Below are positions 1-64,000 of a stretch of 64,000 bases of DNA, piece by piece. The translations under genes and the position numbers were made by a program. A model generated the notes under the pieces. It saw only the letters and a program-made list of their open reading frames with translations. It did no database searches and was not told where the DNA came from. Source of the DNA: a bacterium (GTDB lineage Bacteria; Armatimonadota; Fimbriimonadia; Fimbriimonadales; Fimbriimonadaceae); assembly GCA_027485645.1 (NCBI GenBank), contig JAIXQR010000002.1, positions 124,001 through 188,000 on the forward strand, in the 5' to 3' direction. Within the stretch, counting starts at the first letter, position 1, and each line of letters starts with the position of its first letter.

Positions 1-59
1 GGAACGCAGCATAAGTGGGAACGTGCATATCGCCCTCCGCCGCAGCCCACTTTCTAGGC

Positions 60-89
60 TGTACAACTTAGTAAGCAATCCGTTATGAT
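60..89 (+). promoter_or_regulatory. Putative promoter of first NHL lipoprotein gene
   Basis: A TGTACA element (60-65) lies 18 bases before TATGAT (84-89), which ends only 6 bases before the ATG at 96. No Shine-Dalgarno sequence fits in that gap, so the transcript would be leaderless. The arrangement resembles those before the two downstream paralogues. Confidence 0.45.
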
Positions 90-95
90 TGCACC

Positions 96-2765
96 ATGCG
101 TATTGATTTTCGGCCACTGAGCCTTCTTGGGCTTGTGGCGTTGTTTGGCTGTGGTGGCTCGGGCGGCGGCGGGGGGAGCGCGCTTCCAATAGATCCCGTT
201 CCTTCGACAGAAAAGGGGACAGCGAAGTTCTCGGTCGACGTTGCCACCGGAAAGGTTGCAATCACTCCACTGGAAATTGGCTCTACGAAGTCGGCCGTGC
301 TGGGCGGATCGGCTGTAACTTTTGAAACGACAACTCTGCTCTCGGAGGGTGGCGAGGTTGGTCGTCGTGCGGTTCGGGTTCGGCTGAAAAACAACTTACA
401 AGAAGCGCTTGGTGTCGGCCGACCGATTCGAATTCAGTTTGGAGCTTTTGGACCTGCAACCACCTATCCAACCGACCTGCGGTCGATGGCGACGGTGAGT
501 ACGCCACTTCGAGATTCCACGGCCGGTGGCTACCTGGATGGCCCGGCGGGTTCGGCATTGCTCACCAATCCAAGCGCGGTTGCCGTCGGGAAAGACGGCT
601 CGATTTACTTCAACGGAACCGATAACCGGATTCGAAAGCTCTCCGATGGGTACGTTTCGACGGTTGCCCAGAACGTTCCGGCCACCGGTTTGGTTTATCT
701 CACCGATGCGGTCAGCGGGCGCGAATATCTGGTTGCCTCGTGCGCGAGCCTGAACAGCATCAAACTGGTCCCGATTGCGAGCGGCAGCGTCACCACGTGG
801 GCTGGTGCAGATAATGTTGCCGGAAACATCAATGGCGCCGCGACAACCGCGCGGTTTTCATCGCCCTTAGGAGTTGGAATTGACGCCAGCCAAAGCCAAG
901 TTCTGGTCGCGGATACGACGAACGGTGCGATCCGCGCGATTCCATTCAGCTTCGTCGGTGGAAACCTCGTCGCAGGCACGGTCAGTAGCCGCTACTCCGG
1001 CCTCACAAACCCAACCAACGTCCACGTCTCTGAAAATCGCAGCGTTGCGGTGACCGAAACGAGTTCGAACCGTGTTCGAATTTACAACGCCGGCTCGAGT
1101 CGAGAGGCGATTTTTGGGGGCACCCTCGGAAACGTGAACGGCGACGGAAACGTCGCTCGTTTTGCCGGACCACGGGGCATCACTTCTTTAGGCAACACCT
1201 TCTACGTTTCGGATGGCGACAACAACCAGATCCGGCGAATTGAGCTTAAGGACGGCGCCGCTCCGCTATTAGCGGCTAACTGGACGGTCAGTGTCCTAGC
1301 CGGCTCGGGCAGTTCTGGCTTTGCAGACGGCCCTGGCACCACCGCAATCTTTGGCAACGTAGTGGGAATAACGACGGATGGTCAAGGACGTTTGTTGGTC
1401 GCGGATAACTCTGCGAACGCCATTCGCCGAATCGTTTCCGAGGGTGCTTTCGACTTCGGAAGCCCAACGGGGTCGTCCGCCGGCCAAGCCAGCCTTGCAA
1501 ACCCAACAGGGTTTGCGGACCTCAACGGGCTACAGCGACCGTACATCGATATTTCTCAAAGGGTTGAACCCGGACAATCCATTGATGTTGGCGAGTGGCA
1601 GTTCTCGATTCCATCGACCGTCACGTCCTTCCGATTCGCGGTAACCGTCGAAGCGGGAACGAGCGTTTACGCAGGACTTGAGGCAGTTTTGAATCAATCT
1701 GGCGGGCCCGGATCGCCGAACGTAGTGGCACAGTATCTGTCTCGAAATACGGCATCCGGAGGTCTCGTTGGGCGGATTGACAATGTTGCCTTTGACTCCA
1801 CGACTACTTATATGACCACCGATGCTGCCGGAAACATGTATCTTTCCGAGGGTGCACTTCGGGTTATTCGTCGCCTTGACACGGCCGGAAATGTCACCTT
1901 GGTCGCTGGAAAGTCGTTGACCGTTGGGTCGACGGATGGAGTCGGCAGCGATGCACGGTTTGGGTACCCAAATGCGATTCAGGTAAACGCAGCCGGGACA
2001 GAATTATTCGTCGCCGACGAAACAAACCAGACCATTCGCCGGATCGCCCTGTATTACGACGGTGCAGATCCCTCAATCGCAAGTAACTGGAATGTCACCA
2101 CTATAGCAGGTCTCGCGTCAACGCCGGGAGATAACAATGGCGCGGGTGACAGTGCAAGATTCCGAGGACCTGTAGCTTTAACCGGGCCGTCGAATGATGA
2201 GTTCTTCGTTACAGAGTTCAATGGCTACCGAATCAGACAATTGCGTTATATCGGTGGCAATAGAGCTCTTGCTGCATCGTGGTATGTGGAAACCGCGGCC
2301 GGAGCAAATGTTGCTGGCTATATCGACGGGAGTGGATTCGCGGCCAGGTTTAGTAACCTCGTAGGAGCGGCGTACTCTGCTGTTGATTCAAAACTCTATA
2401 TCTGCGACCGTGGAAACAATCGCATTCGAGCAATGGATTTGTTGACAAGAACCGTGAGCACGGTTGCTGGTGACGGGTCATTCGGATTTAACGACAGCAC
2501 AACCGCTACGTCGGCGAACTTTTTCGCTCTCAATTCAGTTAGTACCGACGCAACTGGAGCGGTGTATGTCGCCGACTACAACCGAGTTCGTCGGATCTTT
2601 GATGGAGCGGTGAAGACCGTTGCTGGTGGTGGAAACGGTTCCGGAACAACCGGCGATAAGGTCATATTCGGAGAACTGTACGGAACCGGAATGAACAAGC
2701 AGGGTGATTTGCTCCTGAACTCGAACGGACGGCTCGTGCGACTCACCCGAAAACTCGGTAGATAG
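96..2765 (+). CDS. NHL-repeat lipoprotein, copy 1 of 3
   Basis: The 889-aa product starts with a lipoprotein signal (lipobox LFGC, Cys19) followed by a Gly/Ser-rich linker, so it is probably anchored to the outer membrane and faces the periplasm or surface. Residues about 30-115 form a conserved N-terminal domain. Two long runs of NHL-like repeats follow, about 130-450 and 570-885, with recurring patterns such as TVAG, DG..ARF..P.G, VAD..N..IRRI; each run could make a beta-propeller. A beta-sandwich-like spacer at about 490-545 separates them. The end, [11 protein letters not shown], is shared by all three copies. The ligand is unknown; NHL propellers usually bind proteins, RNA or sugars. The family call is secure from the repeats, but the role is not. 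Confidence 0.85.
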   Translation: MRIDFRPLSLLGLVALFGCGGSGGGGGSALPIDPVPSTEKGTAKFSVDVATGKVAITPLEIGSTKSAVLGGSAVTFETTTLLSEGGEVGRRAVRVRLKNNLQEALGVGRPIRIQFGAFGPATTYPTDLRSMATVSTPLRDSTAGGYLDGPAGSALLTNPSAVAVGKDGSIYFNGTDNRIRKLSDGYVSTVAQNVPATGLVYLTDAVSGREYLVASCASLNSIKLVPIASGSVTTWAGADNVAGNINGAATTARFSSPLGVGIDASQSQVLVADTTNGAIRAIPFSFVGGNLVAGTVSSRYSGLTNPTNVHVSENRSVAVTETSSNRVRIYNAGSSREAIFGGTLGNVNGDGNVARFAGPRGITSLGNTFYVSDGDNNQIRRIELKDGAAPLLAANWTVSVLAGSGSSGFADGPGTTAIFGNVVGITTDGQGRLLVADNSANAIRRIVSEGAFDFGSPTGSSAGQASLANPTGFADLNGLQRPYIDISQRVEPGQSIDVGEWQFSIPSTVTSFRFAVTVEAGTSVYAGLEAVLNQSGGPGSPNVVAQYLSRNTASGGLVGRIDNVAFDSTTTYMTTDAAGNMYLSEGALRVIRRLDTAGNVTLVAGKSLTVGSTDGVGSDARFGYPNAIQVNAAGTELFVADETNQTIRRIALYYDGADPSIASNWNVTTIAGLASTPGDNNGAGDSARFRGPVALTGPSNDEFFVTEFNGYRIRQLRYIGGNRALAASWYVETAAGANVAGYIDGSGFAARFSNLVGAAYSAVDSKLYICDRGNNRIRAMDLLTRTVSTVAGDGSFGFNDSTTATSANFFALNSVSTDATGAVYVADYNRVRRIFDGAVKTVAGGGNGSGTTGDKVIFGELYGTGMNKQGDLLLNSNGRLVRLTRKLGR

Positions 2766-2775
2766 TTTGAACAGC

Positions 2776-2803
2776 TAGACAAATGAAGCAAGTGGTGTAT
2801 AGA
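2776..2803 (+). promoter_or_regulatory. Putative promoter of second NHL lipoprotein gene
   Basis: TAGACA (2776-2781) and TATAGA (2798-2803) are separated by 16 bases; the ATG follows 8 bases after the -10 element. The same elements with the same spacing recur before the third copy (5484-5511), so the promoter seems to have been duplicated with the gene. Confidence 0.6.
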
Positions 2804-2811
2804 CTGCGTTC

Positions 2812-5472
2812 ATGCGCCGCTTGCTTCCCCTTGCTTTGATTGCTTCCACGATTGTTGGTTGTGGGGGCGCAGGTGGAGGCAGTGCCTCGGTTGATCCTGT
2901 TCCGGGTGTCGAGTCCGAAAAAGGAACGGCAAAGTTCTCGGTAGACGTTGCTACCGGCAAAGTGGCGATTACGCCCCTCGAAACGGGCTCGACAAAGTCC
3001 GCCGTCATCGGGGGATCGGCAGTGACATTTGAAACCACCACCCTCTTGGCGGAAGACGGCGAGGTTGGGCGACGTGCGGTTAAGGTCCGGCTGAAGAACA
3101 ACTTGCCCGAGGCCATTGGCGTAGGCCGACCGATTCGAATTCAGTTTGGCGTTTTTGGGCCATCAACGAGTTATCCGACCGATGTTCGGTCGATGGCCAC
3201 GGTGAGCACGCTGCTTCGCGATCTTAGCGGTGGCGGCTATCAGGACGGTCCGGCGAGTACCGCGCGAATTACGACACCCAATGCGGTCGCGATTGGAAAA
3301 GATGGCTCGATTTACTTTAATGGCACCGATAATCGGATTCGAAAACTCTCCGACGGATATGTTTCGACGGTCGCCCAAAACGTTCCGGCTGCCGGCCTGG
3401 CATATCTGACCGATGCACTTTCGGGCCGGGAGTATTTGATTGCGGCATGCCCGACGTTGCACAGCATCAAACTGGTCCCGATTGGGAGCGGAAGTGTCAC
3501 CACTTGGGCCGGTGCAGACAGCGTGTCCGGCTTCGTCAACGGTGCGGCAACCACGGCACGTTTTTCTTTCCCAAACGGCCTCGCAATCGATGCGAGTTTG
3601 AGCCAGGTGCTGGTTGCAGACACTTCAAACGGTGCGATCCGAGCGATACCATTCAGCTTTGTTGGTGGCAACTTGGTCGCAGGAACGGTTGCAACTCGCT
3701 ATTCCGCGCTATCTCATCCGTCGACGGTTCACGTCTCAGAGAACCGGAGCGTTGCCGTGTCGGAAACCGGTGCGAATCGCGTACGCATCTTCAATGCGGG
3801 TTCAAGTCGGGAAGCCATCTTTGGGGGAACCGATGGAAACTTGAACGGCGATGGAAACCTCGCCCGGTTCTCGGGACCAAGGGGTATCACTTCGATTGGC
3901 AATACTTTCTACGTCGCCGATGGTAACAACTATCAGATTCGGCGAATCGAACTGAAGGACGGCGCTGCACCTTTGTTGGCCTCGAACTGGACGGTGAGTG
4001 TCCTAGCCGGAAATGGTACTTCCGCTTTCGCAGATGGCCCAGGTACCACGGCCGGTTTGCGGTTTCCCTTTGGCTTGGCGACCGATGCCCAAAGTCGGCT
4101 CATCGTTGCAGACACCGATGCCAACGGAATCCGCCGCATCACTTCAGAAGGCTCTTACGATTTTGGTACGCCAACGGGTTCTTCGACTGGACAAGCCAGC
4201 CTGATCGACCCAACCGGCTATGCAGACCGCAACGGCTTGTTGCGCCCATACATCGACATCGATGCACGGGTCGAACCAGGTCAAACGATCGATGTTGGCA
4301 AGTGGGTTTTCGCGGTTCCATCGGGCTTGACGGCGTTTAACTTTGCGGTGACGGTAGAAACCGCCCCAGAAACGTATGCTGGCCTGGAGGCAGTGTTGAA
4401 CCCAACGGGCGGGGTTGGGTCTCCTAATGTAGTCGCACAGTTTCTGTCCAACGGCAGAAGTGGCGGCGCTATGTTTGGTCGACTGGAGAATGTCTCGTTT
4501 AGCGATTTTTGGGGCCAGACCAGTGTGGATGCGCTCGGCAATCGCTACATCGCCGATGCAGGTCCACATATCGTTAGAAGGATTTCAAAGTCTGGGATGG
4601 TGACCTTAGTCGCTGGAAAAGTAGGAACGTCGGGGATAACCAATGGTCTCGGCAGCATTGCGAGATTGAACTACCCAACTGGGATAAGGGTCAACGAGGC
4701 AGGAACTGAGTTGATGATTTCCGAAGAAGGCGGCAATACCATTCGCCGAATTGCGCTCGTATCCGATACCGCTGACCCTGCGGTCGCCGACAGTTGGAGC
4801 GTTTCAACGATTGCGGGTGCCGCCACCTCGGGAGATGCGAACGGACCCGGTGGTTCTGCACGGTTCCGGGCGCCCCGAGCGATTGTTGGACCTTCGAATG
4901 ACGACCTATACGTTTTGGAATCCGCCGGGTGTCGTCTGCGATCGCTACAATACACCGGGGGGCCGAGAGATTTAGCGTCCTCATGGTCGGTCAGCATGGC
5001 GGCAGGGTCCGATTCCGGAGTCGTGGGGTACGCAGATGGAGTTAGTACTTCTGCTCGGTTCAACTTTCCGAATGGCGCCGCACATGCACCAGACGGAACG
5101 ATCTATATCTCTGATTCCAGCAACTACCGTATCCGAGCATATAACACGGCAACAAGATCAGTAACGACGGTAGCGGGTTCAGGTTCTCAAGGACAGAATG
5201 ACAATGCTAACGCGCTGTCTGCTCAGTTTCTATTTCCCATTTCGGTCGCGGTGGATTCCTTCGGTGCCGTTTTCATTTCGGACCTCAACTCGATTCGGCG
5301 CCTGTATGATGGATCGGTAAAAACGGTGGCAGGAAATGGGACGGGAGCCTCGACAACGGGCGATGAAGTCTATTTCAGCAACATCTACGGAATGGCACTT
5401 GATCCGAAGGGAGATCTTATCTTCGTGAGTAGCAATCGCTTGGTTCGACTGACGAGAAAGCTAGGCCGGTAG
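2812..5472 (+). CDS. NHL-repeat lipoprotein, copy 2 of 3
   Basis: The 886-aa paralogue of the preceding gene has lipobox IVGC (Cys17) and a Gly-rich linker. Domain order is the same: N-terminal conserved domain, first NHL run, beta-sandwich spacer around 485-540, second NHL run, and the [11 protein letters not shown] end. By eye its first half is far closer to copy 1 than its second half is, where loops and lengths differ. It starts 46 bases after copy 1 and has its own promoter-like elements, so it need not depend on read-through. Its role is unknown; it is probably a surface or periplasmic binding protein. Confidence 0.85.
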   Translation: MRRLLPLALIASTIVGCGGAGGGSASVDPVPGVESEKGTAKFSVDVATGKVAITPLETGSTKSAVIGGSAVTFETTTLLAEDGEVGRRAVKVRLKNNLPEAIGVGRPIRIQFGVFGPSTSYPTDVRSMATVSTLLRDLSGGGYQDGPASTARITTPNAVAIGKDGSIYFNGTDNRIRKLSDGYVSTVAQNVPAAGLAYLTDALSGREYLIAACPTLHSIKLVPIGSGSVTTWAGADSVSGFVNGAATTARFSFPNGLAIDASLSQVLVADTSNGAIRAIPFSFVGGNLVAGTVATRYSALSHPSTVHVSENRSVAVSETGANRVRIFNAGSSREAIFGGTDGNLNGDGNLARFSGPRGITSIGNTFYVADGNNYQIRRIELKDGAAPLLASNWTVSVLAGNGTSAFADGPGTTAGLRFPFGLATDAQSRLIVADTDANGIRRITSEGSYDFGTPTGSSTGQASLIDPTGYADRNGLLRPYIDIDARVEPGQTIDVGKWVFAVPSGLTAFNFAVTVETAPETYAGLEAVLNPTGGVGSPNVVAQFLSNGRSGGAMFGRLENVSFSDFWGQTSVDALGNRYIADAGPHIVRRISKSGMVTLVAGKVGTSGITNGLGSIARLNYPTGIRVNEAGTELMISEEGGNTIRRIALVSDTADPAVADSWSVSTIAGAATSGDANGPGGSARFRAPRAIVGPSNDDLYVLESAGCRLRSLQYTGGPRDLASSWSVSMAAGSDSGVVGYADGVSTSARFNFPNGAAHAPDGTIYISDSSNYRIRAYNTATRSVTTVAGSGSQGQNDNANALSAQFLFPISVAVDSFGAVFISDLNSIRRLYDGSVKTVAGNGTGASTTGDEVYFSNIYGMALDPKGDLIFVSSNRLVRLTRKLGR

Positions 5473-5483
5473 TGTTAACCAGC

Positions 5484-5511
5484 TAGACAATTGCAGTGAA
5501 TGGCGTATAGA
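5484..5511 (+). promoter_or_regulatory. Putative promoter of third NHL lipoprotein gene
   Basis: TAGACA (5484-5489), a 16-base spacer and TATAGA (5506-5511) stand 8 bases before the ATG at 5520. Flanking bases (AGC before the first element, CT after the second) also match the copy upstream of gene 2. Confidence 0.6.
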
Positions 5512-5519
5512 CTCCGATC

Positions 5520-8186
5520 ATGCGCCATCTGCTACCTTTATCTTTTCTTGCCATTGCATTAGTAGGTTGCGGCGGATCGGGGGGCGGTTCTCCTGTAGTA
5601 GCCCCGATTCCAGAGACCCCGACAGAAAAGGGCACCGCGTTATTCAACGTCGATGTGAATACCGGAAAGGTCACGGTAGTGCCTTTGGAAGGCGCGGATA
5701 GCCGAGCAAAGTCCTCCGTTCTCGGTGGAAACGCCGTCAGCTTCACCACTTCGACCCTGCTGAACGAAGGCGGAGAGGTTGGCCGCCGGGTCGTGAAGGT
5801 TCAAATGAAGAACAACCTGAGCGAGCCGATTGGCGTCGACCGGCCGATTCGGCTCCAGTTCGGGGTGTTCGGTCCGTTGACCGATTACCCAACGGACCTG
5901 CGCGACCAGGCAACCGTCAGCACGCTCGTACGAGACTTGAATCCTGGCTTCCTTGATGGCCCAGCGGGATCGGCCCGCTTCTCGAATCCAACCGCCGTTA
6001 CGGTCGGTGCAGATGGCGCAATTTACTTTAACGGCACCGATAATCGAATCCGTCGATTGCTAGATGGCTACATTTCAACGGTGGCGCAAAACGTCGCCGC
6101 CAGCGGGCTGACCTACCTAAAGGATCCATCGACCAATCGTGAGTACATCGTTGCCGCAAGCTCTGCAACCCACTCCATCAAGCTGATCCCGGTTGCGAGC
6201 GGATCGGTCACCACCTGGGCGGGGCTGGATAACACGCCTGGAAACGTTAACGGCGCCGCCACCTCCGCTCGGTTCAACAACCCATATGGGATCGCGGTGG
6301 ACGCTCAAAGCGCCCAGGTCCTCGTGGCCGATTCGGGCAACGGTGCGGTACGCGCAATTCCGTTCACCTTTGTGGGCGGAAACTTGGTCGCCGGAACGGT
6401 ACTCACCCGATATTCCGGGCTCACGGCCCCGTACTGCGTAGCCGTGGCTTCCAACCGAACCGTTGGCGTAACCGAGGGCAACCTGAACCGAGTACGACTC
6501 TACAACGCGGGTTCCAGTCGGGAAGCGATTATTGGAACCGGGACCGCTGGCAACGTCGTTGGCAGTGGCAACATCACCCAGTTCTCGCTTCCCATTGGCA
6601 TCACCGCACTCGGCGAAACCTTCTTTGTCACCGACGTTAACAACCGTCAAGTCAAGCGTATTGCTCTCAAGAATGCCGCCGCGCCGCTCCTTGCTGCCAA
6701 CTGGACCACTTCCAGCCTTGCTGGTACGGGCACGCTTGGCGTAGCCGATGGATCTGGCACTGTGGCCGAGTTCAGTTCGATTCCAGGTATCACGACCGAT
6801 CCTCAAGGAAGACTCGTTCTTTCCGACCAGACTTCGAACTCAATTCGCCGAATCGTTAGCAACGGTGCCTTTGACTTTGGTACGCCGGACGGGTCAGCCG
6901 TGGGTGGAACCGCCCTGGTGAATCTGACCGGCAACGCGGACCTCAACGGTCTTCAACGACCCTTCATCGATTTGAATAAGACAATTCAACCAGGCGAAAC
7001 GGTTGATGCCGGAGAGTGGCAGTTCAGTATTCCAGATGGCGTTTCAGCGTTCCGCTTCGCGGTGACCGTGGAAGCGGCGACGCCTTACTATGGTGGCTTA
7101 GAGGCCGTTCTGAACCCGACTGGCGGCCCCGGCTCGCCAAACGTTGTAGCGCAGAAGCTGAATCGTCCCACCTCTCCTGCATTCTATACCGGTCGTCTGG
7201 AGAACGTCTCCTTTGGCCCTTCGAGTGGGAATATGGCCTATGATGCGGCTGGCAACATGTACGTGGCCGAGTTCGATGTGCCGGCTATTCGGCGAATCAG
7301 CACAACCGGAAACGTCACTGTCGTTGCCGGTCGCGAAAACTCATATGGTAGTGCGAATGGAAATGGGTCGCAAGCGCGCTTTGTCGGCCTTGGAGGAATT
7401 GTAGTGAACCGCGAGGGGACCGAGCTTTTTGTAACCGAAGGCAACTCGCATACCATCCGTCGGGTCGCGCTGAACGTAGGATCAGATCCGGCAAATGCGG
7501 ATAACTGGACGGTGTCGACGATCGCGGGCACAACCAATACGCCTGGAAACTCCGACGGAAGTGGCACGGAGGCGAAGTTTAACTTTCCTTGGGGGTTGGC
7601 TGGGTTTAGTAACGACGCGATATATCTCTCCGAAGTAGATGGAAACCGGATTCGGTTGTTACAGTACGTCGGAGGAGATCGTGCCCAAGCCTCGTCGTGG
7701 GCCGTCACATTCGTCTGCGGCTCGACGACCGGAAATCCGGGTTTTGCGGATGATTTGGGTTCGAGCGCGAGATTCAGTAATCCGAACGGTATTTCGCTGG
7801 CGAAGAATGGCATCCTGTATATTGCCGATTACGGAAACAGCAGAATCCGCGCTCTAAACACGGCAAACGGGTTAGTGTCCACCGTCGCAGGAACCGGAAC
7901 TGCTAGTCAAAACGATAGCGCATCCGCAACAAGTGGCACTTTATTGAGTACATTTGGCGTCGTCGCCGATGACTCGGGAGCGGTGTATTTTAACAGCGGC
8001 AGTAGGATCCGTCGTCTTCTTAACGGCACCCTTAAAACGGTTGCTGGCGGTGGGACCGGCGCAGGAACTACCGGGGACACGGTGCAGTTTGGAACGATAT
8101 ATGGTCTTGGCATCAATCGCCAGGGAGATGTAACGCTCATCACAAATCGTCAGCTGGTTCGGCTGACCAGAAAGCTCGGTCGGTAA
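5520..8186 (+). CDS. NHL-repeat lipoprotein, copy 3 of 3
   Basis: The 888-aa product has lipobox LVGC (Cys17). It is the most diverged of the three tandem paralogues across the N-terminal half but keeps the same architecture: about 85 residues of conserved N-terminal domain, NHL-like repeats, a beta-sandwich spacer (motif [20 protein letters not shown]), more NHL-like repeats and the shared [11 protein letters not shown] tail. A stem-loop directly downstream (8197-8224) probably ends the cluster. Its function is not known. Confidence 0.85.
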
Positions 8187-8196
8187 CCGGCCTCGG

Positions 8197-8224
8197 ATTA
8201 CCGCCCGGGCAACCGGGCGGTAAT
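8197..8224 (+). terminator. Hairpin after NHL cluster, before icd
   Basis: A perfect 12-bp stem (8197-8208 with 8213-8224) closes a GCAA tetraloop. It follows the NHL gene stop by 10 bases and ends 12 bases before the icd start. No U-tract follows, so it may be a terminator of non-canonical type, an RNA 3'-end stabiliser, or an element acting on icd. Confidence 0.5.
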
Positions 8225-8236
8225 ATTCCGGACAGC

Positions 8237-9535
8237 ATGGCAACTCCGATTCGCATGACCAGCGCCGGTCTCGACGTTCCAAACGACCCCATTATTCCGT
8301 TCATCGAGGGCGACGGCACCGGCCCCGATATTTGGCGCTCGAGCGTTCGCGTCTTTGATGCCGCAGTTGAAAAAGCTTACGGCGGAACCCGAAAGGTCGC
8401 ATGGCAAGAAGTCCTCGCCGGAGAAAAGGCGTTCAACGCCACCGGAAACTGGCTACCCGACGAAACCCTTGACGCTTTCCGGACCTACCTGATCGGAATT
8501 AAAGGCCCACTCACGACTCCGGTCGGCGGCGGCATCCGCTCCCTCAACGTTGCTCTGCGACAGATTCTCGACCTGTACGTTTGCCTTCGCCCGGTGCAGT
8601 GGTTCACCGGTGTCCCTAGCCCAGTTAAGAACCCAGGCGCGGTTGACATGGTCATCTTCCGCGAAAACACAGAAGACATCTATGCCGGAATCGAATATGC
8701 GGCTGGCTCAGAAGATGCGGCGAAGATTTTGAACTTCCTTCAGGAAAACTTCCCGAAGGAGTTCGCAAAGATCCGATTCGGAACCACCGAAGCCGGCGAG
8801 AAGTGGAACGAACAGCTAAAGGGCATCGGCCTGCCAGAGCGCGATGCGACCCTCGAAGTCGGCATTGGCTTTAAGCCGGTCAGCTACCTCGGCACCGAGC
8901 GAATCGTCCACAGCGCCATTGAGTACGCGATCCGAACCGGACGTAAGAGCGTCACGCTTGTCCACAAGGGCAACATCATGAAGTTCACCGAAGGTAGCTT
9001 CCGAGACTGGGGCTACAAGGTCGCGAAGGACTTCTTCGGTGCAGAAGAGATCGACGGCGGCCCATGGTGCCGAATTCCAGAAGGGAAGCCAGGCGCGGGA
9101 CTCGTGATTAAGGATGCCATCGCCGACATCACCCTTCAGCAGGTACTTACCCGACCAGAGGACTTCGATGTTATCGCGACCCTAAACCTTAACGGCGACT
9201 ACCTCAGCGACGCTCTTGCGGCGCAGGTTGGCGGCATCGGCATTGCTCCGGGCGCAAACATCAACTACGTGACGGGACACGCGATCTTCGAAGCCACCCA
9301 CGGTACCGCGCCAAAGTACGCAAACCTCGACAAGGTCAATCCTTCGTCGGTGATCCTCAGCGGTGAAATGATGTTCCGCTACCTCGGCTGGACCGAAGTG
9401 GCCGACCTCATTCTGAAGGGCGTCGAAGGCGCCATCTCTTCAGGCAAGGTCACTTACGACTTCGCTCGATTGATGGACAACGCTACGGAAGTTAAGTGCA
9501 GTGGTTTCGGCGACGAAATCATCGCAAACATGTAA
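8237..9535 (+). CDS. icd: NADP-dependent isocitrate dehydrogenase
   Basis: This 432-aa cytosolic enzyme oxidises isocitrate to 2-oxoglutarate in the TCA cycle. The sequence shows the full family: [18 protein letters not shown] with the substrate-binding serine, [14 protein letters not shown], the [10 protein letters not shown] segment, the metal-binding aspartates in the [10 protein letters not shown] and NLNGDYLSD regions, and THGTAPKYA of the cofactor site. Length matches bacterial homodimeric IDH of the E. coli type, which prefers NADP. It stands alone, with a hairpin on each side (8197-8224 and 9548-9604). Confidence 0.95.
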
Positions 9536-9544
9536 AGAAACATC

Positions 9545-10315
9545 ATGTCGGCTGCTCGCGAAGGTTCGGATTCACGGATCCTGCGAGCAGCCGAATCTTT
9601 CTTTCACGGCTTCACCCAGCATCGAAGCCGAACTCACCCGTATCTCATCAGCCGTTCCGAAGGGCTCACCATTCTCCATGACGCCCCGAGGAAAAAGGCA
9701 AGTGACACGCGCAGGTCTGAGGCCATCACCATCGACCGAGCGCCGATCTCTATTCATTCGGAAGCCGAACGATTGAATGCCGAACATCCACGGTGGAGTT
9801 TGGGCGCAATCTATTCCGACGACGCGCAGTTGCCGCAAGTAGAGGCAGAGTTCCGTGCCCTCGGCTACCGCCTCATCGCGCGAGAGGCCCTCTTCGTTCA
9901 CGACCACCTTTCTGTGCCTTCGGTCAACGAAAGCTTAACCCAACGAATCTCGAGGTGGCAGGAGATGGAAGACTACGCCGCCGCGACCGGGCGCAAACCG
10001 TACGCACGAAAAGAAATCGAAGGCGATGACCCGCAGTTTCGCTTTTATTATTCGGTTTCCGAAGGAATGATTGTCGGCGCGGTGGCATCCATTCGAACGC
10101 CAGCGGATACCTTTTGGGTTTCTAATTTGTGGGTAACCGAAGAAAAGCGGCGTGAGGGAAGGGCGACCGCAATGATGGCGCAGCTGCTAACAGACAATCG
10201 TTCGGCAGGCGAAGGAATGACCGTCCTGCTCAGCAGCAAGACCGGCGCTCATTTGTATCCAAAGCTGGGCTTTGAGCAGATCGGGACGCTCTTGCTATAT
10301 CAGCCACCAAGATAA
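9545..10315 (+). CDS. GNAT-family N-acetyltransferase
   Basis: The 256-aa protein has a C-terminal GNAT fold, with acetyl-CoA-binding strand and loop around residues 190-215 (LWVTEEKRREGRATAMM) and the closing YPKLGFEQIG. The N-terminal part, with FFHGFTQHRSRTHPY and DAPRK, resembles the extra N-terminal region of some GNAT proteins of unknown substrate, which supports translation from near this ATG. The first codons lie inside a long inverted repeat that looks like the icd terminator, so the exact start is less sure than the family. Confidence 0.8.
   Translation: MSAAREGSDSRILRAAESFFHGFTQHRSRTHPYLISRSEGLTILHDAPRKKASDTRRSEAITIDRAPISIHSEAERLNAEHPRWSLGAIYSDDAQLPQVEAEFRALGYRLIAREALFVHDHLSVPSVNESLTQRISRWQEMEDYAAATGRKPYARKEIEGDDPQFRFYYSVSEGMIVGAVASIRTPADTFWVSNLWVTEEKRREGRATAMMAQLLTDNRSAGEGMTVLLSSKTGAHLYPKLGFEQIGTLLLYQPPR
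9548..9604 (+). terminator. Hairpin with T-rich tail downstream of icd
   Basis: A perfect 12-bp stem (9548-9559 with 9583-9594) has a 23-base loop and is followed by ATCTTTCTTT (9595-9604). It lies 12 bases after the icd stop, where a rho-independent terminator is expected, but it also falls within the first 20 codons of the GNAT gene at 9545. Confidence 0.5.
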
Positions 10316-10330
10316 CTCGTCGTAGCTGGC

Positions 10331-10336
10331 TAAAAT
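10331..10336 (+). promoter_or_regulatory. -10-like element close to start codon
   Basis: TAAAAT ends 5 bases before the ATG at 10342, with no Shine-Dalgarno sequence between. No clear -35 box was seen. It is one of several such cases in this window. Confidence 0.35.
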
Positions 10337-10341
10337 ACGGC

Positions 10342-11187
10342 ATGTCAACGCTGACCGATGCCGAAGTCGCTCACTTTCTAGAGTTTGGATACATCAAGGT
10401 TCCGAACGCCATCCCTCGTTCGGTTTGTGAAGAAGCCGAGCGTGAGTGCTTCGAACGACTGGGGTTCGATATGGAAGACCAAAGCACTTGGTCGATGCCC
10501 AGAATTCACATGCCCAGCACAAAGCACCGGGAAGTGAAAGACGTCAGCCCCGTCGCGTACGAAAAAATGTGCGCCTTAGTCGGGGGCGAGCATAAGCTCA
10601 AGCAGCCTTGCACATGGTCCGATGGATACATCGTTAACCTTGGCGTCCGGGCAGATGACCCCTGGGAGCCTGCTGGTCCGGATTGTCCCGGTTGGCACGT
10701 GGATGGAGACTTCTTCCTTCACTTCCTGGATTCGCCCGAGCAAGCGCTCCTCGTCATCGTCCTCTGGACCGATGTCGTTCACCAAGGCGGGCCAACCTTC
10801 ATGGCGTCAGATTCCGTTCCGGTGATCGCGAAGTATCTGGCAGATCATCCCGAAGGCGTTGAACCGAACGGGTTCGAGTTTCAGCAGAGAATTCGCGAGT
10901 GCCAGCGATTCGAAGAAGCGACCGGCGAGGCTGGCGATGTGTACTTGATTCACCCGTTCACCCTGCACGCCACTTCGCAAAACGTGCTTCGCAAGCGCCG
11001 CATCATTACCAACCCTGCGCTAATCCTGAACGAGCCCATGCGATTCGATCTGCCGATGAACGAACTCTCGCTGGTTGAGCAGAAAACGGTGAACGCCCTT
11101 GGCGGAGTTCCGTTCAAGTTCCAGCCGACCCGAGAGCGGGAGCGACGAGTTCCGGGACAGAAGCAGATGCCGAAATCGAGCATGTAA
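10342..11187 (+). CDS. Phytanoyl-CoA dioxygenase family protein
   Basis: This 281-aa protein looks like a non-haem Fe(II)/2-oxoglutarate oxygenase. The iron-binding triad is visible as HVDGDFF (His and Asp) and a distal His in YLIHPFTLHATSQN, followed by an arginine-rich segment (RKRRIITNP) placed to bind 2-oxoglutarate. The opening, LTDAEVAHFLEFGYIKVPN, is typical of the family. The substrate cannot be read from sequence; members hydroxylate lipids, alkaloids and small metabolites. It appears monocistronic, with a -10-like box 5 bases before the start. Confidence 0.8.
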   Translation: MSTLTDAEVAHFLEFGYIKVPNAIPRSVCEEAERECFERLGFDMEDQSTWSMPRIHMPSTKHREVKDVSPVAYEKMCALVGGEHKLKQPCTWSDGYIVNLGVRADDPWEPAGPDCPGWHVDGDFFLHFLDSPEQALLVIVLWTDVVHQGGPTFMASDSVPVIAKYLADHPEGVEPNGFEFQQRIRECQRFEEATGEAGDVYLIHPFTLHATSQNVLRKRRIITNPALILNEPMRFDLPMNELSLVEQKTVNALGGVPFKFQPTRERERRVPGQKQMPKSSM

Positions 11188-11210
11188 CGTTAAGACTTCT
11201 TTACAAAGTG

Positions 11211-11239
11211 TAGACAAACCTCTACTTTCTGTTGATAAT
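11211..11239 (+). promoter_or_regulatory. Putative promoter of SnoaL-like gene
   Basis: TAGACA (11211-11216), a 17-base spacer and GATAAT (11234-11239) form one of the best promoter matches in the window. Unlike its neighbours it leaves a leader of roughly 25 bases before the ATG at 11270. Confidence 0.55.
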
Positions 11240-11269
11240 GATGTCAGCCCAGAGCGGCACCGGAAAAAT

Positions 11270-11632
11270 ATGTCCACCCTAGAAATCGCGAACGAACTCG
11301 TCTCTCTTGTCAAAGAAGGCAAAAACGCCGAAGCAATCGAAAAGCTGTACTCCGCAGACATCGTCAGCGTTGAAGCCGTGGCTGGCCCCGAAGGCGACAC
11401 CGTGACCGGCATCGAAGCCGTGCAAGGCAAGCTCCAGTGGTGGATGAACTCCATGGAAGTTCACGAAGCCAAGGTTGATGGCCCATTCGTCAACGGCGAT
11501 CAATTCGCCGTGAAGTTCGACTACGACGTCACGGACAAGGCAAGCGGACAGCGCTACCCGATGATCGAAGTTGCGATCTACACCGTTGCGGATGGCAAGA
11601 TTAGCCACGAGCGGTTCTTCTACAACATGTGA
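11270..11632 (+). CDS. SnoaL-like / NTF2-fold protein
   Basis: The 120-aa product has the length and pattern of SnoaL-like NTF2-fold proteins: an N-terminal helix (IANELVSLVKEGKNAEAIEKLY), the YSADIVSVE strand, a GIEAV..K..WW segment and final strands ending in HERFFYNM. I chose the ATG at 11270 because the homology pattern starts there and a promoter lies just upstream; the open frame extends back to 11099 only by overlapping the previous gene. Proteins of this fold serve as small-molecule isomerases or as binding scaffolds, and the substrate is unknown. Confidence 0.75.
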   Translation: MSTLEIANELVSLVKEGKNAEAIEKLYSADIVSVEAVAGPEGDTVTGIEAVQGKLQWWMNSMEVHEAKVDGPFVNGDQFAVKFDYDVTDKASGQRYPMIEVAIYTVADGKISHERFFYNM

Positions 11633-11638
11633 GACCCA

Positions 11639-11673
11639 ACGGAGTTCTGCCACCCTTCGTGGCAGAACTCCGT
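11639..11673 (+). terminator. 15-bp hairpin after SnoaL-like gene
   Basis: A perfect 15-bp stem (11639-11653 with 11659-11673) has a 5-base loop. It begins 7 bases after the stop codon and ends 13 bases before the OsmC start. No U-tract follows. Confidence 0.55.
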
Positions 11674-11686
11674 AGTAACCCGTGAT

Positions 11687-12145
11687 ATGCCAGCACAGAT
11701 TCACGAGTATCCGGTCGTCGCCCATTGGGTCGGTGGTCGCGATGGAAAGGGCGATCTCACGCCCCAGGCCAGCGGAAAGACGATCGACATCAACGTTCCA
11801 CCCGAGTTCATGGGACCCGGTGGCGAAACCAACCCAGAAGAGCTGCTCACCAGCGCTGTGACCGGCTGCTACAGCATCACCTTCGGCATCATCGCCGCGA
11901 ACCGAAAGTTGCCCGTCACCTCAATCACCGTTAATGCACTGGGTGAAGTCGAGCAAAACGGTGCCTCCTTCAAGTACCGAAAGCTCACCCTGCGACCTCA
12001 GATCGAGGTCTCCGAAGACGCCACGGATGAGCAAGTACAGCAGACTTTGGACTTCGCTCACAAGGCCGACGCCTACTGCATCGTCACAAATGCGGTGCGG
12101 GGAAATGTCGAAATTCTGATAGAACCAACGGTTATACGAAAATAG
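11687..12145 (+). CDS. OsmC-family peroxiredoxin-like protein
   Basis: This 152-aa protein carries both redox cysteines of the OsmC/Ohr superfamily, in SAVTGCYSITFG and in DAYCIVTNAV, and the family feature GGETNPEELL just before the first. OsmC proteins reduce organic hydroperoxides in the cytosol with lipoylated-protein or thiol electron donors. The spacing between the two cysteines and the overall length fit OsmC rather than Ohr. The exact subfamily is unsettled. The gene directly follows a hairpin and has its own short upstream region. Confidence 0.87.
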   Translation: MPAQIHEYPVVAHWVGGRDGKGDLTPQASGKTIDINVPPEFMGPGGETNPEELLTSAVTGCYSITFGIIAANRKLPVTSITVNALGEVEQNGASFKYRKLTLRPQIEVSEDATDEQVQQTLDFAHKADAYCIVTNAVRGNVEILIEPTVIRK

Positions 12146-12202
12146 ATAGATTGAGAGGAAAGAGTCCCGCTTTGGTGTGACGGTAGAGCGTCAAAGACGT
12201 CC

Positions 12203-12208
12203 TATAAG
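12203..12208 (+). promoter_or_regulatory. -10-like element close to start codon
   Basis: TATAAG ends 8 bases before the ATG at 12217, matching the spacing seen for the NHL genes. No convincing -35 box was seen. Confidence 0.4.
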
Positions 12209-12216
12209 GTGAAGCC

Positions 12217-12711
12217 ATGGCAAAGAAGCACAGAATCGTCGGTCCAATTCTAGTAGGCGCTGGAATCATGGTCGCGATTGGCTTTTCCGTTGCTGCCCTC
12301 CGACCACAAGTCGCGATGGGACTGGCCGACCGAGCTCTGGAAGTCATTGGAATCCACAATGTGATGGGCTACAAAACGTTCAGTTTTGACGCTGTTGCCT
12401 TGAAGCGGAAGTTCACAACTTACGGTGATCTGAAAGCGATGCCGTTTAAGCACGAGGGAGAGGTAGCGGTGGAGGTTTCCGAAGTTCCACAGGAAATCCC
12501 CGCCACCCTCTACCAAACCATCGCCAACTGGGAGCGACTGGATGAGCGGCTTTCGCTCGAAAAGATGAACGCCAAGGTTCCAAAGCACATGCGAAACCAC
12601 GTTCTGCTCCGCGCTCGCATCGAAAAGCCATCCAGCGCGAAGGCCAAATCGGCTTGGTCCGAACCCGTAATCGTGTGGGTGGGTTCCGACAAGCAAGCTA
12701 CTAAGAAGTAA
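12217..12711 (+). CDS. Small single-pass membrane protein, unknown function
   Basis: This 164-aa protein has a basic N-terminus (MAKKHR) and one membrane helix (about residues 8-28), so the remaining part should face the periplasm. I recognise no named family. The C-terminal part has alternating hydrophobic strands ending in LLRARIEKPSS and AWSEPVIVWV, which recall the last strands of a fibronectin type III domain. The next gene encodes a protein of the same plan: an N-terminal helix, a strand-rich middle, an RARI/RARL strand and a W-S pair. The two may be distant paralogues. Confidence 0.65.
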   Translation: MAKKHRIVGPILVGAGIMVAIGFSVAALRPQVAMGLADRALEVIGIHNVMGYKTFSFDAVALKRKFTTYGDLKAMPFKHEGEVAVEVSEVPQEIPATLYQTIANWERLDERLSLEKMNAKVPKHMRNHVLLRARIEKPSSAKAKSAWSEPVIVWVGSDKQATKK

Positions 12712-12766
12712 AGGTCACTCATTTTCGTGACACGAAAATTTCTGACCATTCCGTTAAAGTGAACCT

Positions 12767-13213
12767 ATGGCAAGGTTCTCGGCCGGATATGCACGTTGGA
12801 TAGTGCTCGGTCTCGTTTCCCCAATGGCCGCAGCGGTGCTGGGTTTCATTACCCTCAGCGTTGCGATGCCCAAAACTCTGAACCTGATTGCGCAAGAGAG
12901 CCCGAAAAAGCCCTTGCCACCATTAGACTTTGCGGCCGTAAATCGAAAGGGGCGACTTGAAGTTGCCGAACTCGAAACCGCGATCAAAAACACCAACGGC
13001 CAGTTCATCCTTGCCATCGACGTTGCGAACAGCAGTTGCAGCCCAGGAAGCTGGCGAAGAATTGAGAGCTCGGTGGCGCAACTGAGCCAGGGCGTACGAC
13101 TTCCGCAAGACTTTTATCGAGACAGCCGAGTTCGCGCACGCCTTCTGAATTCCAAGACGATGGAGCCACTCACCGAGTGGTCGAAGGTTAGCTCCGTCCG
13201 AAACGTGAACTGA
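12767..13213 (+). CDS. Small single-pass membrane protein, unknown function
   Basis: The 148-aa product has an N-terminal hydrophobic segment (about residues 10-33) that could be an anchor or uncleaved signal, then a Pro-rich linker and a predicted all-beta tail. Segments such as SRVRARLLNSKT and LTEWSKVSS line up with the C-terminal part of the previous gene product, suggesting distant paralogy. TTAAAG at 12754-12759 lies 7 bases before the start. The family is not recognised. Confidence 0.65.
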   Translation: MARFSAGYARWIVLGLVSPMAAAVLGFITLSVAMPKTLNLIAQESPKKPLPPLDFAAVNRKGRLEVAELETAIKNTNGQFILAIDVANSSCSPGSWRRIESSVAQLSQGVRLPQDFYRDSRVRARLLNSKTMEPLTEWSKVSSVRNVN

Positions 13214-13258
13214 CGCGACAGAACCCAGTTCTGGGCCAGCCAAAAGGTAAAACGGGCC

Positions 13259-14053
13259 ATGCGTAAAAAACTTGTCGTCGGCAACTGGAAAATGAACATG
13301 ACGCGCGCCGAGGCGGCCGCTTGCGTGGAAACCTTTGTCGAGCAAGTGAGCACTGGGCACGATGCGGACGTCGCCATCTGCCCTCCATACCTCGCGATTT
13401 CGGTCGTTCATGACCTTCTGAAGAAGACCCCCATTGAAACTGGCGCACAGGACGTTTTCTGGGCCGAGAAGGGCGCATTCACGGGCAGCGTCAGCGCAGG
13501 AATGCTGGCCGATGCCGGCGTCTCCTACTGCATCGTCGGACACAGCGAAACCCGCGGCCGATTTGGAAAGCTCGAAGTACCTGCCGAAACCACCGGCTAC
13601 TTTGCGGAGACCGATCTAACCGTTAATCTCAAGACCAAGGCCCTCCTAGAGCGCGGAATCCACCCGATTCTCTGCGTCGGCGAGACTCTGGCCGAACGAG
13701 AGGCCCAGAACACGGACACCGTGATTCAGGATCAGCTCAAAGCAGGTCTTGCCGGGATCGACGGCGCTGAGTTCGCCGAGGGTGTCATTGCCTACGAACC
13801 GGTTTGGGCGATTGGTACAGGAATGACTTGCGACTCGCCCGAGGCAAGCCGAGTGTGCGGCATGATTCGCACCACTCTTGCTGAGATTTGGGATGAAGAT
13901 GCCGCGAACCGCGTTCGTATCCTGTACGGCGGCAGCGTGAAGGGAGCAAATGCCCACGAGCTGTTCTCCCAGCCTGATATTGATGGCGGTCTTGTTGGCG
14001 GTGCCAGCTTGGTTCCCGATGAGTTTCATCGAATCGTGTTCGCGGCGAAGTAA
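13259..14053 (+). CDS. tpiA: Triosephosphate isomerase
   Basis: This 264-aa glycolytic enzyme interconverts glyceraldehyde-3-phosphate and dihydroxyacetone phosphate. All catalytic elements are present: N9 and K11 in VVGNWKMN, the electrophilic His in GHSETR, the catalytic Glu in AYEPVWAIGTG, the phosphate-gripping YGGSVKGAN and GGLVGGASL near the end. Length is slightly above the common 250 aa. It is not next to gapA or pgk here, so it is probably transcribed alone. Confidence 0.95.
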   Translation: MRKKLVVGNWKMNMTRAEAAACVETFVEQVSTGHDADVAICPPYLAISVVHDLLKKTPIETGAQDVFWAEKGAFTGSVSAGMLADAGVSYCIVGHSETRGRFGKLEVPAETTGYFAETDLTVNLKTKALLERGIHPILCVGETLAEREAQNTDTVIQDQLKAGLAGIDGAEFAEGVIAYEPVWAIGTGMTCDSPEASRVCGMIRTTLAEIWDEDAANRVRILYGGSVKGANAHELFSQPDIDGGLVGGASLVPDEFHRIVFAAK

Positions 14054-14087
14054 TATCACCCGCCTCGAATTCGTCTAACCTGATACC

Positions 14088-14927
14088 GTGTTAAGTATCG
14101 CCGTCGTATTAACCGCAATCATGTCCAACCAGGATTCAACCCAGACTCAGGGGCTCAGTGGCAAGTCCGATACCGCGATTGTCCGCCAGCCCTTCGATCC
14201 CAAAAAGTGGAAGTTGGTCTGGAAGGACGAGTTTGACGTTGCTGGACTTCCCGATTCCAGCCGCTGGGACTACGAAGAGGGCTACATCCGCAATCGCGAA
14301 GCCCAGTACTACACGAAGGGACGAAAAGAGAATGCGCGTGTCGAAGGTGGCAAGCTCATCATCAACGCGCTAAAGGACAACTGGAACGGCAAGCCGATCA
14401 CTTCGGCCAGCTTGGTGACGAAGGGCAAGCGCGAGTTCCTCTACGGCCGCATCGAAGCCCGCGCCAAGATTCCTACCGGAAAGGGAACCTGGCCGGCAAT
14501 CTGGACCCTAGGGACGAACATCGGCCAAGTCGGTTGGCCCGCTTGTGGCGAGCTCGACATCCTAGAAAACGTCGGATTTGATCCGGACAAGGTCCACGCC
14601 AACATCCACGTGAAGACCTTTAACCACACGAAGGGAACCGGTAAAGGGAACAACATGGTGGTTCAGAAGCCATACGAAGGCTTCCACGTCTATGCCCTGG
14701 AGTGGTTCCCAGATCGAATCGACTTCTTCTTTGATGATCTGAAGTACTTCACCTTCCGCAAGGAAGCTGGCTATACCGACGCCGAGTGGCCGTTTGATAA
14801 GCCGCAGTACTTGATTCTGAATCTTGCCATCGGCGGTGCCTGGGGCGGTGCTCAAGGGATCGATGAGACCAAGTTCCCGCACCAGTACGAGATCGAATAC
14901 GTTCGGTACTACGAATCCGTGAAGTAA
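14088..14927 (+). CDS. GH16-family glycoside hydrolase
   Basis: The 279-aa product is a family 16 beta-glucanase or laminarinase relative. The catalytic motif GELDILENVG supplies the nucleophile and acid/base glutamates, and FEYG-like FLYGRIEARAKIPTGKGTWPAIW plus LNLAIGG are standard family landmarks (given in parts here). The start is GTG at 14088; the first 12 residues (LSIAVVLTAI) could be a short signal, suggesting export to act on beta-1,3/1,4-glucans. The stop overlaps the start of the thioesterase gene by one base (TAATG), so the two are translationally linked. Confidence 0.88.
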   Translation: MLSIAVVLTAIMSNQDSTQTQGLSGKSDTAIVRQPFDPKKWKLVWKDEFDVAGLPDSSRWDYEEGYIRNREAQYYTKGRKENARVEGGKLIINALKDNWNGKPITSASLVTKGKREFLYGRIEARAKIPTGKGTWPAIWTLGTNIGQVGWPACGELDILENVGFDPDKVHANIHVKTFNHTKGTGKGNNMVVQKPYEGFHVYALEWFPDRIDFFFDDLKYFTFRKEAGYTDAEWPFDKPQYLILNLAIGGAWGGAQGIDETKFPHQYEIEYVRYYESVK

Positions 14928-15454
14928 TGGAAGCCGTAACTGCCGCCTCCACCCGCACCGTCATGAGTCAGATCATGACGCCAGACGATGCCAACTTTCT
15001 GGGCAAGGTGTTTGGCGGCAAGTTACTCTCCCTAATTGACCTTTGCGCCTACACCACGGCCGCCCGATTTAGCGGGGAAGTATGCGTTACTGCCAGCTTC
15101 GATCGCGTCGACTTTCTAGAGCCGATAGAAGTCGGCGACGTGGTCACGATGGAAGGAGAGGTCTCCTTCGTCGGTCGAACGTCCGTTGAGGTGACAATCG
15201 AGGTGTATGCCGAGAACATCCTCAAGCGGACCAAGCGGCACACCAACACCGCGCGCGTGACGATGGTCGCGATTCGCGATGGAAAGCCGGTTGCGGTGCC
15301 CAAGCTGATCTGCGAGGATCGGCAAGAAAAGATCCGCTTCCTCGCCGGCCGCTACCGCCGTGAACTCCGCCCGAAATACACCGAAGAGCGTGAACGGTAT
15401 GCCGAAAGTCTCGGTCGCTTGACCGATGCTGAGCTAGACGACCTACTGAAATAG
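14927..15454 (+). CDS. Acyl-CoA thioesterase, hot-dog fold
   Basis: The 175-aa protein matches the YciA/BACH-type acyl-CoA thioesterases: an N-terminal MSQIMTPDDANFLGKVFGG with the conserved Asn-Gly region, the long hot-dog helix (LLSLIDLCAYTTAARFSG), and the DRVDFLEPIEVGDVV strand. These hydrolyse acyl-CoA to the acid and CoA in the cytosol. A charged C-terminal tail (about residues 130-175) follows the single domain. Its start overlaps the preceding stop by one base. Confidence 0.85.
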   Translation: MEAVTAASTRTVMSQIMTPDDANFLGKVFGGKLLSLIDLCAYTTAARFSGEVCVTASFDRVDFLEPIEVGDVVTMEGEVSFVGRTSVEVTIEVYAENILKRTKRHTNTARVTMVAIRDGKPVAVPKLICEDRQEKIRFLAGRYRRELRPKYTEERERYAESLGRLTDAELDDLLK

Positions 15455-15509
15455 GCCCTGCCCAGAGAAATATTGCCCGGTTTTGCGGTTGCCGTCGTAC
15501 AATTCTCTA

Positions 15510-16097
15510 ATGGGGATACGGATTCCGGCGGGACCAGCGTTGGCGGTAGGGATAGCACTCGTAGCGTTCGGCTACATGTACTATCAGTTGAAGGGATCTG
15601 GTGGCGAGACCACGAACTACGCGATCTCCTACGACGCGCCGAAGGGCTGGGACCCGGTACCGCACGGTCCGCAGACCCTCTTCCTCTACAAACACCCCAA
15701 GACGGGCCTACTGCTTCGAGGTGCCCAGAACCAAGTCGTTTCCGATGTGAATCCCACCCCTGAACTCGATAGCCGCGGGATGGCTCAGTACTACATCGAC
15801 CGAACTAAAGAAAATCTTCCGGACTGGAAAGCGGAATTGGCTGGAGAAGTCGCCGCAGATGGCGTGAAGTTCAATCTCATTCGCCGATCTCGAAATGGAA
15901 AGACGGTCGTGACCGCATTCGGCGTCCGTGGGAACACCACGCTGATTGTCAGCCTGAGTGGAGCGGACGATGAACAGAAGAGCATCGATAGCGGCGGGAT
16001 GGATTTCCTGCGCGAGTACGTCGGTCAAGTCTCTTTCGCCAAGGCAGACCCGCTGAAACGATCGCCGACCGCGTCCATTCCGGCGATCATGCGATAA
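15510..16097 (+). CDS. Membrane-anchored hypothetical protein
   Basis: The 195-aa product begins MGIRIPAGPALAVGIALVAF, a single N-terminal membrane helix or signal anchor, followed by a soluble domain with the pattern SYDAPKGWDPVPHG..TLFLYKHP, as in small lipoprotein-like domains that probe for membrane or surface stress; I assign no family. I prefer the ATG at 15510 over an in-frame TTG at 15483 because a TACAAT box (15498-15503) ends 6 bases before it. The stop codon overlaps the A-tract of the converging ATP synthase terminator. Confidence 0.65.
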   Translation: MGIRIPAGPALAVGIALVAFGYMYYQLKGSGGETTNYAISYDAPKGWDPVPHGPQTLFLYKHPKTGLLLRGAQNQVVSDVNPTPELDSRGMAQYYIDRTKENLPDWKAELAGEVAADGVKFNLIRRSRNGKTVVTAFGVRGNTTLIVSLSGADDEQKSIDSGGMDFLREYVGQVSFAKADPLKRSPTASIPAIMR

Positions 16098-16130
16098 AAA
16101 AAGGCGGCTGGACTTTGCAATCCAGCCGCC
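16096..16130 (-). terminator. Rho-independent terminator of ATP synthase operon
   Basis: On the minus strand a perfect 10-bp GC-rich stem (16121-16130 with 16103-16112) with an 8-base loop is followed by seven Ts (16102-16096). It is placed 16 bases after the atpG stop. The T-tract shares two bases with the stop codon of the converging plus-strand gene. The plus-strand reading has no T-tract. Confidence 0.88.
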
Positions 16131-16146
16131 CGTCTCGTACGTGACG

Positions 16147-17004
16147 TTAGTTCTTGAGTGCTTCGGCGCCACCGACGATCTCGAGGATCTGGGTGGTGAT
16201 GCTCGCTTGGCGAACGCGGTTCGCTTCAAGCGTAAGGCTCTTGATCATCTTTCCGGCGTTGTCGGTTGCACCGGTCATTGCCGTCATTCGTGCTCCGAAC
16301 TCAGATGCCGTGCCTTCCAAGAGAGACTGCCAAACCAAGGTCTGGAAGTAGCGAGGCAGCAAGGTGTCCAGCAACGTGTCGGCGTCTGGCTCAAACTGCA
16401 CATCGCCCGAATTCTTGGTTTCCGTTGCCGTAGGCGGCTCGATCGGCAGCAACTGCATGATCTGCGGAACCTGTCGGATGGCGGAGTAGAACTTCGCGTA
16501 GCAAACGTAAACGGCGTCCACTTCGCCCGATTCGTACAAGTTTCGTGCCGTTCGGGTTACTTCAATCGCGTTAGCGAGAGTCGCGCCGCTGCTTGGTACC
16601 GAAAGGTTGTGAACCACGTCATAACCACGTCGAGAGAAGAACTGGTTTCCTTTCTTACCAACGGTAAGCAGGGTGACCGGCACGGATTCTTCGCGAATGA
16701 ATTCGGCCGTCTTTCGAATCAAGGAGGTGTTGTACGCACCAGCAAGTCCTCGATCGGAAGTGATGATGATCATGCAAACCTTCTTGACCTCCCGCTTTTC
16801 CATGAGGGGGTGAGCTGGAAGCTCGCCGCTGGAGCTGAGGCTTTCCATGACCTCTTTCAGCTTGTCGGCATAGGGCCGGGCTTCGAGTACTCGGTCGGTA
16901 GCGCGTTTCAAACGCGCAGCGGCGACCAGCTTCATCGCTTTCGTGATTTGCTGGATATTCTTTGCCGCTTTGATCCGGCTGCGAATCTGCTTTAAGGTTG
17001 CCAT
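16147..17004 (-). CDS. atpG: ATP synthase gamma subunit
   Basis: The 285-aa subunit is the central rotor shaft of F1, coupling proton flow to ATP formation. The N-terminal helix MATLKQIRSRIKAAKNIQQI, the TKAMKLVAAARLKRA segment, TSDRGLAGAYNT, and the C-terminal helix with MTGATDNAGKMIKSLTLEANR RQASITTQILEIVGGAEAL are diagnostic. It is the last gene of the operon. The usual next genes, atpD and atpC, are absent: a strong terminator follows instead. Confidence 0.96.
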   Translation of the reverse strand: MATLKQIRSRIKAAKNIQQITKAMKLVAAARLKRATDRVLEARPYADKLKEVMESLSSSGELPAHPLMEKREVKKVCMIIITSDRGLAGAYNTSLIRKTAEFIREESVPVTLLTVGKKGNQFFSRRGYDVVHNLSVPSSGATLANAIEVTRTARNLYESGEVDAVYVCYAKFYSAIRQVPQIMQLLPIEPPTATETKNSGDVQFEPDADTLLDTLLPRYFQTLVWQSLLEGTASEFGARMTAMTGATDNAGKMIKSLTLEANRVRQASITTQILEIVGGAEALKN

Positions 17005-17051
17005 CTACAGATAATCAGGGTAGTTGCCCCGGCATTGCCGGGGCGAATCGG

Positions 17052-18578
17052 TTACTTGAAGGAAGCCTTGAACTCAAGAACGGCTTTCTTCAGCGTCTCT
17101 TCGGTGTCCTTACCGAGTGCCTTCGTCGTTCGAACGGTTTCGATGACGTCAGGGTACTTGTCGTGAACGTACGCCTGGAGTCCGGCTTCGAACGACTTGA
17201 CCTGCTCGTTCGAAAGATCGTCGAGCACACCCAAGCTTCCGGAGAAGATCGAGATGATCTGATCGATAACCGCCATTGGCGAGGCAAGGTCCTGCTTCAG
17301 CAACTCGGTAAGTCGCTGACCTCGGATGAGCTGCTGCTGAGTGGCTTTATCCAAGTCCGAAGCGAACTGCGCGAAGGCAGCAACGTCTCGGTACTGGGCC
17401 ATTTCTAGCTTCAACTTACCGGCGACCGACTTCATAGCCTTGATCTGGGCGTTTCCGCCAACTCGGCTAACCGAGATACCCACGTTAACGGCGGGTCGAA
17501 TACCGGCGAAGAAGAGGTCTGGCTCAAGGTAGATCTGACCGTCGGTGATCGAAATAACGTTGGTCGGAATGTAAGCCGAAACGTCTCCCTGCTGGGTTTC
17601 GATGATCGGAAGCGCCGTAAGCGAACCGCCACCGTTCTCGTCGGACATTTTCGCTGCTCGCTCCAGAAGGCGCGAGTGCAGATAGAAAACGTCTCCAGGA
17701 TAAGCTTCTCGTCCTGGTGGTCGTCGCAGCAAGAGCGACAAGGCTCGGTAGGCCTGAGCGTGCTTACTCAAGTCATCGTAGATGACGAGAGCGTGCATTC
17801 CGTTGTCTCGGAAGTACTCACCAATCGCAGCACCGGCGAACGGAGCGAGATACTGCATCGCGTTCGATTCGGCGGCGGAGGCAACGACAACCGTGGTGTA
17901 TTCCATGGCGCCGAACTCGGTCAGAGTCTGGACGACACGGGCAACGTTTGCCATCTTCTGTCCGCAGGCGACATAAATGCAGTAAACCGGCGAGCCGCCT
18001 GGCTCATGGGTCTGCTTCTGGTTAAGAATCGTATCAACGCAGATCGAAGTCTTTCCGGTCTGTCGGTCTCCGATAACGAGTTCTCGCTGACCTCGACCGA
18101 TTGGAATCATCGCGTCGATAGCCTTGATACCGGTCTGAAGTGGTTCGGTAACGGGCTGTCGTTCGATAACGCCAGGTGCGAGGGTTTCGATCAGTCGGAA
18201 ACTGTCCGAAGCGATTTCGCCCTTGTTGTCGATCGGCTGGCCGAGCGAGTTAACAACTCGTCCGAGAAGGCCCTTACCGACAGGAATTTCGATAATTCGG
18301 CCGGTCTCCCGAACCGGGTCGCCTTCCTTAATCTGCGTGTCGTCGCCGATGATAACGGCGCCGATGGACTGCTCTTCAAGGTTGAGGGCGAGGCCCATGA
18401 TGCCATCGGGGAACTCAAGTAGTTCTCCCATTTGGCAGTTTGGCAAGCCGTAAACACGGGCGATGCCGTCGCCAACCTGGATGACGGTACCAACGTGTTC
18501 GGTATCGACTTTCTTCTCAAACTTTTCAAGTTCGGCACGAAGAATGCCTGTAATCTCTTCGGGTCTAATGCTGGCCAT
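17052..18578 (-). CDS. atpA: ATP synthase alpha subunit
   Basis: This 508-aa F1 subunit alternates with beta in the catalytic hexamer and binds nucleotide non-catalytically. It shows the Walker [10 protein letters not shown], the [19 protein letters not shown] segment, the arginine-finger region around [13 protein letters not shown] and the conserved [20 protein letters not shown]. Length is standard. It begins 13 bases after the atpH stop and is followed by atpG after 47 bases. Confidence 0.97.
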
Positions 18579-18591
18579 TGAGTTTCTCTGA

Positions 18592-19146
18592 TTAGCTCTG
18601 CTTCAAAAGCTCATAGCGCAATTTCTCGCGCAACTTGCCGATGGATCCGCGGACGGTGCCATCTAAAACGTAGTTGTCGTAAGCGACCTTTACTCCGCCA
18701 ATAACGCGGACATCGGTCACGAACTCGGGTTCGATCTTCTTCTTAATCCGCAACTCCACCTTTTCGACCAAGGCAACTTTCTGCTCTGGCGTAAGGGGCT
18801 CGCGGGAAGTGACGGTGGCAAAGACGATGCCGTCTTCGCTTCGTCGAAGCTTCACGAACTCGGCATGTACAGATTCGAGGTCGGCTTCTCGTCCCCGCTC
18901 GATCATCAGTCGAAGGACTTGCATGGTCAAGCTGGTGAGCTTGTCACCGAACACGTTCTGGAAAATTGAGATCTTATCGTCCCGTCCGACAAGCGGGGTC
19001 ATCGTGAAGTGTCGGAATTCCGGGTTGCTGCGAATAGCGTCGACAACGGCTCCAAGGTCGGTTTCGACCGCTCGGACCATTTCGCCTGCACGGGCCGCTT
19101 GGAAAAGCGCACCGGCATATCTTCGGGCAACGCGAGAATCGATCAC
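18592..19146 (-). CDS. atpH: ATP synthase delta subunit
   Basis: The 184-aa subunit belongs to the peripheral stalk, linking subunits b to the top of F1. [13 protein letters not shown] at the start and the C-terminal [21 protein letters not shown] segment with [10 protein letters not shown] are typical. The start is GTG, 2 bases after the atpF stop, so translation is probably coupled. Length is usual for the family. Confidence 0.92.
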
Positions 19147-19148
19147 GG

Positions 19149-19778
19149 TTAGGCGACCACCTCGACGGAATTGATGTAGTCGTCAACGAGGCGTCGATTT
19201 CGCTCGCTGTCCATGTTCTCGCCAACAACCTTCTCGGCAGCGGCAAGCGCGAGGTCGACCACGTGGGTTCGCAGCTCGACAAGCACTTTCTGCTTCTCGG
19301 CTTCGATTTCGGCCGTAGCCTGCTGAACTAGAGCGTCAGCTCGAGTTGCGGCTTCCGCCATCAAGCTGCTTCGCAGGTTCTGGGCTTCTCGAATCTGGCT
19401 TTGGATCTGCTCACGAGCGCTTGCTTCGCTTTCGGCCAACCGTCGATCGTAGTCAGATCGCATTCGTTCCATTTCGGTGCGAAGGTTTTCTGCTTCGGTG
19501 AAGGTTCGCTCCAGATCGCTGTTTCGCTCCTGAATTGCATCCTGCAGTGGCTTGATGAAGAACGACTTGATGACCGGGAACAGGATCAAAAAGACGCCGA
19601 TGGTGCCGATAGTCTTTCCGAAGTCGAGCGGAATGCCCTGACCTTCAAGAGTTTCTTGAATGCCACCCACCCCGAGTGCTTTCGCATTCAAGGAGAGATA
19701 GGTGCCGCCCACCATGAATACAGCACCAAGAATGATGCCGACTATGGGTGATCCCGATGATTTCTGTTCGTTGCTCAT
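19149..19778 (-). CDS. atpF: ATP synthase b subunit, long form
   Basis: The 209-aa stalk subunit is about 40-50 residues longer than most b subunits. The usual membrane helix (about residues 53-75, GKTIGTIGVFLILFPVIKSF) leads into a long charged coiled coil (about 80-190) and ends NSVEVVA. The extra part is N-terminal: a second hydrophobic segment at about residues 12-33 (VGIILGAVFMVGGTYLSL) not found in the textbook subunit. It could be a second helix or a signal sequence. It lies between atpE and atpH as expected. Confidence 0.92.
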   Translation of the reverse strand: MSNEQKSSGSPIVGIILGAVFMVGGTYLSLNAKALGVGGIQETLEGQGIPLDFGKTIGTIGVFLILFPVIKSFFIKPLQDAIQERNSDLERTFTEAENLRTEMERMRSDYDRRLAESEASAREQIQSQIREAQNLRSSLMAEAATRADALVQQATAEIEAEKQKVLVELRTHVVDLALAAAEKVVGENMDSERNRRLVDDYINSVEVVA

Positions 19779-19852
19779 GAACTGCTTGTGTTATTACAGT
19801 GTTTGGGGCCGGTTGCCCGGCCCAAAGTGATGGTTTGTCTTGTCGTGTTGGC

Positions 19853-20104
19853 TTATTCTGACGCAGTCGTCGCAGCTGCACCCTCGACCTTAGTGGTCGT
19901 GATGCTCTCCTTGAAGGAGCTTGGTGCGATGAAGACGGTGAGCAAGAATACGAGTTCGACGAACGCAAGCGCGATCAACATCGCGGTCTGCAGTTTGCCA
20001 ATCGCTTCTGGCTGTCGTGCCATGCCCTGCATTGCACTGTATCCAATCATTCCGAGGCCGATAGCGACGCCAAGCGCCGCGAGTCCGAGTCCTAGTCCTA
20101 GCAT
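19853..20104 (-). CDS. atpE: ATP synthase c subunit
   Basis: The 83-aa product is a two-helix hairpin forming the rotor ring of Fo. The loop has the conserved MARQPE, and the ion-binding carboxylate is the Glu of AFVELVFLL in helix 2. Neighbouring residues lack the Gln and Ser/Thr set used for Na+ binding, so H+ is the likely ion. I start at the ATG at 20104, which has a good Shine-Dalgarno sequence (AAGGAA) just before it; a longer in-frame reading from 20251 would overlap atpB. Confidence 0.95.
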   Translation of the reverse strand: MLGLGLGLAALGVAIGLGMIGYSAMQGMARQPEAIGKLQTAMLIALAFVELVFLLTVFIAPSSFKESITTTKVEGAAATTASE

Positions 20105-20153
20105 TTTCCTTGTTTCTCCCTTTGTTTCCTTTTTTGTAGATGGATAAAAATCT

Positions 20154-20927
20154 TTAGTGTGCGGCTGCCGCTTCGACGTGATCGTCGTGGTGAGCGGTGA
20201 CCAACGAAATGTACACGCAAGTGAGCAAGCAGAAGATAAGCGCTTGCACAACGCAGGTCAGAATCTTGATCGGCAACAAGAACGCTCCAACCGGAATGAA
20301 TACCGGGTCACCAATCTTGTTCATCGCAAGCACCGCCTGGTGGCCGCCTTCGATGTTTCCGAAGAGTCGCAAGCTGAGCGACACGTTCTTCATGACTTCG
20401 GAGATCAACTCAATTACGAAGATCATGATGCTGATCGGGATCAGCGCAACCGGAAGCTTTGGTCCAGCGAAGTGGCTGAAGTGACCGATCACTCCGTTCG
20501 CGCGAATTCCCTCGTACTGAACGTATCCAACTGCGATCAACGCCATTCCGAGGTTGAAGCTCAAGTCAGCGGTCGGCGCGGTCGGCATGAAGAGCGCGAT
20601 GACGTTGGAAACGAAGATGACGAGCCAGAAGACCATCATCATCGGAATGTATTTGCGTCCGTGGCTTCCAATGATTCCGACGCACATATTTTCGAGGAAC
20701 AAGTAGAGCTGCTCGAAAATCGAAGTGTAACTGTTCTTGAAAACGCGCTGGTTAAGACCAGACTTGGCCTTGGACATCATGAAGAACAGAATGACAACCG
20801 TGAGCAACACGTAGACCGCCAAGCCAATAAAGCTCGGGCCGTGATGTCCCTCCGCCTTGTGCGCTTCGCCCGCGTGTTCTTCCACCCCTGCGATCAGATG
20901 AAAACCAGTTGTCAACAAGTTGCCCAT
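20154..20927 (-). CDS. atpB: ATP synthase a subunit
   Basis: This 257-aa membrane subunit carries the proton half-channels. The essential arginine lies in the NVSLSLRLFGNIEGGH helix, and the last helix contains the conserved polar ALIFCLLTCVYISLVTAHH. About five to six membrane segments are visible. The N-terminal 30 residues are rich in His/Glu/Gly (EEHAGEAHKAEGHHG). The gene follows the atpI-like gene after 17 bases. Confidence 0.95.
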   Translation of the reverse strand: MGNLLTTGFHLIAGVEEHAGEAHKAEGHHGPSFIGLAVYVLLTVVILFFMMSKAKSGLNQRVFKNSYTSIFEQLYLFLENMCVGIIGSHGRKYIPMMMVFWLVIFVSNVIALFMPTAPTADLSFNLGMALIAVGYVQYEGIRANGVIGHFSHFAGPKLPVALIPISIMIFVIELISEVMKNVSLSLRLFGNIEGGHQAVLAMNKIGDPVFIPVGAFLLPIKILTCVVQALIFCLLTCVYISLVTAHHDDHVEAAAAH

Positions 20928-20944
20928 ACAGCATTAAGGGCACT

Positions 20945-21304
20945 TCACGATGAAGTGAGCACCCTTCCAACGAGGACGGAGTATACCAACAACATTCCGA
21001 GCAGGAAGCATGTATTCGCGGCACTTCCGTGCCTTTGCGCGAACGTTCCGGCAATGTAGAACAGCGGAATCTTGGCGAAGAACGCCGCAACGATGCCCGT
21101 TGTCTGCCAGACCGGCGACTGTTTGTCCGCCATCATGCTGCTGAAGTGCCGCACGGCAAGCCAAAGCGCGATCAAATTGAACGCAGATGCGCTCAATCCA
21201 TAAGCCATCCCGATGAAGCCATTCATCCCAAATTGAACATAGGCAAAGCCAAGTCCAGCGAGAATCACTCCTAAACAGACCAACAAAAATTTCATTGCCG
21301 TCAC
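20945..21304 (-). CDS. ATP synthase subunit I-like membrane protein
   Basis: The 119-aa product has four hydrophobic segments and the position expected of AtpI, upstream of atpB; AtpI helps assemble the c-ring. Sequence similarity to AtpI is weak by eye, so the call rests mainly on topology and location. The GTG start at 21304 overlaps the atpZ-like stop in GTGA; an ATG three codons later (21295) is the alternative. Confidence 0.7.
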   Translation of the reverse strand: MTAMKFLLVCLGVILAGLGFAYVQFGMNGFIGMAYGLSASAFNLIALWLAVRHFSSMMADKQSPVWQTTGIVAAFFAKIPLFYIAGTFAQRHGSAANTCFLLGMLLVYSVLVGRVLTSS

Positions 21305-21759
21305 CGGGTGTTCGTGCGATTCATCATCATCACCGCGGCGGCGACCCCGACAAAGGCGCCGATCAAGGTTCCGAAATTACGCCCGGTCTGCACGGGGCTG
21401 TTGCCGTCAATCGCCCATCCAATCAAGTAGCCCGCAACCGGCATTCCAAGAATCGTGTAAGCAATAGAAAGTCCAACGCCGAGTCCCTTGGCGCTGTCCC
21501 GATCGCTCTTTTCTTTCGTCGCCTGAACCTTCACCGCCGCTGCGCGCTTCTCCTGAATCACCTTCGCTCGGTTCGAAATCTCTTCGTAGCGTTGCCGAAA
21601 CTCCGCGTCGTCAAGCGGGTCCACCCGGACCTCCGGAATTTGAACTTCCGGAGCGTCGTCCAGCATTTCCGCCGCAATCTTCGCCCGAGCGTCCTTCAAG
21701 CGGAGCTCAATCTCGTCTTTGGTGGGCAGTTCTGGGCGCGGTTCCAGTTCGTCCGACAT
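21301..21759 (-). CDS. AtpZ-like protein with long N-terminal extension
   Basis: The 152-aa protein ends in two membrane helices with the AtpZ/Atp1 pattern (GLSIAYTILGMPVAGYLIGW, then GTLIGAFVGVAAAVMMM), expected for the first gene of an atp operon. AtpZ-AtpI complexes have been linked to assembly and ion transport in other bacteria. Unusual is the charged, helical 95-residue N-terminal part (residues 1-95, rich in Glu, Arg and Lys), absent from the usual 70-100-aa protein. I start at the ATG at 21759; TACGAT lies 6 bases before it. Confidence 0.72.
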   Translation of the reverse strand: MSDELEPRPELPTKDEIELRLKDARAKIAAEMLDDAPEVQIPEVRVDPLDDAEFRQRYEEISNRAKVIQEKRAAAVKVQATKEKSDRDSAKGLGVGLSIAYTILGMPVAGYLIGWAIDGNSPVQTGRNFGTLIGAFVGVAAAVMMMNRTNTR

Positions 21760-21765
21760 GACTTC

Positions 21766-21795
21766 ATCGTACCGCCCGCGTCCATTTCTGGTACA
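21766..21795 (-). promoter_or_regulatory. Putative promoter of ATP synthase operon
   Basis: Reading the minus strand, TGTACC (21795-21790), an 18-base spacer and TACGAT (21771-21766) end 6 bases before the ATG at 21759. The arrangement is nearly the same as before the first NHL gene. Confidence 0.4.
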
Positions 21796-21835
21796 GCTAC
21801 GTCTACATAAGATGATGCCGAGCCGATCACTCGAC

Positions 21836-23965
21836 ATGGAGGTCCAATTCTTAAAGGGAATCGGGCCTCGCCTCGCCGCGGGGTTAAAGAAGGCCGGCCT
21901 CAACACCGTCGGAGACGTCCTATGGCGGTTCCCGCGTCGTTACGAGGACCGAACGAACCTACCACCGATTTCGCAAACGACGCCTGGGCAGGTGGCAACC
22001 ATCCGTGGCGCCATCGCCCGCGTGGAATCGCGAACGGTCAGAGGTGGTCGAACCATTCTTACGGCTACGGTGAAAGATCCCACCGGCCAAATCACGCTGG
22101 TTTGGTTTAACCAGCCCTGGATCAAACGACAACTTGAGAATGCGGCGGGCGAAATCATCGCCTTTGGGGTGGTGAAAGACGCCGGGCGCAATTACGAAAT
22201 GTCGAATCCGGAATGGGAAATCGTCGATGACGAAGATGAAAGCGAAGACTTCGCCCGTATCTTCCCGGTCTATCCCCTCACCGATGGCCTCCAGCAGCGA
22301 ACGGCCAGAAAGGCCGCCGAAAGCTCGCTGATGTTCGCGGACATTGCGCCGGAAACCCTTCCCGCCGGATTTCGCCGCAAGTACCAAATGCCCGACCTGA
22401 GGATGGCCCTGGAGCAAATGCATCGGCCAGAGTCCGAACCCATGCGCCGCCGAGCCCGAGAGCGGTTCGTCTTCGAAGAGTTCCTCGTGTTGCAGCTTGG
22501 CCTTGCCATGCGCCGGGCGGAAACAGAACTTGAAATCGGGATCGCGTTCCCAATCACCCAACTAATTCGCGGTGAGGAGGCTTCACCCGAATCGACCCAC
22601 CTGTTCGGTTCGCAGGAAGCCGCCGCGCGTCAAGGAGAACCGCTGTGGGAGCAGATTCGCCGGATGATGCCCTTCGAACTCACCGGCGCGCAAAAGCGCG
22701 TGGTCGAAGAAATTTGGAGCGATATGGGGCGTCCCCACCCCATGAATCGCTTGGTGCAAGGAGATGTTGGCTCCGGAAAAACTGCCGTCGCGGCTTGTGC
22801 GATTCTCGCTGCAATTCGAAGCGGCTATCAGGCTGCCCTCATGGCACCAACGGAAATCCTCGCGGAGCAGCACGCCCGCAACCTCACCAAACTCTTCGCG
22901 CCGCTCAACATTCGCGTCGACCTCCTCGTCGGCAAACACGCGGCGAAAGAGAAGAAAGAGGCCATGCGCCGGCTCGCAACCGGAGAAAGCCACCTTGCCG
23001 TCGGCACCCATGCCCTCATTCAGGAAGGGGTGCAGTTCCACAAGCTCGGCCTTGCCGTCGTGGATGAGCAGCACCGGTTTGGTGTTCTGCAAAGAAAAGC
23101 CCTCCGGGACAAAAGTGATACGAACCCGGACGTGCTCGTCATGACCGCGACGCCCATCCCGCGCACCCTCACAATGACGGTGTACGGCGACCTCGACTTG
23201 AGCGTCATCGACGAACTTCCTCCGGGCCGCAAGCCCATAAAAACCCATTGGAAGCGCCCCTCAGAACGAGAATCGGTTTACGCCGGGGTCCGAAAGATGA
23301 TCGAGCAAGGTCGGCAGGCGTTCTTCGTCTGCCCCCTTGTTGGCGAAAGTGAGAAGCTCAACGTCCAAGCGGCAGAGGACCTCTTCTATCGCCTGAGCAC
23401 CGAAGTCTATGCCGATTTGAAAGTCGGCTTGCTGCACGGCCAGATGAAACCCAAAGACAAGGACACCGTTATGGACCAGTTCAGGGCAGGAGACTTTCAT
23501 ATTTTGGTGAGCACCACCGTCATTGAAGTCGGCGTGGATGTACCGAACGCGAGCGTGATGGTGATCGAAGACGCGAATCGCTTCGGCCTGGCCCAGCTCC
23601 ACCAGCTCCGCGGCCGAGTTGGTCGAGGCGACTATCAGAGTTTCTGCATCCTGATTGCCGATGCGACCAACGAGGACAGCCGAAAGCGCATGGAAGTTAT
23701 GGTGGAGACCACCGATGGATTCCGCATCGCGGAAGAAGATCTGCGCTTGAGGGGCCCCGGCGTCATCGCCGGTACCCAACAGAGTGGGAACAGCGACTTC
23801 AAGATAGCGGACATTCTGCAAGACGGTCGCCAGCTCGAAATTGCGCGGCAGGCGGCGATGCAAGTTATCGAGCAAGATCCCAAGCTAGAAAATCCAGAGT
23901 GGGCGATTATCCGCGAGAAAGTTCTAGCCCGGAGATCCGACATGGCGGTGATTGCGCTCTCGTGA
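21836..23965 (+). CDS. recG: ATP-dependent DNA helicase RecG
   Basis: RecG remodels stalled replication forks and Holliday junctions. The product has the N-terminal wedge with an OB fold (GIGPRLAAGLKKAG, ATIRGAIARVESR), then a superfamily 2 helicase: Walker A GDVGSGKTAVA, DEQH box (VVDEQHRFG), TATPIPRTL, and the QLRGRVGRGDYQSFC motif. I start at the ATG at 21836, where family similarity begins (709 aa); ATGs at 21812 and 21815 are possible, and a TACATA box precedes them. The stop overlaps the next gene's GTG start by 4 bases. Confidence 0.93.
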   Translation: MEVQFLKGIGPRLAAGLKKAGLNTVGDVLWRFPRRYEDRTNLPPISQTTPGQVATIRGAIARVESRTVRGGRTILTATVKDPTGQITLVWFNQPWIKRQLENAAGEIIAFGVVKDAGRNYEMSNPEWEIVDDEDESEDFARIFPVYPLTDGLQQRTARKAAESSLMFADIAPETLPAGFRRKYQMPDLRMALEQMHRPESEPMRRRARERFVFEEFLVLQLGLAMRRAETELEIGIAFPITQLIRGEEASPESTHLFGSQEAAARQGEPLWEQIRRMMPFELTGAQKRVVEEIWSDMGRPHPMNRLVQGDVGSGKTAVAACAILAAIRSGYQAALMAPTEILAEQHARNLTKLFAPLNIRVDLLVGKHAAKEKKEAMRRLATGESHLAVGTHALIQEGVQFHKLGLAVVDEQHRFGVLQRKALRDKSDTNPDVLVMTATPIPRTLTMTVYGDLDLSVIDELPPGRKPIKTHWKRPSERESVYAGVRKMIEQGRQAFFVCPLVGESEKLNVQAAEDLFYRLSTEVYADLKVGLLHGQMKPKDKDTVMDQFRAGDFHILVSTTVIEVGVDVPNASVMVIEDANRFGLAQLHQLRGRVGRGDYQSFCILIADATNEDSRKRMEVMVETTDGFRIAEEDLRLRGPGVIAGTQQSGNSDFKIADILQDGRQLEIARQAAMQVIEQDPKLENPEWAIIREKVLARRSDMAVIALS

Positions 23966-24519
23966 CGCCTCCGATCTACTTTTTGACCGGAGCGCCGGGA
24001 GCCGGAAAGTCGACTCTAGCCGTCGCCCTCCTACGCCACTTTGAACTTGGAATCCACATTCCGGTTGATGATTTGCGCGAGTGGGTGGTTTCGGGCATCT
24101 CCCATCCGCTTCCCTGGACGGACGAAACGTCACGGCAGTTTGTCCTCGCTGAGAACGCCGCCTGCGATCTCGCGATCCGCTATCAGGACGCTGGTTTTGC
24201 CGTCGTCATTGATCACTGCCACAACCTCGGATCGTTCGAGCCGCTGGTTCGAAATCGATTAGCGGGCAGACGGGTGCATTGCGTTTTGGTCGATTGCACG
24301 CTCGAAACAAATTTGAACCGCAACGACACACGGCAGCACAAACCTTTTGATCCTGAGCTGTTGCACCCAACGATCCATGACCTCAACTCGAGACTTCGAA
24401 CGGAGGCCGAGACCTTTGCTGGTTGGCTTGTGTTTGACAACAATTCGCCTGATATCGAATCCTCCGCCGCCCGTTTGGTGCAACTCACCGAAGGGAAGAA
24501 AGGTACTTTGAGTTCATGA
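23962..24519 (+). CDS. P-loop kinase or ATPase, unknown substrate
   Basis: The 185-aa product opens with a Walker A motif, FLTGAPGAGKSTLAVALLR, right after the start, in the style of small AAA/zeta-toxin or nucleotide-kinase-like proteins. A central IDHCHN and the VLVDCTLETNLNRNDTR stretch place the nucleotide-binding and lid arginines. The GTG start at 23962 overlaps recG's stop in GTGA, and its own stop overlaps the rhodanese start in ATGA, so the three genes are translationally coupled. The substrate is unknown. Confidence 0.72.
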   Translation: MTPPIYFLTGAPGAGKSTLAVALLRHFELGIHIPVDDLREWVVSGISHPLPWTDETSRQFVLAENAACDLAIRYQDAGFAVVIDHCHNLGSFEPLVRNRLAGRRVHCVLVDCTLETNLNRNDTRQHKPFDPELLHPTIHDLNSRLRTEAETFAGWLVFDNNSPDIESSAARLVQLTEGKKGTLSS

Positions 24520-24833
24520 AAGAAGTCACCGGACCCGAACTTGCGGCCGAACTCGCCGCCGGGAAACAGCCCCTCCTCCTCGACGTGCGCGAGCCGCACG
24601 AGCTAGAAATTTCCAAACTTCCGGGCGTGTTGGCGATCCCGATGGGCGAAGTCCCAGCGCGCTTGGCCGAGGTGCCGAAGGATGCCGACATCGTCGTCAT
24701 TTGCCGTAGCGGCGGTCGAAGCGGACAGATCACCCAGTTTCTGACCGACCAGGGCTACGGCGAAGTCCGAAACCTAATCGGCGGAATGAACGGCTGGGCC
24801 GATCTCGTCGACCCAACAGTTCCGAAGTACTGA
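24516..24833 (+). CDS. Single-domain rhodanese
   Basis: The 105-aa product is one rhodanese domain with catalytic Cys63 in the loop CRSGGRSGQ, and the family LLDVREPHELEISKLPGV near the start. Such proteins carry persulfide sulfur for sulfur transfer or act in detoxification. It has no signal, so it is cytosolic. It is the third gene of the recG cluster, overlapping the preceding stop by 4 bases. Confidence 0.9.
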   Translation: MKEVTGPELAAELAAGKQPLLLDVREPHELEISKLPGVLAIPMGEVPARLAEVPKDADIVVICRSGGRSGQITQFLTDQGYGEVRNLIGGMNGWADLVDPTVPKY

Positions 24834-24856
24834 TTCAGTCAGTTCTTTCTCGGCGA

Positions 24857-25912
24857 TCAACGAACTCCCCGAAAACGTCGCTCGTACCCAAGTGCTCCGC
24901 GCTCTTCGAATCTCGGCTCTTGCAAAAAGTCGCCTGGAGTTAATGGGGCTATGCCGCTAGAAAACGACTGGACGATGTGCCGAGCGTAGGAACGCATTCT
25001 CCTTTCCCTTGAGCCATAGCTGACGTTCGTGACTTTGGTGGAGTTCGCGTACGCCTTGACCTCAGACTTCAATGCGATTAGCCGCTGTTTCGCAATGATA
25101 CTCAGGGCCTTCCGAGCAACGAAGTAATCACGAGTCAATCCTGCTCGCAGTCTGGAAAGCAGATCGCGCGGACGGACATGCGCTAGGCAATCGAGGGCGT
25201 TCGCTCCGAATTGATAGTCTAGTCCGGCATCGTATCTCCGGCTCAATTCTTTGATGGCGTCACTATCGCCAACGTTTGCTCGGGCAACCAAGAAATCAAA
25301 TTCACCTCTGTCGCCCTTGATGCTACGGTAAGGTTTTGGACCCATCGGTTGGAGAAAGCGCCGCTCAGCTTTACGCAGGGCACCTGATGCCGGTTTGAAC
25401 TTTAAATGCCCCAGAGCCCGAGCAACTAACGGCGAATATGTATCGATCGTTTCAAGTTCGCGAATCAGGGCGGGTCCGATTGCTTGATGTCCTGCTAAAC
25501 CCAATGCAATCGCAGTCACACGTTGAGCGAACGCTTCCTTTTGGCTTTTGCGTAACGCTAAGAGAATTTGAATTTGAACCTTAGGTTCAAATTGGTCAAA
25601 AGCATTGCAAATTCCTATGACGTTCATTAATTCCAAACTAGGATTGGCTTGTATCGCGAGAAGAATCGCCGTAGGCGAAGTCCTGGAGTTACGGATAATT
25701 GACTCTGCGATCACCGCATCGGCCATTTTTGGAGTTTTGGAGACGGCAAGTTCTAGTAGCCGCTTATCGCTCGCTGGCCAGACTTCGTGGGCGTGGTGCT
25801 TGTAGACCAGTGCAGCAACGTTGAGTCTCCGGTCAACTTCGCTTCTCGGGATTCGACCCTCGGGATAGTCCCACACCACGCCTGCAAGCAATGCAATCGT
25901 AACAACTAGCAT
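24857..25912 (-). CDS. Secreted helical-repeat protein, copy 1 of 2
   Basis: The 351-aa protein has a short N-terminal hydrophobic segment (MLVVTIALLAGVV) that looks like a signal, followed by all-helical sequence with HEAT-like spacing. It shares several blocks with the product of the next minus-strand gene, for example VWPASDKRLLELA, ALGLAGHQAIGPALI and FLVARANVGD. The two genes are separated by 192 bases. No enzymatic motif is visible. The gene is less CGA/GC-biased than its neighbours and the family is not recognised; function is unknown. Confidence 0.68.
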   Translation of the reverse strand: MLVVTIALLAGVVWDYPEGRIPRSEVDRRLNVAALVYKHHAHEVWPASDKRLLELAVSKTPKMADAVIAESIIRNSRTSPTAILLAIQANPSLELMNVIGICNAFDQFEPKVQIQILLALRKSQKEAFAQRVTAIALGLAGHQAIGPALIRELETIDTYSPLVARALGHLKFKPASGALRKAERRFLQPMGPKPYRSIKGDRGEFDFLVARANVGDSDAIKELSRRYDAGLDYQFGANALDCLAHVRPRDLLSRLRAGLTRDYFVARKALSIIAKQRLIALKSEVKAYANSTKVTNVSYGSRERRMRSYARHIVQSFSSGIAPLTPGDFLQEPRFEERGALGYERRFRGVR

Positions 25913-26104
25913 CTAGTGTTCAAACGAATCTAGGTTCTCCGGGTTCCTCGCGATAACTGCTAAAGTTGGCCGGAAGGTTTTCTGTGGTTCGGTTAAAAGC
26001 TATTGATCGGGTTAGGCGTGATGTGGTTGCGCGTCGATTCCGTTCAAATCGCCGGGCAACAACATGCACCCTACGGCTAGCAAGTACTAGGGTTTCGTTG
26101 GGTT

Positions 26105-27109
26105 TTAGCGCGGCGTACCGTTTGCCCGCCAGACACTTATTCGGCGCTCCTCGGCCAAATTAAATTCTCTTGATTTCAATGGCGTGCTCCCATTTGCCAG
26201 AGCGGATGCGACATGTTTCGCATATGCCTCCAAGAGCCCAGCTCCCGTACCCGGGGTAGAGCCTTTGTATTTCCGGGCAAGTTCTTCTAATTCAGGTCGG
26301 AGCTCGGTGATCTGGTTCTGGGCGATGATGTTGACGGCTGTCCGGGCGAGTGCGACGCCGCGCTCGAGTGCAAGTTTTAGCCTGCGGTTTGCTAGCTTCT
26401 TCCCAGGTCTTGCGAGCGCCTGAAGGGCATCAGAGGCTGAATCCCCTCGCCATCCGGAATCGAAGAGACGGCCAAGATATGTCTCCGCGTCCGCATCGTC
26501 GCAGTGAGCCCGCGCAAGTAGGAACCCCAAATCCCGATTGTATGCCGCCTTGTACTTCCGCTGGGCGACTTTCAACGCGGGTATCGCTGGCCTATATTGC
26601 AGGCGTCCGAGAGCTCCGACGGTCCGCAACGTGTCTTGGTCAATAAGAGCAAGATCCTGGACAAGGGCAGGGGCGATCGCCTGGTCTCCAGCCAGCCCGC
26701 GCGCTATTCGAGCAACCCGCTTTGAATGCGGATTGATCTGGGTCTCCTGAAGAGTACGAAGCAGGTCCCTTTGAGTGGTCGGATTGAACTGGTTCGCGTG
26801 CTGACAAACTTCCTCAACGGTGGTCTTGGTCAACCTCGGATTCGTGCGCATTGCCCTGCTTAGCACGGCCGGCGATAACTTCGAATTCCGCTTCAGTGCT
26901 TCACTCACAACCGTAGCCGTCATGTCAGGGTCTTTCATTCCGGCAAGCTCTAACAGCCGCCGATCGCTGGCTGGCCAAACTTCAACAACACTCGGATGAA
27001 GGATCGCGGCAGAAGATCCACGAATCCATTCAGTCCGTTCCTTCGAGACTCTTCCATTCGGAAATTCATCGATTGATGCCGAGACTAGGAGCAGCGCCAG
27101 CGAGATCAT
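26105..27109 (-). CDS. Secreted helical-repeat protein, copy 2 of 2
   Basis: The 334-aa paralogue of the gene at 24857-25912 has a short signal-like start (MISLALLLVSASIDEFPNGR) and the same blocks: VWPASDRRLLELAG, ARGLAGDQAIAPALV and FLLARAHCDD. It is predicted to be all-helical, with HEAT-like repeats through the middle. The conserved blocks in order, with changed spacers, indicate a duplication followed by divergence. Nothing reveals a catalytic role; a binding or scaffold role in the periplasm is possible. Confidence 0.68.
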   Translation of the reverse strand: MISLALLLVSASIDEFPNGRVSKERTEWIRGSSAAILHPSVVEVWPASDRRLLELAGMKDPDMTATVVSEALKRNSKLSPAVLSRAMRTNPRLTKTTVEEVCQHANQFNPTTQRDLLRTLQETQINPHSKRVARIARGLAGDQAIAPALVQDLALIDQDTLRTVGALGRLQYRPAIPALKVAQRKYKAAYNRDLGFLLARAHCDDADAETYLGRLFDSGWRGDSASDALQALARPGKKLANRRLKLALERGVALARTAVNIIAQNQITELRPELEELARKYKGSTPGTGAGLLEAYAKHVASALANGSTPLKSREFNLAEERRISVWRANGTPR

Positions 27110-27171
27110 ATTGAATTCAAACGCATAAGCGGCATAACCGTTCCATTGTTGTCTCTAACCTCACGTGGAAC

Positions 27172-27209
27172 AAAAAAAGTGGCCGGGTCGAACAGCTCGA
27201 CCCGGCCAC
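27172..27209 (-). terminator. Rho-independent terminator of glutathione peroxidase gene
   Basis: On the minus strand a perfect 13-bp GC-rich stem (27209-27197 with 27191-27179) with a 5-base loop is followed by seven Ts (27178-27172). It starts 18 bases after the stop codon of the gene at 27228-27773. Confidence 0.9.
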
Positions 27210-27227
27210 CGGAACACTAAATGGACC

Positions 27228-27773
27228 TTAGCCCAAAGCTTTCGCGATCGCTGCCTTCAGTGCAGGGCTTTCTGGCTTTTCCTGAGGACCGAACCGCTTG
27301 ATAAGCTGTCCATCCTTTCCGACCAGGAACTTGGCGAAGTTCCATTCGACATCGTCGTTTGGTCGATCGCTGCTCGAAACGAGCCAGTTGTAAAGCTCAG
27401 CTCGGTCAGATCCCTTGACCGAAATCTTGCTGAACATCGGGAAGCTGACGCCATAGTTTCGGGCGCAGAACTGGGAAATCTCCTCGTTCGAGCCTGGCTC
27501 TTGGCCGCCGAAGTTATTCGCCGGGAATCCGAGAACGACAAAGCCTTTAGCCTTGTTTTCCTTGTACAGCTCTTCAAGCCCCTTGTACTGAGGAGTCAAG
27601 CCGCACTTGCTGGCAACGTTCACGATCAGAACAACCTTGCCCTTGTACTTGTCCAGCTTCATCGCCTTGCCCTCAATGGTAGGCATCGTGAAGTCGTACA
27701 GAGACTTAGGAGCTGGCTCGGAGGTGGTCATCATGGTCGTCGAAGTCAAGGCGAGAAGTGCGGCGATGCTCAT
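27228..27773 (-). CDS. Glutathione peroxidase family protein
   Basis: The 181-aa protein reduces peroxides, most likely with thioredoxin rather than glutathione as donor, as in most bacterial members. The peroxidatic cysteine is Cys57 in NVASKCGLTPQY, with Gln91 and the Trp of VEWNFAKFLV completing the active site; Cys103 is placed to be the resolving cysteine. It begins with MSIAALLALTSTTMMTT, a signal-like segment suggesting export to the periplasm. It ends at a strong terminator. Confidence 0.9.
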   Translation of the reverse strand: MSIAALLALTSTTMMTTSEPAPKSLYDFTMPTIEGKAMKLDKYKGKVVLIVNVASKCGLTPQYKGLEELYKENKAKGFVVLGFPANNFGGQEPGSNEEISQFCARNYGVSFPMFSKISVKGSDRAELYNWLVSSSDRPNDDVEWNFAKFLVGKDGQLIKRFGPQEKPESPALKAAIAKALG

Positions 27774-27793
27774 ACTGAAACTCTACTACGTTC

Positions 27794-29200
27794 TCAGCCC
27801 TGTTCCGTAGCAACTTGGGCCAAGCGATAGAAAATGTGCGCGTAAATTCGGCTCATCTTGAATAGGTGCTCAACCTTCAAACGCTCGTCGGTCTCGTGAG
27901 CTTTGCCGTCCCCAACCCAACCGGTGCCAATGCTCACCGTGTTCGGCACGGCTCGGGCATAAGTGCCTCCGCCCATGGTTCCTGGCTCTAGCCGCTCGCC
28001 CGTTTCCGCTTCGTGCACGTCCACGATGGTCTTCACCAACGGATGATCCAGCGGGAAATACAGCGGCGGGCTGTCGCGAGAAATCTCAAGGTGTGGCTTC
28101 GAAGACAACCCGGCCAAGAACTTCGTCGCCCTTGCTCGGAGATTGTCGCTGGTGTGGGTGACCGGATAGCGAATGTTGATGAGGAGGTGCACCTGATCAC
28201 CGCGCGTGTCGAGCACACCCAGGTTAGAAGTCAGGTCACGACTCGGCTCGTCTGTGCCGGAAATGCCGATACCAACCCCGCCCGGATGGGTCATCTCAAG
28301 CAGTTCTTGGTAATACACCTCGTCTCGGACCGGTGAGATTTCGAATAGGAAGCGGAACAGCCGGGTCGCAGCCGAATCGCCCATGAACGGCGTCGAACCG
28401 TGAGCCGCCTTTCCGGTCGTGAAAATGCCGAGTACGTCTCCTTCCCAAGCGAAGGTCACATTGCGGTCCCAAGCGTCGGCCAACTTTGTTTCCACTTCGG
28501 CCTTCACGTCGCTCGCGACTCGAACCTTTGCGGAGCAGGAATCGATCACGATGTTTGGCCGCTGTCCGCCCGATACTTCAATGATCTCGAGTCCACCCTT
28601 CTGAATCGGAACGTCGATCTCGAAGTTGATGATGCCCTTTTCGGCATGGTATAGCGGCCAACCGCTATCTGGCGCGACACCAAAAGTAGGAATCTCTTCG
28701 GTCTGAACATACCGCTCAACGCATCCAAAGCCGGATTCCTCGTTGCAACCAAAGGCTTGGCGGAACCGAACGCCCAAGTCCGGAGCGACGGCTTGAACGG
28801 CTTTCATGGCATAGAACGAAGCCATCGTTGGTCCCTTGTCATCCGTCGTGCCGCGCGCATAAATGTAGCCGTCCTCAATTTCGGCCCCAAACGGATCGTG
28901 CTTCCAACCTGGTCCGGTCGGAACAACGTCCAGGTGCCCAAGGGAAAGGATCATCTTGTCTCCGGTGCCAAATTCTGCATAACCCAAGTGACCTTCCAGA
29001 TCGGTGACCCGCATTCCAGAAGCCTCTGAAAGCGACAAAGCCAGATCAAGAGCAGCTCGATTCTCCTTGCCATACGGCGCATTCGGCAGAGCCTCTGATT
29101 CAAGCGACGGAATCTGCAACATAGCGATCGTGTCGCGGAGCAGATCATCTTCGTGGGCGCGGAGCCAGTTCTGAATCTCAATCAACTTCGGGTCGGACAT
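27794..29200 (-). CDS. M20-family dipeptidase
   Basis: The 468-aa cytosolic protein is a zinc dipeptidase of the M20/PepV-carnosinase group. Metal-binding residues are visible in SLGHLDVVPTGPGW (His, Asp), ARGTTDDKGPTMA, FGCNEESGFG and the C-terminal MGGGTYARAVPN. Length and motif order match PepV-like enzymes, which cleave dipeptides from the N-terminal side. I start at the ATG at 29200; reading further upstream would run into the start region of the divergent galK. A -10-like TAACCT lies 7 bases before the start. Confidence 0.88.
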   Translation of the reverse strand: MSDPKLIEIQNWLRAHEDDLLRDTIAMLQIPSLESEALPNAPYGKENRAALDLALSLSEASGMRVTDLEGHLGYAEFGTGDKMILSLGHLDVVPTGPGWKHDPFGAEIEDGYIYARGTTDDKGPTMASFYAMKAVQAVAPDLGVRFRQAFGCNEESGFGCVERYVQTEEIPTFGVAPDSGWPLYHAEKGIINFEIDVPIQKGGLEIIEVSGGQRPNIVIDSCSAKVRVASDVKAEVETKLADAWDRNVTFAWEGDVLGIFTTGKAAHGSTPFMGDSAATRLFRFLFEISPVRDEVYYQELLEMTHPGGVGIGISGTDEPSRDLTSNLGVLDTRGDQVHLLINIRYPVTHTSDNLRARATKFLAGLSSKPHLEISRDSPPLYFPLDHPLVKTIVDVHEAETGERLEPGTMGGGTYARAVPNTVSIGTGWVGDGKAHETDERLKVEHLFKMSRIYAHIFYRLAQVATEQG

Positions 29201-29217
29201 GTAATGAAGGTTACCGG

Positions 29218-29223
29218 TACGAT
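29218..29223 (+). promoter_or_regulatory. -10-like element before galK
   Basis: TACGAT ends 8 bases before the galK ATG at 29232, within the 31 bases that separate galK from the divergent peptidase gene. Any -35 element would lie close to the peptidase start, so the promoters of the two genes probably overlap. Confidence 0.4.
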
Positions 29224-29231
29224 TCGCATCC

Positions 29232-30392
29232 ATGGCGTTGCAGGCAGTCAGTGATCTTTTCCATGACCAGTTCGGGGCGGAACCGTCCGTCGTGTCCGTT
29301 GCCCCAGGGCGGGTCAATCTCATCGGCGAACACACCGATTACAACGAAGGCTTCGTCTTTCCCGCCGCAATTGATCGCGAAACCTGGGTCGCGGCCAGCC
29401 TCACTGACGGTCAAACCTCCGTCGTTTCACTGCAAACCGGCCCGGGTCAGCCGTTCTTTGCCGAGCGGGCAGAACCCGGAAACGTCCAAGGTTGGGCACG
29501 CTACATCGCCGGGATGGCTTGGGCATTTCGCGAAATGGGCATCCCCGTGCCAGACGCGCAGTTCGCCGTCTCGAGCAACATCCCGATGGGCAGCGGGGTG
29601 AGTTCCAGCGCCGCCCTCGAAATGGCAATCGGCACCGCGTGGTTAGCCCTCATGCACCGAACCCTGACTCCGAGCGAACTCGCCATCCGCGGTCAGCGTT
29701 GTGAAAACGGGTTCGTGGGTGTGCAAAGCGGAATCATGGATCAGATGGCCAGCGCCAACGGGCACGCCGGGCAAGCGATGTTCCTCGACACGCGGTCGCT
29801 CGAAATCACCTACGCACCGATTCCGAGCGAGTGGAAGATCGTATTGCTCGAAACCGGCAAGGCGAGAGCGCTCACGAAGTCTGCCTACAACGAACGCCGC
29901 TCGGCCTGCGAAGCGGTGGCAGAGAAGCTAGGCGCCAGTAGTCTCCGTGATGTATCCCTCGAAGATCTCGAAGCGAATCGCGATAGCCTAGGCGCGAATT
30001 ACCAACGGGCAAAGCACGTCGTTACCGAAAATCTCCGGACCCTCGAATTTGTTGACGCCCTCCGGACCTCCGACGTCAACCGGGTCGGCTCGTTGATGCG
30101 AGCCAGTCACGAGAGCCTTCGCGATGACTACGAAGTGAGTTGCCCAGAACTTGATGCCATGGCCGAAGCGGCGTGGATCACCGAAGGTGGAATTGGCGCC
30201 AGGTTGACCGGCGCGGGATTCGGGGGCGCGTGCGTGGCATTGGTCCACGCCGAATTTGCGAATTCATTTTCAGAAATTGTCATTCGCAGATATCAGGAGG
30301 CAATCGGAGATATCAACGGATACAAGGGTAACGCCCTCATTTGCGGTACGGTTGAAGGTGCCCGAATCGCATTTTCGCGTGACGCTGAATAG
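29232..30392 (+). CDS. galK: Galactokinase
   Basis: The 386-aa GHMP-family kinase phosphorylates galactose at C1, the first Leloir step. The three family signatures are present: GRVNLIGEHTDYNEGFVFPA, the phosphate-binding PMGSGVSSSAALE, and TGAGFGGACVAL near the C-terminus; the catalytic Asp sits in SGIMDQMASANG. No other gal genes are nearby, so the rest of the pathway must be elsewhere. Divergent from the M20 peptidase gene. Confidence 0.94.
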   Translation: MALQAVSDLFHDQFGAEPSVVSVAPGRVNLIGEHTDYNEGFVFPAAIDRETWVAASLTDGQTSVVSLQTGPGQPFFAERAEPGNVQGWARYIAGMAWAFREMGIPVPDAQFAVSSNIPMGSGVSSSAALEMAIGTAWLALMHRTLTPSELAIRGQRCENGFVGVQSGIMDQMASANGHAGQAMFLDTRSLEITYAPIPSEWKIVLLETGKARALTKSAYNERRSACEAVAEKLGASSLRDVSLEDLEANRDSLGANYQRAKHVVTENLRTLEFVDALRTSDVNRVGSLMRASHESLRDDYEVSCPELDAMAEAAWITEGGIGARLTGAGFGGACVALVHAEFANSFSEIVIRRYQEAIGDINGYKGNALICGTVEGARIAFSRDAE

Positions 30393-30541
30393 TGCTCCAT
30401 AGTTCGCAAATTTGGGATTGTTCAGGAAATACCGGTAAATTCGCTGTAAGATTCTGACGTTCAGTGAATTCGTATTTCGGAACTCACTTCAGGTGCATTT
30501 GAGCATCGGTGAATCACTTACTTAAAGAAAGGTTCTTACGC

Positions 30542-30817
30542 ATGGTAGAAGCAACGACGCCAACGCCGGTCTCACGTCCGGTTCGCTTAACAAAACGTGA
30601 AGTCGAAGTCCTAGGACTTATTGCTGCTGGTCATAGTAGCAAGGAAGCTGCAGATTCGCTTTACGTTAGCAAGCGCACCGTGGATTTCCATCTCGCAAAT
30701 ATTTACGACAAACTTCAAGTTAACAATCGAGTGCAGGCGTTCCGCGCCGCCACACGACTTGGGTTGATTCCGTTCGAACCAACGATGAGCATGATGCGAT
30801 TCGCCTCAGATAACTGA
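30542..30817 (+). CDS. Small LuxR-type HTH regulator
   Basis: The 91-aa product is almost only a LuxR/GerE DNA-binding domain: LTKREVEVLGLIAAGHSSK, SLYVSKRTVDFHLANIYDKL and RVQAFRAATRLGL. It has no receiver or ligand domain. I start at the ATG at 30542, which has AAAGAAAGG 10-17 bases upstream; an in-frame GTG at 30509 lies earlier. The stop overlaps the ComF start region in CTGA, so regulator and ComF are probably cotranslated. About 150 bases without a gene precede it and probably hold its promoter and leader. Confidence 0.85.
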   Translation: MVEATTPTPVSRPVRLTKREVEVLGLIAAGHSSKEAADSLYVSKRTVDFHLANIYDKLQVNNRVQAFRAATRLGLIPFEPTMSMMRFASDN

Positions 30818-31419
30818 AGCTCGATCTCGCTGAGTTCCTGTTCCCGCGCAAATGTGCGCTCTGTCAAAGCATCGGAGAAGATTCGCCGTGCAGCCAGTGT
30901 CGATCCGAAATGGCTGCACCGGGCCCGATCGTTATTGAACTCGGGGAACTAGACGCCGTTCACGCTGCCTACTCCTACGAAGGGCGGGGTGGGCAAGCCG
31001 TTCGCAGACTCAAATTCAATCGGTCCACCAGCCTCGCGCCCTTCATGGCAAGCGAAATTGCGCGCATCGCTGGCGGGTTGACCTATGATTTCGTTTGCCC
31101 AGTTCCGATCCACCTTCTGCGCTGGTGCGCCCGAGGATTCAACCAAGCTGAGTTGCTGTGCGCTGGCTTTCCTGCTGGCGAGCGGAAGGATCTTCTTCGC
31201 CGCGTTCGGCTCACCCGGCCGCAAGTTGGCCTCTCGGCCCAAGATCGACGAACCAACCTCCTGGGTGCCTTTCAGTCTCAGGTCAGCCTAAACGGGAAGC
31301 ATGTACTCGTGATTGACGACGTGGTGACGACCGGCGGCACCGCCCGCGAGTGTGCGAAGGTCCTGAAGTCAGCCGGCGCCGTGCGGGTCGAACTTGTCGT
31401 GTTCGCGTCCCAAAACTAA
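30814..31419 (+). CDS. comF: ComF-family phosphoribosyltransferase-like protein, CTG start
   Basis: The 201-aa protein has the N-terminal Zn ribbon expected of ComF (CALC, then CSQC, residues about 14-31, directly after LAEFLFPRK) and a PRTase-like domain with VLVIDDVVTTGGTA. The ribbon is encoded upstream of the first ATG (30910). No ATG, GTG or TTG exists between the last in-frame stop (30811) and 30910, so I start at CTG 30814, which overlaps the regulator's stop in CTGA. ComF is needed for DNA uptake in naturally competent bacteria. The 3' end overlaps convergent ispDF by 4 bases. Confidence 0.8.
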   Translation: MKLDLAEFLFPRKCALCQSIGEDSPCSQCRSEMAAPGPIVIELGELDAVHAAYSYEGRGGQAVRRLKFNRSTSLAPFMASEIARIAGGLTYDFVCPVPIHLLRWCARGFNQAELLCAGFPAGERKDLLRRVRLTRPQVGLSAQDRRTNLLGAFQSQVSLNGKHVLVIDDVVTTGGTARECAKVLKSAGAVRVELVVFASQN

Positions 31420-32537
31420 GCTTCGCGAATCGTCGCTACGGCCCAGGCCGCAATGCCCTCAGCCCGCCCAATCGCGCCCATCCCCTCGTTCGTGGTGGCC
31501 TTAATGGAGATCTGTGAATTCGAAACCCCGAGCGCTGCCGCAATCGTCTGGCGCATTTCTTCCGCCTTTGGCATGATCTTCGGCTTTTCGGCGACGACCG
31601 CAATGTCTAGGTTGACCAACGTATAACCTGCCGCTTTCGCCCGATCGTACGCAAACTCGAGGAACTTGATCGAAGGTGCGCCTTTCCAGCGTGGGTCGGT
31701 ATTCACAAAGTGGACCCCTATATCGCCATCTGCCCGCGCGCCGAGGATCGCATCCGTGGCCGCATGGAGCAGCACGTCGGCGTCCGAGTGTCCATCCAGC
31801 GCAGTTGCTCCGGGGAAAGCAACGCCACCAAGCATTAATGTCCGAGAAGGATCGGGGCTGAATCGGTGCACATCGTAGCCAAAGCCAGTCCGTGTGAGCG
31901 GCCCGCCGTAGGCTGCCCGAGCGCGTAGCACATCCGAAGCGTGGGTGACCTTGAAATTCTCCGGGCTACCCTCAACCAACTGAACCTGATACCCTAGCGA
32001 CTGCACCATCGACAACTCGTCGGTGAATTCTGAGGTCGCCGTCGAGAGCGCCTCGCGGAGCCAATCAATCTGCACCCCCTGCGGGGTTTGCATCGCTCGA
32101 AGCGTGGATCGATCCAAAGAGCTGACCTTGCCATCGCCGACGCTCGTAATGCTGTCAACGACCGGAACGCAAGCTGCGGCCGCGCCGTGACTCCGGGTTG
32201 CGGCGATAACCCGCGAAATCGTATCCGCGTCCACATACGGCCGGGCTCCATCGTGAACCAGCAGAATCTCGGCATCGTCGGGGCATGCCTGCACCGCCGC
32301 CAAGGTGGAATCTTGCCGCCGTTCTCCACCAAGCACGTGGCGCAAAGCCGGCACAGATTGCAGGGTCTCTAGGTTATCGGGCCGCCCGACAAGGATCACG
32401 CCGTCAACTTCTGGGTGATTCGCAAACGCTTCGTAGGACCAGCGCCACACCTGGCGATCTCCGACGGATACGGCCAACTTGTCGCGGCCAAACCGGGTTC
32501 CGCGTCCAGCGGCCAGAATCGCCGCAATCACTTTCAT
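31416..32537 (-). CDS. ispDF: Bifunctional IspD/IspF, isoprenoid synthesis
   Basis: A 373-aa fusion covers two steps of the MEP pathway. Residues about 1-220 are IspD (CDP-methylerythritol synthesis): AAILAAGRGTRFGRDK and VHDGARPYV. Residues about 221-373 are IspF (cyclisation to MEcPP): GYDVHRFS, DGHSDADVLLHA with the metal-binding Asp and His, and ATTNEGMGAIGRAEGIAAWA. The two domains are joined with little linker. Such fusions are known in Campylobacterota and Alphaproteobacteria. The start overlaps the PIN/TRAM stop by one base. Confidence 0.94.
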   Translation of the reverse strand: MKVIAAILAAGRGTRFGRDKLAVSVGDRQVWRWSYEAFANHPEVDGVILVGRPDNLETLQSVPALRHVLGGERRQDSTLAAVQACPDDAEILLVHDGARPYVDADTISRVIAATRSHGAAAACVPVVDSITSVGDGKVSSLDRSTLRAMQTPQGVQIDWLREALSTATSEFTDELSMVQSLGYQVQLVEGSPENFKVTHASDVLRARAAYGGPLTRTGFGYDVHRFSPDPSRTLMLGGVAFPGATALDGHSDADVLLHAATDAILGARADGDIGVHFVNTDPRWKGAPSIKFLEFAYDRAKAAGYTLVNLDIAVVAEKPKIMPKAEEMRQTIAAALGVSNSQISIKATTNEGMGAIGRAEGIAAWAVATIREA

Positions 32538-33715
32538 CAGGAGGCTCTACGAGCCCGGCGCCGACTTGGTATCTCTTCCGCGCCATCAACCTCGGCAAAA
32601 ATCATCTTTCCGCGCTCGGTCTGAATGACTTGCGTGACCATAACCTCAACCGTTTCGCCAATAAACGGCTGGCCGTTTTCTACAACCACCATCGTGCCGT
32701 CATCGAGATAGCCAACGCCCTGTCCGTATTGGTTGCCTTCACGAATGATCTTCAGCGGCAAGTTTTCTTGCGGCAAGATGTTCGTTCGTAGGGCAAGCGC
32801 AAGGTCATTGAGGCTCAAAACTCGAATGTCCTGCAGCGTGGCGACCCGGTTCAAGTTGAAGTCGTTGGTAACAACGTCCGCCCCCAGAAGCTTTGCTAGT
32901 CGAACGATGCGAGCATCAACTTCCTTCGGCATGTCTGGCGCGTTCTTGTCCTGGGTGCCGATCTCGATGGGGAAGTCGGCCTGCATGTGCTTTAGGACTT
33001 CGAGCCCTCGGCGTCCGCGTTGCCGCTTCAAGGAATCGCTGGAATCCGCGATGTACTGAAGCTCTTCCAAAACAAACTTCGGAACGTACAACTGACCTTC
33101 CAAGAAGCCAGCTTTCGCCACGTCGTAAATGCGTCCGTCGATGATGACGTTTGTATCGAGAATCTTGATCCCGCTGCGCCGAATCTTGCCGCGAGTCTTG
33201 TTCCAAGGCAGGATGTCGGCCATCGACCACAGCGCGTAAACGCTCAGAGCCGCCAGACCGGTGGTCACCGCCAAATACAGCAGAACGCGAACGGCGGGGT
33301 CCAGATTCAGGAACTGGAACACCTGCAACAGCGGAACCGCCGCGACCAGACCGGCGAAAACGCCGAGGAAGAGGGTGACCTTGTCGCCCACGTCCATCTT
33401 GTCCCAGCGCATGCCGAGCTTTTCCATCGACCGGACAAAGCGCCCGCCGATGATGATCCCGACGATGCCGCCGAGGAATCCAAGCGGGATGATGGTTGCC
33501 GGAATTCTCGGGAAGCTGAACTGAGTCGGTCGGTCACTGATGCGGGGCCAAATGGTCGAGATCTGCCCGTAGAGCGCATCCATGACCTGCGGTCCGGCAA
33601 AGCCAAAAACCACGGCGCTGAACAAGCAAAAAGCCAGCAGAACAACCGCGCCGGCACGGCTTCTGACCCCTACAAGGAGTTCGCTGGTTCTGCTGGTTTT
33701 TTCGATTTGGCTCAT
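32537..33715 (-). CDS. PIN and TRAM domain membrane protein (YacL-like)
   Basis: The 392-aa protein starts with four hydrophobic helices (about residues 22-165), followed by a PIN-domain nuclease fold (about 180-305; DTNVIIDGRIYDV and the later VVTNDFNLNRVA carry the acidic site) and a C-terminal TRAM domain (about 315-375; PLKIIREGNQYGQGVGYLDDG). This is the YacL arrangement of Gram-positive bacteria, where it neighbours ispD as here. The likely role is RNA cleavage at the membrane. It precedes ispDF and follows the transglutaminase gene. Confidence 0.88.
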   Translation of the reverse strand: MSQIEKTSRTSELLVGVRSRAGAVVLLAFCLFSAVVFGFAGPQVMDALYGQISTIWPRISDRPTQFSFPRIPATIIPLGFLGGIVGIIIGGRFVRSMEKLGMRWDKMDVGDKVTLFLGVFAGLVAAVPLLQVFQFLNLDPAVRVLLYLAVTTGLAALSVYALWSMADILPWNKTRGKIRRSGIKILDTNVIIDGRIYDVAKAGFLEGQLYVPKFVLEELQYIADSSDSLKRQRGRRGLEVLKHMQADFPIEIGTQDKNAPDMPKEVDARIVRLAKLLGADVVTNDFNLNRVATLQDIRVLSLNDLALALRTNILPQENLPLKIIREGNQYGQGVGYLDDGTMVVVENGQPFIGETVEVMVTQVIQTERGKMIFAEVDGAEEIPSRRRARRAS

Positions 33716-33741
33716 GAACTCACCCGGACCTGCCGGTTGCG

Positions 33742-35205
33742 CTATCGACTCAAGGTTTTGGCGACCTTTATCTTGGTATCCGCCAAAAACTTAAACGAGA
33801 ACGCTTTATCTACGTTACCGCTCGCCAATTTCAAATGGACGGCGGAAATGGGCATTTCGGGCAAAGTTGTATCAACTCCCACCCATTGCGAGCCGTCCCA
33901 GATTTCGGTCCACGCATGGTAGTAGAACGCTCCCTCAGAATAAATCATTCCCCCAACGAGGCGTGCCGGAATATTTGCGGCTCGAAAAAGGGTTGTTGTC
34001 AGGATCGCGTGATCCCGGCAAACCCCTTCCATCGATCCCAACACCTGATCGGCATTCCGAAGGACTCCCATCCCGGCATTCGTCTTCATGTTCGTGTGGA
34101 CGTACTGATGAATAGAACGGGTTGCCTTCGCTAGATCGTTCGTGCCGCCGGTGATCTTTCTCGCCAGCGCGCGGAACTTCGGCGAGGTCGCCGGAATGTG
34201 AAGCGAAGCGTTCAGCCAAGCCTTCTTGTCGCTCTCCATCGCTTTCGAAACGGTTGCTCCCACCACCATATCAACCGGATGGATCGTGACTCGCCAGCCA
34301 TCACCAAGCTTGGTCATTGATTGATGCTCGTCGGATTTGACTTGCGACATGTCCCCACCTTCAACATCAATCGTCAGTAGCTTCAGATTTCGATAGTCTT
34401 CGATCGGGTCTGGAACCGGAACCCGCGTGACATCGGCCAGATCCACTGCAACGCCCGTTGGCTTCGCGAGAGCCGCATCTTTCGGTAGGGATCGAATCTC
34501 AATCCCCAAGCCGCTTTCGGCCCGGATCAGGTCGCCCTTGGCGCTCATATAAACCTTGGTCGAAACACGAGGGTCGATAATTTCCACGAAGTCGGCCGTC
34601 ACTTCGCCCGCTTCGGTCGTGATCTTCACCTTGCCGCGGTATTTGACTTCGTTCTCAACGAAGGAAACCGTCATCGGATCGAGAACCCAGAATTTCGTGC
34701 TATCTCCCGCCTTCAGTCGGCCAGAGGCCACCAACGGAAGCGGGTCGTCGATGATGAAGCCAGTTTTTGGCACCGGAATCCGGGAAGTCGTTTTCTTGCC
34801 AATGTTGTCAACGACGATGCGAACGGTCTTGCCTTCGAACATTGCCTCCACGTTTTGGGTGAGCCCTGCGCTGGCGACTTTGAAGCGCATTTGATACGGC
34901 GTGCCATCCGGACTGGTCCAGGTTTTGCTATCCAGTCGGAGGTTCAGCGACGCACCAATGAGCGAAGCGTCCATCACCGTCGTGGAATCGGTGAAGATGG
35001 CCGGCTTGTTGTTCCACGTCGATTCGGATGTTTTCGAAGAGGTGTAGCCGATTCGCTGACCTTGGGCAAAGAGACCAAAGTACTGAGTTTCTGGTTTTGG
35101 TTGACGAGCCGTGTTCGGTCGATTCGCAACTGGGGAAGCGCCGATCGATAGGGCAGCTCCCGCAATAACGAGAATGGGTGCAATTTGTCGCCTGAATCCG
35201 TTCAT
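33742..35205 (-). CDS. Exported transglutaminase-like protein
   Basis: The 487-aa protein has an N-terminal signal-like helix (MNGFRRQIAPILVIAGAALS) and a C-terminal transglutaminase-like cysteine peptidase fold. The triad is Cys396 (GVCRDHA), His430 (YYHAWTEIW) and Asp445 (VGVDTT). Residues about 45-330 are an all-beta region of unknown role. Such bacterial proteins are usually proteases or amidases, not cross-linking enzymes. It is separated by 26 bases from the PIN/TRAM gene downstream and by 208 bases from the divergent topA. Confidence 0.85.
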   Translation of the reverse strand: MNGFRRQIAPILVIAGAALSIGASPVANRPNTARQPKPETQYFGLFAQGQRIGYTSSKTSESTWNNKPAIFTDSTTVMDASLIGASLNLRLDSKTWTSPDGTPYQMRFKVASAGLTQNVEAMFEGKTVRIVVDNIGKKTTSRIPVPKTGFIIDDPLPLVASGRLKAGDSTKFWVLDPMTVSFVENEVKYRGKVKITTEAGEVTADFVEIIDPRVSTKVYMSAKGDLIRAESGLGIEIRSLPKDAALAKPTGVAVDLADVTRVPVPDPIEDYRNLKLLTIDVEGGDMSQVKSDEHQSMTKLGDGWRVTIHPVDMVVGATVSKAMESDKKAWLNASLHIPATSPKFRALARKITGGTNDLAKATRSIHQYVHTNMKTNAGMGVLRNADQVLGSMEGVCRDHAILTTTLFRAANIPARLVGGMIYSEGAFYYHAWTEIWDGSQWVGVDTTLPEMPISAVHLKLASGNVDKAFSFKFLADTKIKVAKTLSR

Positions 35206-35413
35206 GATTTATCGCCCCAAAAGGCATGCGCATCCAATGCGCGACATTCAAGACGAAGCAGCAGGCAAGGACTTCGCCGGAGAATTCACAATGTTCAGCC
35301 GATATCCGTCAAATCTGGGCAATTCAGCGTAGACCTTTGACAGACTAGGCGAAGCTGGTGTGACTTTTCACTTCGGCCCGTACTCGTAACATCGGACACT
35401 TCCGCAAAACTCC

Positions 35414-38155
35414 ATGGCAACCAAACTCGTCATCGTAGAATCTCCCGCCAAGGCAAAGACCATCGGCAGCTATCTCGGCTCGGACTATGAAGTCCAAGCC
35501 AGCATCGGGCATATCCGAGATCTGATGCCGAACGCCAAAGGTCTGCCGGACGATCTGCGCAAGAAGTGGTGGTCCGACTACGCGGTGGATGTAGATAACG
35601 GTTTTGAGCCGTTCTATGAGGTGCCACCCGAGAAAGCGGCGCAAGTGAAGAAGCTCCGAGACGCGATGAAGGGCAAAGACACCCTCGTCCTCGCGACGGA
35701 TGAAGACCGAGAAGGTGAGGCCATTTCTTGGCACCTTCTCCAAGTGCTGAAGCCGAATAAGTCCGTCAAAGTTCAGCGAATCGCCTTCCACGAAATCACG
35801 CGAGATGCCATCCAGCGGGCGCTTCAGGCCCCACGTGACATCGACGGTCACCTTGTAGAGGCGCAAGAAACAAGAAGAATTCTCGACCGACTCTACGGAT
35901 ACACCCTTTCTCCGGTCCTCTGGTCGCGGGTCATGAAGAACCTCAGCGCTGGCCGCGTTCAAAGCCCGGCGGTGAAGATCATCGTCGAGCGCGAAATGGA
36001 GCGAAAGAACTTCCGCAGCGCGACCTACTGGGACCTCAAGGCCGAGTTCGAAGCCAGCGAGCAGAAGTTCCAAGCGGAACTAAAGGAAGTCGATGGACTG
36101 CGCGTCGCCAATGGCTCCGACTTTGAGGACACGACCGGTCAGTTGCGAGAAGGCCGCGTCGACAAGGTGCTCTGGATATCGCAAGAGCGAGCCGCTGAGC
36201 TTGCCGGACTGGCGAAGGAAGCCAAGCCGTACGTTGTTTCCCGGCTAGACACCACGGAAGGCACTGAAAAGCCCGCGCCGCCGTTCATGACCACCACCCT
36301 GCAGCAGGACGCGAACCGAAAGTTCGGCTACGCCGCCGACCGGACCATGCGCATCGCGCAGACCCTTTACGAAGGTGTTGACCTTGGCGGAGAGCAAGTC
36401 GGACTCATCACCTACATGCGTACCGACAGCCTCAGCCTGAGTGCCGAAGCCATCAGCGGAATGCGCGATTTCATCAAGCAGAACTACGCCGACTGCCTTC
36501 CGCCCAAGCCGGTTCAGTACACGAGCAAAGTCAAAAATGCTCAGGAAGCGCACGAAGCCATTCGCCCGACGGATGCCAACCGACGACCACAAGACGTCGC
36601 ACGATATCTCAACGACGACCAGCTTAAGATTTACACGCTCATCTGGCAGCGAGCCATTGCTTCGCAAATGCTCCCGAGCCGAGTCTTGCGAACCGAAGTA
36701 GACGTCACCACCAAAGCCGAAAACACCGCGCTGACCTTCCGGGCCAGCGGAAAGCAGGTGCTCTTCGATGGCTTCCGGCGCTTGTACACAGAAACGAGAG
36801 AAGAAGAGGCCGAACCGGCGGATCGAATGTTGCCGCGACTGGCCGAGGGCATGGAAGTTGCCCTTGGTGACCTCAATGAGCAGATCCACGAGACCAAGCC
36901 GCCAAGCCGCTTCACCGACGCCACCCTCATCAAGAAGCTTGAAGAGATGGGCATCGGCCGTCCGAGCACGTACGCCAGCATCATCTCGGTCATCGTCGAT
37001 CGCGGCTATGTTCGGAAAGCCGGCCGGCAACTTGTGCCGACCTTCCGCGCATTCTTTGCTTTCCAAGTTCTAGAAAACAACTTCCAAGAGCTCATGGACC
37101 TCGGGTTCACCGCCCGAATGGATGAGGTTCTCGACGAAATTTCGGAAGGTAAAGAGAATCCGAAGAGCTACTTGGATGGCTTCTTCCTCGGCGAACGGGG
37201 CCTTAAAACCCTGGTCGATGCCCGAAAGCGAGAGATCGCATATCCAAACGTGCTGGTCGGGCAACACCCCGAAGACGCGGCGGACATCATTGTTCGAAAC
37301 GGCAAAGACGGACGTCCGTTCTTGCAGCACGGCGATGCCACAACCAAGCGATTTGCGGATATTCCCGACGACGTCGCCCCGGCTGACCTAACGGTGGACA
37401 TGGCGGTCGAGCTTCTGAACAAGAAGTCCGCTCCGGCGGAGAGCATCGGCTTTGATCCGACGACCGGACGCCGATTGATCTTGAAGTACCGCCAGGGCTA
37501 CTACCTGGAAGTCGAGCGAACGCCGGAGGAAATCGAGAACAAGGTGAAGCCAACTTGGGTTTCGCTTCCGCCAGACGCCGATCCGAAGACCTTGAGCCAG
37601 GAAGATCTCAACTACCTGTGCTCGTTGCCGAAGACCATCGGCAAGCACCCGGAGACAAACCAAGTTATCGAGTTCCGAATTGGAAAGTTCGGTCCTTATT
37701 TGGAATCGGGCGAAGAGCGGCGAACCGTTGAAGATTGGCGACTCGCCCAGGACCTCGATGTGGATCGAGCGGTCGAGATTCTCGCCATGCCAAAGGGCCG
37801 CCCGGTCCGAAAGGTCTCGGCTCCGATTGCTGAGTTTGGTGAGATCGAAGGCGCCGCCGGACCGGTCAAGGTCCTTGCCGGTCGCTTCGGTCCGTACGTC
37901 ACCGACGGCACCACCAATGCGACCTTGCCGAAAGGCATCGACCCGGCCAAGTTCACCGCCGAGGACGCCAAGGTGCTCTTGGACCGAAAGCGAGAAGCTG
38001 GCCCCGCCGCGCCTCGCAAGCCGTTGAGAAAGACCGCGACAGCGAAGAAGACTGCTGCTCCGAAAAAGGAAGCCGCGCCAAAGCCCGCCGTGAAAAAGGT
38101 GACCAAGACCGCGGCAAAGAAGGCGAGTCCGAAAAAGAAAACGCCAAAAACTTAA
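35414..38155 (+). CDS. topA: DNA topoisomerase I
   Basis: The 913-aa type IA topoisomerase relaxes negative supercoils. It starts with the TOPRIM domain (VIVESPAKAKTIGSYLG, the DEDREGEAI acidic site) and has the catalytic Tyr334 in ITYMRTDS. Helix-rich domains follow, then C-terminal repeats from about residue 590. It lacks the Cys4 zinc fingers of E. coli TopA and ends in a Lys/Ala-rich tail (about 865-913, recurrent KKT, PKK) that probably binds DNA non-specifically. The GNAT gene starts 3 bases after the stop. Confidence 0.95.
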   Translation: MATKLVIVESPAKAKTIGSYLGSDYEVQASIGHIRDLMPNAKGLPDDLRKKWWSDYAVDVDNGFEPFYEVPPEKAAQVKKLRDAMKGKDTLVLATDEDREGEAISWHLLQVLKPNKSVKVQRIAFHEITRDAIQRALQAPRDIDGHLVEAQETRRILDRLYGYTLSPVLWSRVMKNLSAGRVQSPAVKIIVEREMERKNFRSATYWDLKAEFEASEQKFQAELKEVDGLRVANGSDFEDTTGQLREGRVDKVLWISQERAAELAGLAKEAKPYVVSRLDTTEGTEKPAPPFMTTTLQQDANRKFGYAADRTMRIAQTLYEGVDLGGEQVGLITYMRTDSLSLSAEAISGMRDFIKQNYADCLPPKPVQYTSKVKNAQEAHEAIRPTDANRRPQDVARYLNDDQLKIYTLIWQRAIASQMLPSRVLRTEVDVTTKAENTALTFRASGKQVLFDGFRRLYTETREEEAEPADRMLPRLAEGMEVALGDLNEQIHETKPPSRFTDATLIKKLEEMGIGRPSTYASIISVIVDRGYVRKAGRQLVPTFRAFFAFQVLENNFQELMDLGFTARMDEVLDEISEGKENPKSYLDGFFLGERGLKTLVDARKREIAYPNVLVGQHPEDAADIIVRNGKDGRPFLQHGDATTKRFADIPDDVAPADLTVDMAVELLNKKSAPAESIGFDPTTGRRLILKYRQGYYLEVERTPEEIENKVKPTWVSLPPDADPKTLSQEDLNYLCSLPKTIGKHPETNQVIEFRIGKFGPYLESGEERRTVEDWRLAQDLDVDRAVEILAMPKGRPVRKVSAPIAEFGEIEGAAGPVKVLAGRFGPYVTDGTTNATLPKGIDPAKFTAEDAKVLLDRKREAGPAAPRKPLRKTATAKKTAAPKKEAAPKPAVKKVTKTAAKKASPKKKTPKT

Positions 38156-38157
38156 GC

Positions 38158-38577
38158 ATGACGGTACGAAAAATCGAGCACGGGTCCGCGGATTACGATG
38201 CTGCAGTCAGCCTGCGGCGACGAGTTTTGCGGGCACCGCTCGGGCTCGACTTTTCGGCCGGAGAGCTTGCCGCCGAGGCAAACCAGCTCCATCTTGGACT
38301 CTGGGATGAGGAGGAACTCGTGGGTTGCCTAAGCCTCGTGCGCATCGAAAACGAATTCAAGATGCGGCAAGTCGCCGTGTTGCCCGAGCGGCAGCGCCAA
38401 GGCATCGGCAAACGGCTCGTCGAAGCGGCCGAGGTCGCCGTTGCGACCGGGCTGATCACGCTTCATGCCCGAGAAGTGGCGATTCCGTTCTACGAAGCAA
38501 TGGGCTACGAAAAGGTCGGTGATCCCTTTTCTGAAGTGGGAATTCCCCACATCAAGATGGCCAAACGCATCGGATAA
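38158..38577 (+). CDS. GNAT-family N-acetyltransferase
   Basis: The 139-aa protein is a single GNAT domain with the acetyl-CoA loop RQVAVLPERQRQGIGKRLV and the C-terminal AIPFYEAMGYEKVGDPFSE. The latter pattern, with the internal strand ITLHAREVA, resembles ElaA/YjcF-type acetyltransferases. It has no signal or membrane segment. It lies 3 bases after topA and is likely cotranscribed with it. Substrate unknown. Confidence 0.82.
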   Translation: MTVRKIEHGSADYDAAVSLRRRVLRAPLGLDFSAGELAAEANQLHLGLWDEEELVGCLSLVRIENEFKMRQVAVLPERQRQGIGKRLVEAAEVAVATGLITLHAREVAIPFYEAMGYEKVGDPFSEVGIPHIKMAKRIG

Positions 38578-38622
38578 CGCAAAAATACCGGCACCCGCCA
38601 ACGGTTGAACCTAAATGCCGGG

Positions 38623-38628
38623 TAAAAG
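38623..38628 (+). promoter_or_regulatory. -10-like element before the propeller gene
   Basis: TAAAAG ends 8 bases before the ATG at 38637. No -35 box at proper spacing was found. Same close spacing as in other genes of this window. Confidence 0.35.
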
Positions 38629-38636
38629 CACCGATC

Positions 38637-41543
38637 ATGCGTGGACGTCTTGCGTTTCTAGCCCTTGCACTTGTTTCGATTTCAGTGGCCCAAGAGGGCC
38701 CGCGGCTGGATAAGAATGCGGAACGTGCCAAGTTCCATCCAAGCGCCGTCAAGGGAACCAGCGCCGCAGAACGAATGGCGGCCCGCGAAGCTCGCGAAAA
38801 GCTCAAGGCCGAAAGCTACTTTGCGGGAGTGAAGTGGCGAAACGTTGGCCCGGAGATTCAGGGCGGCCGCGTGGTGGATATCGAGTCCCCAGCAAGTGAT
38901 CCCGACACCGTCATTGTCGCCTTCGCAACCGGCGGACTGTACCGCACCAAGGACGACGGCATCACCTGGGAATCGCTTTTCGACGATCAGAGCACCTACG
39001 GGATCGGCGACATTGCCGTCAGTAAAGATGGCAAGACGATCTGGGTAGGCACGGGCGAATCGAACAGCCAACGAACCAGCTACGCCGGAACGGGCGTCTT
39101 CAAGTCGACCGACGCTGGCAAAACTTGGGTGAACGTTGGCCTGCCCGAAAGCCATCACATCGGAAAAGTGATCATCGACCCGAAGGATGAGAACACGGTC
39201 TACGTCGCTGCCCTGGGCCACCTCTACAGCCAAAACGAAGAGCGGGGCCTCTACAAGACCACCGACGGCGGAAAAACTTGGAAGCTTGTTCTCAAGTCGA
39301 ACGAGTACACCGGCGCCATCGACGTGGTTCAAGACCCCACGAATCCAAAGATCATCCTCGCCAGCATGTGGGATCGTGATCGACGGGCGTGGAACTTCCG
39401 CGAAAGCGGAGAAGCCAGCGCGGTCTACCGAAGCGTGGATGGCGGCAACACTTGGGCGAAGGTGACGGACCTTCCGACCGGAAACGCCGCAGGTCGAACC
39501 GGCCTCGCCATGTGCCCTGGCAAGCCAAACGTGGTTTACGCCTTTGTAGATAACCAGGCAAACGACCCCGATTGGAATTACCGAGATGAAAAGCAGCCTT
39601 CTGGCCGCTTGACCCCGAATCGATTCCTACTCCTCACGGACGAAACGCTGAAGCAGCTCGAGGTCAAGCCACTCGACGACTTCCTTCGAGGCTATTCGCG
39701 CGCCGAACTCAAAGCTTCCGAAGTGATTGAGCAGGCTAAGGCCGGAAAGATGACCTATGCCGAGGTTAAGGCAAAGCTCTTGGCGGCCTACCCGGACATG
39801 TTCACCGGAGACATCCTTCAGTCGGAACTGTACCGATCCGACGACAGCGGCAAAACTTGGAAGAAGCAGGCTCCGATTGGTGGAATTGGCGGCTACTACT
39901 GGGGCCGAATGTTCGTGCATCCCACGAACCCAGATGAAGTCTTTGTGACCGGCGTGCCGCTCCTACGCAGCCGCGATGGCGGAAAAACTTGGACCAGCAT
40001 CGCCGAAGAAGCGCACGTGGATCACCACTCCGTGCTCCACAACGCAAAGAATCCGAACAAGGTTTGGATTGGCAACGACGGTGGCGTCTACTTGAGCTAT
40101 GACGGTGGTACCACGGTTCGCCATATCAACAACTTGAGCCTCGCCCAGGCCACGACCGTCGCGGTGGATAACAAGCGGCCCTACAACATCATCGTTGGCA
40201 ACCAGGACAACGGCACCATGCGTGGCCCGAGCACCTACGTGCCGGGACGATCCGACAAGTCCCTTTGGAAGGATCTCTTTGGTGGTGATGGTAGCGCAAT
40301 CGCCGTGGACCCCCGCAACGACGGAGACCTCGTTTACGTGGCGTACCAATTTGGCCAGCACTTTGCGATTGATCCCACTTCGCCGCAGGCGCGACCGATC
40401 ACGCCTCGCTCGGACATTCGTGGTCAAGAGCTCCGCTGGAACTGGATCTCGCCCCTCGTCATCAGCACCCACCAGCCCGATATCCTGTACTTAGGTTCGC
40501 AAAAGCTGCACAGATCGTTCAATCAGGGACGAAACTGGGAAGCCATCAGTGGCGACCTGACCAAGAACCGACCGAACGGCGACGTGCCGCACTCCACCAT
40601 CAAGGACATCAGCGAGAGCCCAATCAAGTTCGGCCTGATCTACGTCGGCACCGATGACGGCAACGTGCAGCTGACGCCAAACGGTGGCTACTCGTGGACC
40701 AACATCAACACTCCGGCGCCGGACAAGTGGGTCACCCGCGTGGTGGCGTCCAAGTACGACGTGAACACCGTATACGTGTCGCAGACCGGCTATCGCGAAG
40801 ATGATTTCAAGGCGTACCTTTGGAAGTCCACCGACCAAGGAAAGTCTTGGGCTAGCATCGTCGGCAACCTACCCGCCGAGTCGATTGACGTTGTCCGCGA
40901 AGATCCGAAGGACAAGAACATTCTCTACGTTGGCACCGAAATGGGCGTTTACGTCACTTTCGATGGCGGAAAGGAATGGATGACCCTGCACGGCGGACTG
41001 CCAAACTCACCCGTCCATGACCTGGTGATTCAGGAGCGAGCCGATGATCTGGTTATTGCCAGCCACTCGCGCGGCGCTTGGGTCTTGCCTTTGAAATGGG
41101 TTCGCGCGCTCAAGCCAGACTTAACGTCCAAGGACCTCACGATCATCGACCTCGCCGATGTTCGCCGCTTGCCGACTTGGGGCTATCGACGCGGTGATGC
41201 CTGGAACACCGAAGACCCGATCGCCCCGGCGGCCAACGGCAACGTGTTCGCGAAGGAAGCCGGTAAGGCAACCTTCCGACTGCTCGATAAGGATGGCAAG
41301 GTTGTCCATTCTCAAGAAGTCGAACTCCTGAAAGGCTTCAATGCGGTCTCGTTCTCGCTGGAGATGGCGAAAGGCTCGAAAGATCCGATTGACATCAAGG
41401 GACGCAAGCCAAAGGACGCCAACGAAGTGTTGGCCGATCCGTTCGAGGCGCGCCGTCCGAAGTACGTTCCAGTGGGCGAGTACACCCTAGAAATCGAGCA
41501 AGCCGGAAAGAAAGTCACGAAGTCCTGGAAAGTAACGAGCTAG
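38637..41543 (+). CDS. Secreted sortilin/Asp-box propeller protein
   Basis: The 968-aa protein begins with a signal sequence (MRGRLAFLALALVSISVAQE, cleavage likely after AQ) and is built from Asp-box (BNR) repeats of sortilin/VPS10 and sialidase-like propellers: RTKDDGITW, KSTDAGKTW, KTTDGGKTW, RSVDGGNTW, RSDDSGKTW, RSRDGGKTW, KSTDQGKSW. These spread over residues about 100-790, enough for one or two large propellers. The last 150 residues look like a beta-sandwich tail. Relatives are often called glycosyl hydrolases, but no sialidase active site is obvious, so an enzymatic role should not be assumed. Confidence 0.85.
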   Translation: MRGRLAFLALALVSISVAQEGPRLDKNAERAKFHPSAVKGTSAAERMAAREAREKLKAESYFAGVKWRNVGPEIQGGRVVDIESPASDPDTVIVAFATGGLYRTKDDGITWESLFDDQSTYGIGDIAVSKDGKTIWVGTGESNSQRTSYAGTGVFKSTDAGKTWVNVGLPESHHIGKVIIDPKDENTVYVAALGHLYSQNEERGLYKTTDGGKTWKLVLKSNEYTGAIDVVQDPTNPKIILASMWDRDRRAWNFRESGEASAVYRSVDGGNTWAKVTDLPTGNAAGRTGLAMCPGKPNVVYAFVDNQANDPDWNYRDEKQPSGRLTPNRFLLLTDETLKQLEVKPLDDFLRGYSRAELKASEVIEQAKAGKMTYAEVKAKLLAAYPDMFTGDILQSELYRSDDSGKTWKKQAPIGGIGGYYWGRMFVHPTNPDEVFVTGVPLLRSRDGGKTWTSIAEEAHVDHHSVLHNAKNPNKVWIGNDGGVYLSYDGGTTVRHINNLSLAQATTVAVDNKRPYNIIVGNQDNGTMRGPSTYVPGRSDKSLWKDLFGGDGSAIAVDPRNDGDLVYVAYQFGQHFAIDPTSPQARPITPRSDIRGQELRWNWISPLVISTHQPDILYLGSQKLHRSFNQGRNWEAISGDLTKNRPNGDVPHSTIKDISESPIKFGLIYVGTDDGNVQLTPNGGYSWTNINTPAPDKWVTRVVASKYDVNTVYVSQTGYREDDFKAYLWKSTDQGKSWASIVGNLPAESIDVVREDPKDKNILYVGTEMGVYVTFDGGKEWMTLHGGLPNSPVHDLVIQERADDLVIASHSRGAWVLPLKWVRALKPDLTSKDLTIIDLADVRRLPTWGYRRGDAWNTEDPIAPAANGNVFAKEAGKATFRLLDKDGKVVHSQEVELLKGFNAVSFSLEMAKGSKDPIDIKGRKPKDANEVLADPFEARRPKYVPVGEYTLEIEQAGKKVTKSWKVTS

Positions 41544-41562
41544 TCCGTCATACTCTCATATC

Positions 41563-42327
41563 GTGTTTGAATGGGTAAGTTCACCGGCTGCCTGGGCCGG
41601 TCTCTTCACGCTTTTGCTGTTGGAGATCGTCCTAGGCATCGACAATATCGTGTTCATTTCGATCTTGGCCGGCAAGTTGCCGACGAAGGAAGAGCAGGAA
41701 CAGGCCCGAAAGTTGGGCCTTGGAATCGCGCTAATTTCGCGAATTCTGCTCGTGCTTTCCGCCAGCTGGATCGTTAGCCTCACCAAGCCAATCTTTACGA
41801 TTCCCGGCATCGCGGATCACCATATCGCGGAGATTTCTGCGAGAGATCTCATCTTGATCCTGGGTGGCGTCTTCCTGATCTATAAAGCCGTCAAGGAGAT
41901 TCACCACAAGCTTGAGGGGGCCGATGATAGCCACGATGCCTCCGCGAAGCCTAAGCTCTCGGCAATCCTTGCCCAGATCTTGTTGCTAGACGTCGTCTTC
42001 TCGATTGACAGCGTGATCACCGCCGTCGGCATGGTCAAAGACGTATCGATCATGATCATCGCCGTTATCGGCGCGGTCGCGTTCATGCTGGTCTACTCCG
42101 GTCCGATTGCTCGTTTCGTCGAAAAGCACCCAACCGTCAAGGTTCTCGCCCTATCGTTCTTGATCATGATTGGGACGAGCCTCATCGCGGAAGGAACTGG
42201 ATTCGAGATTCCGAAGGGCTACATCTACTGCAGCATGGCCTTCGCCATCTTGGTTGAAGCGATCAACTTGCGAGTTCGACCGAAGCATGCTCCGGTCGAA
42301 ACGCCGTCCATCGAAGAAGCTCACTGA
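41563..42327 (+). CDS. TerC-family integral membrane protein
   Basis: The 254-aa protein has about seven membrane helices. TerC motifs are clear: LLEIVLGIDNIVFISIL with its membrane aspartate, ILLVLSASWIV, and LLDVVFSIDSVITAVGMV. The family includes manganese exporters (Alx/MeeF) and tellurite resistance proteins; metal transport linked to the secretory pathway is the likely role. The start is GTG at 41563. It ends 4 bases before the stop of the converging aldo/keto reductase gene. No ter cluster surrounds it. Confidence 0.88.
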   Translation: MFEWVSSPAAWAGLFTLLLLEIVLGIDNIVFISILAGKLPTKEEQEQARKLGLGIALISRILLVLSASWIVSLTKPIFTIPGIADHHIAEISARDLILILGGVFLIYKAVKEIHHKLEGADDSHDASAKPKLSAILAQILLLDVVFSIDSVITAVGMVKDVSIMIIAVIGAVAFMLVYSGPIARFVEKHPTVKVLALSFLIMIGTSLIAEGTGFEIPKGYIYCSMAFAILVEAINLRVRPKHAPVETPSIEEAH

Positions 42328-42331
42328 GCGC

Positions 42332-43225
42332 TCACGTCAGGCTGAGCCAGTCTGACGGAGCTACTTCTTGCCATCGTCGCCGAAATGCCTCGTTGATCTC
42401 CGGATCAACGGGGTATTTCGTTAAGCCATCGACGTTCTGCCGGAAGCGATTCTTCGATGACGATCCAACGATCGCGGTACACACGGCGGGCTGGCTGAGC
42501 GTGAAGTTGAGTGCTCTTGCCACCGCTTCATCGCTTGAGACCGTAAGCTCCGGGTACTGCAAGGTCTGGAATCGCTCCCAGTACGGGCGAGCGTAAAGCC
42601 CCTGGGCTGGTTCGCTGAGCCAAGCCGCGTTCGCAACCGGACGCTTCACAATCACGCCAATCTGGTTCTGCTGCGCTGCGGGCAGTACGGCCTGGATGTT
42701 CGCTTGATCCATGATGTTGACGGAACACTGAAGCGAGTCGAATCTCCCGCACTCCACCGCAAACTTTGCTGCTTCGTTGTCGCCGCTGTAGCCAATGTAG
42801 CGGGTCTTTCCGGCCGCCTTAGCCTCTTCCAAAACTTCAATGACCGCACCCACTTGGAGCAGTTCGAGCGAGCACGTGTGCAACTGAATGAGATCGACGT
42901 AGTCCGTTTGAAGTCGCTGCAAAGACCGGTCGATCTGCTTGCGCAGCATGTCGGGCTCCCAGTCTTCGCCTTCCATGCCGCTCGTGTGGCCGCATTTGGT
43001 GAACAAATAGAACTCTCCTCGGCGATGGCTGACCGCCTTGCCGATCTTCTCTTCGCTGTCGCGATAGCACTCGGCCGTGTCGATAATGTTCAGGCCCGCG
43101 TCGAGCGCGTCGTTCAGAAGGTCGTCAACAACCGATTGTTCCGTCTCGCGGAAACCGATCTCTGAGGTTCCGTAGCCGATCGCGGACACTTTCATATCCG
43201 TCTTGCCGAACTGCCGATATTGCAT
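42332..43225 (-). CDS. Aldo/keto reductase
   Basis: The 297-aa TIM-barrel oxidoreductase uses NADPH to reduce carbonyls. The tetrad is visible: Asp and Tyr in DTAECYRDSEEKIG, Lys in FTKCG, His in QLHTCS. It starts MQYRQFGKTDMKVSAIGYGT, the common AKR opening. Substrate unknown. It is the last gene of a minus-strand run and follows the ABC-F gene, with 17 bases between. Confidence 0.9.
   Translation of the reverse strand: MQYRQFGKTDMKVSAIGYGTSEIGFRETEQSVVDDLLNDALDAGLNIIDTAECYRDSEEKIGKAVSHRRGEFYLFTKCGHTSGMEGEDWEPDMLRKQIDRSLQRLQTDYVDLIQLHTCSLELLQVGAVIEVLEEAKAAGKTRYIGYSGDNEAAKFAVECGRFDSLQCSVNIMDQANIQAVLPAAQQNQIGVIVKRPVANAAWLSEPAQGLYARPYWERFQTLQYPELTVSSDEAVARALNFTLSQPAVCTAIVGSSSKNRFRQNVDGLTKYPVDPEINEAFRRRWQEVAPSDWLSLT
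42335..42357. terminator. Hairpin between converging TerC and aldo/keto reductase genes
   Basis: A 10-bp stem with one G-T pair (42335-42344 with 42348-42357) closes a 3-base loop just after the TerC stop and within the last codons of the converging gene. No U-tract is present on either strand, so termination is uncertain. Confidence 0.3.
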
Positions 43226-43242
43226 TCAGCGAAGTTACCGTA

Positions 43243-45147
43243 CTAGCCGGCGCGTTGGGCGTTCAGTTCTTCCAACCGGATGTTTTGCTCTTCCCATGTG
43301 GACATCGTCCCTTCGAGAGCTTCTTTCGCAACCTGGTACTCGGTTGTGAGCGCGAGAATGTCCGCGTCTGGCTTCAAATTGGCCAGTTCCTCCTCTATCT
43401 CCTTAATGTCCTCTTCCTGGTCAGAAATGCGATTTTCGAGGTCGGCAATCAGCTTCTCGGTCCGCTCGATTTCCTTGCTGAGCTCACGTGGTGAGAGCTT
43501 CGGTTCCTTGGGTTCCTCAACCACCTTCTTCTGGTTGCTCGGCTGAACCTTCGGAGCAATCGCGGCGCCACGCCGATAGTCATCGAAGGTGGAGTTGTAG
43601 ATCACGCAGCCCGACTTCTTGACGTCGAGGATGTTGTCCGCGATCTGGCTCAGCAGCCATCGGTCGTGCGAGACCATGATGAGCGTGCCTTTGTAATCCC
43701 GCAGAACGTCCACCAATGCGTCGCGACTGGCCATGTCGAGGTGATTTGTAGGCTCGTCCAAAACCAGCAGGTTCGGATTTAAATGGGTAAGTTTGGCTAG
43801 CGAAAGCTTGTTCTTTTCGCCACCGCTCAAGGTCTTGATCGGTCGGTAAACATCGTCTCCCGTAATCAAGAATCGACCAAGCAAGTTCCGGGCATCGGGT
43901 GGCTTGAGGTCGAGCCCAAAGACGAAGTAATCCAGTGGCGATTCCTCGGGATCGAGGTCGCTTGCGTCTTGCGTGAAGTAGCCCGCGGTGACGTTGCTTC
44001 CAAGACGCACCATGCCGCCCTGGGCTTCAAGCTCGTTCATTGCGACCTTGATGAGGGTGGATTTGCCCGCGCCATTCTCGCCAATCACGCCCCATCTTTC
44101 GCCGATTCGGACTGTCCAGTCCAAGCCTTTGATGAGCGTCGTTCCTGGGAAACCAACATCGAGCTTCTGCGTCGCCAGAACAATATCGCCCGACCGCGCC
44201 GCTTCGCCGAACCCGCCGCGCATCTGGCGATCGTTTTTGGGCGCCTCGACTTTCGTTTCAATCAGGCGGTTCATCAGTTTCAACCGACCTCGCGCTTGGG
44301 CGGTCCGTTGGCTGTTCATGAAGCGACGAACGTACTCGTCCATCTTCGCGATTTCGCGATCCTGCTGCCGAGCAACCTCAGCCAGCCGGGCATCCTCTTC
44401 CTTTCGCAGATCAAGAAACTTCTCGAACGGGCCGGGATAGGCAAAGACCTGTTGCTGCCGCAGTTCCAAAACGCGCTCGGCCGTATTGTTCAAGAACGTT
44501 CGGTCGTGACTTACCAATAAGACTGCGCCGTGGTATGCCTTGATCCAACCTTCCAGCCACTCCGTCGCCTGCAGGTCAAGGTGGTTCGTAGGTTCGTCGA
44601 GAATCAAAAGTTCAGGTTCTTCGAGGAGCAACCGGGCAAGGGCGAGCCGCGTTCGCTCACCGCCCGAGAGCTTCGAAGTCGGCTTATCAAACTCATCTTC
44701 GGTAAACCCAAGCCGCTTCAAGACCGCCCGCATGTCGGTCTCCGCGCTGTAGCCTTCGGCATCCAGAAAGTGCTCGTGGACCAACGCGTACTCGTCAATA
44801 TCCTCTTGCGTGGCCGTTCCCGCATCGAGTTTCAGCTGAAGCTCTTCGAGTCGGGCTTGCAGTTCAAGCTGATGCTCCCGGGCCGACTGCGCTTCTTCGA
44901 GAACCGTCTTGCCGCTGGTCACCGGCATGTCCTGCTTCAGGTAGCCAATCTTCGCGCCGCGAGCGAGGTTGCACGAGCCGTTGTCGGGTTTGTACTGCCC
45001 GGTGATGATGCGAAGAAGCGTCGTTTTCCCCGCCCCGTTCCGTCCGACCAGGGCCACTTTTTCTCGGTTTTCCAAGCGAAAAGTGACCCCGTCCAAGACG
45101 ACATCAACATTAAAGGCTTTTCGGACGTTTGAAACGGACAGCAACAT
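43243..45147 (-). CDS. ABC-F family ATPase
   Basis: The 634-aa protein contains two ABC nucleotide-binding domains joined by a linker and no membrane segments, as in ABC-F translation factors (EttA, Uup, YdiF). Each has Walker A (GRNGAGKTT, GENGAGKST), the LSGGE signature and the LDEPTNHLD Walker B. A coiled-coil C-terminal tail (about residues 545-630) suggests the Uup/YdiF type. The role is ribosome rescue or antibiotic protection. A hairpin sits 4 bases before its start codon. Confidence 0.92.
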   Translation of the reverse strand: MLLSVSNVRKAFNVDVVLDGVTFRLENREKVALVGRNGAGKTTLLRIITGQYKPDNGSCNLARGAKIGYLKQDMPVTSGKTVLEEAQSAREHQLELQARLEELQLKLDAGTATQEDIDEYALVHEHFLDAEGYSAETDMRAVLKRLGFTEDEFDKPTSKLSGGERTRLALARLLLEEPELLILDEPTNHLDLQATEWLEGWIKAYHGAVLLVSHDRTFLNNTAERVLELRQQQVFAYPGPFEKFLDLRKEEDARLAEVARQQDREIAKMDEYVRRFMNSQRTAQARGRLKLMNRLIETKVEAPKNDRQMRGGFGEAARSGDIVLATQKLDVGFPGTTLIKGLDWTVRIGERWGVIGENGAGKSTLIKVAMNELEAQGGMVRLGSNVTAGYFTQDASDLDPEESPLDYFVFGLDLKPPDARNLLGRFLITGDDVYRPIKTLSGGEKNKLSLAKLTHLNPNLLVLDEPTNHLDMASRDALVDVLRDYKGTLIMVSHDRWLLSQIADNILDVKKSGCVIYNSTFDDYRRGAAIAPKVQPSNQKKVVEEPKEPKLSPRELSKEIERTEKLIADLENRISDQEEDIKEIEEELANLKPDADILALTTEYQVAKEALEGTMSTWEEQNIRLEELNAQRAG

Positions 45148-45151
45148 GGGA

Positions 45152-45173
45152 TCGGATGCTTTGCGGCATCCGA
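45152..45173 (-). terminator. Hairpin between M14 and ABC-F genes
   Basis: A perfect 8-bp stem (45152-45159 with 45166-45173) has a 6-base loop. On the minus strand it begins 16 bases after the M14 stop and ends 4 bases before the ABC-F ATG. No U-tract. Could end the peptidase transcript or sit in the ABC-F start region. Confidence 0.4.
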
Positions 45174-45189
45174 GAATGTACCGCGTTCC

Positions 45190-47781
45190 TTACTTGCCAG
45201 CCCGGAAAATGGCGTTGAACAGCAACTTAAACGATCCGTGGCTTTGACCGCGGAAGTTGACTTCTGGGCCAAACAGCACAACCTTGCCTTTGCCCAAGCT
45301 GACATCCACAATTGCGGTCGTGCCTTTCAACCTCTCCTGGCCCCAAGCCCAGCCAGACCGCAACGGCTTGTCGGTCACGAATGTCGCCACCGGAGAAACC
45401 GGCGCATCGGCTGGAAGCAAGAACGCCGGACTGTCATCAAAGATCACGTCCAGGTCCTTGTCGCTATAGCCGACGGTCAGCGGCCCTGGATTCAATCGCA
45501 AGCTGAGTACGGAACCGGGAATGTAGAACTTGGTGTCCGGAAGTGGCTTTCCATCTTCTTGAAGGGCGCTCATGACCGGTAGCCCGAGATGCTTCGCTAA
45601 GTTCCCGGCGCTACTTCCGATGCCAATAACGTGGCCGCCAGCCTCGACAAAGGCCTTCAGTCGCGGCATTGTTTTGCTCACTGAGATGTTTGCCCACCGT
45701 CGCTTATGTTCTGCGGAAACGGTTGGGTCGTCTTCGAGCGGATTGGTTGCCGCCCGCGTGGAATCCTGCCCAGGAACCGCTCCAGAAGGGAAGAGGATCA
45801 CGTCGTACTTCGCCGCAAGGTCGGCCGTATCGAGGTCATTGCCATAAACGACCTCATAGTTAAAGCCGAACTCATCAAACAGCCACCGCGTCCATCCGCT
45901 CGGCATGCTGCCGCCATAACGATCCCAAAGTGCGATTCGGACCGGCTTCACCGGGCTCGTCGCGCTGCGATCCATGATCTGGGTGGTTCGGCCATAGCTT
46001 CTGCTCTTGAGAATGTTTGATAGCTTCTCCGCAGTGCCGGAAACCGCGAACGCCCCCGCCGCCGATCGCTCAACCTTTAGCCCTTCTTTGAGAGCCAAGT
46101 TGGCAATCGCGAACGATTCGTTTTCACCGGCAGGTAGGACCACGGAGTCGGTCATTTGTCCCGAGCGGTCCACGAGATTCTTCGCCGAGGTGATCGGCAT
46201 CGCGCTATACGCCCTCTCTTCGAGAACCCGATCAAACTTCACACCCATTTGGTAAGCCAACGTATAGCCCGCATTATCGTACGGAGCGATCGGTGGGCCA
46301 CCGGGATAGCGGAAGTCATTTGGATAATCTTGCGGCTCAAACATATCCAAAACGTGCGGTCGATACGGCTGCGCCGTCTGCACTACCAGCGATCCGGCGG
46401 GGTACCCAAACTGCTCGCCGCGTAGTTGCTCAACCCTCACGCCCGTCCGTAAAAGCGCTTCCGCAAACCGACAAGCCGCCCCCCAGTTCTCTTGGTTTCT
46501 AGGAATGACGTAGGAGCGAGCATCACGAAGTTCTGGCTTGGAAAGCGCCTCCGCCTTCAGCTCCCGAATCCGGCTCGGGTACCGGGTCCAGTAATCCTTT
46601 AACCCGCGCTCAATCGAGTTCTTTCCCGCGCGATAAACGCTAAACAGCAACTTTTCTCGGTACCGAGACGCGTAGTCAAGAATCGCGTAGTTCGCCTGAA
46701 TTTCGTATTGCAGCGAGTCTTTCAGATGCCACTGTCGCACATCGACCGGCTTAGGTAGGTCGATGCTCGGAATCTGGCGCTCGGTCAAAAACGGTACCGG
46801 CGTTGGGTTTGGACTGCCCCAAGTCTCGGTGAGAATTCCAACCTGGTTGTGGAAGTAGGTCGTTGTCCGCAATCCGCCATTCCACCAGGCCGAGAACGAC
46901 GCCCCTTCGCGCATCACCGTTCCTCCGAGCCCTTCCGAAATCAGCCGTTGGTGCATATTCAGCCCAACCACGTCCGTCGCGGTCTGAATGATCGGATCAA
47001 CGTGGTAGTTGAACGGATTCCGGAACGGCGGAATAAACATGATCGTGCCGCTTGGGGCACTTTGGTGGTGGTTATAAACGACCTGCGGATGCCAAGTCTC
47101 GTACAAAACGCGGTTCATATTCCGCGTCTCGGCCATGTTCATGGCGTAAAAGTCGCGGTTGTTGTCATGTCCGCCGTACTTCTGGTAGAGCTCGGGAATA
47201 TTCGCCAGGGAGCGCTGTCGCGGCACCGGCTGTCGCATGTACCAGTCGCTCACGAGGTCCATTCCGTCCGGATTCGCGTGGACTAACAGGATGATGGTGT
47301 CCTTCAGAATCCGATTGTTCTCCGCATCGGTCCGACTGACGAGCTGATAGGCCGTCTCGATCAGCTGCTGCGCGCCGAGAACTTCGTTAGCGTGCAAACC
47401 GCCATCAATCCAGACCACTGACTTCGCTTTCTTCGCCGCTTCCCGCGCCATATCGTCGGTCGCGAAGTCCGCATAGCTGAATTTCTGGCTGACTTTGCGA
47501 TGTCGCTCAAGGTACTTGAGGTTCAGTGGATCGCTGATAATCGTCATCCACTGCTCCCGACCGAACTCGGTTTTGCCCATGCTCACAACCCGCGCACGGG
47601 GGCTAGCTTTCGCTAGGGCCTGCCAATACCGGGTGAGGTCCTTGTAGTTGGCAAGCCAATAGTCTTCGCATATGTCGTGCCCAAAGAACTCCTTTGGGCT
47701 CGGAACCTGGGCCACCGCTGACCCGGTGAGAAAGAGAACGGCAGGGACCAAGGGCACGCGCCAACGAATCATCCCCGCCAT
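45190..47781 (-). CDS. Secreted M14 zinc carboxypeptidase
   Basis: The product is about 863 aa with a signal sequence (MAGMIRWRVPLVPAVLFLTG, cleavage near AVAQ). The M14 catalytic domain occupies about residues 30-340: zinc ligands His and Glu of WIDGGLHANEVLG and a later His in the VYNHHQSAPSG region, with GILTETWGSPNP probably holding the general base. The remaining 500 residues include beta-rich and glutamine-amidotransferase-like segments (VILFPSGAVPGQDS, GGHVIGIGSSAGNL). I start at the ATG at 47781, just after the VOC gene's stop; an ATG at 47772 is possible. Confidence 0.88.
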   Translation of the reverse strand: MAGMIRWRVPLVPAVLFLTGSAVAQVPSPKEFFGHDICEDYWLANYKDLTRYWQALAKASPRARVVSMGKTEFGREQWMTIISDPLNLKYLERHRKVSQKFSYADFATDDMAREAAKKAKSVVWIDGGLHANEVLGAQQLIETAYQLVSRTDAENNRILKDTIILLVHANPDGMDLVSDWYMRQPVPRQRSLANIPELYQKYGGHDNNRDFYAMNMAETRNMNRVLYETWHPQVVYNHHQSAPSGTIMFIPPFRNPFNYHVDPIIQTATDVVGLNMHQRLISEGLGGTVMREGASFSAWWNGGLRTTTYFHNQVGILTETWGSPNPTPVPFLTERQIPSIDLPKPVDVRQWHLKDSLQYEIQANYAILDYASRYREKLLFSVYRAGKNSIERGLKDYWTRYPSRIRELKAEALSKPELRDARSYVIPRNQENWGAACRFAEALLRTGVRVEQLRGEQFGYPAGSLVVQTAQPYRPHVLDMFEPQDYPNDFRYPGGPPIAPYDNAGYTLAYQMGVKFDRVLEERAYSAMPITSAKNLVDRSGQMTDSVVLPAGENESFAIANLALKEGLKVERSAAGAFAVSGTAEKLSNILKSRSYGRTTQIMDRSATSPVKPVRIALWDRYGGSMPSGWTRWLFDEFGFNYEVVYGNDLDTADLAAKYDVILFPSGAVPGQDSTRAATNPLEDDPTVSAEHKRRWANISVSKTMPRLKAFVEAGGHVIGIGSSAGNLAKHLGLPVMSALQEDGKPLPDTKFYIPGSVLSLRLNPGPLTVGYSDKDLDVIFDDSPAFLLPADAPVSPVATFVTDKPLRSGWAWGQERLKGTTAIVDVSLGKGKVVLFGPEVNFRGQSHGSFKLLFNAIFRAGK

Positions 47782-47792
47782 TCTAACGAGTT

Positions 47793-48176
47793 TTAAGCTG
47801 CTTCGGCTTCGGAATTTGCCTCTTCGGCATACAAAGCGCAAACCGCTCCCGCAGGATCTTTGATCACCGCCATCGAACCACCGGCAGACTGAAAGATCAC
47901 TTCGCCGCCGTTAGCCGAAACCTTTTCCAATGCCTCTGGCAGATTCGAAACGGTGATGTACATCAGCCACTGAGCCGGGATTCCGGTGTTTACTCCACGG
48001 GCGTGGCAGATGCCGGAAACTCCGTCATTGGAAGGTGACTTCATCACGTAGTCCTCATAGCCGCCCATGTCTAGACCTTCATAGGTCCAGCCCACAACGG
48101 CAGAATAAAAGTCGCGCACTTCATCGGCATTTGGGACGGTTAAGTCGTGCCATGTAATCGAACCGTGGTTACTCAC
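47793..48176 (-). CDS. VOC-superfamily (glyoxalase-like) protein
   Basis: The 127-aa protein is a vicinal-oxygen-chelate fold: ITWHDLTVPNADEVRDFYSA with metal-binding His, then the second module VSNLPEALEKVSANGGEV and closing VIKDPAGAVCALY. I start at the GTG at 48176 because similarity begins there; the ATG at 48245 would add a hydrophobic segment with no family match. Members include dioxygenases, glyoxalases and resistance proteins; the metal and substrate are unknown. It is followed by the M14 gene after 11 bases. Confidence 0.8.
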   Translation of the reverse strand: MSNHGSITWHDLTVPNADEVRDFYSAVVGWTYEGLDMGGYEDYVMKSPSNDGVSGICHARGVNTGIPAQWLMYITVSNLPEALEKVSANGGEVIFQSAGGSMAVIKDPAGAVCALYAEEANSEAEAA

Positions 48177-48265
48177 CAGATAAGTGTATGGAATTTTGGT
48201 GAGAATCGCTAGTAAAAGCGACATAATGAGGATGCCTGCACGCATTTCTGCGTCGGGTGTTTTTT

Positions 48266-49531
48266 ATGTTACAAACCCCAAATACGGCAGGCTTTGATAG
48301 TCTGCACCTGAGCCCGCGAACTCTCGCAACGCTCAGCAAGCTCGGATACTCAACGCCTACGCCGATCCAGGCGGCAACCATTCCCTCTGCAGTAGACGGA
48401 AAGGACGTCATTGGTCTCGCCCAGACCGGAACGGGCAAAACACTGGCTTTCGCCCTCCCCATCGTAGAGCGAGTGCAAAAAGGGCAGTGTGCCCTCGTCA
48501 TGGCCCCAACTCGAGAGTTGGCCCTCCAAATCGAAGAAACCCTTCGCAAACTCAATCTTCGCACCGCCCTCCTCGTTGGTGGCGCCCCGATGGGCCGGCA
48601 GATCAGCCAGCTCAAAACAAACCCCACCGTCGTGGTTGCGACCCCTGGTCGACTTGAGGACCATCTCAAGCAGCGAAACCTGACCCTTAAGGCTGTCTCA
48701 ATCGTCGTGCTCGACGAAGCCGACCGCATGTTGGACCTCGGCTTCGCTCCGGCCATTCGCCGAATTCTTTCCCAAACGCCTTGGCCACGGCAGACGCTGT
48801 TGTTCTCCGCCACCATGCCAAAGGACATCGCATCGCTTGCCGATGAGTATCTGCAGGACCCAGTTCGGGTCGAAATCGCGCGACCAGGAACGGCCGCGGC
48901 GAACGTGACTCAGGAGCTCATCGTCATCCCAGGCGAAGCGAAAGAGTCGACCCTGCAGGACCTTCTGTACGAATCGAAAGGACCGGTTTTGGTCTTTGCT
49001 CGAACCCGACACGGCGCGCGAAAGCTCGCCAAGACGGTCCGAAACATGGGCCACTCGGCGGCAGAGCTGCACTCCGATCGAACCCTCAACCAGCGCCGAG
49101 AAGCGATGACCGGATTCAAGTCCGGCTCCTATCGAATCTTGGTTGCCACTGATATCGCCGCTCGCGGCATTGACGTGAAAGACATCGAACTCGTGATCAA
49201 CTACGACGTTCCCGACTGCGCGGAGGATTACGTGCACCGAATCGGTCGGACCGGCCGAGCCGGCGCCAGCGGACGAGCGATCACCCTCGCCACTCCAGCC
49301 CAGCACAAGGACATTCGCGACATCGAGCGGATCATGAAGACGAAGATGGAACTGTCGCCCAAATCGACAACCAACTTCCCAGCCGGTGCGCCACAGCCCC
49401 AGCCAAAGCCAGCCGCAAACCGCGGCGGTGGCGGACAGGGTGGAGGCCGACCCGGTGGCCGCTACGGCAACCCGAAAGCTCCCGGTCGCCCCTTCAGCGG
49501 CCCGCGACCGGCGCGACCTCGCGTCGCCTAG
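48266..49531 (+). CDS. DEAD-box RNA helicase (RhlE-like)
   Basis: The 421-aa protein unwinds short RNA duplexes with ATP. All motifs are present: the Q motif (GYSTPTPIQ), AQTGTGKT, APTRELA, DEADRMLDLGF, SATMP, and HRIGRTGRAG. The C-terminal 50 residues are rich in Gly, Arg and Pro (RGGGGQGGGRPGGRYGN), typical of RNA-binding tails in RhlE-type enzymes. The ATG at 48266 is used; an in-frame GTG three codons earlier is also possible. It diverges from the VOC gene with about 90 bases between starts. Confidence 0.94.
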   Translation: MLQTPNTAGFDSLHLSPRTLATLSKLGYSTPTPIQAATIPSAVDGKDVIGLAQTGTGKTLAFALPIVERVQKGQCALVMAPTRELALQIEETLRKLNLRTALLVGGAPMGRQISQLKTNPTVVVATPGRLEDHLKQRNLTLKAVSIVVLDEADRMLDLGFAPAIRRILSQTPWPRQTLLFSATMPKDIASLADEYLQDPVRVEIARPGTAAANVTQELIVIPGEAKESTLQDLLYESKGPVLVFARTRHGARKLAKTVRNMGHSAAELHSDRTLNQRREAMTGFKSGSYRILVATDIAARGIDVKDIELVINYDVPDCAEDYVHRIGRTGRAGASGRAITLATPAQHKDIRDIERIMKTKMELSPKSTTNFPAGAPQPQPKPAANRGGGGQGGGRPGGRYGNPKAPGRPFSGPRPARPRVA

Positions 49532-49539
49532 TTCACCTC

Positions 49540-49576
49540 AGCTATCGAGTTGGTCTAGCCGACCAACTCGATAGCT
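49540..49576. terminator. 15-bp hairpin between converging genes
   Basis: A perfect 15-bp stem (49540-49554 with 49562-49576) has a 7-base loop. It lies between the DEAD-box gene stop (49531) and the stop of the alcohol dehydrogenase gene on the other strand (49586), so it could end transcription from both sides. No U-tract is present. Confidence 0.6.
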
Positions 49577-49585
49577 ATCTGTTCG

Positions 49586-50698
49586 TCAGAACTCGATAAC
49601 GCTGCGGATGATGTCGCCCGTTTCCATCGCATGAAACGCATCTTCGACATCCTCTAACTTGATCCGCGCCGTCACCATTTTGTCCAAGTTGAGCTGCCCT
49701 TTCAGGTACAGATCAGCGAGAATAGGGAAGTCATGGCTCGGCAAAGTATCGCCGCAGTGGCAAACTCGCAGCGCGGCCTTGTTCCAATAAACTCCGGTCG
49801 CCATATCGCCAAGGTTTAGGTTCACCGCATCCGTTGCCGCCGGGAATCCAATCGTCGTCGCCGTTCCGCCGTAGGCCAGCATCTTCACTGCCTGTTCCGT
49901 GCAGAGCGGGATGCCAGTGGCTTCGAAGGCATAGTCAACTCCGCCATCCCAGCCGTCTTCCGTGAGTGCCCGCACCGCTGCGACAGGATCGCCAGACTTC
50001 GCATTGACCGCGTCCGTCGCGCCGAATTCTCGAGCCCAGCCCAGTTTGGTTGGATTCACGTCGACCGCGATGATCTGCTTCGCTCCCGCAATCTTTGCGC
50101 CCTGAATCACGCTCAGGCCAACGCCGCCGCAGCCGATCACCGCAACTCGAGAACCGCGCTCAACCGGAGTGGTGTTCAAAGCCGCGCCGACGCCGGTAAT
50201 GACGCCGCAAGCCAGCAAGCAAGCTCGGTCAAGCGGCATGGCTTCCGGCATTTTGATGGCGGCCTTGCTATGCACCACCGCATGGGTCGCAAACGTTCCG
50301 CATCGAAGAACCGGCGTGCAAACGGCACCGTCCGATGTTCGCTTGATGCGCGGACCCGGTCGAAGCGCCATGTAGCAACGGCGTGGATCGCCACGGCGAC
50401 ACGCTGGGCATTGTTCGCACGGAGCTCGGTAAGCCAAAACCACCGGATCGCCTGGCTTAAGATGCTTAACGTTCTCGCCAACCGATTCAACGATGCCCGC
50501 GCCTTCGTGCCCAAGCACGATCGGGAAGGCCATCCCGTTGCCGTTCAGCGCCTTAACCGTCAGGTCGGTGTGGCACACGCCGCTGTACTTGATCTCAACC
50601 CGAACCTCATCGGCCGCAGGTGGATCAATTGAAATTTCTCGAACGACCGCCGGAGAACCCGGCTCTTCCAGCAACGACGCCAGACCTTGAATAACCAT
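49586..50698 (-). CDS. Zinc-dependent alcohol dehydrogenase
   Basis: The 370-aa medium-chain dehydrogenase carries a catalytic-zinc Cys (SGVCHTDL) and His (GHEGAGIVE), structural-zinc cysteines CEQCPACRRGDPRRC, and a Rossmann VAVIGCGGVGLSVIQGAK. It resembles class III/alcohol dehydrogenases, with the C-terminal half matching mycothiol/S-hydroxymethyl-type enzymes by length. Substrate unspecified. The 12-base gap to the M42 gene upstream suggests cotranscription. Confidence 0.9.
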   Translation of the reverse strand: MVIQGLASLLEEPGSPAVVREISIDPPAADEVRVEIKYSGVCHTDLTVKALNGNGMAFPIVLGHEGAGIVESVGENVKHLKPGDPVVLAYRAPCEQCPACRRGDPRRCYMALRPGPRIKRTSDGAVCTPVLRCGTFATHAVVHSKAAIKMPEAMPLDRACLLACGVITGVGAALNTTPVERGSRVAVIGCGGVGLSVIQGAKIAGAKQIIAVDVNPTKLGWAREFGATDAVNAKSGDPVAAVRALTEDGWDGGVDYAFEATGIPLCTEQAVKMLAYGGTATTIGFPAATDAVNLNLGDMATGVYWNKAALRVCHCGDTLPSHDFPILADLYLKGQLNLDKMVTARIKLEDVEDAFHAMETGDIIRSVIEF

Positions 50699-50710
50699 TC
50701 CCCAAGGTTA

Positions 50711-51742
50711 TCACGCGATCAGCTTTCGAAGAAGCGCGATGGTGAACTCTGCGAGCTGCGGCACTGCCTTGATGTGCATGATTTCGAGCCCGTGCGAGTT
50801 CTCCATCGGCAATCCAAGCGTGATCGGTCTGGCGCAAAGGCCATGCGAAGCGGCGCAAGAAGCATCGCTCCCGCCGCGAGAGAATGCCTGATATTGTAAA
50901 GAGATGCCCGTAGACTTGCTGATTTCGTCCAGCAAATCCGCATCTGCGGCGGTCGTCTGGGAGTAGCTATCCGTCATCCAGACCGTCGGCGAAGCCGAAA
51001 TTTCAACGGGAGCGTCTGGCACGTTTGCCCCGAGTTCAAGCGCGATGCAGATATCGGCCGGATTTCTAGTGAGATGGTAAAGCGCGCCTTCTCCACCAAC
51101 CTCTTCCGATGTCGTCGCCAGGAAGGTGATCGGCGCAGAAACGTCTTTGAAAGCGTCCAGAACAATGAGCCAGGCTGCCAAGTCCGCGCGATCATCCAAG
51201 AACCTGCCCGCGACATGATTCGGCATCGAGATCAGATCACGTGAGGCAACCGCGACGACCACGCGCGTGCCTACTCGAACCCCAGCTTCTGCAAGGGCAC
51301 TTGCCGGTACTCCGGTAAAGACTTCCGCGTCGTCCCACTTTAGGGCACCGTTCCGCGCCCGCACCGTGTTGCTGCGCGGATCCTCGGTGTGAATGCTGCC
51401 AAAGCCAAGAATCCCGGGCAAAGTCGCGTTCGATCCGAGCACGTCAACCGCGCACTCGCCCAACTTCCAAGGATGCAAGCCCCCAAGCGCGCGGACCTTC
51501 AGTTTGCCGTTCGGCAATACGGCCGTGACCATCAGCGCGATTTCGTCAAGGTGCGCGGTGACAACGATTTGGTTAGGTTCACCGAAAGAAACCTTCAGGT
51601 TTCCCTTGCCATCAACGGAACTCTGGAGCCCCATTTCCGAAACGTAACCTGCCACCACGTCTCGAATCGCTCCCTCCTGCCCCGGAGGTCCGGGGGCTCG
51701 GACCAGACTTTGTAAGACCTCAAGCGACGCAAACCGACTCAT
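50711..51742 (-). CDS. M42-family aminopeptidase
   Basis: The 343-aa cytosolic metallopeptidase has the di-metal set: HLDEIALMVT (His), LDDRADLAAWL (bridging Asp), the catalytic Glu pair of TTSEEVGGEGA and the final His in SHGLEIMHIK; the residue usually Asp in strand IAxD is Glu (ALELGAN). The ATG at 51742 overlaps the lnt stop in TGATG. Such enzymes trim peptides from the N-terminus as large tetrahedral complexes. Confidence 0.88.
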   Translation of the reverse strand: MSRFASLEVLQSLVRAPGPPGQEGAIRDVVAGYVSEMGLQSSVDGKGNLKVSFGEPNQIVVTAHLDEIALMVTAVLPNGKLKVRALGGLHPWKLGECAVDVLGSNATLPGILGFGSIHTEDPRSNTVRARNGALKWDDAEVFTGVPASALAEAGVRVGTRVVVAVASRDLISMPNHVAGRFLDDRADLAAWLIVLDAFKDVSAPITFLATTSEEVGGEGALYHLTRNPADICIALELGANVPDAPVEISASPTVWMTDSYSQTTAADADLLDEISKSTGISLQYQAFSRGGSDASCAASHGLCARPITLGLPMENSHGLEIMHIKAVPQLAEFTIALLRKLIA

Positions 51743-53229
51743 CAAACCACCTTATTCTTTCCACGGTTCTTTTTGCCGTGAGTTGGGTTAGAGAAGCGGA
51801 AAAGCACTCCCGCCCAAAAGAATCCGAGGGAGATCACCGGGAAGGCCAGCGTGCCAATGAAGCTCGATGGCTGCTTCGGAACCGGGAGCTCGACCGACAT
51901 CGCCGCTGGCGGCCCGATCGGAGCTTCGTCAATCACAACGCCTCGTCCGGTCACCGCGAAGGTCGCGCCAAGACCGCCGACTCGAGCGATTGGATTGCCG
52001 GTCTCCACTGCGCGCCAAACCGAGGCGGTCCGCAACTGCTCAATCGCCGGCGTGCCCATGAACCAGTCGTCAATGCTCATGACCGCGATCATGGTTGTCC
52101 CCGAGTTGCTGTGTCGCCAAGCGATATCCGGAAACAGCGCCTCGAAGCAAAGAATCGGGCCAACCTTTCCAAACGGCAACGTGAACTGCTTCAAGCCATC
52201 TTTGCTCTCTTCCAAATCTCCCGACGGCAAGTTGAATCCAGCCGGCAGGTATTGGCGAAACGGCACGAACTCACCGAAAATGACGAGGCGCGTCTTATCC
52301 GCGTACTTCCACGATTGGTTGTTGAACAAGAAAGCGCTCTGGAAAGTCGGCTTCTTGCTGCGCTGACCACCGAAGAGTACGGGCGTACTCTTTGGCAAGA
52401 AGAACGGAACCGAAGGCGGCATCGTCGGTGCCGTTGTAATCCCTTCTGGCATCACAATCAGGTCTGGCTTACTGTCTAGCGCAATCGGAAGTAACTCGCC
52501 AAAGCGCGAGAGCAACCGCGTGAATTCCGTCTGAGGATCGCCGAAGGCAAGATCCTCGCCGGGCTGCAGCAACCCAACCCGAACCGGCTTCGTCTCCGTT
52601 TGCATTGCGGCACGGCCGAAGTTCAGCGCCAAGTAGGCGGTAATCCAAACCGCCATCGCGACCCAGGTCCGTCCCTTCGGTTTTCCAAAGATCTCGGCAC
52701 CGAGGACGTTCACCGCAACAAGCGCGGCGCTCACCAAGAAAATCGTGCCGAAATAAGCCCCTTGAATGAACTCGGGATATCGTCCCAGCGGCGCCGCCAG
52801 CAGGCTCCAGGGGAAGGCGAGGATTGGAATGTAGGATCGAAACGTCTCCATTCCCGCCCAAACGAGGGGAATCATCCAGCCTTTGTCAGCTCGGTAGCAC
52901 TTCGCAATCGCCATTCCGACTAGGCCGTAATAAATCGCAAAGAGGATCGTCACGATCACCCACGGAATCGCTCCGTAAACCGGGCTGCCGGTCCACTTCA
53001 GAATAAAGCCAAAGACCCAAAAGAGCTGGCTAGCACCGTACCAAATTCCCATGCCATAACCGCTTTTCCAAGCCTGCTTGTGGTCCATCTCCCGGAGAGA
53101 TATCAGCCAAGGCACCAACGCTACCAACAGAACTAAGGCAAATCCGAATGGCGGGAAGGCCAGCATCAGCAAGATGCCAGTACCGAGCCCGGGTCCGATC
53201 TTTTTGAGAAGCTCCTTTCCTTTCTTCAC
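51742..53229 (-). CDS. lnt: Apolipoprotein N-acyltransferase
   Basis: The 495-aa inner-membrane enzyme adds the third acyl chain to lipoproteins. Six membrane helices cover about residues 15-215 and are followed by a nitrilase domain with the catalytic Glu (VMPEGITTAP), Lys (YADKTRLVIFGEFVPF) and Cys (ILCFEALFPD). A final helix closes the protein. Lnt is characteristic of two-membraned bacteria, and fits the several lipoproteins in this window. The GTG start overlaps the phosphatase stop in GTGA. Confidence 0.93.
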   Translation of the reverse strand: MKKGKELLKKIGPGLGTGILLMLAFPPFGFALVLLVALVPWLISLREMDHKQAWKSGYGMGIWYGASQLFWVFGFILKWTGSPVYGAIPWVIVTILFAIYYGLVGMAIAKCYRADKGWMIPLVWAGMETFRSYIPILAFPWSLLAAPLGRYPEFIQGAYFGTIFLVSAALVAVNVLGAEIFGKPKGRTWVAMAVWITAYLALNFGRAAMQTETKPVRVGLLQPGEDLAFGDPQTEFTRLLSRFGELLPIALDSKPDLIVMPEGITTAPTMPPSVPFFLPKSTPVLFGGQRSKKPTFQSAFLFNNQSWKYADKTRLVIFGEFVPFRQYLPAGFNLPSGDLEESKDGLKQFTLPFGKVGPILCFEALFPDIAWRHSNSGTTMIAVMSIDDWFMGTPAIEQLRTASVWRAVETGNPIARVGGLGATFAVTGRGVVIDEAPIGPPAAMSVELPVPKQPSSFIGTLAFPVISLGFFWAGVLFRFSNPTHGKKNRGKNKVV

Positions 53230-53840
53230 CGTTCAAACTCCTCGCCTAAATGCTGCAAATCGTTGAGCCGTCTAATCATATAGCCGTAATCGTTTCTTCG
53301 CTCAAGTTCCGTGACGCCGGTGTTGCCAAATCGGAACGAACGGCAAGTCTTGACCGTGGCAAAGATCATCCGCGCAATGATAACTCCCGCCGTGCCGCCA
53401 TGCGTGACGATGAGCACATTGCCGGACATATTTTCGATCTCGTCGAGCACCGGTCCAACCCGATTCCAAACGTCCTCAAACGACTCACCGCCTGGTGGCC
53501 GGATCTCCGAACTGTCCAACCCGGAGTTTTCGCCTAAATCCCGAAGCGCGGCGTGGAGATCGGTAAAGTGCCTCCCCTCCCATTCGCCAAAGCTGCGTTC
53601 CCGCAAGTCCCGTCGAATTTCCACCTTGGTCCGCACTGCGGCTTCATAAGTGGCAATCGTTTCGCGACACCGCTTGAGGTCAGAGCACAGGATCCGATCA
53701 ATCGGAATCTTCAAAAGGTGGTCAGACAACAACTGCCCCTGACGTCGGCCATCGCCGTTGAGGCTGATATCCGTGTGGCCCTGGGCGTAGCCGTGCCGAT
53801 TCCAATCCGTTTCGCCATGGCGGACAATAAGGACCTTCAT
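53226..53840 (-). CDS. Histidine phosphatase family protein
   Basis: The 204-aa protein has the branch-1 signature VLIVRHGETDWNRHGYAQG with the phosphorylated His, RDLRERSFGEWEG, and the second His of VTHGGTAG. It is a phosphoglycerate-mutase-like phosphatase; the sequence fits CobC/GpmB-type enzymes rather than glycolytic Pgm. It is coupled to lnt by a 4-base overlap, but a functional link is not apparent. Confidence 0.88.
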   Translation of the reverse strand: MKVLIVRHGETDWNRHGYAQGHTDISLNGDGRRQGQLLSDHLLKIPIDRILCSDLKRCRETIATYEAAVRTKVEIRRDLRERSFGEWEGRHFTDLHAALRDLGENSGLDSSEIRPPGGESFEDVWNRVGPVLDEIENMSGNVLIVTHGGTAGVIIARMIFATVKTCRSFRFGNTGVTELERRNDYGYMIRRLNDLQHLGEEFER

Positions 53841-53887
53841 TCGACAACGCCTCTCATGCCGCCAAGACTCTCATTAGACCGAGGAGT

Positions 53888-54814
53888 CTACACTTGCCAC
53901 GGTCTCGCCTCCGGCAACTCGCGGCCCAAGCGATCAACTTTGATCGACCCGACTTTCAGAATGGGGATCGGGGTGGGCGGAACGGCGGTGGCTCGTAGCT
54001 TCAAAGATTGCTGCTCAAAGTCGATATCCTCGATGAATCCGATCCCAATCTCCTCCCCGTGCGATCGAGCTAGGCCGCAGAGCAAGTGTTGGTAGGCCGT
54101 ACTGGGAACGACGTGCAATTTCGGCACGTGGAAAGAATCCAAAACGGCGGAGATATCTTCTTCCGTCGGCGAGTCCGTCACGATGGCAAAGGCGCTTGAA
54201 GCGGAAACCTCAAGGTGCAAGCACCACGCCAGCCCAAGCTTGCGCCGCTCCTCAAACCCGATTAACTTCCCGGAGCCCAATCGAAGACCTTCCATCGCGA
54301 CCGAACTGAAGGTCAGCTCGTGGTCGAACGAATCGTCCCATAGTCGCATCCAGTGCGCTTTACGCTGAGCTTCAAGAACCTGCGGGGTTAGGGAAGCGGC
54401 CAGTTCAACTGGCTCGGGTTCCGCGGGAATACCCCAGCCGCCGAGAGGAACCTCGCAGCGTTCACTCACGATCAGCTCGTCGGGGTTCAACAAGCGCAAC
54501 AGCAACCGCATCGTGTGCGCCAGAACGGGGCTAGATCGAAAGCTGGGCAGCAGCACCATGCCTTCCCGAAAGTGCTGCTGCGCCTCAGCCAGCGCCGCAA
54601 CGAGCACGTGCGGAGAGCGTGAAGGGTCGAGCGAACCGTAAAACCGCGTCCAAACCGGAACCTCGCCTCGATACAAGGCCACCTGTCCCGGTGGGCCAAG
54701 ATTCGGTTCATTTGGGCTGAGACACAGCAGATCGGCTCCACCTAAATTCTCCCGCAGCCAGTGTCGCCAACTGTCTGCGGGTGACCCGATCAAAGCCGTG
54801 ATTCCCACGATCAA
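53888..54814 (-). CDS. Clp1/Grc3-like protein lacking a P-loop
   Basis: The 308-aa protein is unlike its neighbours but resembles Clp1/Grc3 polynucleotide 5'-kinases along its length: LGPPGQVALYRGE (39-51) at the place of the D-x-D/GQ-x-x-PPG segment, RFYGSLDPSRSP (57-68) at the FxGdxSP site, the arginine-rich lid around residues 150-190, and a C-terminal beta domain (243-300; LLCGLARSHGEEIGIGF, ILKVGSIKVDRLGRE). The Walker A lysine is missing: the expected GxxxxGKS is IGSPADSWRHWL (9-20). It may be a pseudo-kinase that binds RNA or partners. This is inference from pattern only. Confidence 0.5.
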   Translation of the reverse strand: MIVGITALIGSPADSWRHWLRENLGGADLLCLSPNEPNLGPPGQVALYRGEVPVWTRFYGSLDPSRSPHVLVAALAEAQQHFREGMVLLPSFRSSPVLAHTMRLLLRLLNPDELIVSERCEVPLGGWGIPAEPEPVELAASLTPQVLEAQRKAHWMRLWDDSFDHELTFSSVAMEGLRLGSGKLIGFEERRKLGLAWCLHLEVSASSAFAIVTDSPTEEDISAVLDSFHVPKLHVVPSTAYQHLLCGLARSHGEEIGIGFIEDIDFEQQSLKLRATAVPPTPIPILKVGSIKVDRLGRELPEARPWQV

Positions 54815-54838
54815 TGAGACGCTACGACAAGGCCGAAC

Positions 54839-55462
54839 TTACCAATTATTGAAGTGAGCCAGCGTTTCGGCTGGAATGCGCTTCACTCGGGGAAGCAGTG
54901 TGACCTCGGGATTCAGCTTGCCAATGGCTACCAGCAGCACGGGAATGTGCGTCTCGGGAAGACCAAACTCGGCAATCACCTTGTCGGCCTCATAGCCGCC
55001 CATCGGCGCGGTGTCCCATCCTGCGTTCTTGGCGGAGAGCATGAAAGTCATCGCCCAAAGGCTCGGTCCTCGGAATGCCTCGTCTCGCTCGACTTGCTCG
55101 GTTGGCCAACCTCGCTTTGCGCTGGCAATCCAGCGCTCGCGGCGATCTTCGCCAAAGTAGCCGCCCGCCATGTTCGCATCCGCAACGGTTTCGGCGTGCT
55201 GTTCCGCCGCTTTCAGGTTGCCAAGCACGATCACCACGGCGCTGGCTTCGCTGATCTTCTTCTGGTTAAAAGAAGCTGCCTGAAGTCGCGCCTTGGCTTC
55301 GGGAGTGTCGCAGATGATGTACTCCCACTGCTGCAAGCACATCGAACTCGGCGCAGAATTGGCCGTGTTCAGAATCTCCAAAAGCTCTGAGCGATCTATC
55401 GTGACCGAAGGATCGAAAGACGGCACAGATCTGCGCGCTGAAAGCACATCGAGAAATTCCAT
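54839..55462 (-). CDS. Nitroreductase family protein
   Basis: The 207-aa FMN-dependent reductase opens with the phosphate-binding VLSARRSVPSFDPSVTIDR and has the NSAPSSMCLQQWEYI loop and the C-terminal LPETHIPVLLVAIGKL PR segment characteristic of NfsB/RdxA-type enzymes. It reduces nitroaromatics, quinones or flavins. It lies between the Clp1-like gene and a 116-base gap before moxR, in which I see nothing convincing. Confidence 0.88.
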   Translation of the reverse strand: MEFLDVLSARRSVPSFDPSVTIDRSELLEILNTANSAPSSMCLQQWEYIICDTPEAKARLQAASFNQKKISEASAVVIVLGNLKAAEQHAETVADANMAGGYFGEDRRERWIASAKRGWPTEQVERDEAFRGPSLWAMTFMLSAKNAGWDTAPMGGYEADKVIAEFGLPETHIPVLLVAIGKLNPEVTLLPRVKRIPAETLAHFNNW

Positions 55463-55578
55463 TTCGTCAGGTTACATCCGACGAGCGGGCAAATGCGTGG
55501 CGGAGGAAGCGTCCATGCTTCGACGTCCGTATCGTCCCTCCTGGGGTCTCCGATCAGCGACTATACCAGTCCCTGGGC

Positions 55579-56526
55579 TTAGCGCGGAACGACCTGTCGG
55601 TCCAAAATCGAAGTCAAGATCTGGTCCGCCGTCAATCCCTCAACCTCGGCTTCTGGTCGCAGCAGCACGCGGTGACGCAGAACCGGCAGGCTCAGCTCTT
55701 TAATATCGTCTGGGATAACGAAGTCACGATCTCGCAATCTTGCCAGGGCTTTTCCGGCGTTCAGCAATGCGATTCCGGCTCGGGGCGAACCGCCTACCAA
55801 AAGGTCATTTGCCCGTCGGGTCTCTTGCACAATTTTGTAAATGTAGTCAAAAACTCGGTCCTCGACCGTGGTCTGCCGGACGATTTCCTGCAACTCAATC
55901 AGTTCCTGAACTGAAACGACCTTCTCAATTCCGGCAACGTCCAACGACTGCGGCCGGAATCCGCTATGGTGTCGCTGCATCACGGCGATCTCGTCCTCTT
56001 GGCTCGGGTAGCTCACCAAAACCTTGAGCAGGAACCGGTCTTGCTGAGCTTCAGGCAATGGGTAAGTGCCTTCAAAGTCGATCGGGTTCTGCGTCGCAAA
56101 CACCAGGAATGGCGGTGGCAGTTGGTGCGCTTCGCCATCAATCGTCGCTTGTCGCTCCTCCATCGCCTCAAGCAGCGCCGCCTGGGTCTTCGGCGGCGTA
56201 CGGTTAATTTCATCCGCGAGAAGCACGTTCACAAAGATCGGGCCCTTGCGGAGTCGAAGCTCGTTGGTCTTCAGGTCGAAGATGCTCGTCCCGATGACGT
56301 CGCTCGGCATCAGGTCTGGCGTGAACTGCACGCGGCCGTATTCGAGGTCAAAAGTGCGCGCTACTGTGCGGACAAGAAGGGTTTTTGCAACCCCGGGAAC
56401 GCCTTCTAACAGGATATGACCGTTCGCGAGTATTCCAACGAGGACCTGCTCAATCACGGCGTCTTGGCCAGAGATGGCTTTGCGGACCTGACGAAGGACC
56501 TTTTCTGCAGTTTGCGCGACGTTCAT
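55579..56526 (-). CDS. MoxR-family AAA+ ATPase
   Basis: The 315-aa AAA+ protein has Walker A GVPGVAKT, Walker B with the sensor (LLADEINRTPPKTQAALLEAMEE), and the C-terminal arginine finger region. MoxR ATPases act as chaperones that insert cofactors into, or assemble, partner proteins, often encoded beside von Willebrand domain proteins; none is adjacent here. I start at the ATG at 56526, since upstream in-frame sequence overlaps the divergent ABC gene. Confidence 0.9.
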   Translation of the reverse strand: MNVAQTAEKVLRQVRKAISGQDAVIEQVLVGILANGHILLEGVPGVAKTLLVRTVARTFDLEYGRVQFTPDLMPSDVIGTSIFDLKTNELRLRKGPIFVNVLLADEINRTPPKTQAALLEAMEERQATIDGEAHQLPPPFLVFATQNPIDFEGTYPLPEAQQDRFLLKVLVSYPSQEDEIAVMQRHHSGFRPQSLDVAGIEKVVSVQELIELQEIVRQTTVEDRVFDYIYKIVQETRRANDLLVGGSPRAGIALLNAGKALARLRDRDFVIPDDIKELSLPVLRHRVLLRPEAEVEGLTADQILTSILDRQVVPR

Positions 56527-56535
56527 TGGCGGAAA

Positions 56536-56555
56536 TTTACCGAACGTGCGGTAAA
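56536..56555. promoter_or_regulatory. Inverted repeat between moxR-like and ABC transporter genes
   Basis: TTTACCG (56536-56542) and CGGTAAA (56549-56555) are exact inverted repeats with a 6-base centre, within the 37 bases separating the two divergent starts. -10-like boxes overlap the arms on both strands (TAAATT on the minus strand, TAAACA on the plus). A transcription factor bound here could control both genes. Confidence 0.4.
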
Positions 56556-56563
56556 CATTGTTG

Positions 56564-57307
56564 GTGTTAGAAGTGCGCGGTTTGCGCAAAGAGTACAAGC
56601 GGCACCTCGCCGTCAACGATTTGTCCTTCACCGTTCAGCCCGGCGAGATCATCGGCCTGCTTGGACCAAACGGCGCAGGAAAAACAACCGCCCTCCGTTG
56701 CATTGCTGGCATCCTACGCCCGACCGGGGGAGAAGTCTTCATCAACGGGTTTGACGTTGTGCAAGACCAAGCCCGTGCGAAAGCGAACCTTGCTTTCGTT
56801 CCGGAAGTCCCCGCCCTCTACGAACTTCTCACCGTTGAAGAGCACCTGAAATTTATTGCGATGTGCTTCAAGCGCATGGACCTTTTTGAATCGCAAAAGG
56901 AAATGCTGCTCACGCGGTACCGGCTTGCGGACAAGCGAAATGAACTCGTTGCGACGTTGAGCAAAGGCATGCGCCAGAAGCTCTCCGTCGCGTGCGCCCT
57001 CATCCACGACGCCAACGTGCTGCTGTTCGATGAACCGCTTATCGGCATTGACCCCGAAGGAGCGCGCGAACTCAAAGACGAGATCACTCGAGCCCGCGAT
57101 GCTGGCGCCGCAATTCTCATTTCAACTCACTTGCTCGATACGGCAGAAAAGTTGTGCGACCGATTGCTCATTGTCCAGCGCGGCATCCTTCGCGCTCAAG
57201 GCACGGTTTCTGAGTTGCGAGAACAGTTCGGAACCGCCGATCAGTCGCTCGAAGACATTTTCCTCTCGATCACCGCCGAGGATGCACCACCGGTTCTTGC
57301 CGCCTGA
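56564..57307 (+). CDS. ABC transporter ATP-binding protein
   Basis: This about 247-aa nucleotide-binding subunit has Walker A GPNGAGKTTALRC, signature LSKGMRQKLSVAC, and Walker B VLLFDEPLIGIDP. The signature LSKGM is of the exporter type that pairs with separate permeases. I prefer the GTG at 56564 (MLEVRGLRKEY) over a TTG at 56558. It is followed after 5 bases by a large membrane protein, its likely permease. Confidence 0.92.
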   Translation: MLEVRGLRKEYKRHLAVNDLSFTVQPGEIIGLLGPNGAGKTTALRCIAGILRPTGGEVFINGFDVVQDQARAKANLAFVPEVPALYELLTVEEHLKFIAMCFKRMDLFESQKEMLLTRYRLADKRNELVATLSKGMRQKLSVACALIHDANVLLFDEPLIGIDPEGARELKDEITRARDAGAAILISTHLLDTAEKLCDRLLIVQRGILRAQGTVSELREQFGTADQSLEDIFLSITAEDAPPVLAA

Positions 57308-57312
57308 ACTCG

Positions 57313-58989
57313 ATGCAGCCACTGATTTTTCTTGCGGTTCGGTCGTTTCTTAACGGCATCAAGCGCGCATTCTCGAATGTTCGTCGCTTGATCAGCGTGC
57401 TGTTCTTCTTTGGTTACTTCGGGTTTATTCTCTTGCGGCCGTACCAAAAGGGTCCCACTTTCCGCGGACTATCAAAGTCCAACGATGCCCTCGTTCTGCC
57501 GCCCGTCAGCACCATCGAGCCGTACATTTTTGCCGTCTTTGCCGTGCTGTCCCTGTTCTTGAGCCTCGGCGTTTTCAGCGGCAAGGTCGTTCATCGGGCC
57601 GCCGACGTCGACGTTCTCTTCCCAACCCCGATCAATCCGAAGCTGGTCCTCGCGTTTAACATCGTTCGCGAGTTCTTCTTTACCTTGCTGATGCCGTTAT
57701 TCTTCGTCGTCATCGGCGGGCGAGGGTCGATGGAAGGGGTGGAGTACCTGTTCCGCAACTTCCCGCAATACGGAAGCTACTTCCTTCGCGTTGGGATGGG
57801 ATCGTGGTTTCTCCTTGCCCTGATGTGGACCATGGTGGGCTTCGCGGTTCGCTTGTTCCTCAATCGCGACTGGAAAAAGCCGGCCCTAGTTCGATGGTCG
57901 GTTGCGCTTGCGGTTGTTGGACTGCCGGTGCTGTTCATCATCGTTTTGGCGTTTGCCCTGCGGGAGAACATGACCACTTACTCTGCCTCGGCAGCGTTGA
58001 ACACACCGCTCGCGAAGATCGCATTCTGGCCGGCGACGCTCGCCACCGCGACGGTCATGGCTCCCCTCAACAGCAACCTGCTGTACGGGACCCTCGGTGC
58101 GGTTGGGCTCTTGGTCTGCACCGGGCTAGGCCTATGGGCGGCCATGCAGCAGGCCACCTGGATGTACGACCAAGCCGCAACCCGAGGGAATGAAGCCGGA
58201 AACATTTCCAGCATGCAAAAGAAGGGTGATGCCTTCGGCGTGCTAGCCGAATACGCCCGCCAAGGCAAAATCAAGCAAAACCGGGTTTCCAGATGGATCG
58301 CCAGCAAGACCCTCGTTGGCGCCCCCGCTTTCATCTGGCGAGAAGCCATTCTGCAATTCCGAGGCGGAATCTGGCAGTACGTCGCGCTCTCGTTTGCGGC
58401 CTTTGCCTTCACCGGCATTGCCACTTTTGGGTCAATCAGAATCGGGACCGGTGCGTCGTACCTGTTCATCATCTTGCAGGCGGCCAGCACCTTCATGCTC
58501 GCCACCGCGGGCACGCAGATCGGCTTTGTCGAAACCCTTAAACGCGTGGATGTTCTCAAGCCACTGCCGTACTCCCCGAATATCACCGTGTTCTGGGAAG
58601 TCATTTCAAAGGCAATTCCATCGGCCATGGTCGTCGTCCTAACGTCCATCGTGGCCGGCTGCATTCAGCCCAGACTCTGGAGCGAGGCTATCACTTTGGT
58701 CTTCGTCCTTCCGACTTACTCGCTGCTCCTCTCATCGACCACGATGCTGTCGACGCTTCTTTTCCCGGACGTTGATGACCCAACCCAACGCGGCTTTAGG
58801 GGATTTGTTTCGATGATCGCGCAGGTGTTTGGAACGGTGCCGGGAATCGTCTGCTTCCTTGCTGCCTTCGCGCTTCACATCCCGATTCCGTGGGTCATTC
58901 CGGTGCTGGTGCCCCTGCAGATCGGGCTTGCTTTTGGCTTGTCATTTATCTCCGGCAACTTTTTCGCGAACTACAACCCCAGCGAGTAA
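57313..58989 (+). CDS. ABC exporter permease-like membrane protein
   Basis: The 558-aa protein has roughly 12 hydrophobic segments with a large loop around residues 290-345. The first, with MQPLIFLAVRSFLNGIKRAF, matches the opening of the large 'putative ABC exporter' membrane proteins that partner a single ATPase subunit. It follows the ATPase gene by 5 bases and is clearly cotranscribed with it. The exported substrate is unknown. Confidence 0.72.
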   Translation: MQPLIFLAVRSFLNGIKRAFSNVRRLISVLFFFGYFGFILLRPYQKGPTFRGLSKSNDALVLPPVSTIEPYIFAVFAVLSLFLSLGVFSGKVVHRAADVDVLFPTPINPKLVLAFNIVREFFFTLLMPLFFVVIGGRGSMEGVEYLFRNFPQYGSYFLRVGMGSWFLLALMWTMVGFAVRLFLNRDWKKPALVRWSVALAVVGLPVLFIIVLAFALRENMTTYSASAALNTPLAKIAFWPATLATATVMAPLNSNLLYGTLGAVGLLVCTGLGLWAAMQQATWMYDQAATRGNEAGNISSMQKKGDAFGVLAEYARQGKIKQNRVSRWIASKTLVGAPAFIWREAILQFRGGIWQYVALSFAAFAFTGIATFGSIRIGTGASYLFIILQAASTFMLATAGTQIGFVETLKRVDVLKPLPYSPNITVFWEVISKAIPSAMVVVLTSIVAGCIQPRLWSEAITLVFVLPTYSLLLSSTTMLSTLLFPDVDDPTQRGFRGFVSMIAQVFGTVPGIVCFLAAFALHIPIPWVIPVLVPLQIGLAFGLSFISGNFFANYNPSE

Positions 58990-59041
58990 ACTCGCAAAAG
59001 AACCGAATGGCTCTGATTGTTGTTGAGTCTCCCGTACCGGT

Positions 59042-60205
59042 ATGAAAATCCGTAGCTCCACTAAGATTGCCGTTGGTTTCGTTGTCCTCGTTGTCGGTGG
59101 ATATTTTGGTCGTCAGTACATCACGGACCAGATGATCATGAACGAGAAGTTCAGCCCGATCGAGCCTGGCCGCGTGAACCTAGTTGGCATTGATGCGGGT
59201 GCGGGTTACCGAATTATCACCGCCAACTTCATGGCCCAACTCGTTGAAGCTTCGGGCGATTTCGATTCCAAAGACTCTGACAGTGGCGGCGCAACCGAAG
59301 GCGCCATCAAGAAGCGCGTCCCCATCAAGGAGCTTCTCCAGACCCTGCAAGGAAACGAAAAGGCGCTAGGTCAATTCATTATGGTCCTCAACGACATGGC
59401 CGAGGACGACACGTGGCCGACCGCGCGCATCGTTTGGAAAGCCGAGGACATCGAGAAGGCGCTGAAGGGCGACAAGGCGTTGGCCAAGAAACTGGAAGCC
59501 AACCTGAACATGAAGCTCGATGGACTTCCGCTGTCTCTTCTCGACTTCGACGCAATGGAGAACGGAATCATCGTCGAGACTCCCGTTGCGATGCAAATCC
59601 CTATTGGCGGCGAGGTCAAAGAAGTCATCGGCCGAGTTCAAGAACCGTACCGACCGCGAATCATGAAAGCGATCGAAGCGCGGCTCAAGGACAAAGGAAA
59701 CGTCACCCGCGAAATGCAGGCCGGCTACTACAAAGAAGAAGCCGAGAAGATCCTGACGCAGCCCAAGAACCGTGAAATTGTTGCGGACTCCCTCAAGGGC
59801 ATGATCTCGAAAGAGACCGCTGCGAAGCGCATCCAGAACCCGACCCGCGTCCTCGGCAGCGCGTCCGTCATCGTAAGCGACAACTTCATCACCGGCGCAT
59901 CCTACCGCGAGTACAAAGGTCCCGACAACAAGCCGCTCTACGACCTCGTGATTACCCTTAATGACGAAGGACGAAAGCGGTTGTGGCAATATAGCAAGAA
60001 GCGCGTTGGCACCCAGATTCTGATCACCGCCGACGGTATCCCGGTTGCCGCGCCTCGAATTCGGCACGAACTCGAACAAGGCGAACTCACGATCACCCAG
60101 ATGCAAGACCGAACCTTAGTCGAAGAAGCCGTCGACTCGATCAACGGCAACGCGAAAAAGGAAACGGCTCAGCGGGCAACCGCCACCAGCCGACCAACCG
60201 GATAG
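59042..60205 (+). CDS. Membrane-anchored protein with SecD-head-like domain
   Basis: The 387-aa protein has one N-terminal membrane helix (about residues 8-27) and a large periplasmic portion. The last part (about 270-375: VRVLGSASVIVSDNF-like, LVITLNDEGRKRLWQYSKK, ILITADGIPVAAPRI, QGELTITQMQ) matches by pattern the P1 head of SecD, which helps pull exported proteins across. It lacks the RND membrane domain of real SecD. Residues 60-260 are not recognised. It begins 52 bases after the ABC permease and precedes the three envelope-protein genes. Confidence 0.6.
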   Translation: MKIRSSTKIAVGFVVLVVGGYFGRQYITDQMIMNEKFSPIEPGRVNLVGIDAGAGYRIITANFMAQLVEASGDFDSKDSDSGGATEGAIKKRVPIKELLQTLQGNEKALGQFIMVLNDMAEDDTWPTARIVWKAEDIEKALKGDKALAKKLEANLNMKLDGLPLSLLDFDAMENGIIVETPVAMQIPIGGEVKEVIGRVQEPYRPRIMKAIEARLKDKGNVTREMQAGYYKEEAEKILTQPKNREIVADSLKGMISKETAAKRIQNPTRVLGSASVIVSDNFITGASYREYKGPDNKPLYDLVITLNDEGRKRLWQYSKKRVGTQILITADGIPVAAPRIRHELEQGELTITQMQDRTLVEEAVDSINGNAKKETAQRATATSRPTG

Positions 60206-60223
60206 TTATTCCAGTAGAAACCC

Positions 60224-60937
60224 ATGCTAAACCGCACTTCCGCTATTCTGATCACCGCCGCCACGACTCTCGGAATGGCAGGCTGCGGTTCATCGGGCTA
60301 CGTGCCCAAGAAGCAGCCAGAAGTGGCGCCATTGGCCGAGGCTGGCCTCACTTCGGACATTCTTCTGCCCCTTAAGCCAGGTGCCGCATGGACCTACCGC
60401 GTCGACACCGTGATCCAGAACCGATCGGGCGTTCAACCCGAAACCGGCGTGATGGAACTGCGAGTGGCAAAGTACGTTAAAAACGGTGATGTCACCAACG
60501 CGACGCTTGAGTTCTTGCGCGACAAGAAAGTCGTCGATCAGCAAGAGTGGCGCATCGACAAAACCGGAATCTTTCAGATCAGCTCCGGCACGCCGCTCAC
60601 CAAGTTCTCCAGCCCCGTGCCTTTCTTAATCGTTCCGATCGTGAAAGACAAGATCACCCGATGGAACGGAACCGGCTACACCATCCTGCAAAAGGTCGGA
60701 AAAATCTCCTCCGGTATTCGCCACCGCGGTGCCGAGATCGTTGACACCGGGCTCGGCAAACGTTCTGGCATCGCGGTAGAAACCTTGACGGAATTCACCG
60801 TCGGAAACGTGAAAGGCAACACCGTTTCGACCACCTGGTTCGAACCTAAAGTCGGCATTATTCGTCTTCGTCAAGCCGTGACCTTGCCCACCGGCAACGT
60901 CACCACGACCCTAAGCCTAACGAAAGCACCCCTATGA
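60224..60937 (+). CDS. Lipoprotein, copy 1 of a related trio
   Basis: The 237-aa lipoprotein has lipobox MAGC (about Cys21). The mature part is a beta-rich domain with LKPGAAWTYRVDTVIQNRSG early and TTWFEPKVGIIRLRQAV near the end, a pattern shared loosely with the next two gene products: an Ala/Gly-Trp-Thr start, a central Val-rich strand and a final Glu/Val/Gly-rich turn before the closing strand. No enzyme motif. It lies 18 bases after the SecD-head-like gene and overlaps the next gene by 4 bases (ATGA). Confidence 0.72.
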   Translation: MLNRTSAILITAATTLGMAGCGSSGYVPKKQPEVAPLAEAGLTSDILLPLKPGAAWTYRVDTVIQNRSGVQPETGVMELRVAKYVKNGDVTNATLEFLRDKKVVDQQEWRIDKTGIFQISSGTPLTKFSSPVPFLIVPIVKDKITRWNGTGYTILQKVGKISSGIRHRGAEIVDTGLGKRSGIAVETLTEFTVGNVKGNTVSTTWFEPKVGIIRLRQAVTLPTGNVTTTLSLTKAPL

Positions 60938-61662
60938 AGAAACTCTGGCTCATCCCTACCGTCGCCATCCTCGCGATCGGGTGTAACAACGCTACGACGG
61001 CCAAAACCGAAGACCCTAAAGAAACGGTTCCAAGCGTCACTTCAAAAGGCCCTGAGGCAACTCCGGCCGTTGATCCAGCCTCCGTTCCAGCCGATCTGAA
61101 GCACGAAGGCTTCGAGTACTACGGCCTTGGCGCAGACAAGCCCATCAACATGGAGATCATTTCCTCGGCTGGCAATCCAATTCAGACCGGAGAACAGTCG
61201 GTGAAGTTGAAATCGGTCGAAGGTGGCAAGGCCATTTACGAAATCACGCGAACGGGTCAGCTCGGCCAGCAGCTCGGCAACATGGAGGTCCGGGTAGAGA
61301 AGGACGCCATCTACGTTCACTCCTCGCCAATCGCAACCGTCGGCGAAAAGGACATCGAACTTCCCGCCACCCTCGCCCCAGGTTCAACCTGGAAGACCCG
61401 CACCATCGTGAAGCAGGACGGCCAGACGATGGACGTTACCAACGACTTTAAGGTCGAAGGCGTTGAAAAGCTGAAGACCAAAGTCGGCGAATACGACGCG
61501 CTTTTGGTCACTTCGAAAGGTTCGGGAACCGTACAGGGGCAAAAGTTACGTATGGAAACTCAGAGCTGGCACGTGAAGGGCCGCGGAAACATCAAGACCA
61601 TCATGCGAACCTTTGATGCAACGAACCGCGCAAACACCATCACCATCCAAGAAACCAAGTAA
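60934..61662 (+). CDS. Lipoprotein, copy 2 of a related trio
   Basis: The 242-aa lipoprotein has lipobox AIGC (Cys17) and a Ser/Thr/Pro-rich linker. The mature domain follows the plan of its neighbours: LAPGSTWKTRTIVKQDGQ, VGEYDALLVTSKGSG and SWHVKGRGNIKTIM. The start overlaps the previous stop in ATGA, so translation is coupled. Binding partner unknown. Confidence 0.72.
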   Translation: MKKLWLIPTVAILAIGCNNATTAKTEDPKETVPSVTSKGPEATPAVDPASVPADLKHEGFEYYGLGADKPINMEIISSAGNPIQTGEQSVKLKSVEGGKAIYEITRTGQLGQQLGNMEVRVEKDAIYVHSSPIATVGEKDIELPATLAPGSTWKTRTIVKQDGQTMDVTNDFKVEGVEKLKTKVGEYDALLVTSKGSGTVQGQKLRMETQSWHVKGRGNIKTIMRTFDATNRANTITIQETK

Positions 61663-61664
61663 CC

Positions 61665-62315
61665 ATGTTTCGCACCCTCGGTATTGCCATTGTATGCACC
61701 TTAGCGGTTGGGCTAGGCACCTTTGCGGCGTCTAATCTCTCCGGTAAGGGCATCCCAATGGCAATCCATTCGGTGAGCGAAAAGCCCGGACCGCAGCTCG
61801 AAGCGGTCAACTGCATCCGCCCAGCCGACGTGCCCGGAACCGTTGCCGTTCTAAAAATGGGCGGCCTCACCATCCCGGTAGATGTCCACGCCAAAGACCA
61901 CGCCGGCGAAATGACCCTCCGCCTGGTTTCCAAAGGCGAAACCATCGACCAAGAGGCTTACCAGTGCTCCGAAAAGGCGTTCTTGCTGAGCTACGCCGCC
62001 GGAGAACGCTTTAGCCCGCCCGTTCCATTAATGACCTTCCCGATGAACGTCGGCGACGACTGGAAGTGGGACGGCGAAATGCACGCCCAGAACGAAACCC
62101 GAAAGGCGCGCGGCAACATCACCAGTGAAGTCTCGAAAGCCGACGTCGGCGGCAGAAACATGCCCGCCGTCAAGGTCCAGGTCAAGCTCGAAATTCTCCC
62201 CGAAAACGCCGGAGATCCCATCAAGCGCTCCCTTACGTTCTGGATGGTCGAAGGCCGAGGCGTTGTCCGCCGCGAGTTTGGCGATGAATCGGTAAGAGAA
62301 CCCGCGCCGAGGTAA
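61665..62315 (+). CDS. Secreted protein, copy 3 of a related trio
   Basis: The 216-aa protein begins 2 bases after the previous stop and has an N-terminal signal (about residues 1-25, IAIVCTLAVGLGTFAASN) without a lipobox. The mature domain (about 60-205) has MNVGDDWKWDGEMHAQN, PAVKVQVKLEILP and TFWMVEGRGVVRREF, matching the neighbouring lipoproteins in order and spacing. It precedes the RodA-like gene by 3 bases. Confidence 0.7.
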   Translation: MFRTLGIAIVCTLAVGLGTFAASNLSGKGIPMAIHSVSEKPGPQLEAVNCIRPADVPGTVAVLKMGGLTIPVDVHAKDHAGEMTLRLVSKGETIDQEAYQCSEKAFLLSYAAGERFSPPVPLMTFPMNVGDDWKWDGEMHAQNETRKARGNITSEVSKADVGGRNMPAVKVQVKLEILPENAGDPIKRSLTFWMVEGRGVVRREFGDESVREPAPR

Positions 62316-62318
62316 GCC

Positions 62319-63467
62319 ATGGCCGCCATTTCCAACTCCTTTTCCGGTGGACTCGATTCAAGAAAACAGGTCGCCAAGCTGGACTATGGCCTCATCTTCG
62401 CGACTTTTGCCCTCGTTGTCCTCGGGCTCATGTCGATCTACAGCGAAGGGTTCGGCAAAGATGGTCTCAGCAACTTTCGCCGCCAACTGATCAACACCGT
62501 CATCGGGTTCATCCCCATGGCGGCCATGTACTTTGTTCCCCTGCGCTTTCTCCTTCGCGCCGCCAGCGGCTTCTACGTGATCGTTCTAATGCTGCTTGCG
62601 GGAACGCTCCTCATCGGAAAGGACATCAACGGTAGCCAACGCTGGATTGACATCGGGCCGCTTCAGTTCCAGCCCAGCGACCCCGCAAAGCTCCTAGCCG
62701 TCATCACCCTCGCGGCGTTCTTCACGAACCGGCTGGACCGCATCAAAGAACCGTCCACGTTCTTTTGGGGACTCGCGCACGTTGCGCTCCCCATCGCGCT
62801 CATCCTAAAGCAGCCTCACCTCGCCGCGGCCTTGTTGGTGCTCTTTACCGGCTTCGCGGTGTCCCTGGTCGCCGGAACACCCATCAAGTTCTTTGCCATC
62901 GCCGTCGGCATCTTTACCGTCGTTGCCGCATCAGTTTTGTTGGTCCCCCCCGTTCGTGACCTCCTTCTTCGTGACTATCAGAAGGACCGCATCGAGGGCC
63001 TGATGTCCACAAACAAGGACAACAAGGACGCTAACTACCAAACCGACCGCGCAGAAATTGCCTTCGGCGTCGGTGGACTATACGGCACCGGGTTCCTTAA
63101 CGGAAAACAAAAGGAGCTCAAGTTCATCCCCGAACAGCGGAATGACTTTGTCTTCACCGTGCTCGGCGAGGAAACCGGCCTGCTCGGCTGCACCATCGTC
63201 CTGCTTGCCTACGCTTTCTTCTTCTACCGTGTGTTTATGATCATGCTCAAGGCGAGCGAGCCGTTCTATCAAATGATGGCGGCCGGAATCTTCGCTGTCC
63301 TTGGCTTCCACACCGTGGTGAACCTCGGCATGGTCCTGCAGCTACTCCCGGTCGCGGGGATGTGGCTCCCGTTCATGAGTAGCGGCGGCACGGCGATCTG
63401 GCTTTGCCTCGCCTGCGTGGGCCTTCTCCTAAACATCAAGCGCCACGAACGGCCCGTCCTGTTCTAA
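62319..63467 (+). CDS. rodA: RodA/FtsW-type peptidoglycan polymerase
   Basis: The 382-aa membrane protein has about ten helices and the SEDS signatures: GSQRWIDIGPLQFQPSDPAK, the conserved Asp region KFIPEQRNDFVFTVLGEETG and LLPVAGMWLPFMSSGGTA. SEDS proteins polymerise peptidoglycan with a partner PBP during elongation (RodA) or division (FtsW); the name here follows sequence pattern and is not certain. It is the last gene of the envelope operon. Its stop overlaps that of the converging transporter by 4 bases. Confidence 0.88.
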   Translation: MAAISNSFSGGLDSRKQVAKLDYGLIFATFALVVLGLMSIYSEGFGKDGLSNFRRQLINTVIGFIPMAAMYFVPLRFLLRAASGFYVIVLMLLAGTLLIGKDINGSQRWIDIGPLQFQPSDPAKLLAVITLAAFFTNRLDRIKEPSTFFWGLAHVALPIALILKQPHLAAALLVLFTGFAVSLVAGTPIKFFAIAVGIFTVVAASVLLVPPVRDLLLRDYQKDRIEGLMSTNKDNKDANYQTDRAEIAFGVGGLYGTGFLNGKQKELKFIPEQRNDFVFTVLGEETGLLGCTIVLLAYAFFFYRVFMIMLKASEPFYQMMAAGIFAVLGFHTVVNLGMVLQLLPVAGMWLPFMSSGGTAIWLCLACVGLLLNIKRHERPVLF

Positions 63468-64000
63468 TCCACCGTCGCCGGCGGAATCCCGAGCGCCAGC
63501 AAAAGCATCTGCGTGATGATGATCTTGTAGATCGTCGCAATCGGAAACAGCACGGAGTAAGCCCCGGTAGCGAGGTCGTTCTTGGTCTGATCCACCGCAA
63601 AGCCCAAGCTCACCGGCTGCGTCTGCGCCCCGGCATAAACCCCAAAGAGCACGTTCAGCGGAATCTTGAGCGCGTAGTAGCCAAACAGCATCGTCACTGC
63701 TCCCGATCCTGCTGTGAGCCCGAGCCCGACCAAAAACACGTTCATTCCCTCGCCGTGCGAGAGCGTGTTAAAGAAGTCAAACCCGGCACGCGTTCCGATT
63801 CCCGCAGAAAACAGCAGCAACCCAAATTGCCGCAAGGTCAAATTTGCCGAGTAGGGAAGGCTCCAAACAATCTTTCCCGTTCGCCGCATTCGGCCCAAAA
63901 TCAGCGCCATAACCAGCGGACCGCCTGCAAAACCGAGCCGAAAATGGCTGCCTCCAGGCAAGGGAATTGGGATACTTCCAAGCAACAAACCTAACGCTAA
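63464..64000 (-). CDS. AspT/YidE-type transporter, C-terminal part, cut by window end
   Basis: The frame runs open to the window end, so this is the last 178 residues of a larger protein. LPGGSHFRLGFAGGPLVMAL, PYSANLTLRQFGLLLFSAGIG and the GQ-like LFGVYAGAQTQPV match the C-terminal membrane domain of AspT/YidE/YbjL aspartate-alanine-exchanger-like proteins, which usually have about 550 aa with two such domains and RCK domains between. The C-terminus appears complete. It converges with the RodA-like gene. Confidence 0.75.
   Translation of the reverse strand, partial: LALGLLLGSIPIPLPGGSHFRLGFAGGPLVMALILGRMRRTGKIVWSLPYSANLTLRQFGLLLFSAGIGTRAGFDFFNTLSHGEGMNVFLVGLGLTAGSGAVTMLFGYYALKIPLNVLFGVYAGAQTQPVSLGFAVDQTKNDLATGAYSVLFPIATIYKIIITQMLLLALGIPPATVD

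Follow-up and report, generated by a model that had tools for sequence, protein, structure and literature searches.

A conserved Clp1/Grc3 descendant without a P-loop in Armatimonadota and its putative non-catalytic function

Introduction

Can a polynucleotide kinase whose nucleotide-binding loop has disappeared persist in a bacterial lineage as a conserved protein, and if so, in what capacity? This question is raised by an open reading frame from a member of the Armatimonadota, located in the window, that is, the whole 64,000-nucleotide stretch of DNA analyzed here. An earlier note, made from the letters of this DNA, had read the encoded protein as a conserved but inactive relative of the Clp1/Grc3 polynucleotide 5'-kinases that might bind RNA ends or regulate a partner, and had seen little context in the neighboring genes. 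Its account of descent, P-loop loss, and conservation has held, whereas the binding of RNA ends is now disfavored and the verdict on context was wrong.

Bacterial Clp1 has been described as extremely rare, occurring in 14 of 1,543 species, in a study whose main text leaves Armatimonadota unmentioned (PMC6777427). Contrary to this published rarity, Clp1-family genes occur nearly throughout Armatimonadota: at a threshold of E 1e-15, a family member was recovered from 208 of the 291 genomes searched. The fold family itself is already known. Among open-access papers, we found none on Clp1 in Armatimonadota and none describing a lineage-wide bacterial Clp1 pseudoenzyme that lacks the P-loop and has its intermediate stages preserved.

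Results

The open reading frame is real (Table 1), and its true start is probably the GTG at the third codon, opposite the ATG of relatives in the alignment; residue numbers of the pseudo-kinase in alignments and models begin at the second codon. Upstream, the nitroreductase gene ends in a TAA (54839–54841) that is in frame with this reading frame, which comprises 316 codons from stop to stop and can be extended upstream by at most eight residues. Therefore, a P-loop concealed by a wrong start is ruled out.

Table 1. Features of the pseudo-kinase and neighboring genes, in window positions
Feature	Position	Strand	Remarks
Clp1/Grc3-derived pseudo-kinase	53888..54814	minus	308 aa from TTG 54814; probable start GTG 54808
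P-loop equivalent, G-S-P-A-D-S-W-R	54764..54787	minus	Walker A GxxxxGK[ST] in intact homologs; alignment columns 47–53
Conserved Trp in place of the catalytic Lys	54767–54769	minus	W15
Walker B Asp position	54716..54718	minus	D60 of intact forms; Ser in window protein
Clasp equivalent, LLPSFRSS	54530..54553	minus	D-T-x-G-x-V-x-G in intact homologs; motif lost
R150, sole lid arginine kept	54362..54364	minus	R200 equivalent; 100% of window's family (55/55)
R-L-G-S-G motif, C-terminal domain	54269..54283	minus	R177, G179, G181 invariant in window's family
C-terminal P-W-Q-V	53891..53902	minus	W in 96% of window's family, 6/6 of sister family, 4% of intact forms
Histidine phosphatase, branch 1 (CobC-like)	53226..53840	minus	Downstream neighbor; catalytic RHG, E, H present
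Apolipoprotein N-acyltransferase (lnt)	51742..53229	minus	4-nt overlap with phosphatase; third gene of conserved order
Nitroreductase-family gene	54839..55462	minus	Upstream; neighbor only in few close relatives

Searches with the pseudo-kinase as a single sequence found no match in Pfam, NCBIfam, or PDB. The window protein did not match the Pfam profile CLP1_P, and only 2 of 55 members of its family did, with a best E-value of 0.082. A comparison of PDB sequences with a profile of the P-loop-less family returned only weak, short, and unrelated matches. Thus, the kinship of the window protein with Clp1/Grc3 becomes visible only via its relatives. Among the 151 genomes searched, homologs were found in 68 of the 85 belonging to the window's family (f1) and, as longer proteins, in further families within the same order and phylum; the nearest public record (L001) is labeled Armatimonadota and bears the NCBI name Chthonomonas calidirosea. 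Intact homologs from other Armatimonadota families matched CLP1_P in 23 of 23 cases (best E 4.6e-42) and also matched Clp1, NOL9, and GRC3 in PDB. When the profile of 55 window-family proteins was compared with that of these 23 intact forms using hhalign, the two aligned end to end over 305 columns (E 6.5e-39). The blocks named in the earlier note fall where it had placed them relative to the intact Clp1-type homologs: IGSPADSWRHWL aligns on GxxxxGK[ST], LGPPGQVAL on S-E-x-G-P-P-x, and FYGSLDPSRSP on F-x-G-x-x-S-P.

Structural modeling with AlphaFold2 yielded pLDDT scores of 96.4 when all relatives were aligned and 95.7 when the alignment was restricted to those lacking the P-loop. Against human CLP1 (8hmy_E), the all-relatives model gave Z 20.5 with an rmsd of 3.0 over 232 aligned residues, and the family-only model gave Z 20.4, with the Clp1/Grc3 fold spanning residues 1–297. 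The possibility that intact relatives in the alignment had imposed the fold was rejected, as the family-only alignment gave the same result. For both models, the best matches were 16 Clp1/Grc3/NOL9 entries with Z 16.5–20.5 (Foldseek was also run), and the next unrelated fold, that of the SRP GTPases, reached Z 8.7 over residues 1–139 only. The pseudo-kinase is accordingly predicted to keep the complete two-part fold. Its likeness to Clp1/Grc3 (E 6.5e-39; fold Z 20) is far beyond chance, and the window protein descends over its full length from a Clp1/Grc3 polynucleotide kinase but has lost the P-loop. The two outcomes that the earlier note had named as fatal to its reading, no Clp1/Grc3 match in profile or fold searches and a P-loop under a corrected start, were both looked for, and neither was found.

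Active-site motifs were defined as in PMC6777427. In intact forms, G30, G35, K36, D58, D60, Q63, D129, R196, and R200 are invariant; of this set, only the equivalents of D60 (93%) and R200 (100%) remain in the window's family. Walker A is present in 88 of 88 intact forms, in 5 of 6 members of a sister family (f5), and in none of the 61 window-family records, which represent about 60 genomes since two records are probably from one; the loss noticed in the window protein is therefore real and extends to all orthologs of its family. The P-loop glycine and lysine occur in 100% of the 23 intact forms, and tryptophan replaces the lysine in 95% of 55 window-family sequences. The window protein itself reads GSPADSWR at the Walker A pattern GxxxxGK[ST]. 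At Walker B ([D/E]hhQ), it has S-P-N-E, with serine at the D60 equivalent and glutamate three residues on in place of the glutamine, which is not kept in the family. Variable residues occupy the clasp ([T/S/L]xGW) where intact forms have D-T-x-G, and the lid (RxxxxR) has lost its first arginine (R196) and kept its second (R150). The established mechanism of Clp1 is the ground on which inactivity can be deduced from the loss of motifs. With Walker A, the Walker B glutamine, the clasp, and the first lid arginine all gone, ATP-dependent kinase activity of the window protein would be very unlikely.

The sister family helps to order these losses. Five of its six members retain the P-loop; D58 is replaced by asparagine, and Q63, the clasp D-T-x-G, and R196 are gone. 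A tree built by a quick method, without bootstrap, grouped f1 with f5 on the same side of a branch supported at SH-aLRT 99, the two families themselves receiving 89 and 95. Because f5 is the well-supported sister of f1, the clasp and lid would have been lost first and the P-loop second: the Walker B glutamine, the clasp, and one lid arginine appear to have disappeared before the two families split, and the P-loop later. Read in this way, the loss appears ancient and stepwise. The P-loop-bearing f5 proteins (L032, L033, L034, L042, and L049), in which the clasp, Walker B glutamine, and first lid arginine are lost, are probably an ATP-binding, non-kinase intermediate. The tree requires the P-loop to have been lost twice: on the f1 stem and, separately, in the sixth f5 protein (L035:4829-5773, genome G096), where the P-loop lysine is gone (GAPGSGHR). 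Another sister-family locus (L199:3522-3761, genome G100) holds only a C-terminal fragment before the phosphatase, which represents a pseudogene or an assembly error.

This order of events bears on the suggestion that the protein binds RNA ends. A dead polynucleotide kinase could still bind RNA, perhaps at 5' ends, and steer other RNA enzymes, as its Clp1 ancestry and the universal retention of lid residue R150 (55/55) would allow. A polynucleotide-kinase fold has likewise turned non-catalytic in hnRNPUL1, whose dead PNK domain still binds RNA and nucleotides in human cells (PMC13066744). However, that domain is PNKP-type rather than Clp1-type, is inactive through the change of one catalytic aspartate to asparagine, and keeps the Walker motifs that the window's family has lost. 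Moreover, the RNA- and ATP-contacting clasp D-T-x-G and first lid arginine were gone before the P-loop. That the RNA clasp was the first to go makes RNA-end binding less likely, and we regard this role as rather improbable.

The surrounding RNA-repair setting also seems reduced in the window's family, which argues against the same role. Most families other than f1 contain canonical full-length RtcB (at 284 bits or above); it was not seen in the f1 genomes listed, G000 included, and the only RtcB-family matches there scored 240 bits or less. Outside f1, the 2'-5' RNA ligase/CPDase family is present almost everywhere; inside f1 it is patchy, and the window's genome lacks it. The link is not a strict one, since canonical RtcB is missing as well from some genomes with an intact kinase. 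These patterns hint that the kinase may have become idle once the RNA-repair pathway shrank, in one lineage and perhaps in one event. The RNA-ligase family PF09414 was considered as a partner, and its occurrence was sporadic, without a pattern. In six genomes (G089, G093, G097, G109, G129, and G142), RtcB genes were matched in two pieces (1–50 and 46–426) within open frames of approximately 950–1060 aa, suggesting an insert such as an intein.

Conservation of the P-loop-less protein, as the earlier note had proposed, was borne out. By simple NG86 counts, with dS close to or beyond saturation for some pairs, dN/dS was 0.053 against an 89%-identical ortholog and 0.04–0.06 in three other close pairs, compared with 0.016–0.044 for neighboring genes. 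Purifying selection on the pseudo-kinase is strong. The ratio of mean pairwise identity in the kinase half to that in the C-terminal half falls from 1.14 in intact forms to 0.91 in the window's family, suggesting that constraint has moved from the kinase half to the C-terminal half. Eleven residues are invariant in 55 window-family sequences, including R150, W154, R177, G179, G181, E201, G288, and E298, and most lie in the C-terminal half; the arginine of the R-L-G-S-G motif is found in only 43% of intact forms.

No genome of the window's family contains a CLP1_P match above the cut-off, and the pseudo-kinase is single-copy in nearly all of them, a few copies being split by contig or frame. 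Consequently, no active paralog covers for it; a second, active kinase was sought in the window's own genome and none was found. A gene in slow decay would account for its absence from 17 of 85 window-family genomes, some of them nearly complete, as well as for a single short and divergent copy of 269 aa (L063) and the sister-family fragment L199. Nevertheless, the low dN/dS in all four close pairs, the lack of internal stops in the matches, and the 11 invariant residues make decay highly improbable. Alternatively, the nucleotide cleft could have been remade into the active site of a different enzyme around W15, R150, R177, and E201, given the conserved polar residues R150, H164, R177, E201, and E298. 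However, these form no catalytic-looking motif, there is no invariant cluster of Asp, His, or Cys, and E201 and the R-x-G-x-G glycines are common in intact forms too and so look structural. A new enzyme is therefore improbable, if less so than decay; another small-molecule or nucleotide site in the pseudo-kinase is possible.

Contrary to the impression of little context, a histidine phosphatase is conserved beside dead and intact forms across the phylum. The window's copy matches PF00300 (E 2.8e-52), and its identification as the CobC alpha-ribazole phosphatase was rejected at 130.6 bits against the TIGR03162 cut-off of 162.9. Among the 57 window-family loci with sufficient flank, the phosphatase adjoins the gene on the same strand in 43, and phosphatase plus lnt in 42. 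Both follow the gene in 6 of 6 sister-family loci, and at 27 of the 81 intact-kinase loci, drawn from 15 families, the phosphatase comes next without the lnt order. The gap between the Clp1-type gene and the phosphatase is mostly under 70 nt. Phosphatases beside the dead kinase mostly carry RHGQT and those beside the intact one mostly RHGET; the window's own copy carries RHGET. In the complete single-contig genome G051, lnt appears to be divided between two frames (C1:436436-437826; L206 and L207), reflecting a frameshift or a sequencing error.

These adjacencies, together with the retained catalytic residues of the phosphatase, would fit a dedicated regulatory or targeting subunit of this presumably co-transcribed enzyme. 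However, 14 of the 57 window-family loci have the gene and no adjacent phosphatase, and most inspected genomes without the gene (about ten) keep phosphatase and lnt, with unrelated genes upstream. As the phosphatase stays by lnt in such genomes, it does not depend on the pseudo-kinase, and we consider a dedicated subunit a tentative possibility. The association is old and outlived the death of the kinase, yet it is not obligate. A diverged or shortened copy upstream of the phosphatase in gene-less genomes was also considered; the reading frames there were unrelated by eye (LemA-like, ABC ATPase, AAA ATPase) or antisense, and family profiles run against them found one C-terminal fragment, in the sister family, and otherwise only such matches as a shared P-loop would account for.

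Discussion

We consider it quite probable that the window protein is a pseudoenzyme, a former kinase whose C-terminal domain lets it serve, independently of nucleotides, as a scaffold or regulatory subunit. Such a role fits a protein in which selection has preserved the entire fold and constraint has shifted C-terminally. The ancestor would have been an active polynucleotide 5'-kinase of the Clp1 type, present nearly throughout Armatimonadota. The Walker B glutamine, clasp, and one lid arginine would have gone first, in the ancestor shared with the sister family; the P-loop would then have been lost in the window's family, its lysine giving way to a conserved tryptophan. The resulting protein would act through the C-terminal residues R-x-G-x-G, E201, GEDFG, and PWxV. 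Catalysis would play no part. Regulation of a partner, as suggested in the earlier note, is possible, and the neighboring phosphatase is the leading, unproven candidate. The link to the phosphatase is not obligate, since 14 of 57 loci lack it and phosphatase plus lnt outlast the gene, which counts against the scaffold reading. As for the partner, our guess of a complex that dates back to the kinase, perhaps with the histidine phosphatase of the same operon as a member, is a doubtful one. Equally speculative is the fuller scenario, in which a kinase was converted stepwise, through a P-loop-only form to a nucleotide-free one, into the scaffold of an as yet undescribed bacterial complex, with the phosphatase probably among its members.

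Comparison with known systems places the protein within a familiar fold. Through the intact Armatimonadota forms, it is homologous over its full length to CLP1_P and to Ts-Clp1 of Thermus scotoductus, likewise with a single copy; however, Ts-Clp1 is an active RNA 5'-kinase with Walker A, Walker B, and clasp motifs that the window protein lacks (PMC6777427). The family-only model also resembles Grc3 (Z 18.6 to 8puw_B) and NOL9 (Z 16.7 to 9dun_A), which are active kinases working with Las1 in a nuclease–kinase complex. Clp1 of Saccharomyces cerevisiae has no kinase activity and acts via protein contacts (PMC3245249), providing a precedent within the family for a non-kinase role. Yeast Clp1 binds ATP and has retained the P-loop that the window protein lacks; the sister family, with its P-loop kept and its clasp and first lid arginine lost, is the nearer parallel.

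Because the active site has been erased and the protein has long been kept intact, it probably performs a non-enzymatic, previously undescribed job. If so, the Clp1 fold would serve a conserved non-catalytic function in bacteria, paralleling its role in mRNA 3'-end processing in yeast. One lineage of Armatimonadota would preserve all the steps of the conversion beside relatives with intact motifs. It would thus offer a natural experiment on what Clp1 proteins do besides phosphorylating RNA, a question raised by the kinase-less Clp1 of yeast.
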